Of a stretch of DNA of 33,893 nucleotides, positions 1-33,893 are shown piece after piece. This DNA is from Sporomusaceae bacterium. Its GTDB lineage: Bacteria > Bacillota > Negativicutes > UBA1444. A program made the translations under genes and the position numbers. Position 1 is the stretch's first letter. Every line of letters begins with the position of its first letter. The notes under the pieces are model-generated. The model made no database searches. It saw only the letters and a list, made by a program, of their open reading frames with translations, and was not told the origin of the DNA. The stretch lies in NCBI GenBank assembly GCA_018434355.1, contig JAHDPL010000009.1, positions 1-33,893 on the forward strand, read 5' to 3'.

Positions 1-1
1 C

Positions 2-928
2 GTACGAGCGGTGACGCGAAAAACCCTCGTGGCGGCGGTTGCCCGGATTTATCAGCCGGGAATCAAATTTGATTCCATCCTGGTGCTTAACGGCGCGCAA
101 GGAATCGGCAAATCGACCCTGTTTGCCCGGCTGGGCGGGAAATGGTACTCCGATTCCCTTGCTATTTCGGATATGAAAGACAAAACCGCACCCGAAAAAC
201 TGCAAGGATACTGGATCTTGGAACTGGGCGAACTGGCCGGCATCAAGAAGCTGGACGTGGAAACGGTGAAATCGTTCATTACTCGCGTCGACGACAAGTA
301 TCGCCAGTCCTACGGGGTCACGGTGGAAAGTCACCCGCGTTCCTGCATTATTGTCGGCACCACCAACAGCGACGGTGGCTTCCTGCGCGATATTACCGGC
401 AATCGTCGGTTTTGGCCTGTACGCGTCACCGGCGCAGGAAAAAATCGGGCCTGGGATCTGGCAGAGGTAGATCAAATCTGGGCAGAGGCGATCAAGCGGT
501 ATCAGTCTGGTGAAGAACTGTTTCTTAAAGGTAGTCTGGCGGAAGAAGCGATCACCCAGCAGCGTGATGCGATAGAAGGTGATGATCGCGAAGGTCTGGT
601 GACGGAATACCTCGATGCGCTACTGCCGGACGATTGGGACAAGCTCGATTTATACGCCAGACGGAGTTTTTTAAGCGGCAGTGAATTCGGCGGCGATACG
701 CGCATCGGTTCGGTGCGGCGCGAGCAGGTTTGCATTATGGAAATCTGGTGCGAATGCTTCGGCAAAAACCGTGAGGCGCTCAAGAAAGCGGACTCTTACG
801 AAATTGAGGGGATCCTGAATCGAATTGGCGGCTGGACGAAATTCACCGGCAACAAGACCGGAAAGAAAAACTTGTCCTTGTACGGCCCACAGCGCATTTT
901 TATTCGAACGGTTGATGTGCCGGAGTGA
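2..928 (+). CDS. VapE/virulence-associated-E-like P-loop ATPase (5'-truncated by window edge)
   Basis: This is the C-terminal part of a VapE-family P-loop NTPase, the superfamily-3-like helicase/primase partner found in phage and island replication modules. The reading frame is open to the window edge, so the true start lies upstream; the GTG at 11 is an internal valine. A Walker A motif (GAQGIGKST) lies about 28-36 residues after that GTG. An acidic Walker B-like stretch (ILELGEL) follows, then a family-typical GNRRFWPV sensor segment. The C-terminus (IWCECFGKNREAL, GGWTKFTG) matches the usual VapE tail. It probably unwinds or primes phage DNA at replication, together with the nuclease and helicase genes just downstream. 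Confidence 0.9.
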   Translation, partial: VRAVTRKTLVAAVARIYQPGIKFDSILVLNGAQGIGKSTLFARLGGKWYSDSLAISDMKDKTAPEKLQGYWILELGELAGIKKLDVETVKSFITRVDDKYRQSYGVTVESHPRSCIIVGTTNSDGGFLRDITGNRRFWPVRVTGAGKNRAWDLAEVDQIWAEAIKRYQSGEELFLKGSLAEEAITQQRDAIEGDDREGLVTEYLDALLPDDWDKLDLYARRSFLSGSEFGGDTRIGSVRREQVCIMEIWCECFGKNREALKKADSYEIEGILNRIGGWTKFTGNKTGKKNLSLYGPQRIFIRTVDVPE

Positions 929-1140
929 TTCAGCACAACTTCAGCACGTCGAATCGGCAGCAGCTGGAAACGCCATTTTTTAAGGAACGACGCTGTGCCT
1001 GTTCCCATTGTGCCTTTGCTTCTACTATGAATATGTGGGTTATAAAGAAAGAGAGAACGGGTGGGCACGCTATACACGTATACGCGCGTATAGAGTTTAA
1101 AACCCTTGGGCACAACGATCGGCACAAAGAGGAGGCTCCG
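929..1140. promoter_or_regulatory. Intergenic region with repeated TGTGCC/GGCACA words and a 14-bp palindrome
   Basis: No convincing gene is seen here; an open frame crosses it, but its composition and the position of the downstream ribosome-binding site argue against translation. It holds TGTGCC at 994-999 and 1009-1014 and the inverse word GGCACA at 1109-1114 and 1121-1126, so two direct pairs face each other. It also holds a perfect palindrome TATACGCGCGTATA at 1079-1092, inside a CTATAC/GTATAG inverted repeat (1070-1075, 1088-1093). These could be protein-binding sites or a structured RNA; the function is unknown. Confidence 0.4.
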
Positions 1141-1434
1141 ATGCGAGAAAAAGTGATCGAACAAAAGCTAGTCCAGGAAGTGAAGAAGGCTGGCGGGCTG
1201 GCGATCAAGTTCACTTCCCCCGGTCTGTCTGGAATGCCGGACCGTTTGGTGATATTACCGGAAAGTCATGTTGCTTTCGTGGAAGTAAAGGCGCCTGGAT
1301 TGAAGCCTCGACCATTGCAAATCCGGCGACATGAACTGCTCAGGCGCTTGGGATGCAAGGTCTATGTGTTGGATGATGCGGCGCGGATTCCGGAACTGGT
1401 CGCAAGCCTGATGAAAGGCGGTGAGGGCAAGTGA
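1141..1434 (+). CDS. VRR-NUC domain nuclease
   Basis: This is a 97-residue stand-alone VRR-NUC domain, a PD-(D/E)XK-type nuclease common in phage replication modules and proposed to act on branched DNA such as Holliday junctions. The fold's key residues are visible: an N-terminal Glu (E7), GMPD with D34, then E48 and K50 in VEVKAPG, followed by a downstream Gln (LQIRR) and a conserved LGCKVYVL strand. I chose the ATG at 1141 because AGAGGAGG lies just upstream; a longer open frame to 925 has no such site. Its stop overlaps the GTG start of the helicase gene, so the two are probably translationally coupled. Confidence 0.9.
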   Translation: MREKVIEQKLVQEVKKAGGLAIKFTSPGLSGMPDRLVILPESHVAFVEVKAPGLKPRPLQIRRHELLRRLGCKVYVLDDAARIPELVASLMKGGEGK

Positions 1435-2786
1435 TATTCACTCCGCATGAGTATCAAAAATATGCGATCGATTATCTGCTGGGAAAACCGGTCGCGGCGA
1501 TATTCCTTGACATGGGTCTCGGGAAAACGGTGATTTCCCTTTCTACTATCTTTGACCTGACCTTGGACAGTTTTCAAATCCGGAAAGTGCTGATCATTGC
1601 TCCGCTGCGGGTTGCCAGGGATACTTGGCCGGCCGAGGTGACCAAGTGGGATCACCTAAAGGGACTTAACTATTCCGTCGCTGTGGGGACGGAAGCGGAG
1701 CGGAAGATGGCGCTGATGCAAAAAGCCCAAGTCTACCTCATCAACCGGGAAAACGTGCCGTGGCTGATTGAGGAAAGTGGACTGCCATTTGAATATGACA
1801 TGGTGGTGGTCGATGAACTGTCATCGTTCAAGTCGCATCAGGCAAAACGCTTCAAAAGCCTGATGAAAGTCCGGCCCAAAGTGAAGCGAATCGTCGGACT
1901 GACCGGGACTCCCTCGGCGAACGGCTTAATGGATTTGTGGGCAGAGTTTCGGCTGCTGGATTTGGGGCAGCGACTTGGACGTTTCATCGGAAACTTTCGT
2001 GAGACCTATTTCACTCCCGACAAACGGAATCAACAGGTGATCTTTTCCTACAAGCCAAAGCACGGTGCGGAGGAGGCAATCTACCGCCTGATCGCCGACA
2101 TCACGATCAGCATGAAGAACACGGACTATTTGAAGATGCCGGAGTTGGTGCTGAACGAAATCCCTGTGCAGTTATCTGAGCCAGAATGGCAGCACTACCA
2201 AACGCTCAAGGCTGAGATGGTGCTGTCTTTGAACGGCAAGGACATTGATGCCGCCAATGCCGCAGCCCTGTCCGGCAAACTGCTGCAACTGGCAAGCGGC
2301 GCAGTGTACGGTGAAAATGGTGTCGTCATCCATGTTCATGACCGCAAATTGGACGCGCTGGAAGACCTCGTCGAAGCGGCGAACGGCAAACCGGTTCTCA
2401 TCGCTTATTGGTTCAAACATGACCGGGATCGGATCCTCAAGCGTTTTCCGGCAGAGCAGCTGGATAGTGAAAAATCCGTTCGCCGCTGGAATGCCGGCGA
2501 GATTCCGCTGGCGCTGATCCACCCGGCTTCAGCCGGCCACGGTCTGAACCTGCAGGCGGGGGGATTCACACTCATATGGTTTAGCCTGACCTGGAGCCTG
2601 GAACTATACCAGCAGACCAATGCAAGACTCTGGCGGCAGGGACAAAAGGAAACGGTCGTGATTCATCATTTGGTTGCCAAAGACACGATTGACGAAGATG
2701 TGATGGCGGCGCTGGCGAAAAAAGATGCAAGCCAGGCGGCGCTGCTGCAAGCGGTAAAAGCAATAGTGGGGAGGAATAAACAATGA
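1431..2786 (+). CDS. SNF2-family DEAD/DEAH-box helicase
   Basis: This is a compact 451-aa SNF2-like superfamily 2 ATPase of the kind usually found next to VRR-NUC genes in Firmicutes prophages. Walker A is DMGLGKT at residues 27-33. A DEAD-like Walker B (VVVDEL) lies near residue 127, and motif III is GLTGTPSANG. The C-terminal RecA lobe carries the R-rich motif VI (ARLWRQGQKE), followed by HHLVAKDTIDEDV. The protein probably remodels replication forks or recombination intermediates for the neighbouring nuclease. The GTG start at 1431 overlaps the preceding stop (GTGA), and the stop overlaps the next ATG (ATGA), so genes at 1141, 1431 and 2783 form one tight operon. Confidence 0.92.
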   Translation: MIFTPHEYQKYAIDYLLGKPVAAIFLDMGLGKTVISLSTIFDLTLDSFQIRKVLIIAPLRVARDTWPAEVTKWDHLKGLNYSVAVGTEAERKMALMQKAQVYLINRENVPWLIEESGLPFEYDMVVVDELSSFKSHQAKRFKSLMKVRPKVKRIVGLTGTPSANGLMDLWAEFRLLDLGQRLGRFIGNFRETYFTPDKRNQQVIFSYKPKHGAEEAIYRLIADITISMKNTDYLKMPELVLNEIPVQLSEPEWQHYQTLKAEMVLSLNGKDIDAANAAALSGKLLQLASGAVYGENGVVIHVHDRKLDALEDLVEAANGKPVLIAYWFKHDRDRILKRFPAEQLDSEKSVRRWNAGEIPLALIHPASAGHGLNLQAGGFTLIWFSLTWSLELYQQTNARLWRQGQKETVVIHHLVAKDTIDEDVMAALAKKDASQAALLQAVKAIVGRNKQ

Positions 2787-3421
2787 GCTTGGATGATGTT
2801 GGGGCCAGAAGACTCATGGCCAACATATTGAAAAAAGCCTGTGAGGATTATGCTGGCGACAAAGGATGCCCGGAGTGGTGTGCGTTTAAGGACTCCTGCA
2901 ACTTGAGCCACGTGGATCCAGAGCACTGCGATGCCAAGCGGTTTATTCATTCCGCCTGGTGCGCGACGCTTTGCGATGGACTGAATATTGACCATGAAGA
3001 ATATGTGGCGGCTTGCATTAAAAAGCATCGACTCAGCAAAAACACGTTCAAGTATGTCGAACAGGAAATCCGGCAGTACAAAAACAACCTGAAGGAGCTC
3101 AGCCGGATTAAGAATGACATCATTCAGGAAACGCCGGAAAAACAAAATGGCCGCAGCAGTGGTCTGGGCGACAGCACGGCGGCCAAAGCGGTGAAACTGA
3201 GTATGGACCGGAAAATATCCGAACTGGAGAAAAGCCAAAAAGCAATCGCAACCATCTATCACCGGCTCTGTCAGGACAAGCAGTCGGTGATGGAGGAGTA
3301 TTGGCAAAGCCGATACACGAATGCGGGCCTGGCTTATAAGTTGGGGGTAGATGAGCGGACGATCCGGCGCTGGAAGCAGCATATCGTGTATTTGGTAGCG
3401 GCAGAGCTAAATTATTTGTAA
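2783..3421 (+). CDS. RinA/ArpU-like late transcription regulator with N-terminal Cys-rich segment
   Basis: The C-terminal part (about residues 135-212) looks like the phage late regulator group that includes RinA and ArpU: a long helix, then YTNAGLAYKLGVDERTIRRW as a helix-turn-helix. Such proteins activate packaging and structural genes, and this gene sits exactly at the early/late boundary, directly before the repeated putative late promoter. The N-terminal 70 residues are unusual: they carry a cysteine/histidine cluster (CPEWC, DSC, EHCDAKR, WCATLC) that could bind zinc. The middle (about 85-130) is a charged, probably helical linker. The start is supported by GGGGAGG and an ATGA overlap with the helicase. 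The regulator role is inferred from position and the HTH. Confidence 0.65.
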   Translation: MSLDDVGARRLMANILKKACEDYAGDKGCPEWCAFKDSCNLSHVDPEHCDAKRFIHSAWCATLCDGLNIDHEEYVAACIKKHRLSKNTFKYVEQEIRQYKNNLKELSRIKNDIIQETPEKQNGRSSGLGDSTAAKAVKLSMDRKISELEKSQKAIATIYHRLCQDKQSVMEEYWQSRYTNAGLAYKLGVDERTIRRWKQHIVYLVAAELNYL

Positions 3422-3480
3422 AATGTCCGCCGATGTCCGTTTTGGGGTGTTTTTAGGGTGTAGGATTATATCATGGGACA
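3414..3480 (+). repeat. 67-bp direct repeat, copy 1 (putative late promoter/activator site)
   Basis: This matches 4891-4957 at 63 of 67 positions. It starts inside the last codons of the RinA-like gene. It contains TGTCCG twice with starts exactly 10 bp apart, as expected for tandem sites on one face of the helix, then GGGGTG and AGGGTG words, then a -10-like TAGGAT at 3461-3466. The layout suggests the activator-dependent late promoter of this phage family. This copy lies upstream of the Fic gene rather than the late operon. Confidence 0.7.
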
Positions 3481-3533
3481 AACATAACGTGCGGAGTAGT
3501 CTCAAGGGGTAAAGCAATAAAGGTGTAGCAGAA

Positions 3534-3576
3534 CAAATCATGCGTAGATTAATTCCCTTAATCTACGCATGATTTG
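3534..3576. promoter_or_regulatory. Perfect 19-bp inverted repeat upstream of fic (putative operator)
   Basis: Arms at 3534-3552 and 3558-3576 are perfectly complementary around a 5-bp centre (TTCCC). The core word TAATCTACGCA (3559-3569; inverse at 3541-3551) occurs a third time at 3611-3621, partly over the -10 hexamer of the fic promoter. This arrangement is typical of a repressor operator. The Fic protein itself ends in a winged-HTH-like domain, so autoregulation is a reasonable inference. There is no long T-run after the stem, so it is not a terminator. Confidence 0.6.
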
Positions 3577-3585
3577 CGTTTATAA

Positions 3586-3614
3586 TTGCTTCTGCGTCGA
3601 TTCAATGCTATAAT
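3586..3614 (+). promoter_or_regulatory. Sigma-A-type promoter of the fic gene
   Basis: TTGCTT at 3586-3591 and a perfect TATAAT at 3609-3614 are separated by 17 bp, 22 bp upstream of the fic ATG. The operator-like word TAATCTACGCA at 3611-3621 overlaps the -10 and the expected start of transcription. The cassette therefore seems to have its own promoter, independent of the phage late promoter. Confidence 0.6.
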
Positions 3615-3636
3615 CTACGCAAGAGGTGCGTTGAAT

Positions 3637-4737
3637 ATGTATATCCATGAACTGGCTGATTGGCCGCATTTCACTTGGGACTATAAGACCATAACAGGGC
3701 TTCTGGCGGAAGTATCACGCAAGCAAGGTTACTTGCTGGGTCAAATGCAGACGGCCGGTTTGTTGACGCGGGATGAAGCGGTGTTGCATACCCTTACCCA
3801 AGATGTGCTGAAGTCCAGCGAGATCGAGGGAGAATCGCTCAATGAAAAGCAGGTTCGGTCTTCGATCGCCAGACGGCTGGGCCTGGCAACCGCCGGCATG
3901 GTTCCATCAAGTCGAAATGTTGACGGCGTCGTTGAAATGCTTGTGGATGCGACGCACAGCTTCCGCGAAGAGCTGACGGAAGAAAAGCTGTTTTTCTGGC
4001 ACCGGCAGCTATTTCCGGTACCGTCTGGTCCGTTGGGGTCCATCAGGGTGGGAGCTTGGCGCGATGATGCTGCCGGTCCTATGCAAGTTGTATCCGGGCC
4101 GATCGGCAGACCGACGGTGCACTTTGAGGCGCCGGTTGCCGCACGCATTCCGCAAGAAATGGCGGCGTTCCTGACTTGGTATAATGCCGACGACGGTGAA
4201 AACAAAGTGTTGAAAGCGGCGATTGCGCACCTTTGGTTTGTGACCATTCATCCGTTTGATGATGGCAATGGCCGGTTAGCTCGGGCCATTACCGACCGAA
4301 TGCTGGCCAAGGCGGAAGGCAGCGAGTGCCGTTTTTACAGCCTTTCGACCCAGATTTGCCATGACCGCAAAGCCTATTACGACGTGCTGGAAGGAGCGCA
4401 AAAAGGTTCGCTGGACATCACGGAATGGATTCAGTGGTTTCTGCAGTGTTTCTTGCGGGCGCTGGCCAACGTAGATCATACTTTGAACGGCGTGCTTCAC
4501 CGCAATCGGTTCTGGAACGCGATAGCTGGTGTGACGCTTAATGATCGGCAACGATTGGTGATCGGTCGCTTACTGGAGGATTTCGAAGGGAACTTGACGT
4601 CGATGAAATGGGGCAAGCTGGCGAAGTGTTCTCACGATACGGCGACCCGTGATATCAAGGATTTGATGGACAAAGGAATCCTTCAAAAGGATCCGGGCGG
4701 TGGGCGCAGCACCAGCTACTCGCTGATCGAAAAATAG
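3637..4737 (+). CDS. Fic-domain protein (DUF4172 N-terminus, C-terminal winged helix)
   Basis: This is a 366-aa Fic family protein; such enzymes transfer AMP (sometimes other nucleotides) to hydroxyls of target proteins. The catalytic loop is intact: HPFDDGNGR at residues 205-213. An N-terminal class II inhibitory motif of the (S/T)xxxE(G/N) type is present (S60, E64, G65), so activity should be self-restrained. The first 90 residues resemble the DUF4172 cap, and the last 65 (TATRDIKDLMDKGIL and following) resemble a winged HTH. I start at the ATG at 3637 because the longer open frame would run through the promoter. The gene is a cargo insertion between the late regulator and the packaging genes, bracketed by duplicated promoter sequence. 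Target and phenotype are unknown. Confidence 0.92.
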   Translation: MYIHELADWPHFTWDYKTITGLLAEVSRKQGYLLGQMQTAGLLTRDEAVLHTLTQDVLKSSEIEGESLNEKQVRSSIARRLGLATAGMVPSSRNVDGVVEMLVDATHSFREELTEEKLFFWHRQLFPVPSGPLGSIRVGAWRDDAAGPMQVVSGPIGRPTVHFEAPVAARIPQEMAAFLTWYNADDGENKVLKAAIAHLWFVTIHPFDDGNGRLARAITDRMLAKAEGSECRFYSLSTQICHDRKAYYDVLEGAQKGSLDITEWIQWFLQCFLRALANVDHTLNGVLHRNRFWNAIAGVTLNDRQRLVIGRLLEDFEGNLTSMKWGKLAKCSHDTATRDIKDLMDKGILQKDPGGGRSTSYSLIEK

Positions 4738-4890
4738 CGTGCCTATTGAAGTGAAATAGGAAAGTATTGCCTATGTCGAGGGAATATGGGTAAATGAATT
4801 GATTTCTTGCCTATGTTCCTTTGATTGCAAGATTGGCTGAGGTTGCTGATAGCGGACGCTGGCAAAGATTGACCAAGGCGTGACAAATAA
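4738..4890. other. Gene-free tail of the Fic cassette with short repeats
   Basis: No gene is seen. There is a small hairpin just after the fic stop (CCTATT 4742-4747 with AATAGG 4755-4760), without a T-run. TTGCCTATGT occurs twice, at 4767-4776 and 4807-4816, exactly 40 bp apart; the word CCTAT is thus present three times. The region is presumably the downstream junction of the inserted cassette. Confidence 0.4.
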
Positions 4891-4957
4891 ATTTGTAAAA
4901 TGTCCGCCGATGTCCGTTTTGGGGTGCTTTTAGGGTGTAGAATCATATCATGGGAGA
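4891..4957 (+). promoter_or_regulatory. 67-bp direct repeat, copy 2 (putative late promoter for packaging/structural genes)
   Basis: This is the second copy of the sequence at 3414-3480, with four mismatches. It has the tandem TGTCCG words 10 bp apart (4901-4906, 4911-4916), GGGGTG/AGGGTG words and a TAGAAT -10-like hexamer at 4938-4943. It stands directly upstream of the HNH nuclease and the whole late operon, the expected place for the late promoter controlled by the RinA-like protein. Promoter activity is inferred from position, layout and duplication. Confidence 0.6.
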
Positions 4958-4974
4958 ATCGAAAAATGCAGAGG

Positions 4975-5008
4975 ACCCTTGAAGCAGAGGCTTTGAGGGT
5001 TTTTCTTT
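4975..5008 (+). terminator. Terminator-like hairpin in the late leader
   Basis: ACCCTTGAAG (4975-4984) can pair with CTTTGAGGGT (4991-5000), including two G-U pairs, around a 6-nt loop, followed by TTTTCTTT. It lies between the putative late promoter and the ribosome-binding site of the HNH gene, so it may act as an attenuator or leader structure rather than a complete stop. Confidence 0.45.
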
Positions 5009-5029
5009 ACGCAAAGGTGGATCATATAC

Positions 5030-5383
5030 ATGCCAATGAAGCCTAAGCGTCCGTGCAAACATCCCGGCTGTCCACGTTTGACAGGCGGTCAATATTGCGA
5101 GCTTCACGCTGCGTTGCACACCAGCGACCGTGGCAGCGCGTTTGAACGTGGCTACAGCCATCGCTGGCAAGCGGCGAGAAAGCAGTTCTTAGCCAACCAT
5201 CCTCTTTGCGCAGAGTGTGAGCGGATCGAAAAACTGACCCCGGCAACGATTGTGGATCATATCAAGCCGCATCGGGGAGATCCGGCACTGTTCTGGGATG
5301 AGAAGAATTGGCAACCACTATGCAAAAAGTGTCACGATCGAAAAACACGGCTCGAAGATCAGCGTCCTGAATATCGGTACTAA
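5030..5383 (+). CDS. HNH endonuclease (packaging-associated)
   Basis: This is a 117-aa HNH nuclease of the type found next to terminase genes in cos-packaging phages, where it works with the large terminase in genome cutting. The motif is complete: VDHIKPH, then NWQPLCKKCHDRK containing the central Asn and final His. Zinc-binding CxxC pairs (CAEC and CKKC) surround it, and an extra N-terminal CKHPGC/YCELH cluster may bind a second zinc. An AAAGGTGG ribosome-binding site precedes the ATG. It is the first gene of the late operon, and the putative cos region follows immediately. Confidence 0.92.
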   Translation: MPMKPKRPCKHPGCPRLTGGQYCELHAALHTSDRGSAFERGYSHRWQAARKQFLANHPLCAECERIEKLTPATIVDHIKPHRGDPALFWDEKNWQPLCKKCHDRKTRLEDQRPEYRY

Positions 5384-5410
5384 CCATTACGCGAATATGC
5401 CTGCAAACCA

Positions 5411-5515
5411 AGGGGGAGGGGCGGGTCAAATCTCTACAGGCGCAAGGGCCAAGACCGCCGCCCCCCTTCGCGCGAAATTTCGCGGAATCAATAGGCCCGG
5501 GGGAGGGAATTTCTT
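5411..5515. other. Putative cos/packaging region
   Basis: This gene-free stretch sits between the HNH gene and the next packaging-region gene. It has two copies of GGGGGAGGG (5412-5420 and 5499-5507), a C-rich block between them (about 5456-5466), the word GGGTCAAATCTCTACAG (5424-5440) and a perfect 14-bp palindrome CGCGAAATTTCGCG (5471-5484). Opposed G- and C-runs next to an HNH gene are typical of cohesive-end sites in HNH-encoding, P27-terminase phages. The exact cut position cannot be read from sequence alone. Confidence 0.5.
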
Positions 5516-5527
5516 CCGGAATTAGAG

Positions 5528-5567
5528 CGCGCAGACCCTGTAAGTATAAGGCGGTTGCGCGTTTTTT
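5528..5567 (+). terminator. Terminator-like hairpin before the zinc-finger gene
   Basis: CGCGCA (5528-5533) pairs with TGCGCG (5556-5561) across a 22-nt loop and is followed by six T residues. The stem is short and the loop long, so termination is probably partial. It again falls shortly before a strong ribosome-binding site inside the late operon. Confidence 0.4.
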
Positions 5568-5616
5568 ATTGCGCGAAAAAGTGTGGCGGAGAGTAAGCAA
5601 AAAAGGAGGCTGTCTG

Positions 5617-6054
5617 GTGACGCCGGCGCAAAAGGAAAATATATATAAGCTCCGGCTGCAAGGGCTCGGATATAAGGCCGTCGCCCGAGAACTGTTGCTC
5701 AGCGTCGATGCGGTCAAAAGCTATTGCAAGCGGCATCACCTAATTGGTCCACCCGAAGCGGTGCGGAAAAACGTGCAGGTGATCGAAGAAAGACATGGCC
5801 TTTGCCCGCAGTGCAAACAGCCGATTCGGCAGAAAAAACGCGGCCGGAGCAAGCGGTTTTGCTCAGATGATTGTCGCTACGGTTGGTGGAAGGCGCATCC
5901 GGAAGCGCGCCAAAAGAAGGATGCGGCCATCTACCAATATACCTGCCAATATTGCGGCAAAGAGTGCACGGCCTACGGCAACAAGAACCGGAAATACTGC
6001 AGCCACGACTGCTATATCAAAGTAAGATTTTGGGGAGAAGAAGATGGAATTTAA
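5617..6054 (+). CDS. HTH and double zinc-finger protein of the packaging region
   Basis: This 145-aa basic protein begins with a sigma/HTH-like helix set (LQGLGYKAVARELLLS followed by DAVKSYCKRH) of the type that reads DNA. Two Cys4 zinc ribbons follow: CPQC with FCSDDC, and CQYC with YCSHDC. I use the GTG at 5617 because AAGGAGG (5603-5609) is ideally spaced; a longer frame exists upstream. It overlaps the start of the methyltransferase gene by 11 nt, so the two are co-translated. A DNA-binding regulator or packaging-site recognition protein is plausible given that cos lies just upstream, but no function is known. Confidence 0.7.
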   Translation: MTPAQKENIYKLRLQGLGYKAVARELLLSVDAVKSYCKRHHLIGPPEAVRKNVQVIEERHGLCPQCKQPIRQKKRGRSKRFCSDDCRYGWWKAHPEARQKKDAAIYQYTCQYCGKECTAYGNKNRKYCSHDCYIKVRFWGEEDGI

Positions 6055-7312
6055 GAAACTGCCCATCGACAGTCTGGTGCCGGCCAGCTACAATCCACGC
6101 CAAAAACTCAAACCCGGCGACAGCGAATTTGAAAAGATCAAAAACAGCATTGCCGAGTTTGGCTACGTGGATCCGGTGATCGTCAACCGCGATTTTACAG
6201 TGATCGGCGGTCATCAGCGAATCACGGTGCTGAAAGCACTGGGCTATAGCGAGATCGACTGCGTGGTCATCGACATCGACAAAACCAAAGAAAAAGCGCT
6301 CAATGTGGCGCTGAACAAAATCAGCGGCGAATGGAACAAAGAGCTTCTGGCCGAGTTGATCCAGGAGCTGCAGTCGCTCGACTATGACGTATCTTTTACC
6401 GGCTTTGACCCACCGGAACTCGAGCAACTCTTCAGTGAAGTGCATTCCAAGGAGATCAAAGAAGACGACTTTGACGTCGAAGCCGAACTGGCAAAACCGG
6501 CCATGACGCAAAAAGGAGACGTTTGGCTGCTGGGACCGCACCGGCTCGTTTGTGGCGATAGCACGGATCCGGCGATGGTGGAGCTTCTCATGGATGGCAA
6601 GAAGGCCAATCTGGTGCTGACCGATCCGCCATATAACGTGTCGTATGAGGCCAAAGCCGGCAAGATTCAAAACGACAACCTGAAAAACGACGAATTCTAT
6701 CAGTTCCTGCGCAAGGCGTTTACTCATATGGCAAGCGCCATGGCCCAGGATGCATCCGTCTACGTATTTCATGCCGATACCGAAGGACTCAATTTCCGGC
6801 GAGCTTTTAACGATGCCGGACTCTACCTGTCTGGCGTGTGCATCTGGGCCAAGCAAAGCTTGGTCTTGGGGCGCAGCCCGTATCAGTGGAAACATGAACC
6901 GATCCTCTATGGCTGGCGGAAAGACGGAAAACATAACTGGTATGCCGATCGTAAGCAAAGCACGATTTGGAACTTCGACCGGCCTTCGAAAAACGACCTG
7001 CACCCCACAATGAAGCCGGTTGCCTTGTGCGCTTACCCGATTACCAACAGCAGCTTGAGCAACTGCATTGTGCTCGATCCGTTCGGCGGCAGCGGTTCTA
7101 CGCTCATCGCCTGCCAGCAGACGGGCCGGATCTGTTTTACCTTGGAACTAGATGAAAAGTATGCTGACGTCATTGTGAAGCGCTACCTTGACTTTGTGGG
7201 CACAGCAGATCAGGTGTTTCTGCTGCGCGATGGAGAGAAGATAAACTATTCCGAAGTGGTCTCCAAGCATGGGCAGGAGGTGGGACCAGTTGGCAATGAG
7301 CCGCAGAAGTGA
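6044..7312 (+). CDS. ParB-like domain fused to a DNA methyltransferase
   Basis: This 422-aa fusion is common in Firmicutes phages. Residues 1-110 form a ParB/sulfiredoxin-like domain with the nucleotide-binding GGHQR motif. The rest is an amino-methyltransferase (N6-adenine or N4-cytosine) with DPPY near residue 193, a target-recognition middle, and the AdoMet loop DPFGGSGST near residue 347. The motif order (catalytic before cofactor) fits the beta class. It probably methylates phage DNA to escape restriction or to mark the packaging region; the recognition site is unknown. No partner restriction enzyme is seen, so it looks like an orphan methylase. It is tightly coupled to its neighbours. 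Confidence 0.92.
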   Translation: MEFKKLPIDSLVPASYNPRQKLKPGDSEFEKIKNSIAEFGYVDPVIVNRDFTVIGGHQRITVLKALGYSEIDCVVIDIDKTKEKALNVALNKISGEWNKELLAELIQELQSLDYDVSFTGFDPPELEQLFSEVHSKEIKEDDFDVEAELAKPAMTQKGDVWLLGPHRLVCGDSTDPAMVELLMDGKKANLVLTDPPYNVSYEAKAGKIQNDNLKNDEFYQFLRKAFTHMASAMAQDASVYVFHADTEGLNFRRAFNDAGLYLSGVCIWAKQSLVLGRSPYQWKHEPILYGWRKDGKHNWYADRKQSTIWNFDRPSKNDLHPTMKPVALCAYPITNSSLSNCIVLDPFGGSGSTLIACQQTGRICFTLELDEKYADVIVKRYLDFVGTADQVFLLRDGEKINYSEVVSKHGQEVGPVGNEPQK

Positions 7313-7649
7313 TTTTGTCCTGTTTATCCGTGACAAGTTTGAAGAAATCGAAAAGCTCTTTGACAGGAAAAACAAAGGCTATGGCGCAACCGACGATCTG
7401 TTCTGGAATTTCCGCCAGACGGCCGAGCGGCTATATCCGGAGATGTATACAAAGGAACCTTTCGCAGCGATGTTTCTGGTTGCCGAAACGCTGGTGGACA
7501 AGCATAACGTAGCGCTCGCCAAGGGCCTTGCGGTAAATGAATGCGACGAACGGCTGATGGACAGGATCGTATACTCCCTGCTGCAACTGAAAATGGTGTA
7601 TGAGCACTCAGAAGAAACGGCCGAAAAAAATAGTGAGATAAATCGCTGA
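7290..7649 (+). CDS. Small all-helical phage protein, possibly DUF1599/MazG-like
   Basis: This protein of about 119 aa has a predicted helical core with FDRKNKGYGATDDLFWNF near the N-terminus and the acidic ECDERLMDRIVYSLLQL near the C-terminus. This pattern resembles nucleotide-modification-associated/DUF1599 proteins, which relate to MazG-type NTP pyrophosphohydrolases. I recognise the pattern, not a specific family member. AGGAGG at 7275-7280 best fits a TTG start at 7290; an ATG at 7296 is the alternative. It overlaps the methyltransferase stop, so a role in nucleotide metabolism or base modification is an attractive guess. Confidence 0.6.
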   Translation: MAMSRRSDFVLFIRDKFEEIEKLFDRKNKGYGATDDLFWNFRQTAERLYPEMYTKEPFAAMFLVAETLVDKHNVALAKGLAVNECDERLMDRIVYSLLQLKMVYEHSEETAEKNSEINR

Positions 7650-7674
7650 AAAGCCGCATAAACACTTGCTATTA

Positions 7675-7716
7675 CCTGTGTTTAGAGTGATATATAGACT
7701 ACCAAAAAAACACAGG
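7675..7716 (+). other. Inverted repeat reaching the ribosome-binding site of the next gene
   Basis: CCTGTGTTT (7675-7683) is complementary to AAACACAGG (7708-7716), with a 24-nt loop. The right arm runs into GGGAGGG, the ribosome-binding site of the gene at 7729. Pairing in the mRNA could limit access to that site. There is no T-run, so this is not a terminator. Confidence 0.35.
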
Positions 7717-7728
7717 GAGGGAAACCAG

Positions 7729-7926
7729 ATGAGAATCCAAAAAGGCGACCGATTTTACGCAACCTACTCCAAACAAACCTACCAGATCGCCGGGAAATGG
7801 GGCGGCAACTGGGTGCTGGCCCCGGTGGACCAGGACAACAACGATTGCTTGATCTACATGAGCGAGGAAATCGAAGAAATGGTCAACAGCCGGAAATGGC
7901 TGCGGGAAGCGGGGTGCAAAAAGTGA
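7729..7926 (+). CDS. Small conserved phage protein, unknown function
   Basis: This 65-aa protein with several aromatic residues (RFYATYSKQTYQIAGKWGGNWVLAP) and an acidic helix (SEEIEEM) looks like a small beta-barrel followed by a helix. The ATG at 7729 follows GGGAGGG. Its stop overlaps the next GTG start (GTGA), so it is co-translated with the following gene. I do not recognise a family with a known role. Confidence 0.6.
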   Translation: MRIQKGDRFYATYSKQTYQIAGKWGGNWVLAPVDQDNNDCLIYMSEEIEEMVNSRKWLREAGCKK

Positions 7927-8693
7927 ACCGCAAGGAAATGGTCCAGGCGCTGGAGGCAAAATGGGCAGTCAAGGCCAAGTATCTGGGCATGCCAAGCTGC
8001 GCCTATGAAATCACTGGCGAAAAGGGAACTTTTCAGATCGACAAGGCGGGGCGGATTCTTGACCCGGAGGGACGCGAGCACGGAATCGGAGAACTGCTCG
8101 CGGATGCCCCGGCGCAGTCGGTTGAGGAAAGCGAATCTGTCGAAACCGGCGAGCTGAATTTTCAGGGCTACGCCTTTTCACTCGAAGGGCACACGGTTAT
8201 CAGCCTACGCAACATGGTCAACATGCTGGCCAGCAAACAAGCCTTGATCAGCGCTGCCTTTGGGCTGGAACAACCTCTCCTCGAAAGGGCGCTGGCCGAA
8301 GAACTGGACCAGATCCCGAACGAAGACATGGATTCTTTCGCCGCGGTTTGGCGCGACCTGGAGCAGGGCCGAGCTCCCGGGCTGAACTTGGACCTCGCAA
8401 CGCGCACGCTGATTCTTCAACTGCCGAAGGAAAAACCGACACTGGAGGAAATGACGGCGTTTCGCGATCTTGCCATCGGCATGGACGCGAGCGCGAAAAA
8501 ACTGAAACACTGCTCGCTCAAGCCGGCGCAGGAAGAGAATCCGAAATTTGCCTTCCGGACCTGGCTCATCCGGCTCGGCCTGAACGGCGACGACTTCAAA
8601 GCAACCCGAAAAGTGCTACTGGCGAATCTTGCCGGCAACAGCTCCTTCCGCAGCCCGAAACCGGCAGCAGCAAGCGGCGGGGAGGGATTCTGA
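7923..8693 (+). CDS. Phage 'virulence-related protein' family (function unproven)
   Basis: This 256-aa protein belongs to a family that is widespread in Firmicutes prophages and is often labelled virulence-related without experimental support. The N-terminus (RKEMVQALEAKW..KAKYLGMPSCAYEI) and the C-terminus (FRTWLIRLGLNGDDFKATRKVLLANLAGNSSFR) fit that family as I remember it. The middle is helical and acidic. The GTG start at 7923 overlaps the preceding stop, and TGATG links it to the next gene. Its constant place just upstream of the small terminase suggests a late phage function rather than virulence. Confidence 0.65.
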   Translation: MNRKEMVQALEAKWAVKAKYLGMPSCAYEITGEKGTFQIDKAGRILDPEGREHGIGELLADAPAQSVEESESVETGELNFQGYAFSLEGHTVISLRNMVNMLASKQALISAAFGLEQPLLERALAEELDQIPNEDMDSFAAVWRDLEQGRAPGLNLDLATRTLILQLPKEKPTLEEMTAFRDLAIGMDASAKKLKHCSLKPAQEENPKFAFRTWLIRLGLNGDDFKATRKVLLANLAGNSSFRSPKPAAASGGEGF

Positions 8694-8899
8694 TGGACCG
8701 GTTCTTTACGCAAACAACTTGTGACCGCTGCGGCGGCAGTCTTGCCGGTGGGCGGATCATGTCGATGTATAGCGCCGAGTGCATCTGCCTGGAATGCAAG
8801 GAGAAAGAGAGGGCGCGGGCAGACTACAAACAGGCCGCGCAGGCGGAACTGGACGAAGTGAGAAAGGGAAACCTGAACTACAAGGGGATCAAGGGATAG
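8693..8899 (+). CDS. Small zinc-binding phage protein
   Basis: This 68-aa protein has two CxxC knuckles (CDRCGGSLAGG and CLECKEKE) about 20 residues apart, forming a likely zinc ribbon, then a charged helix rich in Ala, Lys and Glu. The start overlaps the previous stop (TGATG). The pair with the virulence-related family gene recurs in Firmicutes prophages as I recall. No function is known. Confidence 0.6.
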   Translation: MDRFFTQTTCDRCGGSLAGGRIMSMYSAECICLECKEKERARADYKQAAQAELDEVRKGNLNYKGIKG

Positions 8900-8917
8900 A
8901 GTTAACGCAAACGTAGG

Positions 8918-8945
8918 GTCTGCCAATCGGCAGGCTCTTTACTTA
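8918..8945 (+). terminator. Short hairpin before the terminase genes
   Basis: GTCTGCC (8918-8924) and GGCAGGC (8929-8935) form a 7-bp stem with an AATC loop, followed by a T-rich but interrupted tract (TCTTTACTT). It lies about 20 nt before AAGGAGG of the small terminase. It resembles the other leader hairpins of this operon and is probably a weak terminator or leader structure. Confidence 0.4.
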
Positions 8946-8967
8946 TGCCACGCGGAAGGAGGTGAAG

Positions 8968-9453
8968 ATGATGGCGCAGGCAGGACGAAAACCAAAACCA
9001 ACGGCGATAAAACGCTTGGAAGGCAATCCCGGCAAACGCAAACTGAATGACCAAGAACCCACGCCGGCGAAAAAAGCGCCGAAATGCCCGATCTGGCTTG
9101 AAGTCGAAGCCAAGAAGGAATGGCGCCGGACGGCCAGGCAGCTGGAGGAGCTCGGCATTTTGACCGAGGTCGACATGGCCGCCTTTGCCGGCTATTGCCA
9201 GGCATATGCCCGCTGGAAGGAAGCCGAGGAATTCATCTCCCGCCACGGCACCATCGTCAAAACCCCGTCCGGGTACTGGCAGCAGGTGCCGCAGGTTTCG
9301 ATCGCCCAGACCTATCTGAAGATCATGCACAAGTTCTGTGAGCAGTTCGGCCTGACTCCCTCGGCCAGAAGCCGGATCATCGCCGAGAAGACGAGTGAAA
9401 ACGACGATCCGATGGAACTGATGCTGATCCAGGGCGGCGGCCGGAGTGTTTGA
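8968..9453 (+). CDS. terS: Terminase small subunit, P27 family
   Basis: This protein of about 161 aa is a P27-type small terminase, which recognises the packaging site and recruits the large subunit. Family marks are the basic N-terminus (GRKPKPTAIKRLEGNPGKRKLN), the PxCPxWL segment, then helices with LGILTEVDMAAFAGYCQAYARW, and the C-terminal FGLTPSARSRI. AAGGAGG at 8956-8962 precedes two adjacent ATGs (8968, 8971) and a GTG at 8962; 8968 or 8971 are the best starts. Its end overlaps the large subunit start by 8 nt. P27 terminases usually go with HNH nucleases and cos packaging, as here. Confidence 0.94.
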   Translation: MMAQAGRKPKPTAIKRLEGNPGKRKLNDQEPTPAKKAPKCPIWLEVEAKKEWRRTARQLEELGILTEVDMAAFAGYCQAYARWKEAEEFISRHGTIVKTPSGYWQQVPQVSIAQTYLKIMHKFCEQFGLTPSARSRIIAEKTSENDDPMELMLIQGGGRSV

Positions 9454-10990
9454 CGCGAACAAGGCGCAGCGGGCGGTGGAATTCATCCGCTGCCTGAAGC
9501 ATACCAAGGGGCAGTGGCGCGGCGTGCCGTTTGATCTTCTCCCCTGGCAGGACAGCATCATCCGCGATCTGTTCGGCACGGTAAAAGAAAATGGCTATCG
9601 GCAGTACAATTCAGCGTATATCGAGATTCCCAAGAAAAATGGCAAGAGCGAGTTGGCGGCGGCGGTCGCTCTCCTCATGACCTGCGGCGACGGCGAGTGG
9701 GGCGCGGAAGTTTATGGCTGCGCCTCCGACCGCCAGCAAGCCTCGATCGTCTTTGACGTTGCAGTGGATATGGTCGATCAATGTCCGGCATTGCGAAAAA
9801 GGATCAAGCCGGTGATGTCGGTGAAGCGGCTGGTGTATAAGCCGACGAACAGTTTTTATCAGGTGCTTTCGGCGGAGGCCTACACCAAGCATGGCCTGAA
9901 CGTACACGCGGTGGTGTTCGATGAACTCCACGCCCAGCCGAGCCGCGACCTCTATGACGTCATGACCAAGGGCTCCGGCGACGCCCGGCTGCAGCCGCTT
10001 TTTTTCCTGATTACCACCGCCGGCACCGATCGCAATTCGATCTGCTGGGAAGTTCATCAGAAAGCGATGGATATTCTCGAGGGGCGAAAAATCGACCCGA
10101 CCTTCTATCCGGTGATTTACGGCACCCCAGACGACGCCGACTGGGGGCAGGAGGAGAACTGGTACAAGGCCAACCCCTCACTAGGGCAAACCATCGACAT
10201 CGAAAAGGTGAGAAATGCTTTTTTGAGCGCCCGGGAGAACCCGGCGGAGGAAAATCTGTTCCGCCAGCTTAGGCTGAATCAATGGGTCAAGCAGTCGGTG
10301 CGCTGGATGCCGATGCACGCTTGGGACGAATGCGCTTTTGCGGTGGAACCGGAAACCTTGCGCGGACGGCTCTGCTATGGCGGATTGGATTTGTCCAGCA
10401 CGACGGATGTCACGGCCTTTGTGCTGGTGTTCCCGCCGATGGATGACGAGGACAAATTTGTTGTTTTGCCGTTTTTCTGGATTCCGGCGGACAATCTTGC
10501 CACCAGGGTCCGACGCGACCACGTTCCCTATGATATCTGGCAACGGCAAGGCTATCTCAAAACCACCGAAGGCAATGTCGTGCATTACGGCTTCATTGAA
10601 ACCTTCATCGAGGAACTGAATACCCGGTATCACATCAAGGAGATCGCCTTTGACCGCTGGGGCGCGGTGCAGATGGTGCAGAACCTTGAAGGAATGGGCT
10701 TTACCGTGGTGCCGTTCGGGCAAGGGTACAAGGACATGTCGCCGGCATCCAAGGAACTGATGAAGCTGACGCTGGAAAAGAAGCTGGCCCACGGCGGCCA
10801 TCCGGTGCTTCGCTGGATGATGGACAATGTCTACGTCCGGACTGACCCGGCCGGCAACATCAAGCCGGACAAAGAAAAAAGCACCGAGCGGATTGACGGT
10901 GCCGTGGCGATGATCATGGCGCTCGACCGGGCGATCCGGAACGAGAATCCGGGGAGCGTGTATGATGGCAGGGGGATATTGGTGCTGTGA
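9446..10990 (+). CDS. terL: Terminase large subunit
   Basis: This 514-aa large terminase is the ATPase and nuclease motor that fills the capsid. The N-terminal ATPase has the adenine-binding LLPWQ, Walker A IPKKNGKSE (about residues 61-69) and Walker B VVFDELHA (about 155-162), with a coupling motif ITTAGT. The C-terminal RNase H-like nuclease has GLDLSSTTD (about 312-320), AFDRWGA and the final acidic IDGAVAMIMAL. Full length and all motifs are intact. The GTG start at 9446 lies within the end of terS. The operon is interrupted directly after this gene by a toxin-antitoxin module. Confidence 0.96.
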   Translation: MFDANKAQRAVEFIRCLKHTKGQWRGVPFDLLPWQDSIIRDLFGTVKENGYRQYNSAYIEIPKKNGKSELAAAVALLMTCGDGEWGAEVYGCASDRQQASIVFDVAVDMVDQCPALRKRIKPVMSVKRLVYKPTNSFYQVLSAEAYTKHGLNVHAVVFDELHAQPSRDLYDVMTKGSGDARLQPLFFLITTAGTDRNSICWEVHQKAMDILEGRKIDPTFYPVIYGTPDDADWGQEENWYKANPSLGQTIDIEKVRNAFLSARENPAEENLFRQLRLNQWVKQSVRWMPMHAWDECAFAVEPETLRGRLCYGGLDLSSTTDVTAFVLVFPPMDDEDKFVVLPFFWIPADNLATRVRRDHVPYDIWQRQGYLKTTEGNVVHYGFIETFIEELNTRYHIKEIAFDRWGAVQMVQNLEGMGFTVVPFGQGYKDMSPASKELMKLTLEKKLAHGGHPVLRWMMDNVYVRTDPAGNIKPDKEKSTERIDGAVAMIMALDRAIRNENPGSVYDGRGILVL

Positions 10991-11124
10991 AAATGAAATA
11001 ACTCGAAGAAATCCGCGATCTTATTTCACTAAACGCTTAATCCGTGCAATAGCGAGCGATACGAGTGACCCTTTGGGATGAAAACGTTTTGACAGGCGAG
11101 AACAGGGATGAAATTCAGGGCAGA

Positions 11125-11153
11125 TTGAGAACGGGGCATAATTATGGTACAAT
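11125..11153 (+). promoter_or_regulatory. Promoter of the toxin-antitoxin operon
   Basis: TTGAGA (11125-11130) and TACAAT (11148-11153) are separated by exactly 17 bp, 26 bp before the antitoxin ATG. With AGGAGGG at 11164-11170 this gives the module its own expression signals inside the phage late operon, as needed for expression during lysogeny. The rest of 10991-11124 holds only a small GAAATAA/TTATTTC inverted repeat (10995-11001, 11021-11027). Confidence 0.55.
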
Positions 11154-11179
11154 AAAGCCGCAAAGGAGGGCTGATGATT

Positions 11180-11440
11180 ATGCCTCAAATTATTCCCATT
11201 CGAGATTTGAAAAATACCAGTGAAATTTCTCAAAAGTGCCATGCAACCAATGAGCCTGTTTTCATTACCAAGAATGGTTATGGCGATATGGTGATCATGA
11301 GTATGAAAACCTATGAAGAACAGATGTTTATGCTGGACGTTTACAAAAAACTTGCCGAAGCGGAGAAACAGCTGTCGGAAGGGAAAGTGCTTGACGGAGA
11401 GGCTTCTTTACGCAGCTTACGAGAAAAGTACAATGTATAA
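11180..11440 (+). CDS. Phd/YefM-family antitoxin
   Basis: This 86-aa protein starts with MPQIIPIRDLKNTSEISQ, the recognisable Phd/YefM N-terminal DNA-binding fold, with the family segment EPVFITKNGYGDMVIMS and a C-terminal helical tail that would wrap the toxin. It should neutralise the toxin encoded next and repress its own promoter at 11125-11153. The ATG at 11180 is better spaced from AGGAGGG (11164-11170) than the ATG at 11174. Its stop overlaps the toxin start by 8 nt, the usual coupling of such pairs. Confidence 0.9.
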   Translation: MPQIIPIRDLKNTSEISQKCHATNEPVFITKNGYGDMVIMSMKTYEEQMFMLDVYKKLAEAEKQLSEGKVLDGEASLRSLREKYNV

Positions 11441-11741
11441 GCTGTTCGTCACGGAACTTGCACATCAGGATTTGGACAATATCATTTCGTACATTGCCGT
11501 AAAATTGTCTAACCCCAAAGCGGCCGGAGATTTCCTTGACGAAGTGACAGCCTGCTACAGTTTTCTGAAAAGCAATCCGCTGATGTATGCAGGATGCCTG
11601 GATGAACGGTTAGGGAAAGAGGGTTACCGGAAAGCGGTCATCAAGAACTACGTGCTGGTGTATAAAGTGGATGAAGCCTCCCAAACAGTAAGCATTATGC
11701 GCTTTTTCTACAGCGCGCAGGATTACACGAAGTTGATATAA
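11433..11741 (+). CDS. RelE/ParE-family toxin
   Basis: This 102-aa small basic protein has the RelE/ParE layout: N-terminal strand YKLFVTELAHQDL, two helices (DNIISYIAVKLSN, AAGDFLDEVTACYSFL), and a C-terminal beta sheet with YRKAVIKNYVLVYKVD and IMRFFYSAQDY. The residues cannot tell an mRNA interferase (RelE) from a gyrase poison (ParE). The helical N-terminal half and the phrase RFFYSAQDY fit the ParE-like plasmid-stabilisation group. It overlaps the antitoxin gene. Inserted in a prophage, it probably stabilises the lysogen or blocks other phages. Confidence 0.88.
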   Translation: MYKLFVTELAHQDLDNIISYIAVKLSNPKAAGDFLDEVTACYSFLKSNPLMYAGCLDERLGKEGYRKAVIKNYVLVYKVDEASQTVSIMRFFYSAQDYTKLI

Positions 11742-11757
11742 TTTTGCCAACGCTTTA

Positions 11758-11784
11758 AGCATCTGCACCCGCAGGTGCTTTTTT
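11758..11784 (+). terminator. Intrinsic terminator after the toxin-antitoxin module
   Basis: AGCATCTGC (11758-11766) pairs with GCAGGTGCT (11771-11779) around an ACCC loop, followed by TTTTT. The stem is strong with one G-U pair. It would stop the toxin operon, yet it also stands in the path of late transcription into the portal gene, so late transcripts must read through or be antiterminated. Confidence 0.65.
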
Positions 11785-11808
11785 GCGCCCATTTTCAGGA
11801 GGTGAGTC

Positions 11809-13047
11809 ATGAAAATACCCTTCATATCCCGCCTTTTTCCCACAAGGGCCAGTCCGAAAAACAGCTTCTGGAGCAGTCCGTACAGCTTTTTCTTCGGCTC
11901 AAGCTCCAGCGGCAAATCAGTCAACGAGAAAACGGCGCTTCAGACCACGGCGGTCTATGCCTGCGTCCGGATTCTGGCTGAAACCATCGCTTCCCTGCCG
12001 CTTCACACGTACCGGTACAGCCCCGGCGGCAAGGAAAAAGCCTTGGATCACCCCCTGTACTATCTCCTGCATAACGAACCCAACTCGGAGATGACCTCAT
12101 TCGTGTTTCGCGAAACGCTGATGGGTCATCTGTTGTTATGGGGCAACGCCTATGCCCAAGTGATCCGGGACGGGCGGGGCAGGGTACTTGGCCTGTACCC
12201 GCTTTTGCCGAGCAAGATGCTGGTGAATCGCACCGACCAGGGAATCTTGTTCTACCAGTACGAAAAAGACGGCCGGACATATTTCCTCCCGGATACGGAT
12301 GTCCTCCACATTCCCGGACTCGGCTTTGACGGACTGGTCGGCTACTCGCCGATTGCCATGGCCAAGAACGCTATCGGCATGGCGATCGCTACCGAGGAGT
12401 ACGGTGCGAAGTTCTTTGCCAACGGGGCCAGCCCCGGCGGTGTGCTGGAACATCCGGGCGTGGTCAAAGACCCGGGGAAAATCCGGGAAAGCTGGAATGC
12501 CGTGTACCAGGGCAGCGGCAACGCCCACCGGGTAGCGGTGCTGGAGGAGGGAATGAAGTTCCAGCCCATCGGCATCCCGCCGGAACAAGCGCAATTTCTG
12601 GAGACCCGCAAGTATCAGCTGAACGAGATCGCCCGCATCTTTCGCATTCCGCCCCACATGATCGGCGACCTAGAGAAATCGAGCTTCTCCAACATTGAAC
12701 AGCAGTCGCTGGAGTTTGTCATGTACACCCTCGATCCGTGGGTGATTCGCTGGGAACAGGCGATCAGCCGGGCGCTGTTGTCAGGCAGCGAAAAACGGCA
12801 ATATTTCGTCAAGTTCAATGTGGACGGCCTCTTGCGCGGCGATTACCAGAGCCGGATGAACGGCTATGCGGTGGGACGGCAGAACGGCTGGCTATCCGCC
12901 AACGACATCCGTGAACTGGAAAACCTCAACCGGATTCCGTCGGAGCTTGGCGGTGACTTGTACCTCGTCAATGGCAACATGACCAAGCTGGCGGATGCCG
13001 GAATCTTTGCCCAAAACAAATCCAACCGAACGGAGGAAAGCGCATGA
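11809..13047 (+). CDS. Portal protein (HK97 gp3-like)
   Basis: This 412-aa HK97-type portal forms the dodecameric ring at the capsid vertex through which DNA enters. The phage-portal family signature is clear: TTAVYACVRILAETIASLPLHTY near residue 50, LLHNEPNSEMTSFVFRETL, LLLWGNAYAQVIRD, and the C-terminal helix region FLETRKYQLNEIARIFRIPPHMIGDLEKSSFSN. Length is normal. GGAGGTG precedes the ATG. The gene overlaps the following protease by ATGA, so the pair is coupled. Confidence 0.95.
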   Translation: MKIPFISRLFPTRASPKNSFWSSPYSFFFGSSSSGKSVNEKTALQTTAVYACVRILAETIASLPLHTYRYSPGGKEKALDHPLYYLLHNEPNSEMTSFVFRETLMGHLLLWGNAYAQVIRDGRGRVLGLYPLLPSKMLVNRTDQGILFYQYEKDGRTYFLPDTDVLHIPGLGFDGLVGYSPIAMAKNAIGMAIATEEYGAKFFANGASPGGVLEHPGVVKDPGKIRESWNAVYQGSGNAHRVAVLEEGMKFQPIGIPPEQAQFLETRKYQLNEIARIFRIPPHMIGDLEKSSFSNIEQQSLEFVMYTLDPWVIRWEQAISRALLSGSEKRQYFVKFNVDGLLRGDYQSRMNGYAVGRQNGWLSANDIRELENLNRIPSELGGDLYLVNGNMTKLADAGIFAQNKSNRTEESA

Positions 13048-13736
13048 GAAAATTTTGGAACTGGGTCAAAAACGAGGCTGGACGCACCTTGTATTTTGAC
13101 GGCTACATCGCCCAGGACAGCTGGCTGGACGACGACATCACGCCGAAAAAGTTCAAAGCTGAACTGAACCAAGATACGGGCGCCATTACCGTCTGGCTCA
13201 ACTCGCCGGGCGGCGACGTGTTCGCGGCCAGCCAGATCTACACCATGCTCAAGGAATATGAGGGCAAGGTAACAGTCAAGATCGAAGGCATCGCGGCCAG
13301 CGCCGCCTCGGTGATCGCCATGGCCGGCGATGAGATCGTGATGTCGCCGGTCGCCATGATGATGATCCACAATCCGGCCACCGTCGTCTTCGGCGAGGCG
13401 GCGGATCTGGCAAGCGGGATCAAGCTTCTGGGCGAGGTCAAGGAAAGCATCATCAACGCCTATGAAGAGAGGACCAAGCTGCCGCGCGGCAAAATCTCCG
13501 GCATGATGGATGCGGAAACGTGGTTCAGCGCCCAGAAAGCGGTCGAGCTCGGCTTTGCCGATAAAATCCTCTACGCACCTGAACCCCAGGAAGCGCCGGA
13601 GGGTTTTTTATTTGACCGGCTCACCGTGACCAACGCGCTGCTCCGCAAGCTGCCCCGGCAACCCCGGGAAGAAGCCGCCGCGCCGATCGGCACGCCGCAC
13701 CAGGAACTCTTGAAACGACTCGAGCTACTCAAATAA
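13044..13736 (+). CDS. ClpP-like head maturation protease
   Basis: This 230-aa prohead protease of the ClpP/S14 family trims the capsid delta domain and scaffold during head maturation. Motifs: WLNSPGGDVFAASQIY, the nucleophile in GIAASAAS (Ser86), the histidine in MMMIHNP (about residue 109) and the acid in the MDAETWFS region. All three catalytic positions are present. The C-terminal 60 residues (EPQEAPEGFLFDRL onward) extend past the catalytic core and may contact the capsid. It lies between portal and capsid, as usual. Confidence 0.95.
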   Translation: MRKFWNWVKNEAGRTLYFDGYIAQDSWLDDDITPKKFKAELNQDTGAITVWLNSPGGDVFAASQIYTMLKEYEGKVTVKIEGIAASAASVIAMAGDEIVMSPVAMMMIHNPATVVFGEAADLASGIKLLGEVKESIINAYEERTKLPRGKISGMMDAETWFSAQKAVELGFADKILYAPEPQEAPEGFLFDRLTVTNALLRKLPRQPREEAAAPIGTPHQELLKRLELLK

Positions 13737-13756
13737 CACAGCAGGAGGGACCGGAT

Positions 13757-14953
13757 ATGAACAAAATACTCGAACTGCGCGAAAAACGCGCCAAGCTTTG
13801 GGATAGCGCCAAAGCTTTTTTAGACTCCCGGCGGAGCGACCAGGGAGTGCTTTCCGCCGAAGACACGGCAACCTACGAGAACATGGAAGCCGACGTGGTC
13901 AGCCTCGGCAAGGAGATCGACCGGCTGGAGCGCCAGGCGGTGATGGATCTCGAACTCGCCAAACCGACCGCGACCGCCATTACGAACAAACCCAGCCAGC
14001 ACCAGGAACCGGAGAAAACCGGTCGCGCATCCAGTGAATACAAAGCGGCCTTCTGGAAAGCGATGCGGAACAAAACCGGCTTTGAGGTGCAAAACGCTTT
14101 GCAGGTCGGCACCGACTCCGAAGGTGGTTATCTGGTGCCGGACGAATTCGAGCGAACGCTCGTGGAAGCCTTGCAGGAGGAGAACATCTTCCGGCAACTG
14201 GCCAAGATCATCACCACCTCCTCCGGCGACCGCAAGATCCCGGTGGTAGCCAGTAAGGGATCGGCCTCCTGGGTGGATGAAGAAGGAGTCATTCCCGAAT
14301 CCGACGACGCGTTCGGCCAAGTGGTTATCGGCGCGTACAAACTGGCCACCATGATCAAGATCTCCGAGGAACTGTTAAACGACAGCATCTTCAATCTGGA
14401 ACAGTATATCGCCCGCGAGTTCGCCCGCCGCATCGGCGCCAAGGAAGAAGAAGCGTTCTTTGTCGGCAACGGGACCGGCAAGCCCACAGGCATTTTCAAC
14501 GCGACCGGCGGCGCTGCTTTGGGCGTTACGGCGGCCAGTTCCACCGCGGTTGCCATGGATGAACTGGTGGACCTGTACCACTCGCTGAAAGCCCCCTACC
14601 GCAACAATGCCGTGTTCGTCACCAACGACGCTACCGTCAAGGCGATCCGCAAACTCAAGGACGGCAACGGCCAGTACCTGTGGCAGCCTTCGGTGCGCCT
14701 CGGCGAACCGGACACGCTGCTCAACCGTCCGCTCAAGACCTCGGTCTATGTCCCGGAAATCGCAGCCGGCGCCAAAGCCGTCGCGTTCGGCGACTTCTCC
14801 TACTACTGGATCGCCGACCGGCAGGGCCGCTCGTTCCAGCGACTCAATGAGCTCTTTGCCGCGACCGGCCAGGTCGGCTTCAAGGCCACGCAGCGGGTGG
14901 ACGGCAAGCTGATCCTGGCCGAAGCCGTCAAAGTGTTGCAGATGAAAGCGTAG
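13757..14953 (+). CDS. Major capsid protein (HK97 fold)
   Basis: This 398-aa HK97-type capsid protein has a helical, coiled-coil delta domain of about 100 residues at the N-terminus (LREKRAKLWDSAKAFL to DRLERQ) that serves as a built-in scaffold, removed by the protease encoded just upstream. The mature part starts around the conserved GTDSEGGYLVPDEF and contains ISEELLNDS, FFVGNGTGKPTGIF, FVTNDATVKAIRKLKDGNGQYLW and GDFSYYWIADRQG. AGGAGGG precedes the ATG. The length is typical and nothing is missing. Confidence 0.96.
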   Translation: MNKILELREKRAKLWDSAKAFLDSRRSDQGVLSAEDTATYENMEADVVSLGKEIDRLERQAVMDLELAKPTATAITNKPSQHQEPEKTGRASSEYKAAFWKAMRNKTGFEVQNALQVGTDSEGGYLVPDEFERTLVEALQEENIFRQLAKIITTSSGDRKIPVVASKGSASWVDEEGVIPESDDAFGQVVIGAYKLATMIKISEELLNDSIFNLEQYIAREFARRIGAKEEEAFFVGNGTGKPTGIFNATGGAALGVTAASSTAVAMDELVDLYHSLKAPYRNNAVFVTNDATVKAIRKLKDGNGQYLWQPSVRLGEPDTLLNRPLKTSVYVPEIAAGAKAVAFGDFSYYWIADRQGRSFQRLNELFAATGQVGFKATQRVDGKLILAEAVKVLQMKA

Positions 14954-14963
14954 GTGAGTTGGC

Positions 14964-15191
14964 ATGAGTAACATCAAGAACTACACCGAACAAGGCGGCG
15001 GCCGATGGGTGGTAAACGGCACGCTCGAGATCGGCGGCGAAGGGCAGCTGATCCTGGGCGGCAAGGCCATCGCTCCGGCACCCAATCAGGCGGACAGCAC
15101 CGCGACCACCATCGCAGACTTGAAGACGGACTTCAACGCGCTGCTGGCCAAATTACAGGCCGCCGGGCTGATGGCGGGCAGCGATGGCTGA
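14964..15191 (+). CDS. Head fibre-like protein
   Basis: This 75-aa protein resembles phage head-fibre/decoration proteins (phi29 gp8.5-like group): an N-terminal capsid-binding strand set (NYTEQGGGRWVVNGTLEIGGEGQLILGG) followed by the characteristic NQADSTATTIADLKTDFNALLAKLQAAGLM helix. It probably decorates the capsid surface and helps adsorption or stability. It starts 10 nt after the capsid stop and overlaps the next gene by 8 nt. Confidence 0.75.
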   Translation: MSNIKNYTEQGGGRWVVNGTLEIGGEGQLILGGKAIAPAPNQADSTATTIADLKTDFNALLAKLQAAGLMAGSDG

Positions 15192-15450
15192 ACCGGTAAC
15201 GCTGGCGGAAATCAAGACATACTTGCGTATTGACGGCGGGGAGGAAGACACCCTCCTCGCCGCCTTGATTCCGATCGCCCGGGAGCACTGCGAGAACTAT
15301 CTTAACGCCAGTCTGCCGGCGGAAGTGCCGACACCCATGAAACTGGCGCTGCTTGTCCTCGTTTGCCACTTCTATGAAGAGCGCGCCGGCGAGGAAATTC
15401 CGCCGGTCGTATATACCTTGCTTTCCCCATACCGCAACATTCACTGGTAG
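15184..15450 (+). CDS. Head-tail connector protein (gp6-like adaptor)
   Basis: This 88-aa adaptor is of the HK97 gp6/SPP1 gp15 type, a ring bound under the portal. The signature is the N-terminal VTLAEIKTYLRIDGGEEDTLLAALIPIAREHCENYL, followed by MKLALLVLVCHFYEER and a C-terminal LLSPYR. Length and position (directly after the head genes) fit the family. The start overlaps the head-fibre gene end. Confidence 0.88.
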   Translation: MAEPVTLAEIKTYLRIDGGEEDTLLAALIPIAREHCENYLNASLPAEVPTPMKLALLVLVCHFYEERAGEEIPPVVYTLLSPYRNIHW

Positions 15451-15459
15451 GTGAGAAAT

Positions 15460-15798
15460 ATGAATCCGGGAGAGCTCAATTGCCGTCTTACCCTGCTGGA
15501 GGAAAGCAAAACGCCGGACGGCCAGGGTGGCTACAGCACAGGCTACGTGCCGCGCATCACCGTTTGGGGCAAGATCACGACGATTGCGGCAAAAGCACTG
15601 GACCAATACGAACAGATCACCCCGGAACTGATCCACCGGATCCTCATCCGCCATCGCCGGGATGTCCAGGTCACGGATCGCGTCCAGTACGGGCAGCGGT
15701 TGTTCGAACAGATCGGTCCGCCGGTCGATGTGGAGGAAAAACACGCCTATCTCAGGCTGGAATGTCGGGAGGTGGTGGCCGATGCGGCCGGTGATTAA
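15460..15798 (+). CDS. Head closure / head-tail adaptor protein (SPP1 gp16-like)
   Basis: This 112-aa small beta-barrel protein of the head-closure group seals the connector after DNA packaging. Recognisable parts are MNPGELNCRLTLLEES, TVWGKITTI, a conserved middle HRILIRHRRDVQVTDRVQY, and the C-terminal strand HAYLRLECREV. The ATG at 15460 is preferred over GTG at 15451 because the TAGGTGAG upstream then serves as the ribosome-binding site. It overlaps the next gene by 17 nt. Confidence 0.85.
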   Translation: MNPGELNCRLTLLEESKTPDGQGGYSTGYVPRITVWGKITTIAAKALDQYEQITPELIHRILIRHRRDVQVTDRVQYGQRLFEQIGPPVDVEEKHAYLRLECREVVADAAGD

Positions 15799-16144
15799 AG
15801 TTTCAGGCATTGATCAATGCGTTTCCTTCGGCGATCTCGTTGCCACCAACGTGAGCCAGGCGATTGAACGGGAAGCCGATCAAGGCGCCAAGGAAATCCA
15901 GAAGCGCGAACGGTCGCTGGCGCCGGTGAAAAGCGGGCTGCTTCGCAAAAGCATCGTGAACCGCAAGGGGAAATATGGGATTTCCCGCATGGTCCGGGCC
16001 AAAGCGCCGCACGCGCCGTTGCAGGAATACGGCACCAAACGGGGTGTTAAGGGCAAACATTTTGCCGAGCGGGCGCGCCGTGAACTGATGCCCGGCATTC
16101 AGGAGAAGATCCGTGACGCGGTGCGAAATGAGGTGAAGAGATGA
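15782..16144 (+). CDS. HK97 gp10-like tail component
   Basis: This 120-aa protein of the HK97-gp10 family sits at the neck or tail completion. Visible family marks are AIEREADQGAKEIQKRERSLAPVKSGLLRKSI, then the loop HAPLQEYGTK and the C-terminal AERARRELMPGIQEKIRDAV. The ATG at 15782 follows GGGAGGTGG at good spacing. It overlaps the following gene by ATGA and lies in the canonical order connector, closure, gp10, terminator. Confidence 0.85.
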   Translation: MRPVIKVSGIDQCVSFGDLVATNVSQAIEREADQGAKEIQKRERSLAPVKSGLLRKSIVNRKGKYGISRMVRAKAPHAPLQEYGTKRGVKGKHFAERARRELMPGIQEKIRDAVRNEVKR

Positions 16145-16536
16145 AAAGATCGCCGGTGTCGCCGCTGAACAAGGCGCTCTTTGAACGGTTAAAAAGCCAG
16201 ATGTTCGCTCCAATTTATGACTATGTGCCGGTAGGCAAAAAAGCACCGTATGTGGTACTGACAGACACGACGGCAGAAAGCTGGAGCACTAAAACCGTTT
16301 CCGGCTCGGAAGTTATGGCAACCATCAAAGTCTACAGCGAGTACCAAGGCGACAAAGAAGTGGCCCAGCTTTGCGACGGGGCGATTTCGGCAATCCGCTC
16401 GCAATCGCTGACCTTAACTGACGGATGGCAAGTGGTCATGTGCAGCGTGGACAGCCACACCGTGGAGCGGCTGGAGTCTTGCCGCGAAGCTGCCGTGACC
16501 TTCAAGTTTACGATTATTGATACCGAGGAGGGATGA
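16141..16536 (+). CDS. Tail terminator/completion protein (DUF3168-like)
   Basis: This 131-aa protein matches the DUF3168 pattern of phage tail-completion proteins: LNKALFERLKSQMFAPIYDYVPVGKKAPYVVLTDTTAESW, then VMATIKVYSEYQGDKEVAQLCDGAISAI and ERLESCREAAVTFKFTI. Such proteins cap the tail tube at the head-proximal end. The ATGA start overlaps the previous stop, and the gene ends just before the tail-tube gene. Confidence 0.85.
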   Translation: MKRSPVSPLNKALFERLKSQMFAPIYDYVPVGKKAPYVVLTDTTAESWSTKTVSGSEVMATIKVYSEYQGDKEVAQLCDGAISAIRSQSLTLTDGWQVVMCSVDSHTVERLESCREAAVTFKFTIIDTEEG

Positions 16537-16539
16537 CAG

Positions 16540-17331
16540 ATGCCACTAATTCCTAGCGACGGCGTAGATTTTTTACTCAAAGTGAACACCGGGACAGCGG
16601 AAATTCCGGTTTGGACCGTCATCGGCGGCCAGCGGGGAGCAACCCTCAGCCTGACGGCCGAACAGATCGACGCCTCCAATAAACAGTCAGGGGCATGGAA
16701 AACCAGCGTGCCGGGCATGATGTCCTGGAGCATTGACGCCGACGCGGTGATGCTGACCGATGCGTCCGGTCTTAGCATCGATGCCGGTCGGGCCAAGCTG
16801 CTCAGCGTATTCGCCAGCCGTGAGCTGGTGCATGTGCGGTACGTCCGCAAAGACGGCTCGAAGTTTCAGGGCTACGCGGCGATTACCGATCTGTCAGAGG
16901 AGTCGCCGCACGACGGCGTGGCGACCTATAAAATAACCCTGGCCGGGGCGGGCGCGCCCGAGGAGGTCACCGGCACCAAGCAGGTCGAAACGGCCGAGGT
17001 TGTCGGGACCATTACGACCGCCGGCAATGCCACCTTCACCGTGACGGCCGCCGGCATGACCGGCTCGCCCAAAGCGATCAGCGTCGCTGTGGCGCTGAAT
17101 GATTCGGCAGCGGTGGTGGCCCAGAAAGCCCGCGAAGCCTTGGGGGCGGACAGCGCGGTCACTGCCAAATTCAGCGTCGGCGGCTATGGAACGATGGTCG
17201 AACTGACGGCGCTTACCGCAGCGGCCAACGACGGCACGCTCAACATCGCCATCGCCAACGGCACCTGCGCCGGCTTAACGGCGGCTCCGGTTTCGGCTAA
17301 CACCACCGCCGGGGTAGCGCCGGCAGTATAA
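16540..17331 (+). CDS. Major tail (tube) protein with C-terminal accessory domain
   Basis: This 263-aa tail-tube protein is of the TP901-1/HK97 type. Residues 1 to about 135 are the tube domain: GVDFLLKVNTG, WTVIGGQRGATLSLTAEQIDASNK, MSWSIDADAVML and KFQGYAAITDLSEESPHDGVATYKITLAGAG. Residues from about 141 onward form a separate small, Gly/Ala/Thr-rich beta domain (VVGTITTAGNATFTV to LTALTAAANDGTLNIAIANGT), likely displayed on the outside of the tail. A similar-looking domain occurs inside the tail-tip protein at 21040. GGAGGGATG precedes the start. Confidence 0.88.
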   Translation: MPLIPSDGVDFLLKVNTGTAEIPVWTVIGGQRGATLSLTAEQIDASNKQSGAWKTSVPGMMSWSIDADAVMLTDASGLSIDAGRAKLLSVFASRELVHVRYVRKDGSKFQGYAAITDLSEESPHDGVATYKITLAGAGAPEEVTGTKQVETAEVVGTITTAGNATFTVTAAGMTGSPKAISVAVALNDSAAVVAQKAREALGADSAVTAKFSVGGYGTMVELTALTAAANDGTLNIAIANGTCAGLTAAPVSANTTAGVAPAV

Positions 17332-17348
17332 AAACGGAGGAAAGAACG

Positions 17349-17708
17349 ATGACAGGACCGGTGTTCATTACCCTCGGCGGCAAGGAGCGCCGCCTTCGCT
17401 ACGATATCAACGCCGCCGCCGAGATGGAGGAGTTGATGGGCGGCAAATCCCTGCTCTATGTGCTGGGCAGCCCGATGGCGGCGGGGTTCTCCGCCATCCG
17501 CGTCTTGCTGTGGGGCGGCCTGAAACACGCGGACAAAGGGCTGACCCTGCAGCGGGTGGGTCTCTTGATGCAAGAATACATGGAAGCGGGCGGCAACCTC
17601 GGCGAACTGGCCGAGAGGATCGGCGAGGCGCTGAAAAACTCCAAGATCATCGGCGAGAGCGATGCCGGCGAAGAACCGGCGGAGGAGACTGACGCGGGAA
17701 ACGGGTAA
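17349..17708 (+). CDS. Tail assembly chaperone, gpG-like
   Basis: This 119-aa product is the short form of the tail assembly chaperone that coats the tape measure before the tube forms. It has the family N-terminus (FITLGGKERRLRYDINAAAEMEELMGG) and an acidic C-terminal tail ending at TAA 17706-17708. Six nucleotides before this stop lies G GGA AAC in the right phase for -1 slippage, leading to the longer form that includes the frame at 17702-18022. Its place between tail tube and tape measure is the universal position of this pair. Confidence 0.9.
   Translation: MTGPVFITLGGKERRLRYDINAAAEMEELMGGKSLLYVLGSPMAAGFSAIRVLLWGGLKHADKGLTLQRVGLLMQEYMEAGGNLGELAERIGEALKNSKIIGESDAGEEPAEETDAGNG
17696..17702 (+). 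other. Programmed -1 ribosomal frameshift site (G GGA AAC)
   Basis: The heptamer GGGAAAC fits X XXY YYZ in the frame of the gpG-like gene (codons GGA 17697-17699, AAC 17700-17702). After -1 slippage, translation continues as CGG GTA ACC and enters the downstream frame, which is closed by a stop upstream at 17690-17692. Six nucleotides after the heptamer, CCACCG (17709-17714) can pair with CGGTGG (17742-17747), a possible stimulatory structure. Confidence 0.8.
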
Positions 17709-18022
17709 CCACCGTAGCCGAGTGGATCGAGCGCGCCGCGCCGGTGGCCTACGGGCCTTTGGGTCTAAAACCCTGGGAATTCGGCCGGCTGACCTTCGGC
17801 GAGTTTCAGGCCCTGGCGGAGGGCTATCAGTGGCGAAAAGAGCAGGAGCAGGTGCTTTCAGCGGGGTTTGTGGCCTCCCTGATCAACACCTGCTCGACGC
17901 GCGATCTAAAAAGTGCGGTTACGGTGGACATGCTGCTGGGACGCGAACCAGCCAAGCAACAAACAAAAACGAGCGATCAAGCGAAGGCGGACATGAAGGC
18001 GTTATTGGCGGAAGTGGGGTGA
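17702..18022 (+). CDS. Tail assembly chaperone, gpT-like extension made by -1 frameshift
   Basis: This frame encodes 106 residues (VTTVAEWIERAAPVAYGPLGLKPWEFGRLTFGEFQALAEGYQW split over the first half) that match the T part of lambda-like gpGT. It has no ribosome-binding site of its own. It should be made as a fusion of about 224 residues with the gene at 17349 by slippage at 17696-17702. A GTG at 17744 is a possible but poorly supported independent start. The T domain would bind the tape measure protein encoded 5 nt later. Confidence 0.85.
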   Translation, partial: RVTTVAEWIERAAPVAYGPLGLKPWEFGRLTFGEFQALAEGYQWRKEQEQVLSAGFVASLINTCSTRDLKSAVTVDMLLGREPAKQQTKTSDQAKADMKALLAEVG

Positions 18023-18026
18023 GCAT

Positions 18027-20684
18027 ATGGCCGGACACGCGTCCATGACAATTTTCATCGGCGGGGACAACTCAGATTTCCTGAAAAAATGGGAAAGCAC
18101 GAAGCGGGCGCTGCGAAAAGGACTGGGAACAGAAGCGATGGCCCTGTCCCAGTCGATCGCGACCGGTTTTGCCGCCGCTGCCGCCGCGATGGGGGCGCTG
18201 GGCATCGCCAGCGTGAAGATGGCGGGCGAGATGCAGGCGAATAAAAGAGCCTTTGCCACCTTGCTCGGCGACAGCCAGCAAGCCGAGAAATTCCTGGGCG
18301 ATTTGGCCCGCTTCGCCGCCGAAACGCCGTTTGAGCTGCCGGGCCTCGTTACGGCGTCGAAAAAACTTCTGGCGTATGGCTTTGCGGCCCGCGACATCAT
18401 CCCCATCATGGCGGCGATCGGCGACGCGGCGGCGATGCTCGGCATGGGGCAAGAAGGCATCGACCGCATGACCCTGGCCATCGGCCAGATGCAGGCCAAG
18501 GGCAAGGTTTCCGGGGAAGAAATGCGCCAACTCGCCGAATCCGGCGTGCCGGCCTGGAAATTCCTCGCCGACGCCATCGGCAAAGATATCCCGACCGCGA
18601 TGAAACTGGCCGAATCCGGAGCGATCGACAGCACCACCGGCATCAACGCCATCCTGATGGGGATGCAAACCCGCTTCAAGGGCGGCATGGCCGGGCTGTC
18701 GCAGGAAATCCCCGGCTTGTTCTCCACCATCAAGGACAATGTCGCCGCCGTCATGCGGGAGATGGGCGACAAGATCATCGAGGCGCTCGACATCAAGGCG
18801 AAGATGAAACAACTGGCCGACACGCTCGAGGAGTTTGCCGCCTATGTCAAGACGAACGGTATCAATGCGGCGCTTCGCGACCTGATCCCCAAGGAACTGT
18901 CGCTGGCGATATTTGCCGTGGCCGGCGCGTTGGTCGGCGCGGCGATCCCGGCGATCGTCGCCTTCGGGATTTCCTTGTGGACGGCGCTGGCGCCGCTGCT
19001 CCCCTTCATTGCCGCCGGCGCGGCGCTGGGTGCGGTGGCCTGGGCGATTTGGCAGGCGTGGGGGCCGCTCGGGGATCTGTTCGGAAATGTCTGGACCGTG
19101 GCCGTGGCCTACACCCAGGAAAAGTGGGCGCAGCTGAAAGCCTTGGTGTTTGGCGGCGTCGCCAGCATCATCGCCGCCGTGATGACGCTGCTCAGACTTT
19201 TTGGCGGCGGGATCCAGGAAGCGGCGGCCGGTTGGCTCGCGGATTTCTCGCAAAGCGCGGCTGTTGCCAGCAGCGATGCGGCGGCCGCAGCCGAGCGGGT
19301 GCAAGCGGCGACCGGCGGTATCAAGGCGGCATTTGACGGCGTCAAGGCAAAACTGACGCAAGGCGTTCAGGCGCTGAAAAATAGCGCTGGAAAACTGGGC
19401 ACCACATTCACTGGCCTGAGCGGCGGCGCGGGCAGCAATACTGCCGGAAGCGGGAAAGCCGGCGCGGACGAGTGGGAGAAGCTGGAGCGAAAAGCCCGGC
19501 AGGTCAGCAAGTCGATTGAGGACCAGTGGGTGCAGACCACCAAGACGGAGATGGAGCAGCTCGAACTGTGGCGCAGCCAGCAGCTGGCGGCGCTGGCGGA
19601 AACGAAGGCGGCCAACGAGAACTACCAGCGGGACCTGGAGCGCCTGGAAGCGACGTATTCCATCCGCCGGCTCAAAATTTTCAGCGACGAACAAAAGAAG
19701 AAGCACAGCATCTGGGACCAGGCGGCCGATGCCGCGCGGGCGCTGCAAACCAAGCTCGGCGCGATCGGCCTGACCGGCGTTTCCCAGCAGAAGTTCGACA
19801 TCGAAACCGACGCCGCCGGCCAAATCGAGTCGCTCCGGCGCAAGTACCGCGACTGGGCGATGGAGTATTCGCTCGCGACCAAGGCGCAGCAGGAACAGTT
19901 CCGGGCAGCGTGGACTGCGAACGGCCTCCAGTTTCAAATCACGGAGTCCGGGATGGTCGACTTCTCCCGGCAGATGGCGGCCGAGCAAATCGCGATCGAA
20001 CAGGAGAAACTGCAGAAGATCAAGGACCTGCATTTTGCGCGGGTCAAGTTTCAGGAGGATCTGGACAAGGCGCGTGAGGATGGAGATATCCAGCGTTTTC
20101 AGGAGCTTTTGAGCAAAGAGGAAGCCCTGCAGGAGCGGGATTTGTCCGGGCGACGCGAGATGATCGACTCCTTCTACAGCATCTGGAAGGAAGCGCACCG
20201 GACCTCACTGTCGTATATGGCCGAGATGACCGACGGCCTGTATCGCGGGTTTTCGACCTTCTTCTCCGACATTCTCTCCGGCGCCAAGTCGATCGGCGAC
20301 GCCTTCGGGGATCTGGCCAAAAGCGTGCTGAAGATGATTAACGATATGATCGCCAAATGGCTCTCCGCCAAGCTCATGATGGGGCTGTTCGGCAGCAGCT
20401 TTTTCAGCAGGAACAATATTCCCGGGTTTGCTGCCGGCGGCAATTATTCCGGCGGGGTTGCGTTGGTCGGCGAAAAAGGGCCGGAGCTGATCAACTTTCA
20501 TCGCGGCGGTTATGTCTACACGGCCCAGGACACCAAGCGGCTCATGGAAAGCGGCGATACCTACCATCAGATCAGCGTGCCGGTGAGCGTGGCCGGCGAG
20601 TCGAGTCCCCGGCTTGCCGGACGGCTCCGCGCCGAGATCACCGAACTGGTGCAGCGGATCCTCTACGAGGAGGCGAGGGCATGA
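18027..20684 (+). CDS. Tape measure protein
   Basis: This 885-aa tail tape measure sets tail length; by the usual scaling it implies a tail of roughly 130 nm. The N-terminal region holds the tape-measure domain (GEMQANKRAFATLLGDSQQAEKFL, ARFAAETPFELPGLVTASKKLLAYG, QMQAKGKVSGEEMRQLAESGVPAWKFLADAIG). Hydrophobic segments lie around residues 290-350 and may insert in the host membrane during ejection. Long alpha-helical stretches fill the middle, and the C-terminus has the common AAGGNYSGGVALVGEKGPELI signature. It overlaps the next gene by ATGA. Confidence 0.94.
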   Translation: MAGHASMTIFIGGDNSDFLKKWESTKRALRKGLGTEAMALSQSIATGFAAAAAAMGALGIASVKMAGEMQANKRAFATLLGDSQQAEKFLGDLARFAAETPFELPGLVTASKKLLAYGFAARDIIPIMAAIGDAAAMLGMGQEGIDRMTLAIGQMQAKGKVSGEEMRQLAESGVPAWKFLADAIGKDIPTAMKLAESGAIDSTTGINAILMGMQTRFKGGMAGLSQEIPGLFSTIKDNVAAVMREMGDKIIEALDIKAKMKQLADTLEEFAAYVKTNGINAALRDLIPKELSLAIFAVAGALVGAAIPAIVAFGISLWTALAPLLPFIAAGAALGAVAWAIWQAWGPLGDLFGNVWTVAVAYTQEKWAQLKALVFGGVASIIAAVMTLLRLFGGGIQEAAAGWLADFSQSAAVASSDAAAAAERVQAATGGIKAAFDGVKAKLTQGVQALKNSAGKLGTTFTGLSGGAGSNTAGSGKAGADEWEKLERKARQVSKSIEDQWVQTTKTEMEQLELWRSQQLAALAETKAANENYQRDLERLEATYSIRRLKIFSDEQKKKHSIWDQAADAARALQTKLGAIGLTGVSQQKFDIETDAAGQIESLRRKYRDWAMEYSLATKAQQEQFRAAWTANGLQFQITESGMVDFSRQMAAEQIAIEQEKLQKIKDLHFARVKFQEDLDKAREDGDIQRFQELLSKEEALQERDLSGRREMIDSFYSIWKEAHRTSLSYMAEMTDGLYRGFSTFFSDILSGAKSIGDAFGDLAKSVLKMINDMIAKWLSAKLMMGLFGSSFFSRNNIPGFAAGGNYSGGVALVGEKGPELINFHRGGYVYTAQDTKRLMESGDTYHQISVPVSVAGESSPRLAGRLRAEITELVQRILYEEARA

Positions 20685-21040
20685 TCATCGGCGGCATTCT
20701 CTTGCCGGAAGCGTATACGCCGCTCGAATGCACCAAGCCGAGAGCGACGAGAACCACCGCCGTGGTTAGCACCTACGGCGGAGTTGCAATTTTTGACTGG
20801 GGCAGCAGCCTGGCCGGCAAGGAAATCAAGCTGGCCTGGAAGTCGATGACGGTTTCCCTGTTTGAAGCGCTGGACATCTTGTACCAGGCGGGGGAGGCCA
20901 TCGTGTGGAACAGCGGCATCGACGGCAAGGTCTACCGCGTGAAAATCACCGCCTTCGACGGCGCGCTTCTCTTTGACCGGAAGGGCGAATACATGCTGAA
21001 CGTCGCGATGACGCTAATCCTTCTGGAGGAGGTGACGTAA
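20681..21040 (+). CDS. Small tail protein before the tail-tip gene, unknown function
   Basis: This 119-aa beta-rich protein (GILLPEAYTPLECTKPRATRTTAVVSTYGGVAIFDWG, WNSGIDGKVYRVKITAFDGALLFDRKGEYMLNVAMTLILLEEV) occupies the slot between tape measure and tail-tip gene where distal-tail proteins are usually coded. I do not recognise a specific family; a short distal-tail-like or hub-accessory protein is likely from position. The ATG overlaps the tape measure stop, and its TAA overlaps the next ATG. Confidence 0.65.
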   Translation: MIIGGILLPEAYTPLECTKPRATRTTAVVSTYGGVAIFDWGSSLAGKEIKLAWKSMTVSLFEALDILYQAGEAIVWNSGIDGKVYRVKITAFDGALLFDRKGEYMLNVAMTLILLEEVT

Positions 21041-24000
21041 TGCCCAATGTGATCAGCGCCGCATTGCTCGCCGCGCAGGAGAGCACCAGCCGCTACCCGC
21101 TGGTGGAGATCAAGGCGGGACAATTCGCCGCCGACCTGCCGCTTGCCGGGCAGCGGCTGAACGCCGAAACACTCGACCAGACCGGCGCGGCAAGCCTTCT
21201 TCATTCCAGCGGCCGCCTGATCGCCGTCTATACCCAGGATGAAGCGTCGGACCCCATCACCTACCCGGCGCGGTCGGTCAAGCTGGCATATACCGACCCC
21301 GACCGGGTGGAGTTTCACTACGCGAATTTGTTTCAAGCCAGCGGAAATGGTACGTTCTATGACCTGTCGCTGGCGGAGATGGCCGACGGCCGGCTGGCTT
21401 TGGCCTATGTGTTCAAAGACGGCAGTGCCTATAGTCTAAAGATCGCCGTCTTTGCCCATGACGGGTCCGGCCTCCTCCAATACAGCATCCTGTCCGGCCA
21501 GACGCTGCCGATCCATTCGCCGTCGATTTGCCGGACCGGCTCGGGCTACTTGCTGGCCGGCATCCAGGAGATCGCCATCTCGGCGTCGCGAAGCGGGGTG
21601 TATACCGGCGCGGCGGACGGCGTCGTGACGCTGGAGGTGACGGCGGACGGCACGCAAAAGACCGCGAAGTTCCACTGGCGCAAGGACGAGGGTAGCTGGT
21701 CCGGCGAGATGACAATGACGGGAACGGCGCAAGCGATCACCGAGGGAACGAGCGTCACCTTCGCCGCCAGCGCCTACTGGACGGGGCAAAAGTTCTGGGT
21801 TTCGGTGACGGCCGCGAAGTATGCCACCGGCACGATCACCGTCGAAGGGATGCCGCAAGACGGCGATACCGTGGTGGTGGGCGACAAGACATATACCTGG
21901 CGCGCGGCGCTGTCCACGCCGGCCGTGGTGAATGAGGTCAAGATCGATCCGCTGGGCCGCGAGATCTGCGCCGAGAACCTGCGCTGCGCGATCACGGCGG
22001 GAACCTATGAGGGAAGCGGCGCGGGGGTGCGCTATGGAACCGGAACTACCGCCAATACCAAGGCGAGTTCGGCCAGAAATGACCGAACGCTCACCCTGAC
22101 CGCGCTTACGGCGGGTACAGCGGGAAATCTCCTGACCCTGACGGTCGACGGAACGCGGCTTCGAAAGACCGCCTTCAGCGGCGGCGCGGCCTCCGCGCTG
22201 GGAACGCTGCAGTGGACGCCGGGGAGCAAGCTGTACCGGACGACGGCGACCGAACCGGCCGGTCCGTGGAGCGCTCCGTCGGAGATGGCCATTGCCGGGG
22301 TTTTGGGCAGCCGTAAAAAACTCGACACCTGTTTGCTCCGGCAGTCGGATGGGAGTCTCTGGCTGTTCTTCACCTACATGAACTCCGGCGACATCGACGC
22401 GACTGCGGTCTACAACCTCTACTACAGCCGCAGCACCGACGACGGGACGACCTGGAGCGCGGCGGCCGGGTTGACCAGTTTTGCCGCGCCCTCGGAAATC
22501 TCCCGGCGGCCGGCGGCGGTCCAGAAGCTGGCGACGGAGATCGTGCTGGCCTACGATTCGGTGCGGACCTCGCTCACCATGGACAAGTCCAGCCCCTACT
22601 GGACGGACGAGGGTACCCAGGCCGTCAAGTGCCTGCATTTCAATCCCGCCACGCGCAAGCTGTACGCGGTCTATGGCAACACCTCCACCGGCACGAAGAC
22701 CGTTTATGGCATCGTGCGGATCGACGCGGACACCTGGGCGATCGACCGGTTCTGGAACGGAAACACGGTGCCGGCGGTGCCGAGGTTTTTCCGCGAGAAC
22801 CATGTGTTCTACTGTCACGGCGACGGGCCGGTGCTGGCCATGCTGGCGATGGACGCGCAGATTCTCATTCTGGACGATGCCGCGAACAGCCTGCGGGTCC
22901 TGTCGCTGGAAGACAACAGCACCTACGGCCTTGCGCAGAATGTAACGGGCGTGCCTTGGAGCAGCTCGTCCCACTGGGAGTATCTGGTCGGGGTGCAGGT
23001 GGACGCGGAAACGAGCACGATCTATTTTGGCTTCATGAAATCCGGCAACAACTCCGTGGCCCAGATCCTCACCCTGGACTATACGCAGGCGGCTCCGGCC
23101 TGTTCGGTGTTCGCCTCGTTCACCACCAACATTTTTGATCCGGCCCTCCCGGAAATGATCGACACCATGGCGGACAGCCTGGTCCTGGACAAGGAAAACG
23201 GCTTCCTGATCTACTGCACCAAGGGCAGTCCCGACGGGATCGTTCTTGCCGGCAGCATCCGGATCTTCCTGCTGAACGGCGGCGGTCTCTACCGCCACTA
23301 TTACCACCAGGACAGCATGGCTGCGTTTCCGTATTACGGCGCGGGCCAGCCGGTGATTGCCGGCGGCAAACTGTACGCCGCGCAGTGGATTTACACGACA
23401 GATTTCGGACAGGGGAACTATTGGGGGATCGTGGCGGTAGATCTCTCCACCGGGGCGGTAAAGTGGCACCTGCCTTCCTCCATCATCGCCGGCGGGCCGC
23501 AGGATGCCCTGATGCGAAACCTGACCATAGCGGAAAACGGGACCATCGCTGCCTCCTGCAAGGCCGGTGTCGCTTTATTGGCCACGGAAAACGAAACCTG
23601 GAGCCTGGTCAGCAACGAGACTACGCCGGGCGTATTCCCGAGCGGCATCGACGAGTTCGCAGGGTCCTGGCTGGCCTATGATGCCGCGTCCCAATTACTG
23701 TTTTTGGGAGTTTTCGTTCGAACCAACGCCTTCACCGGCGTGGTCGCGTTTCCGGCAAGCGGAAAAATCGAGCAAACGCAGTACTTCACCGCGCTATACT
23801 CCGGCGGGACGTGGAATTTTAGCGCACCGGCGCCGCTGGTGCGAGGCAGCCGCGACTCGGCGGCCGCCCTGGCGGTGGATCCGGGTACCGGCGGATTGTA
23901 CGCGTTTTGGACGCGCTGGAATTCCGGCGAAGGCCAGCAGCTGGTTTGGGACAAGGAAGCCGGTATGCTAGATTTGTCGGCGGGTCTGGTGCGCGGTCAG

Positions 24001-25443
24001 GCGATCGAGCAGACGCGCGGCATTGACGGCGCGCCCGGCAAGCTGACATTCACCCTTGACAAGGGCCACCTCTACGATCCGCACAACCAGGCGTCCTTGC
24101 TGTCCCGCTATCTGAAAAAGGGAAAGAAGATCACCTTGCGCTGGGGAGAGAAAATCGCCGGCGTCGACTTTTGGCAGGAAGGGGCCAGCGTGTACGTGCT
24201 GACCGGCGTAAGGCTGTCTTACCAGAGGGGAACTTATCCGGTCCTCACGGTGGAATGCGAGGACCGGCGGACGCTGTGGGAGAATCTCGGCATCGTCGCC
24301 AGCCGTTACTATAGCGGCGTAACCCCGGACGCGGCGCTCGGCGATCTGCTGCAAAGCTATGCCGGCGTAGCCCAGACGGAACTGGACCTCAGCGCCCTGA
24401 GCGGCGAGGACGCGCTATATTACCAGTGGCTCGACACGACGGTCAAGGCGGCGGTGGAGAGCATCACCAACCGCTACGGCTGCTATCTGGACGTTTCGCT
24501 GGCTGACGACACCATCCGGGCGCGGCGGATTTCTTCCGGTAACAGCATCGACCACATCTACGCTTCCGCGACGAACCTGATGGAGTTTTCGCCGGACGAC
24601 AGCTACAGCAACCTGACGAACCGGGTCACTGTCGCCGGGGAGGGGCGAAATCCGGTCGATGTGGAAACGCCTGAGGAAAGCGTGGGCGGCGAATCCGGAA
24701 CATTGGGCTTTTTCCAGCACAAGCAGGTCCACCGCATCTACTACAGCGACGACCACCAGAAACGGGCGGCGCGGCCCAGAATGGAAATTACGCAAAATGT
24801 CTCGTCCATCGGCTTCAAGATGGGCGGCCGGATGCGGCAGTGGATCTCGGCGGTCGACCCGGCAGGACACTGGGTGGAGGTGACGTCGGAGGGACCCGAT
24901 CTATTGCCGGTGCTTGCTGCGGCGCTGGCTCTGTTTGTCGCCGGCAAAAGCCAGCCGCCTGCCGTGGGGCCGATCAGCGAGCCGGCGGAATCCAAGCGGG
25001 GAAGCTGGATGAAGGACGCCGGCCTGTATATCGCCCTGCAATGCCTGGCGGCGGTCGGCAATTACGCCTTTACCATTTACGCCTGCCCGATCGGGCAAGT
25101 CTACCAGACCTTCGAGGCTTCCGCCGACGATACCGATCTGCAGAGCGATTTGCGGGGGACTGTGATCGAAACCCGCATCGACGATCCGCTGGTGTATGAT
25201 GCCAGCCAGGCGAGGCAAGTGGCGGATCGGGAGCTATGGATCCTGCGGGCGCAGCGCCGCCGCGTGAAATTCACCAAAACCGCCCATCTGCAAGATGACG
25301 CCGGGGATACTCTGCAGCTGCCCCACCCGTATACCGGCGCGCCGATGAAACTGTTCGTCACTAACCTGACCCGGACCATGACCATTCCCGCCGGCGGCGG
25401 CAGCGGAGCTTACACGGACAGTATCGAGGGGTGGGTGCTATGA
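21040..25443 (+). CDS. Large tail-tip/host-specificity protein with propeller-like region and inserted domain
   Basis: This 1467-aa protein is the largest gene here. The N-terminal about 970 residues look like a beta-propeller or sialidase-like array: repeated short strands, dataset-like phrases (LAEMADGRLALAYVF, LLRQSDGSLWLFFTYM) and one clear Asp-box, STDDGTTW at residues 465-472. Residues about 185-385 interrupt this array with an Ig-like/TVxGxPxDGDTVVVGDKTYTW domain. The C-terminal 490 residues (KLTFTLDKGHLYDP, LSYQRGTYPVLTVECEDRRTLWENLGIVASRYY, AVESITNRYGCYLDVSL) look like the tail-hub part that anchors to the tail. It probably binds cell-surface glycans. Glycosidase activity is not shown; only one Asp-box and no obvious catalytic set is visible. 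Confidence 0.75.
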   Translation: MPNVISAALLAAQESTSRYPLVEIKAGQFAADLPLAGQRLNAETLDQTGAASLLHSSGRLIAVYTQDEASDPITYPARSVKLAYTDPDRVEFHYANLFQASGNGTFYDLSLAEMADGRLALAYVFKDGSAYSLKIAVFAHDGSGLLQYSILSGQTLPIHSPSICRTGSGYLLAGIQEIAISASRSGVYTGAADGVVTLEVTADGTQKTAKFHWRKDEGSWSGEMTMTGTAQAITEGTSVTFAASAYWTGQKFWVSVTAAKYATGTITVEGMPQDGDTVVVGDKTYTWRAALSTPAVVNEVKIDPLGREICAENLRCAITAGTYEGSGAGVRYGTGTTANTKASSARNDRTLTLTALTAGTAGNLLTLTVDGTRLRKTAFSGGAASALGTLQWTPGSKLYRTTATEPAGPWSAPSEMAIAGVLGSRKKLDTCLLRQSDGSLWLFFTYMNSGDIDATAVYNLYYSRSTDDGTTWSAAAGLTSFAAPSEISRRPAAVQKLATEIVLAYDSVRTSLTMDKSSPYWTDEGTQAVKCLHFNPATRKLYAVYGNTSTGTKTVYGIVRIDADTWAIDRFWNGNTVPAVPRFFRENHVFYCHGDGPVLAMLAMDAQILILDDAANSLRVLSLEDNSTYGLAQNVTGVPWSSSSHWEYLVGVQVDAETSTIYFGFMKSGNNSVAQILTLDYTQAAPACSVFASFTTNIFDPALPEMIDTMADSLVLDKENGFLIYCTKGSPDGIVLAGSIRIFLLNGGGLYRHYYHQDSMAAFPYYGAGQPVIAGGKLYAAQWIYTTDFGQGNYWGIVAVDLSTGAVKWHLPSSIIAGGPQDALMRNLTIAENGTIAASCKAGVALLATENETWSLVSNETTPGVFPSGIDEFAGSWLAYDAASQLLFLGVFVRTNAFTGVVAFPASGKIEQTQYFTALYSGGTWNFSAPAPLVRGSRDSAAALAVDPGTGGLYAFWTRWNSGEGQQLVWDKEAGMLDLSAGLVRGQAIEQTRGIDGAPGKLTFTLDKGHLYDPHNQASLLSRYLKKGKKITLRWGEKIAGVDFWQEGASVYVLTGVRLSYQRGTYPVLTVECEDRRTLWENLGIVASRYYSGVTPDAALGDLLQSYAGVAQTELDLSALSGEDALYYQWLDTTVKAAVESITNRYGCYLDVSLADDTIRARRISSGNSIDHIYASATNLMEFSPDDSYSNLTNRVTVAGEGRNPVDVETPEESVGGESGTLGFFQHKQVHRIYYSDDHQKRAARPRMEITQNVSSIGFKMGGRMRQWISAVDPAGHWVEVTSEGPDLLPVLAAALALFVAGKSQPPAVGPISEPAESKRGSWMKDAGLYIALQCLAAVGNYAFTIYACPIGQVYQTFEASADDTDLQSDLRGTVIETRIDDPLVYDASQARQVADRELWILRAQRRRVKFTKTAHLQDDAGDTLQLPHPYTGAPMKLFVTNLTRTMTIPAGGGSGAYTDSIEGWVL

Positions 25444-26450
25444 GAACCTACGGAAAACGCTTGCTGCGCGGCGCGGCGGACAAGGCGGTGAAACAGGCGT
25501 CCGAAAGCCGGGACGCGGTGCTGTGGGACATCTTACTGAACGAGCGGGTCTGCCGCTGCAAGATCCAGGGATCCAGTGAATTTGTCATCGCCCGCTTTCC
25601 GCAGAACTGGGCGAGTGTGCCGGAATGGGCCAAGCCGGGGCAGGCGGTGCGGATCGCCCATCGCGGCGGTGTGCGGGGTTACATCGAGGTGGTCGGGTTC
25701 GGCCGGGCCATCCCTACGCCGGTCAGCGGCAGCGCCACGCCGGATCCAGCTGCGCCGGCCGATACCATTCTGGCGGGCTTCGTGTTGAAGGCCATTCCCC
25801 AGACTCCCGGCATGAGCGTGTATGTCACGACCGGCTGGGTCCGGTTCGGCGGTATGGAGGTTGCGGTCCCGGCAATCGCAATGGCGGCCGGCAGCTTGTT
25901 CAAAATGAACATGGGCATGGCCATGGGCGACGTGGCCGGGGTGTTCACCGTTTCAGCGCCGAGCGCGGGGCAGTTCCGCTACGACCTGTTCAGTCTCTCC
26001 TCAACGATGGTCCTCACCAAGACCGCCGGCGCGGCGTTCACCACCGTCGAAAGCAAACCGGTCCTGCCCAGCGGCCATTTGGCGATCGGCTACCTGCTGG
26101 TGCGCGGCGGACAGACGGTCATTACTGCAGCCGATATCTCCCAGGTCTGGTCCGCGCCGGCGCCATCCTCGATTGCCATAGTCGCCACCGACAACGGGAC
26201 TGCCTGGACCATCGCCGCCAGCGTGAAGGATCAGTACGGCAACGCCATCATCACGTTTTCGGGCTGGAACCTGTCGGCCGCCATTACCAGCGGCGACGGC
26301 GCCCTCACGCCGGCCAGCGGCAATACCGGCAGCGGCAGCGCTTTCACATTCACCTATACCGAAGGCACGGCCGGAACGTTAGTCATCATCGAGATCACAC
26401 TGGCTCAGGGCGAGCACTATGCCGTCGGACAGGCGCTATTGCAGCTATAG
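25440..26450 (+). CDS. Tail/baseplate protein with C-terminal Ig-like domain
   Basis: This 336-aa protein is coupled to the tail-tip gene by ATGA. The first 85 residues (AVLWDILLNERVCRCKIQGSSEFVIARFPQNW, GQAVRIAHRGGVRGYIEVVGFG) look like a small OB- or barrel-like domain. The middle is rich in Gly, Val and Thr strands. From about residue 245 (SSIAIVATDNGTAWTIAASVKDQYGNAIITFSGWNLSAAITSGDG) it resembles a bacterial Ig-like/invasin domain. Such domains help phages stick to cell surfaces. The exact role is unknown. Confidence 0.6.
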   Translation: MRTYGKRLLRGAADKAVKQASESRDAVLWDILLNERVCRCKIQGSSEFVIARFPQNWASVPEWAKPGQAVRIAHRGGVRGYIEVVGFGRAIPTPVSGSATPDPAAPADTILAGFVLKAIPQTPGMSVYVTTGWVRFGGMEVAVPAIAMAAGSLFKMNMGMAMGDVAGVFTVSAPSAGQFRYDLFSLSSTMVLTKTAGAAFTTVESKPVLPSGHLAIGYLLVRGGQTVITAADISQVWSAPAPSSIAIVATDNGTAWTIAASVKDQYGNAIITFSGWNLSAAITSGDGALTPASGNTGSGSAFTFTYTEGTAGTLVIIEITLAQGEHYAVGQALLQL

Positions 26451-26462
26451 GGAGGAGATGAA

Positions 26463-27101
26463 ATGGGAGCCAATTTTCATATGGCCTATGCGGATGGAAC
26501 GACAATCTTTGCGGCATCGTCGATGGAGGTGCCGCTTTCGGATTTGGACCGGGCAATTTCCTATGCCAAGAATGTCATTGCCCACTCCGATGGAGTCATC
26601 AATTATTCGTCGGCCAGCGGAGCGCTTGCCTGGAGCGGCGCGCTGCGGATCCTGTTTGTCCGCGCTGACGGTCAGCTGATCCAAAACACCGTAGCGGCGG
26701 GCGGCGTTATGCTCAGCGACAACCAGATGGCTTATGTGGACTTGTCCGAAACCAACGACGCATCGGTTACGGTGTATACGGCTGGATTAACGACCGCTGC
26801 GGCCAGCCCGACGAAGGCCTATAACCGGTTGGTGCTGGGGTATAGGAACAGCGCCAGCGACGCCTTTTATCCCGTTGGGATAAGGATACCGGTCAACCCG
26901 GCCGTCGTCGGTTTTTTCGGCGCGGCGCCGGTTGCGAAAACCACGGTCACTTTGGGGAACACGGACAATGAAATCGGCGGGCTTTCCATCGGCGCGGCCT
27001 ATTCGCAGGCGGAGGTGCAGGCGCTGCGGGACAAATGCGAGGAACTGGCCGATGACGTGCGGGCGCTGAAAGCGGCGCTTGCCGGCTACGGACTGGTGTA
27101 G
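26463..27101 (+). CDS. Probable tail fibre-associated protein
   Basis: This 212-aa protein of mostly beta-type composition (ADGTTIFAASSMEVPLSDLDRAISYAKNVI, ILFVRADGQLIQNTVAAGGVML, AYNRLVLGYRNSASDAFYPVGIRI) ends in a short coiled-coil (EVQALRDKCEELADDVRALKAAL) that could trimerise. It is the last tail gene before the holin, the normal place for fibre or receptor-binding parts. A GGAGGAG ribosome-binding site precedes the ATG. I do not recognise a defined family. Confidence 0.55.
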   Translation: MGANFHMAYADGTTIFAASSMEVPLSDLDRAISYAKNVIAHSDGVINYSSASGALAWSGALRILFVRADGQLIQNTVAAGGVMLSDNQMAYVDLSETNDASVTVYTAGLTTAAASPTKAYNRLVLGYRNSASDAFYPVGIRIPVNPAVVGFFGAAPVAKTTVTLGNTDNEIGGLSIGAAYSQAEVQALRDKCEELADDVRALKAALAGYGLV

Positions 27102-27118
27102 AAGGGAGGACAAGGAAA

Positions 27119-27550
27119 GTGATCGAGTACACGCAAATCGAGCTGCGCATCATGGCGATATTCTCCGCCGTCGGTGCGGCTTTTTCCTTTCTGGTGGGCG
27201 GCGTCGACAAACTGATCTCCGCGCTGCTGGTGTTCGTGGCGTTGGACTATGTGACCGGCCTCCTCGCCGCCTGGAAGACTTCGACGCTGGACAGCAAAAA
27301 GGGGTTTGAAGGAATCAAGCGCAAGGTGGTCATGCTGCTGATCGTGATCATGGCCCACTGGATCGACGCCTGCCTGTTCGGGGTCAGCACCTTCCGCTCC
27401 ATGGTGATCTTTGCGTATCTGGGCAACGAGGGGCTCAGCATTCTGGAGAACCTGGACCGCATGGGCTATGGCGAGTACATTCCTTCCTTCATCCGCGACA
27501 AGCTGGCGCAGCTTCGCGCCGAAAAGGCGGCATTGCGAAACGGTCAATGA
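27119..27550 (+). CDS. Holin, toxin-secretion/phage-lysis family (TcdE/Cp-1-like)
   Basis: This 143-aa holin has an N-terminal amphipathic helix, hydrophobic segments around residues 8-28, 31-51, 70-90 and 93-108, and the family hallmark ALDYVTGLLAAW followed by SKKGFEGIKRKV. It would open the inner membrane at the end of infection to release the amidase encoded next. The GTG start at 27119 follows GGGAGGA. It opens the lysis cassette. Confidence 0.92.
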   Translation: MIEYTQIELRIMAIFSAVGAAFSFLVGGVDKLISALLVFVALDYVTGLLAAWKTSTLDSKKGFEGIKRKVVMLLIVIMAHWIDACLFGVSTFRSMVIFAYLGNEGLSILENLDRMGYGEYIPSFIRDKLAQLRAEKAALRNGQ

Positions 27551-27640
27551 GTGGGAGGACACCAAGATTTATTCTGCCAAATGTTTTATGTTTCTAAACA
27601 AAATGGCGGAAAAATTATGCGGAAAGAAGGAGGGAACTCT

Positions 27641-28231
27641 GTGAAAATTGTCATTGATCCCGGCCACGCGGGCCGAAACGTGGATCCGGGGGCGGTGAAC
27701 CCGGGGACCGGCTTGCAGGAAGCCGATGTTGCGCTGGCGGTGTCGCGATTCCTGGAGGCCGAACTGACGCGGGCGGGCCACGAGGTGAAACTCACCCGCA
27801 TGGAGTGGGAGCAGCCGGAAACGGATGATCTGGCATACCGGACCTTGCTTGCGAACGACTGGGGGGCCGATCTTTTTGTTTCCCTCCATTGCAACAGCGC
27901 GGCAAGCCCGAGTGCGAAAGGCTATGAGGTTTGGACGTCGCCGGGGGATACGGAGGGCGACATTTTGGCAACCTGTATCTATGCGCAAATCGCCATGGAT
28001 TTTCCGGATAGGGCGGGAAGGGCTGACTATTCGGACGGCGACCCGGACAAGGAATCGCGATTTTATGTGCTGGTTCACACCGAGGCTCCGGCCTGCCTGG
28101 TGGAAATGGCGTTCATTTCGAACGATGAGGAAGCGGCCTTGCTGGCTGACGCCCGGTGGCAGAGCCGGCAGGCGGGAGCGATCGCCCGGGGAATCGCGGA
28201 GTATGCCAATTTAAAAGGAGGGAAGCAATGA
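27641..28231 (+). CDS. N-acetylmuramoyl-L-alanine amidase (Amidase_3 endolysin)
   Basis: This 196-aa zinc amidase cleaves the bond between muramic acid and the peptide stem. Zinc ligands and the catalytic acid are visible: IDPGHAG (first His), GLQEADV (Glu), SLHCNS (second His) and LVEMAFISN (catalytic Glu). It consists of the catalytic domain only, without a cell-wall-binding domain or signal peptide, so release depends on the holin. The GTG at 27641 is preferred because GAAGGAGGG lies 6-7 nt upstream; the longer frame would begin in AT-rich spacer. Its stop TGA (28229-28231) overlaps the first of two overlapping genes downstream. Confidence 0.93.
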   Translation: MKIVIDPGHAGRNVDPGAVNPGTGLQEADVALAVSRFLEAELTRAGHEVKLTRMEWEQPETDDLAYRTLLANDWGADLFVSLHCNSAASPSAKGYEVWTSPGDTEGDILATCIYAQIAMDFPDRAGRADYSDGDPDKESRFYVLVHTEAPACLVEMAFISNDEEAALLADARWQSRQAGAIARGIAEYANLKGGKQ

Positions 28232-28602
28232 ATGCGAAAAGCGGTATCTTGCTTGCTATTGCTGCTGTTTTGCTTGTTGCCGTCGGTATCTTCGGCTTCC
28301 GCTTATTCCGTGACGGAAGCCCAGCTGACCGAACTGGAGAGCATCTTCAACGAATTGAGGACGGTCAACGAGACCTTGCTGTTAGAGTCGAATCAATCCG
28401 CCAGGGACTTGATCGAAGCGCGCGAACAGTTGAAGCGATTGCGGGACGAGTTGACGAAGTTGAAAGAACAGTTGCAGGGGCTCAAAGCCGAATCGAGTCA
28501 GGCGCAGTCCGCCTTGGCGAAAGCCAACGAAGAATTGAGAATGGCCAGCGAATCCTACAAGAAATCCGCCAGCGAGGCCAAGCAAAAGATAAAAAGCCTT
28601 GA
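28228..28602 (+). CDS. Membrane-anchored coiled-coil protein, candidate i-spanin-like (Rz-like); overlaps next gene
   Basis: This 124-aa product has one N-terminal transmembrane segment (GILLAIAAVLLVAVGIFGF, about residues 6-24) followed by a long charged heptad-repeat helix (RIEDGQRDL to RRIENGQRIL). This is a type II membrane layout like Rz inner-membrane spanins. The ATG overlaps the amidase stop. AGGAGGG at 28216-28222 serves this start (5 nt) and also the second ATG at 28232 (9 nt), which opens another frame over the same DNA. Codons here end in T or A more often than in the main phage genes, so a shadow frame must be considered. It is the better spanin candidate of the two. Confidence 0.6.
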   Translation: MNAKSGILLAIAAVLLVAVGIFGFRLFRDGSPADRTGEHLQRIEDGQRDLAVRVESIRQGLDRSARTVEAIAGRVDEVERTVAGAQSRIESGAVRLGESQRRIENGQRILQEIRQRGQAKDKKP

Positions 28603-28657
28603 GTGGCAGCGAAATGTGCTGGTCGTAATCGCCGGCTTTTTGGCGGTGCGGAGATAG
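28232..28657 (+). CDS. Secreted coiled-coil protein with C-terminal hydrophobic end; overlaps previous gene
   Basis: This 141-aa product is in the +1 frame relative to the gene at 28228, sharing 371 nt. It has a clear signal peptide (residues 1-24, ending SSASA before Y25), a long heptad helix (EAQLTELESIFNEL through KSLEW) and a short hydrophobic end (VLVVIAGFLAV, residues 129-139). No good lipobox is seen; C14 is preceded by LLF. Signal plus helix plus C-terminal hydrophobic segment recalls o-spanin or unimolecular-spanin layouts. Codon endings match the main phage genes, so this is probably the ancestral frame. The two proteins may form an envelope-spanning lysis complex. Confidence 0.7.
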   Translation: MRKAVSCLLLLLFCLLPSVSSASAYSVTEAQLTELESIFNELRTVNETLLLESNQSARDLIEAREQLKRLRDELTKLKEQLQGLKAESSQAQSALAKANEELRMASESYKKSASEAKQKIKSLEWQRNVLVVIAGFLAVRR

Positions 28658-28745
28658 ATAGCAACAAGTATCGTTAAACGGAATGTCCAAGATCAAGGGG
28701 GTTAGTGAGTGAAGAAATTTTTACAATTGTGTTAAAAAAAGGAGT

Positions 28746-28772
28746 TGCTTACTTTTTGGAGAAAGTAAAGCA
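28746..28772. other. Hairpin at the junction between the lysis cassette and the AT-rich island
   Basis: TGCTTACTTT (28746-28755) pairs with AAAGT-AAAGCA (28762-28772) with one bulged base and a 6-nt loop (TTGGAG). There is no T-run afterwards. The surrounding gap 28658-28802 holds no gene; I see only weak promoter-like words, none worth asserting. Confidence 0.35.
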
Positions 28773-28802
28773 TTGATTCTTAATGTAGGGGGGAGCAAAA
28801 AT

Positions 28803-29468
28803 ATGGCAGCAATACTTGAAAATGATTATCCCATGGAAGCAAATATTTTTGCTAAAATATGCGGGGGTACTTATGCAGAAGCACTGCCAGAATATTTGAA
28901 TAGAATTTATACTGTGACTGAAACAAAGTGGGAAGAAAATGTGTTGCGCATGGAAAAGAACAAGAGTGAAATAAAATACCTTATGATTGGCGAGGCGGCA
29001 CCAGAAACGATCAGTGGTGCAGTAAGCTATTTTTATAATAATTGTTATGGGAATTGGTGCAAGGCTATTGTTGACGGGATAATTCCATGGTATCAAGTAC
29101 CAACCAATATCGAAGAAAAATTAACTGAATTGGCAAAGAGGGATTTTTTGTTGGTAGATACAATGCCTTTTGCATTAAACTATAGTGCGAACAATCGACG
29201 AAGTAAAAAAGCATATAAAGAACTGGTTGGAATGTGCGCAAACAGTTATTTCCGTAAAAAACTGTTCGATTCAAGATTGAAATGGGCTGACGAAGTTAAA
29301 GTGGCGTTTGGCGTAAAAAAGAATGCCCTTGCGATGATGGAAGCTTTTCCAGATGGATTATGTTTGCCAAATGGGCAAATTGTGACTCTTAGCCTTGACC
29401 TTGTAGCTACGACTGAAGCGAATTATCCGCATGCGAACAGAGTTAAAAGCGTATTTGGTTTGAACTAA
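28803..29468 (+). CDS. Unknown protein, possibly uracil-DNA-glycosylase-like, in an AT-rich accessory island
   Basis: This 221-aa protein has the motif YLMIGEAAP (G63-P67) followed by YFYNNCYGNW, then FLLVDTMPF (D119) with a downstream NRRSKKAY, and PHANRVKSVF (H210-R213) near the end. This order, a GEAP-like loop, an LVD strand and a C-terminal H-x-x-R, resembles divergent uracil-DNA-glycosylase superfamily proteins. The match is from memory and not secure. AT-rich codons differ sharply from the GC-rich phage genes before it. The ATG at 28803 follows GGGGGGAG. A nuclease gene starts 35 nt later on the same strand, suggesting a two-gene operon. Confidence 0.6.
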   Translation: MAAILENDYPMEANIFAKICGGTYAEALPEYLNRIYTVTETKWEENVLRMEKNKSEIKYLMIGEAAPETISGAVSYFYNNCYGNWCKAIVDGIIPWYQVPTNIEEKLTELAKRDFLLVDTMPFALNYSANNRRSKKAYKELVGMCANSYFRKKLFDSRLKWADEVKVAFGVKKNALAMMEAFPDGLCLPNGQIVTLSLDLVATTEANYPHANRVKSVFGLN

Positions 29469-29503
29469 GGGTTAAGGTATTTAATGTAAAAGGTGGATAG
29501 AAG

Positions 29504-30517
29504 ATGCTTTACAAGATGTGCGAAAAGACACGTATAGAATCAATTCCGTATTTGAGTTTTTCAGCGTTGAAAAAAATGGAAAAAGATTTGGAGAACCTTC
29601 TTGCAGACAACTTGTTGAGTGTCTTTTTTGAAGGAGCACCCTTAATGCCTATTTTCCAAGAACGAAACTATCAAAGCGAAGCGGATTTATACGCTCTCAA
29701 TGAAGCTGGGGATCTAGTTATATTTGAATTAAAACGGGGGCAGGCTGGTAGTGACGCAGTACTTCAAATTTTGAGATATACACAAGAAGCTGGGCAGTGG
29801 TCGTTTGAACAATTGGAAAAGCGATTCGAAAAATATTCAAAAGGTACTGATAATGAAAATAAATCGCTGGTTTTGGCACATAAGGAAGCATTTCAACTTG
29901 AACATGAATTGCTTGCAAGTCAGTTTAATAATAACCAACAATTATGGGTCGTAGGTAATGCTGCAAATACCGATATGATAACCGCAATTGATTACTGGAA
30001 AAGTAAAGGGTTGCCAATTGATTTCATACCCTACAGAGTATTTGAGATTTCCGGGTGTCGGTATTTTGAATTTTTTTCAAAACCATATGACATACACCGA
30101 AATGCTGGTGAAAAAAAAGGAGTGCTATTTGATACAAACAGAAGTTACGATGAGAACTCAATATGGGAAATGTTTGAGAAGAAACGGGTCTCTGCTTATG
30201 GACCAGTATCTTATTTTGCAGAGTATGTTCACCCAAAAGATATAATCATTTATTCTCACCGATACTCTGGTATTGTCGCTGCTGCCGAAGTAATAGGACC
30301 AGTAAAAAATGACGGATCGGAAGAAAAATACCATGATGTTCGATTTCTAACTCCGATACCAACAAGAAAAGAAGGTATAAAAAAGGCAATGCCGTTCAGT
30401 AAGGTGTCGGAAATTACTCGAAAAACATTTTTTTGGGCACGGACTATCAAGGTTCCATATTTGACCGCTGATGAAGCGAATAAAATTGTTGAGGAACTAA
30501 ATGCCTACTTGATTTGA
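29504..30517 (+). CDS. PD-(D/E)XK nuclease with C-terminal EVE/PUA-like domain
   Basis: This 337-aa protein has a nuclease centre of the DUF91/NucS-like kind: E59, D61, then E75-L-K77, followed by the helix SDAVLQILRY. Around residues 245-280 the segment DIIIYSHRYSGIVAAAEVIGP followed by KYHDVRFLTPIP resembles EVE/YTH-type PUA-like domains, which in other systems read modified bases in DNA or RNA. The combination suggests a modification-dependent endonuclease. It is AT-rich like its neighbour. AAGGTGG precedes the ATG. A strong terminator follows at 30551. Phage-encoded defence is the leading inference. Confidence 0.7.
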   Translation: MLYKMCEKTRIESIPYLSFSALKKMEKDLENLLADNLLSVFFEGAPLMPIFQERNYQSEADLYALNEAGDLVIFELKRGQAGSDAVLQILRYTQEAGQWSFEQLEKRFEKYSKGTDNENKSLVLAHKEAFQLEHELLASQFNNNQQLWVVGNAANTDMITAIDYWKSKGLPIDFIPYRVFEISGCRYFEFFSKPYDIHRNAGEKKGVLFDTNRSYDENSIWEMFEKKRVSAYGPVSYFAEYVHPKDIIIYSHRYSGIVAAAEVIGPVKNDGSEEKYHDVRFLTPIPTRKEGIKKAMPFSKVSEITRKTFFWARTIKVPYLTADEANKIVEELNAYLI

Positions 30518-30550
30518 AGTGGAGATTTGTTAACGGGATCAATCTTTTAT

Positions 30551-30575
30551 AAACCGCCAGCAATGGCGGTTTTTC
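30551..30575 (+). terminator. Strong intrinsic terminator closing the accessory island
   Basis: AAACCGCCA (30551-30559) and TGGCGGTTT (30564-30572) form a perfect 9-bp stem with a GCAA loop, followed by TTCTATT. It separates the nuclease operon from the recombinases. The gap 30518-30648 otherwise shows only an extended -10-like TGGTATAGC (30612-30620) as a possible recombinase promoter. Confidence 0.85.
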
Positions 30576-30648
30576 TATTATCTTGACTTACAAAGCCTTT
30601 CGAGTGATGAATGGTATAGCTGAATATTGATAGAAAGGACCCAGTATA

Positions 30649-31950
30649 ATGAGGGTAAGGATCATTGAGCCGGTTAAACCCCGGCAAGAAAAACGCAAAC
30701 GAGTCTGCGCCTATGCCAGGGTATCTTCCGGTAGCGAGGCGCAAGGAGAGTCGCTGGAAAACCAGACCACCTACTACCAAGACCTGATCGAATCCAATCC
30801 AGAGTATGAGTTTGCGGGCGTGTTTGCGGATCAGGGCATCAGCGGTACCAAGGAAGCTCGGCCAGAGTTCCAGAAGATGCTGGAACTGGCAAGAAAAGGA
30901 CACATCGACTTGATTCTGACGAAGTCCATCTCCCGGTTTGCCAGAAACACGACGATTGTGCTGGAACTGGTGCGGGAACTGAAAAGGCTGGGCGTCGAGG
31001 TAGTGTTTGAGAAAGAGCAGATATCCAGCCTGAGCGGGGACGGTGAGCTGATGCTGACCGTCCTCTCTTCTTTTGCTCAAGCAGAAAGCAAAAACGTCAG
31101 CGACAATCAGAAGTGGCGCTACCGACGAAAATTCCAAAACGGCGAATTGGCGATCAACGCGACAAGATTCCTCGGTTATGACAAAAACAAACAAGGCGAA
31201 TTGGTGATCAATCCGGCGCAGGCCGAAGTGGTCAAACGGATTTTTGAGGCTGCTCTGGTCGGCCAGGGCAGCTTTGTTATCGCCAGGCAATTGAACGAAG
31301 AAGGCGTGCCAACCGTAGCCGGCGGCAAGTGGCATTCCAGCACGGTCCTCGGCATCCTGAAGAACGAGAAATATCGGGGAGACGCCAAATTGCAAAAGAC
31401 CTACCGCAAGGATCATCTTTGCAAAAAGAAATGCCGGAATCATGGTGAAGTAGAAAGCTTCTACATTGAGAACAACCATCCGCCCATCGTCAGCGATGAT
31501 GTGTGGGAGGAAGCGCAGCGTCAGATCGCGCTTCGCGGAACAGCTAAAGGGAACGTGACGGGAAAAAATGCGATATACAAGAACCGCTACCCATTGACCG
31601 GGATGCTGATCTGCGGCAAGTGCGGTTCGCCGCTTCGCCGCCGGACTTGGAACAGCAACCACACCTGCAAAAAGATCGTCTGGCAATGCAGCAACTATGT
31701 GAAGAACGGCAAAAAAGCCTGCCCCGGCATATCGGTTGACGATGATGCCGTGAGCAGGCTAAATATACAAGAGAAAACCGTGGTCGAGGAGGTACTGCGA
31801 CATGGCGAAAAACATTACCGTTATACCCGCCAGACCGAGCCGAACCAGCTTGGCGGAAGACCTGCAGCCGCAGAAAAAAAGAATCGCTGCGTATTGCCGG
31901 GTATCCACCGATCAGGAAGAACAGTTGTCCAGCTTCGAAGCCCAGGTTAG
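30649..31950 (+). CDS. Large serine recombinase 1
   Basis: This 433-aa serine recombinase has a resolvase domain with catalytic Ser26 (YARVSS), the arginine motif SISRFARNT and the Recombinase domain (FLGYDKNKQGELVINPAQAEVVKRIFEAAL). A zinc ribbon follows (CGKCGSPL with WQCSNYVKNGKKACPG). The last about 49 residues are unlike the family core and lie over the start of recombinase 2, read in another frame. These enzymes integrate and excise the phage at att sites; two in tandem often act together in Firmicutes elements. AGAAAGGAC precedes the ATG. Confidence 0.93.
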   Translation: MRVRIIEPVKPRQEKRKRVCAYARVSSGSEAQGESLENQTTYYQDLIESNPEYEFAGVFADQGISGTKEARPEFQKMLELARKGHIDLILTKSISRFARNTTIVLELVRELKRLGVEVVFEKEQISSLSGDGELMLTVLSSFAQAESKNVSDNQKWRYRRKFQNGELAINATRFLGYDKNKQGELVINPAQAEVVKRIFEAALVGQGSFVIARQLNEEGVPTVAGGKWHSSTVLGILKNEKYRGDAKLQKTYRKDHLCKKKCRNHGEVESFYIENNHPPIVSDDVWEEAQRQIALRGTAKGNVTGKNAIYKNRYPLTGMLICGKCGSPLRRRTWNSNHTCKKIVWQCSNYVKNGKKACPGISVDDDAVSRLNIQEKTVVEEVLRHGEKHYRYTRQTEPNQLGGRPAAAEKKNRCVLPGIHRSGRTVVQLRSPG

Positions 31951-33220
31951 CTACTACACAAATTTCATCGAACGAAATCCGGACTTTGAATGCGCCGGCA
32001 TTTACGCCGATGAAGGGATCAGCGGCACCAACACCAAAAAGCGCGAACAGTTCAACCGGATGATCGAAGATTGCAAAGAAGGCAAGATTGACGGGATCAT
32101 TACGAAATCTATCTCGCGGTTTGCCAGAAATACCTTGGACTGCTTGAACTATGTCCGTCAACTCAAAGATCTGGGCATTGGCGTGACATTCGAGAAGGAG
32201 AATATTTTCACCCTCGACAGCAAGGGAGAGGTGCTTTTATCCATTTTGAGCTCGCTGGCGCAAGACGAATCAAGGTCGATCTCGGAGAACAGTACGTGGG
32301 GAATCCGTCGCCGCTTTGAGCAGGGCCGGCTTTTCATCAACACCACCAAGTTTTTAGGCTATGACAAAGACAAAAACGGCAATCTGGTGATCAATAAAAA
32401 GCAGGCGGAAATCGTGCAAAGGATTTACCGCGAGTTTCTGGACGGCAAAGGGGCCAACCTGATCGCGCGGGAACTGGAGAGAGACCTGGTGCCGAACTGG
32501 CATGGCAGGGCCAAGTGGTACGAAAGCAGCATCCGGAATATGCTGACGAACGAGAAATATATGGGCGACGCGCTTTTGCAGAAAACCTACACGGTGGATT
32601 TTTTGAGCAAAAAGCGGGCCGACAATACCGGTCAGGTGCCGCAGTATTATGTGGAAGACAGCCATCCGGCGATCATTGATAAGGAAATGTGGGAAGCGGC
32701 GCAGCTGGAGATGGAGCGCAGGAAGGCATACGTTCTGCAGCACGGCATCCAAATGTTTGAGTACGCCTCTTTGAAAAACCCGTTTGCCGGCAGGGTCGTC
32801 TGCGGTTTGTGCGGCCGGGCCTTTGGCAGGCGAATCTGGAATTCCACGGATGACCGGCTGCGACGGGTGGTGTGGCAGTGCAGCGCGAAGTATGAAGTGA
32901 AGGGAAGGAAGGGCTGCGATAATAAACATATTGACGATGGGGTGCTGTATCAGGGCTTTGTGGATGTGTTTAACGCATTGGTCGAGAACAAGGAGTACTT
33001 CATGGAAAAGTGGCGTGAGCGGCTGAAGAGCGGCAATGCGCTGGAACGATACAAGGCGAGGCAGTTTATCGGCATTATAACTGACGCGGGGCGAATTAAC
33101 GAGTTTGATATTGACCTGTATTGTGCCTTCGTCGAGAAGACAACGGTTATGGAGCGCCGAAAAATGATTGTCAGTTTGCTGGACGGAACCGAAGTGGAGT
33201 GTGATGCGACGAGTTTCTAG
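31802..33220 (+). CDS. Large serine recombinase 2
   Basis: This 472-aa serine recombinase has catalytic Ser35 (YCRVSTDQ), SISRFARNT, a Recombinase domain (FLGYDKDKNGNLVINKKQAEIVQRIYREFL), a zinc ribbon (CGLCGRAF with WQCSAKYEVKGRKGC) and a C-terminal coiled-coil part. It shares general layout with recombinase 1 but is clearly divergent. Its start lies 149 nt inside the upstream gene. It may be the integrase proper, with its neighbour as partner or directionality factor, or the two may form a heteromeric integrase. It is the last phage gene before a terminator. Confidence 0.93.
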   Translation: MAKNITVIPARPSRTSLAEDLQPQKKRIAAYCRVSTDQEEQLSSFEAQVSYYTNFIERNPDFECAGIYADEGISGTNTKKREQFNRMIEDCKEGKIDGIITKSISRFARNTLDCLNYVRQLKDLGIGVTFEKENIFTLDSKGEVLLSILSSLAQDESRSISENSTWGIRRRFEQGRLFINTTKFLGYDKDKNGNLVINKKQAEIVQRIYREFLDGKGANLIARELERDLVPNWHGRAKWYESSIRNMLTNEKYMGDALLQKTYTVDFLSKKRADNTGQVPQYYVEDSHPAIIDKEMWEAAQLEMERRKAYVLQHGIQMFEYASLKNPFAGRVVCGLCGRAFGRRIWNSTDDRLRRVVWQCSAKYEVKGRKGCDNKHIDDGVLYQGFVDVFNALVENKEYFMEKWRERLKSGNALERYKARQFIGIITDAGRINEFDIDLYCAFVEKTTVMERRKMIVSLLDGTEVECDATSF

Positions 33221-33288
33221 GTAGATAAGAGCCACGGCATTGGATAGCAGAAAATAGATGGCGTATGAGTGGCGTGAAGTGAAAGAAA

Positions 33289-33332
33289 AGCTGGCGAGGG
33301 TGGTTTTGATGACCATCTTTGCCGGCTTTTTT
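33289..33332 (+). terminator. Intrinsic terminator after the recombinases
   Basis: AGCTGGC (33289-33295) pairs with GCCGGCT (33321-33327), with an inner TGGT/ACCA pairing, followed by a run of six T. It closes the prophage transcript just before an SOS-controlled operon. Nothing else is seen in 33221-33370; the att site may lie here. Confidence 0.75.
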
Positions 33333-33370
33333 CATTTCCGTTCAAGCTCACAAATGGTAAGTCTATGGCA

Positions 33371-33399
33371 TTTACACAGAACATATGTTCTGATAATAT
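33371..33399 (+). promoter_or_regulatory. SOS-controlled promoter with perfect LexA-type operator
   Basis: CAGAACATATGTTCTG at 33377-33392 is a perfect 16-bp palindrome containing GAACATATGTTC, the Bacillota LexA/DinR box pattern. It fills the gap between TTTACA (33371-33376) and TAATAT (33394-33399), a -35/-10 pair spaced 17 bp. LexA binding would block the promoter until DNA damage. The downstream genes fit this: a Y-family polymerase. Confidence 0.85.
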
Positions 33400-33419
33400 A
33401 TCGGTAGAGGTGGATAGTG

Positions 33420-33581
33420 ATGAGCGAACATACAATAGATTTGCTGAGTATTCCTATTTACCAGCAGATGGCGCAGATCGTTTACTTCGACCGGTGTATG
33501 GTCAAGTGGGCGGGGATGCTTCTGTCTGAGCACAACGAGCAGATGAAAGACCAAGAAGGCCAAAGCGATGGGGCTCGTTGA
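33420..33581 (+). CDS. Small protein upstream of the Y-family polymerase
   Basis: This 53-aa protein (SEHTIDLLSIPIYQQMAQIVYFDRCMVKW to a polar tail) begins at an ATG after AGAGGTGG. It overlaps the polymerase start by 14 nt and is co-transcribed from the SOS promoter. Small proteins often precede UvrX/UmuC-like genes in Bacillota (YolD-like settings), but I do not recognise this one as a specific family. Confidence 0.6.
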   Translation: MSEHTIDLLSIPIYQQMAQIVYFDRCMVKWAGMLLSEHNEQMKDQEGQSDGAR

Positions 33582-33893
33582 TTTTTCTCGCTTTCCTCGC
33601 AGAAGCATCCTGTGCATCGATGTAAAATCTTTTTTCGCATCCGTAGAGGCAGTTCGGCGGGGGCTTGACCCACTGGAAGCCTATATTGCTGTAGTATCGG
33701 ATTTAAGGAGAACCGGCGCTGTCGTCTTGGCCAGTAGCCCGAAGGTTAAATCGGAATATAATATCAAGACCGGAAACCGACTCTTTGAAATTCCCAAGCG
33801 TTCACCGATTATGGTAGTGGAGCCCAATATGGCGCTATATATCCATATGAACCAGGCGATGCAAAATATATTCCGCCGATTTGTAACCGAAGA
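33568..33893 (+). CDS. Y-family DNA polymerase, UmuC/UvrX-like (3' end outside the window)
   Basis: The first 108 residues are visible. ILCIDVKSFFASVE carries the catalytic D18, the two aromatics (F22, F23) of the steric gate region and E27, the hallmark of translesion polymerases. RRGLDPLEAYIAVVSD and VLASSPKVKSEYNIKTGNRLFEIP follow. It would copy damaged DNA during the SOS response. The frame runs off the window end with no stop. It is most likely the host gene flanking the prophage, though plasmid and phage elements also carry such genes. Confidence 0.9.
   Translation, partial: MGLVDFSRFPRRSILCIDVKSFFASVEAVRRGLDPLEAYIAVVSDLRRTGAVVLASSPKVKSEYNIKTGNRLFEIPKRSPIMVVEPNMALYIHMNQAMQNIFRRFVTE

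Follow-up and report, generated by a model that had tools for sequence, protein, structure and literature searches.

Two almost completely overlapping membrane-protein genes in Negativicutes lysis cassettes are a candidate module for outer-membrane disruption

Phages of hosts with an outer membrane usually require a spanin (PMC6139136), and the literature searched gives no answer on how phages breach the outer membrane of diderm Firmicutes. This question is raised by a 33,893-nt stretch of DNA from a Sporomusaceae bacterium (the window), in which two reading frames for putative envelope proteins lie almost entirely on top of each other behind a holin and an endolysin gene. Are both frames genes, and could their products act on the outer membrane?

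The holin and endolysin genes, the Shine-Dalgarno sequence and both frames with their segments are located on the forward strand. Pfam searches and the sequence place the pair in a lysis cassette, with holin and endolysin directly 5' of it. The holin belongs to PF05105 (Phage_holin_4_1; 27119-27550, Pfam E 1.7e-35), and the endolysin is an N-acetylmuramoyl-L-alanine amidase of the Amidase_3 type (27641-28231, Pfam E 1.3e-40). A single Shine-Dalgarno sequence, AGGAGGG (28216-28222), is common to both subsequent starts. Based on both-frame conservation, AF2 models and weak PHROG matches, frame A (28228-28602) is predicted to encode an i-spanin-like type II (N-in) membrane protein of 124 aa. Frame B (28232-28657), located in the +1 frame of A, is predicted from both-frame conservation and AF2 to encode an exported coiled-coil protein of 141 aa with a C-terminal hydrophobic tail. 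The ATG codons of A (28228) and B (28232) are 4 nt apart, and 371 nt are shared (28232-28602). The amidase stop codon TGA (28229-28231) partly coincides with the ATG of A and immediately precedes that of B. The initial annotation of this DNA had described the same arrangement, i.e. one AGGAGGG serving two ATGs and a near-complete overlap within 28228-28657 directly after a holin and an amidase, and its coordinates match ours exactly. One Shine-Dalgarno sequence followed by two close starts was found in most homologues. In about 10 loci A apparently starts at ATT, a rare start codon. An ATTG start overlap (ATT of A, TTG of B) behind one Shine-Dalgarno sequence was observed for example in loci L127, L128 and L139; some loci of this type have no other A start nearby, and the start of A is uncertain there. 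Two large serine recombinases are encoded by overlapping ORFs (30649-31950 and 31802-33220) at the window's right end.

The genome from which the window originates contains three more copies of the pair, with B identities of 80, 76 and 32%. Across the Negativicutes the pair was found in 63 whole-genome loci with B in the +1 frame relative to A, and the frame expected for A (that of B minus one) is open in 63 of 63. Among 200 Negativicutes genomes B was matched in 53 and A in 35, largely at the same places. With an E-value threshold of 1e-10, the B profile gave matches in 78 of the 380 genomes of the class, and 42 of the 102 genera were positive. Both frames were present in all 15 viral and genome contigs checked; the pattern search of contigs used a subset of closer sequences, as the broad alignment was too diverse. 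A total of 11 IMG/VR loci also contain the pair, as do named genomes, e.g. that of Propionispora sp. 2/2-37. Outside the Negativicutes, a 398-genome sample of the phylum yielded no convincing pair with an A partner, only coiled-coil matches. These were mostly long coiled-coil proteins without a +1 partner; two repeat-like hits with a nominal +1 match were discounted. The proteins of the pair had no match among 50,697 records of cultured phages, of which 243 were matched by the amidase control, and a search of plasmids with one query protein also gave no match. Assignment to a named family was attempted with Pfam, NCBIfam and PHROG, which returned coiled-coil-type matches only.

The coding capacity of both frames was assessed by a recoding test. 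At each locus the synonymous codons of one protein were shuffled, with protein and codon usage kept, and the other frame was scored with a profile from which relatives more than 50% identical had been excluded (100 shuffles per locus, 59 loci). At 59 of 59 loci the real A outscored every one of the 100 recodings that keep B, with a mean of 87 versus 37 bits, and the real B exceeded all A-preserving recodings in 58 of 59 loci (89 versus 29 bits). Only 6% and 12% of the recodings left the other frame open. Substitutions between close pairs were also analyzed. Codon position 3 receives 65% of the substitutions in the endolysin and 68% in the part of B that is not shared with A, whereas in the overlap B3 accounts for 45% and B2, equivalent to A3, for 31%. 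The single-coding pattern is back in the tail of B, beyond the stop of A. Relative to doubly synonymous changes, a small class of 33 changes, the rates were 0.30 for changes nonsynonymous in A only and 0.20 for those nonsynonymous in B only, the counts in these classes being non-independent. The conditional omega (NN/SN) was 0.58 for B and weak for A, at 0.89. Protein searches with A and with B land on the same loci.

The heptad patterns were compared with the same type of recoding. Heptad periodicity of A was 0.096 in the real sequences, 0.068 after recoding with B kept and 0.024 after shuffling of residues; the corresponding values for B were 0.075, 0.051 (A kept) and 0.025. The initial annotation had cautioned that leucine codons of one frame automatically give hydrophobic residues in the other, so that a heptad pattern can be a shadow. 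This caution was justified for most of the raw heptad signal, but both frames exceed the shadow when compared with recodings and shuffles. In B, the distance from L32 to R127 is 81, 88, 95 or 102 for 59 of the 65 sequences. Since these steps are whole heptads and the codons are shared, the indels keep the phase in both proteins. Leucines of B are encoded by TTR codons in 65% of cases versus 36% in endolysins (p 2e-26), a choice by which the matching heptad positions of A become hydrophobic. The heptad phases of A and B agree to 0.07 residue; they are in register because the codons are shared. A compositional shadow of a single true gene would account for about 30-37 of the 87-89 profile bits and for most of the heptad power, but it explains neither the recoding results and the position-specific substitutions nor the leucine codon choice, the heptad-preserving indels and the double openness throughout the class. 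The single-gene reading was therefore rejected, and its remaining probability is negligible. Comparison of the sequences shows that both frames are real genes kept by selection across the Negativicutes. Constraint per frame among homologues, a comparison that the initial annotation had proposed, exceeds the shadow in both frames, and the outcomes it had named as counter-evidence (stop codons or loss of the heptad pattern in one frame, purifying selection confined to a single frame) did not occur.

The transmembrane segment of A is a hydrophobic run at residues 6-24 (28243-28299), which lies over the signal peptide of B; across loci the segment has a median of 20 hydrophobic residues. Single-chain AF2 modelling predicted helices at residues 3-28 and 36-121 (pLDDT 74). 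With a single N-terminal transmembrane segment and a putative periplasmic domain, frame A has the features of an i-spanin. Members of A show weak, scattered and partly compositional matches to several Rz-like spanin PHROGs, as well as a weak match to phrog_18860, whose function is unknown. One branch of A (e.g. L015, L016, L019, L020 and L026) contains a single conserved cysteine near the C-terminus in the motif I/L-x-[DE]-C-Q-x-I, which recalls the disulfides of spanins.

Inspection of the B sequence revealed a signal peptide at residues 1-24 (28232-28303) of the signal peptidase I type, with SSASA preceding and Y following the predicted cleavage site, and no lipobox. A coiled coil at residues 29-126 (28316-28609) was assigned by AF2 and heptad analysis, and the single-chain AF2 model consists of one helix at residues 29-140 (pLDDT 86). 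The hydrophobic tail R-N-VLVVIAGFLAV-RR (28610-28654) is positioned past the stop of A and is the only single-coding part of B. This also applies to the homologues, as the stop of A is usually located 40-85 nt upstream of that of B; their tails comprise 11-15 hydrophobic residues, and 55 of 59 B sequences end in K or R. These architectures, in which A joins a heptad helix to a type II membrane anchor and B consists of a signal peptide, a long heptad helix and a hydrophobic C-terminal end, are those proposed in the initial annotation. A terminator-like hairpin with a T run (28618-28643; 0.0 expected from shuffles) is located inside the single-coding tail of B. Four loci (L171-L174, in genomes G072, G027, G044 and G085) harbor frames of 50-60 aa that correspond only to the C-terminal third of B with its tail and have no intact A; these short remnants are probably prophage debris.

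Of the 21 loci tested, 17 have a recognised endolysin as the upstream gene, and at least five unrelated endolysin families occur at this position (Amidase_3, Amidase_2, GH25, VgrG3-C-like and phrog_894). As the endolysin family varies while the pair persists beside it, the pair is linked to the lysis function. This bears on the possibility that the two proteins form an envelope module outside lysis, acting for example in superinfection exclusion or in remodelling of the OmpM tether. Such a module would be compatible with the lack of enzymatic domains in both proteins, and OmpM is known to tether the outer membrane of these hosts (PMC5491611). However, retention of the pair immediately 3' of the endolysin in the lysis operon despite changing endolysin families renders a non-lysis role quite improbable. 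Alternatively, the pair might act as an accessory to the holin or as an antiholin, comparable to XhlA of the Bacillus phage PBSX, with the tail of B anchored in the inner membrane and the pair tuning the release by holin and endolysin without a role at the outer membrane. The adjoining holin, the short hydrophobic C-terminus of B and its weak matches to the 'hemolysin' PHROGs 937 and 1193 (E 0.0084 and 0.0022) are consistent with this function, whereas the signal peptide of B, the occurrence with different endolysin types and the confinement of the pair to diderm Negativicutes, with none seen in the other Firmicutes sampled, argue against it. Pfam XhlA was not found among the listed hits of B. 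An accessory function of this kind is considered unlikely.

The host genome encodes LpxC and Omp85, which indicates an LPS outer membrane. The suspicion voiced in the initial annotation that the host is a diderm Firmicute was thus borne out, with relatives named as Propionispora and Sporomusaceae. Neither LolA nor Rz (PF03245) was detected in the host or in its relatives (0 of 200 each). Lipobox features, which the initial annotation had also suggested examining, are not conserved in either product: in a scan of homologues, the strict motif occurred in 4 of 71 B sequences, at inconsistent places, and in 4 of 61 A sequences. Neither A nor B thus has a conserved lipobox of the outer-membrane lipoprotein type by which o-spanins are recognised. 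The flanks of 63 loci (approximately 1.8 kb on each side) contained nine sense and one antisense lipoprotein-like ORFs but no consistent one. A hidden lipoprotein partner within these flanks was therefore rejected. Four of the ORFs are the same ORF of 39-40 aa in closely related loci. In L015, L016, L019 and L020, a conserved frame of 39-40 aa with the lipobox-like sequence FIAGC is located 0.8-0.9 kb upstream of B.

It has been reported that Negativicutes are devoid of LolA and LolB (PMC5007114). No acylated outer-membrane lipoproteins were found in Veillonella parvula, a result given as not conclusive (PMC5491611), and diderm Terrabacteria are said in a review to be without outer-membrane lipoproteins (PMC11784454). 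Negativicutes hosts thus apparently cannot deliver lipoproteins to this membrane. A lipid anchor in the outer membrane is common to the o-spanins and u-spanins known to date (PMC6139136). A lipid-anchored spanin would fail in hosts unable to deliver outer-membrane lipoproteins, and a pair without lipobox fits such hosts. A canonical two-component lipoprotein spanin of the Rz/Rz1 kind would agree with the i-spanin architecture of A, the position in the lysis cassette and the +1 frame of B, which is also the frame of Rz1 within Rz (PMC6139136). It is nevertheless highly improbable due to the unconserved lipobox, the undetected LolA and the absence of the Rz family in the hosts. In addition, about 70% of embedded spanins have an o-spanin start at 0.4-0.5 of the i-spanin length (PMC6139136), whereas B starts together with A.

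From gene order, architecture and host biology we infer a spanin-like function. The pair probably constitutes a two-protein module for outer-membrane disruption, which would resemble a two-component spanin but operate without a lipoprotein. The N-terminal segment of A would anchor the protein in the inner membrane, from which a helix of approximately 90 residues would extend into the periplasm. B would be exported via its cleavable signal peptide, carry a helix about equal in length to that of A and insert its short hydrophobic tail into a membrane, most likely the inner leaflet of the outer membrane, where the tail would substitute for the lipid that anchors an o-spanin. B could instead be a type I inner-membrane protein, in which case nothing would reside in the outer membrane. 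For an outer-membrane disruption module, the helices of A and B are expected to pair as coiled coils; after opening of the wall by holin and endolysin, A and B would draw the membranes together and the outer membrane would break. A more specific proposal, for which the chances appear evenly balanced, is that B represents the first lipid-free o-spanin, anchored in the outer membrane by a C-terminal helix, double-coded with its inner-membrane partner behind a single ribosome-binding site, and evolved or kept in hosts without Lol.

The pair, which is carried by prophages of Negativicutes, is a concrete and widespread candidate for the breach of the diderm Firmicute outer membrane. It is in addition a strongly supported instance of two membrane proteins whose almost complete double coding has long persisted. 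Such pairs would be overlooked by gene callers that avoid overlaps and by lipobox filters. Known spanin surveys define o-spanins by their lipobox; the present pair is spanin-like by position, architecture and expected need. A survey from 2025 filtered o-spanins by lipobox and found spanins absent from phages of Gram-positive bacteria, Bacillota included (PMC12596118). No description of such a pair was found in the literature on Negativicutes or Veillonella spanins, which was covered in part.

Comparison with known lysis systems reveals both shared and distinct features. In XhlA of PBSX, a coiled coil is likewise followed by a C-terminal hydrophobic segment, and its gene is also located near holin and amidase. 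XhlA is not known to possess a signal peptide or an overlapping partner, and its hosts are monoderm; B differs in its signal peptide, its overlapping partner A and its diderm hosts, and the signal peptide sets it apart from the XhlA family. Like B, the unimolecular spanin gp11 of T1 has an N-terminus that is exported and a membrane segment at its C-terminus. Unlike gp11, which is an outer-membrane lipoprotein, B combines a short tail with the lack of a lipobox and with a second protein; of the lipobox and C-terminal TMD of unimolecular spanins it has only the latter, as its tail. The sequence similarity of A and B to known spanin families is too low for homology to be claimed. The pair falls outside the Rz/Rz1 class, as the defining lipobox feature was tested for and is missing. 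Of the unrecognised spanin system suggested by the initial annotation, the position in the lysis cassette, the overlap and the selection on both frames have been retained, but a canonical system has not, since canonical Rz is absent from the 200 relatives, no lipobox is conserved and B possesses a plain cleavable signal peptide and a hydrophobic tail. In contrast to Rz/Rz1 of lambda and LysB/LysC of P2, the partner without lipobox ends in a hydrophobic tail, and both proteins start at one ribosome-binding site with nearly total overlap. In common with these systems, the pair lies in a lysis cassette and consists of a type II coiled-coil protein and an exported partner in the +1 frame, and it resembles the 'overlapped' class of spanins in that B runs past the stop of A.

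What the first reader, a model, noticed from the sequence alone, without database searches (positions are those of the whole stretch)
28803..30517. AT-rich two-gene island: glycosylase-like protein plus PD-(D/E)XK-EVE-like nuclease, a candidate anti-phage system
The pair differs in base composition from everything before it, sits at a module boundary (after lysis, before the recombinases), and ends at a strong terminator. The second gene has E59/D61/E75/K77 and a later EVE/PUA-like segment, a combination seen in modification-sensing nucleases. The first has GEAAP, LVD and HANR motifs recalling uracil-DNA-glycosylase-like enzymes. Glycosylases that attack modified phage DNA are known in defence; pairing one with a base-sensing nuclease would be a logical two-step attack: remove the base, then cut.
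Basis: partly seen in the sequence, partly recalled or inferred. Interest (0 to 1): 0.8.

Follow-up and report, generated by a model that had tools for sequence, protein, structure and literature searches.

The report
Prophage glycosylase plus modified-DNA nuclease pair
A virus genome sleeping in a bacterial chromosome carries a swappable pair of foreign genes that look like a base-removing enzyme and a nuclease that senses modified DNA, a plausible weapon against rival viruses with chemically disguised DNA, though no activity has been shown.

Summary
Two genes (28803-29468, 29504-30517) form the only AT-rich block of this prophage contig (37% GC against 57%) and end at an intrinsic terminator. 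Gene 2 is an N-terminal NucS-like PD-(D/E)XK nuclease (D61, E75, K77 align to NucS D160, E174, K176) plus a C-terminal EVE/YTH-like domain; it matches PADLOC's candidate defence family PDC-S11. Gene 1 matches no family library, but all 50 listed VIA-align matches of its mid-confidence model are uracil-DNA-glycosylase superfamily structures (best SMUG1, Z 8.2), with an aspartate where such enzymes read the base. The same genome holds two sister prophages: one carries the same pair, the other a Pfam UDG-family glycosylase, at exactly this spot. The pair is less diverged than most flanking genes, and both genes are under purifying selection. Relatives of each lie beside known defence systems (Lamassu; Thoeris ThsB; type IIG restriction). 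Best reading: anti-phage cargo aimed at modified DNA. Not supported yet: that the two act in sequence. Outside this genome I found gene 1 in two genomes and gene 2 in several, never together. Each part is a new member of a known kind; the pairing is a new variant. No activity was tested.

The parts
28663..30571 (.). exchangeable cargo block between lysis module and recombinase module
   Evidence: Alignment to the C34 sister prophage stops at 28662 and resumes at 30572; GC 0.374 against 0.568 elsewhere; block holds a different gene in C34
28803..29468 (+). gene 1, 221 aa, predicted divergent UDG-superfamily DNA glycosylase
   Evidence: AlphaFold2 model pLDDT 66.5, pTM 0.67; 50 of 50 listed VIA-align rows are UDG superfamily, best Z 8.2; no family-library match; dN/dS 0.18 against the sister copy
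28989..29003 (+). gene 1 motif 1, GEAAP (residues 63-67), directly after the first predicted strand
   Evidence: Invariant in 4 of 4 homologues; predicted strand 57-62
29157..29159 (+). gene 1 D119 in FLLVDTMPF, directly after the second predicted strand; candidate base-reading residue
   Evidence: Invariant in 4 of 4; predicted strand 115-118
29424..29441 (+). gene 1 YPHANR (residues 208-213), candidate DNA-insertion loop before the last helix
   Evidence: A211 and R213 invariant, H210 not; low confidence in the model
29504..30517 (+). gene 2, 337 aa, NucS-like PD-(D/E)XK nuclease with EVE/YTH-like domain (PADLOC PDC-S11)
   Evidence: PADLOC PDC-S11 E 1.8e-18; NCBIfam NucS E 9.3e-8, far below its cut-off; dN/dS 0.077
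29678..29734 (+). gene 2 E59-x-D61 ... E75-x-K77 nuclease active site
   Evidence: Aligned to NucS D160, E174, K176 of 2vld (profile E 2.3e-5); invariant in 7 homologues
30143..30514 (+). gene 2 EVE/YTH-like domain (residues 214-337)
   Evidence: 46 of 50 listed VIA-align rows are PUA-like structures, best Z 6.8, on a poor model; EVE in homologues at E 1.5e-4 and 0.006, below the cut-off
30551..30572 (+). intrinsic terminator after gene 2
   Evidence: 9-pair stem and T-rich tail; conserved in the C32 copy

Best explanation
This is a two-gene cargo operon of a prophage that protects the lysogen against other phages whose DNA carries modified bases. Gene 1 is a divergent UDG-superfamily glycosylase that flips out and removes a non-standard base, leaving abasic sites (fold inferred from a model; activity and substrate inferred). 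Its D119, where uracil enzymes carry asparagine, suggests the base is not plain uracil but perhaps a cytosine derivative or another modified base (inference). Gene 2 binds a flipped modified base with its EVE domain and cuts nearby with its NucS-like PD-(D/E)XK domain (domains shown, activity inferred). The two most likely hit the same class of target in parallel and cover each other's escape routes; whether gene 2 also prefers the abasic or nicked product of gene 1 is open.
For: Gene 1: all 50 listed VIA-align rows are UDG-superfamily structures, and the three candidate motifs follow strand 1, follow strand 2 and precede the last helix of the model, the order expected of that fold (motif order recalled). 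Gene 2: NucS by profile, E 2.3e-5, catalytic residues aligned; EVE/YTH fold and EVE in homologues. Cargo: a sister prophage carries the pair, another carries a PF03167 glycosylase, in the same slot. Both genes are under purifying selection and less diverged (dS 0.28, 0.45) than the amidase (2.0) and recombinase 1 (0.81); the lysis ORF (0.58) overlaps gene 2's interval. Context elsewhere: the Sporomusa malonica gene 1 relative lies near LmuA, LmuC and LmuB; gene 2 relatives lie beside ThsB (E 2.2e-106) and a type IIG restriction enzyme (E 1.2e-115). Precedents: Brig1 and Brig3 are UDG-superfamily anti-phage glycosylases (PMC11078745, PMC13160076; passages read), Brig3 needs D127, and EVE-PD(D/E)XK proteins are predicted type IV restriction enzymes (PMC7641849).
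Against: Foldseek found no match under E 0.001 for gene 1 in PDB (best E 0.48) or BFVD. Profile comparison with UDG groups and decoys is not significant: the best non-self hit is a family-6-like sequence at 20% probability. Motif loops of the gene 1 model have pLDDT under 50. Gene 1 has alanine (A65) at the position where UNG, MUG and SMUG1 carry the catalytic D or N (position recalled). The gene 2 model is poor overall (pLDDT 39). The glycosylase in the third prophage resembles repair MUG. No gene 2 match in either of the two other genomes with gene 1. The other gene 1 relative (L008) has no recognised defence neighbour.
Confidence: 0.6

Rival explanations
1. Two independent single-gene defence genes that happen to share one cargo slot; each works alone and the adjacency has no mechanistic meaning.
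For: Outside this genome gene 1 was found in 2 other genomes of 380 and gene 2 in 6 others of 379, never together; gene 2 relatives have other partners or fusions: ThsB in Caballeronia, a PDC-S26-like domain in G232, an unknown 213-aa protein in G114.
Against: 35-bp spacing, one shared terminator, and joint transfer: the pair is kept in two sister prophages whose flanks are mostly more diverged.
Confidence: 0.4
2. Prophage-borne DNA repair or mutation-avoidance genes: gene 1 removes deaminated or mismatched bases and gene 2 is a NucS-type mismatch endonuclease.
For: The third prophage carries a MUG-like enzyme (TIGR00584 E 2.6e-16); NucS is a mismatch endonuclease in archaea and actinobacteria (recalled); the gene 1 alignment that scored best was to a deoxyinosine-glycosylase-like sequence (family-6 label recalled).
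Against: Gene 2 has an EVE-like domain and is similar to NucS only through the nuclease part; relatives of both genes sit in defence neighbourhoods; the host already has a PF03167 glycosylase on C43; distribution is patchy and the block is foreign in composition.
Confidence: 0.15
3. Gene 1 has the UDG fold but is not a glycosylase, for example a base or DNA sensor that recruits or regulates gene 2, or an anti-defence factor.
For: Motif 1 is GEAAP, without the D or N at position 3 found in UNG, MUG and SMUG1 (recalled); H210 is not conserved; no family HMM recognises it.
Against: E64, P67, F77 and D119 are invariant in 4 of 4; family 4 enzymes also have E at position 2 of motif 1 (family label recalled; GEGPG seen); relatives occur without gene 2.
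Confidence: 0.2
4. The fold match of gene 1 is spurious and it is an unrelated alpha/beta protein.
For: Model pLDDT 66.5 from 3 sequences, no significant Foldseek match, best Z only 8.2, close to the range that models without a clear match can reach.
Against: All 50 listed rows belong to one superfamily with no unrelated fold among them, motif placement fits, and a bona fide UDG sits in the same slot of the third prophage.
Confidence: 0.12

Closest known systems
Brig1 / Brig3 anti-phage DNA glycosylases (Brig3 with BapA)
   Same: UDG-superfamily proteins in defence loci; an acidic residue essential in the pocket (Brig3 D127, Brig1 E147; passages), with D119 of gene 1 as a possible counterpart; Brig3 also lies in a two-gene operon
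   Different: No sequence comparison with Brig proteins could be made here; Brig3's partner BapA is a glucosyl hydrolase, not a nuclease; substrate of gene 1 unknown; gene 1 is on a prophage
PADLOC PDC-S11 (phage defence candidate)
   Same: Gene 2 matches five PDC-S11 models, best E 1.8e-18, over its nuclease half
   Different: The matches do not cover the EVE-like half; PDC-S11 is a candidate family only; two papers in the library name it (one read in a passage, one seen in the listing only), and I saw no experimental test of it
EVE-PD(D/E)XK putative type IV (modification-dependent) restriction enzymes
   Same: Same two-domain architecture, described in PMC7641849
   Different: The nuclease domain here is NucS-like and has a glycosylase partner; 'glycosylase' and 'NucS' do not occur in the main text of that paper
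NucS / EndoMS mismatch endonuclease
   Same: Nuclease domain with D, E, K residues aligned to 2vld
   Different: Similarity covers about residues 23-95 only; gene 2 has an EVE-like domain and scores far below the NucS cut-off, 31 against 216 bits
MUG / SMUG1 / TDG and family-6 (deoxyinosine) glycosylases
   Same: Predicted fold; SMUG1 Z 8.2, TDG 7.7, MUG 7.5
   Different: No significant sequence similarity; motif 1 is GEAAP

Membership tests
UDG superfamily (gene 1) | UDG alpha/beta fold | tested here: met
   50 of 50 listed VIA-align rows, best Z 8.2, on a model of pLDDT 66.5; Foldseek alone was not significant. Met at model level only
UDG superfamily (gene 1) | significant sequence-profile match (Pfam PF03167) | tested here: not met
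   No match for 4 of 4 homologues at E up to 5; hhalign against UDG groups not significant
UDG superfamily (gene 1) | motif 1 with catalytic D/N or E, motif 2 base-reading residue, motif 3 loop | tested here: inconclusive
   GEAAP, LLVD and PHANR stand at fitting places but no superposition of residues was available
UDG superfamily (gene 1) | base-excision activity | not testable with these tools
   needs biochemistry
Brig-type anti-phage glycosylase (gene 1) | sequence homology to Brig1, Brig2 or Brig3 | not tested
   Brig sequences were not at hand; only paper passages were read
Brig-type anti-phage glycosylase (gene 1) | protects against phages with modified DNA | not testable with these tools
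   needs phage assays
EVE-PD(D/E)XK modification-dependent restriction enzyme (gene 2) | PD-(D/E)XK nuclease domain with catalytic residues | tested here: met
   profile match to NucS 2vld E 2.3e-5, D61/E75/K77 aligned to D160/E174/K176
EVE-PD(D/E)XK modification-dependent restriction enzyme (gene 2) | EVE or other PUA-like base-reading domain | tested here: met
   46 of 50 VIA-align rows YTH, EVE or ASCH, best Z 6.8, on a low-confidence model; EVE in homologues E 1.5e-4 and 0.006, below the Pfam cut-off
EVE-PD(D/E)XK modification-dependent restriction enzyme (gene 2) | cuts only modified DNA | not testable with these tools
   needs biochemistry
PADLOC PDC-S11 (gene 2) | HMM match | tested here: met
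   five models, best E 1.8e-18, covering the N-terminal half
NucS equivalog (gene 2) | score above curated cut-off of NF003270 | tested here: not met
   31.4 bits against 216

The most novel reading that the evidence does not exclude
A two-step anti-phage system in which a new branch of the UDG superfamily, so far found only in four copies in three genomes of one bacterial class, removes a modified (perhaps cytosine-type) base and the partner EVE nuclease then recognises or cuts the damaged modified DNA; prophages of this lineage keep a dedicated slot in which different DNA glycosylases are exchanged.
Probability: 0.25. Interest if true: 0.8.

Novelty: new variant of a known kind. Interest (0 to 1): 0.6.

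Why it matters
Anti-phage glycosylases are a recent discovery (Brig1, 2024), and in what I read none is paired with a modification-sensing nuclease. If the pair works, it would join the two known answers to DNA disguise, base removal and type IV restriction, in one portable prophage module. Gene 1 is invisible to the four family libraries searched here, so defence scans that rely on such libraries would miss it, and the cargo slot gives a place to look for more such enzymes.

Tried and rejected
No relatives of gene 1 or gene 2 by single-sequence scans of viral contigs, and none of gene 1 in genome contigs, phage or plasmid records; a profile scan of genome contigs gave only the two already known gene 1 relatives, one of viral contigs none. 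A phylum search gave one further weak gene 1 match, G423, E 1.2e-4; the ORF reads as an L,D-transpeptidase-like protein (recalled from its motifs), so I dropped it.

PHROGs gave only weak hits for gene 1 (DNA helicase E 0.015; an unknown family E 0.26) and none for gene 2; I discarded them as chance.

Sequence proof of the UDG link failed: profile comparison with UDG groups is not significant, and in a test with 166 sequences (136 ORFs, among them the four gene 1 family members and one ORF that contains the C34 glycosylase, plus 30 UDG sequences) the best non-self hit is a UDG, but most of the 30 rank among the decoys. Foldseek on gene 1 gave no significant match in PDB or BFVD. The gene 2 model is poor; I use only its C-terminal fold match and say so. 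NucS structures are not among the listed structural matches of that model, which says nothing, as its nuclease half is below pLDDT 50.

I asked whether glycosylases are common next to this lysis ORF: 30 loci were examined for 1.5 kb or less on each side; the two from this genome carry the pair and the C34 glycosylase, and the 28 from other genomes matched none of five HMMs at E 0.001. My first by-eye look at these loci ignored strand for 11 of them and was redone; the first extraction of UDG proteins had the same fault and was replaced. The 'lysis C10/C34' value and the 'rec1 C10/C34' value rest on wrong coordinates and are not used.

Phage-record hits of the C34 glycosylase (6 records): the one that I opened has it beside tRNA-Met and the RpoD sigma-factor gene, which reads as bacterial flank in the phage record, so I do not count it as a phage-borne relative; the other five were not opened.

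Full report
What is there. The window is one whole contig (C10, 33,893 bp) of a 3.9-Mb genome in 55 contigs and reads as a prophage at this end: amidase (27551-28231), a coiled-coil lysis-region ORF (28232-28657), then two AT-rich genes, then two serine recombinases. The block 28663-30571 has GC 0.374 against 0.568 for the rest of the contig; the lowest 1900-bp window that does not touch it is 0.499. Gene 1 (28803-29468, 221 aa) and gene 2 (29504-30517, 337 aa) lie on the same strand 35 bp apart, with a 9-pair hairpin terminator at 30551-30572.

Gene 2. Pfam gives NucS_C only weakly (E 0.0022, below cut-off), NCBIfam gives NucS at E 9.3e-8 but 31 bits against a cut-off of 216, and PADLOC gives PDC-S11, a candidate defence family, at E 1.8e-18 over the N-terminal half. 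A profile of seven relatives matches NucS 2vld at E 2.3e-5, with D61, E75, K77 and Q88 aligned to D160, E174, K176 and Q187 (that D160, E174 and K176 are the NucS catalytic residues is recalled). The C-terminal half is EVE-like: two relatives match Pfam EVE at E 1.5e-4 and 0.0062, both below cut-off. Although the AlphaFold2 model is poor (pLDDT 39), its residues 214-337 match PUA-like structures in 46 of 50 listed rows: 39 YTH (one titled only 'apo RNA binding protein'), one ASCH, and six structural-genomics entries that I recall as EVE proteins (best Z 6.8).

Gene 1. No match in Pfam, NCBIfam or PADLOC, two chance-level PHROGs hits, none in PDB by sequence. Only four copies were found: two in this genome and one each in a soil MAG (57% identity) and Sporomusa malonica DSM 5090 (44%). 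The class search covered 380 genomes (3 with a match) and the phylum search 398 (this genome plus one false match). The AlphaFold2 model has pLDDT 66.5 and pTM 0.67. Foldseek finds nothing significant, but in the structural second look all 50 listed rows are UDG-superfamily enzymes: SMUG1 Z 8.2, TDG 7.7, MUG 7.5, UNG about 5. The tool warns that Z under 8 can be a common arrangement; the point here is that no other fold appears among the 50. The three motifs sit where the fold needs them: GEAAP after strand 57-62, D119 after strand 115-118, PHANR before the last helix (what the fold needs is recalled). D119 would take the place where UNG has LLLN (sequences); Brig3 needs D127 and Brig1 needs E147 in its pocket (passages), and in human UNG an N-to-D change at this place gives cytosine excision (recalled). 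That suggests a substrate other than uracil, but no residue superposition was possible. Sequence-profile tests did not prove the link.

A glycosylase slot. The same genome holds three prophages with this lysis region. C32 carries the same pair (89% and 93% identical proteins) in the same place. C34 carries instead, on the opposite strand, a PF03167 UDG-family protein (E 1.3e-10, above cut-off), closest to MUG (TIGR00584 E 2.6e-16, below that family's cut-off). Window and C34 align up to 28662 and again from 30572, so the boundaries of the exchanged block are sharp. Thus 2 of 3 sister prophages carry the pair and the third a bona fide glycosylase. Among 28 more distant lysis-ORF loci from other genomes in the class, none matched the HMMs of gene 1, gene 2 or three UDG groups within 1.5 kb, so the slot is, as far as seen, a feature of this prophage lineage only.

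Selection and joint movement. Between C10 and C32, dN/dS is 0.18 (bootstrap 0.10-0.29) for gene 1 and 0.077 (0.05-0.12) for gene 2. Their dS (0.28 and 0.45) is lower than that of the amidase (2.0) and recombinase 1 (0.81); the lysis ORF (0.58, interval 0.39-0.80) overlaps gene 2 (0.33-0.58) and just touches gene 1 (0.19-0.41). Both proteins are being kept, and the pair appears to have moved between prophages as a unit.

Context elsewhere. The Sporomusa malonica gene 1 relative lies about 1.6 kb from a Lamassu set (LmuA E 1.7e-31, LmuC 7.8e-24, LmuB in two frames 1.8e-45 and 5.1e-42). The soil MAG relative has no recognised defence neighbour. A Caballeronia gene 2 relative (54% identity over 97%) follows a ThsB-type TIR gene (E 2.2e-106) with an OLD-like ATPase nearby. 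A prophage contig in IMG/VR has a 44% relative next to a type IIG restriction enzyme (E 1.2e-115). In the class, gene 2 relatives occur in 6 other genomes of 379, some fused to other candidate defence domains. Neither other genome with gene 1 gave a gene 2 match (the tool notes that an empty answer without a positive control in the same call shows little, but a single-sequence query of this family rang in other genomes).

How it most likely works. Prophages often defend their host against competitors (general knowledge). Gene 1 most likely removes a modified base from incoming phage DNA; gene 2 most likely senses a modified base and cuts. Shown: gene order, composition, slot, selection, domain identity of gene 2, model-level fold of gene 1. 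Inferred: activity, substrate, defence. I judge parallel action on the same kind of target more likely than an obligate sequence, because each gene occurs without the other and gene 2 has other partners elsewhere.

What is known. UDG-superfamily anti-phage glycosylases are known: Brig1 (PMC11078745) and Brig3, which lies in an operon with the glucosyl hydrolase BapA (PMC13160076); I read passages of both. Brig2, against phages with modified thymine, is cited there; that preprint was not seen. EVE-PD(D/E)XK proteins are predicted type IV restriction enzymes (PMC7641849, passages). Searches for papers with both 'uracil DNA glycosylase' and 'EVE domain', or both 'NucS' and 'EVE domain', returned none in the library; the library lacks most subscription papers. 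So each part is a new member of a known kind, and the pair in an exchangeable prophage slot is a new variant.

Noticed in passing
L059 9104-9640 (+), contig C34 of the same genome: A MUG-like UDG-family glycosylase is the cargo of a sister prophage, in the opposite orientation and with normal GC (0.529), at exactly the slot that holds the pair in the window.
   Followed up: yes
L009 7157-10609 (Sporomusa malonica): A Lamassu set lies near the gene 1 relative; its LmuB is split over two overlapping frames (8589-9794 and 9773-10609), so the copy may be broken.
   Followed up: partly
L024 3453-4856 (genome G105): The EVE-like domain of gene 2 is fused to a different N-terminal part that matches PADLOC PDC-S02 at E 2e-87: the domain is mobile among candidate defence proteins.
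   Followed up: partly
L021 4335-6747 (genome G114): Beside a gene 2 relative lie a TPR protein with a NucS-like C-terminus (PDC-S02) and an unknown 213-aa protein 63 bp upstream of the nuclease gene.
   Followed up: no
window 30649-33220: Two overlapping large serine recombinase genes in tandem follow the cargo; in the C32 prophage the second is cut short (137-aa ORF) and a split transposase-like gene follows (L007 3493-5454).
   Followed up: no
window 28658-28802: A leader of about 145 bp between the lysis ORF and gene 1 is conserved in the C32 copy, with no promoter match found by the simple scan.
   Followed up: no
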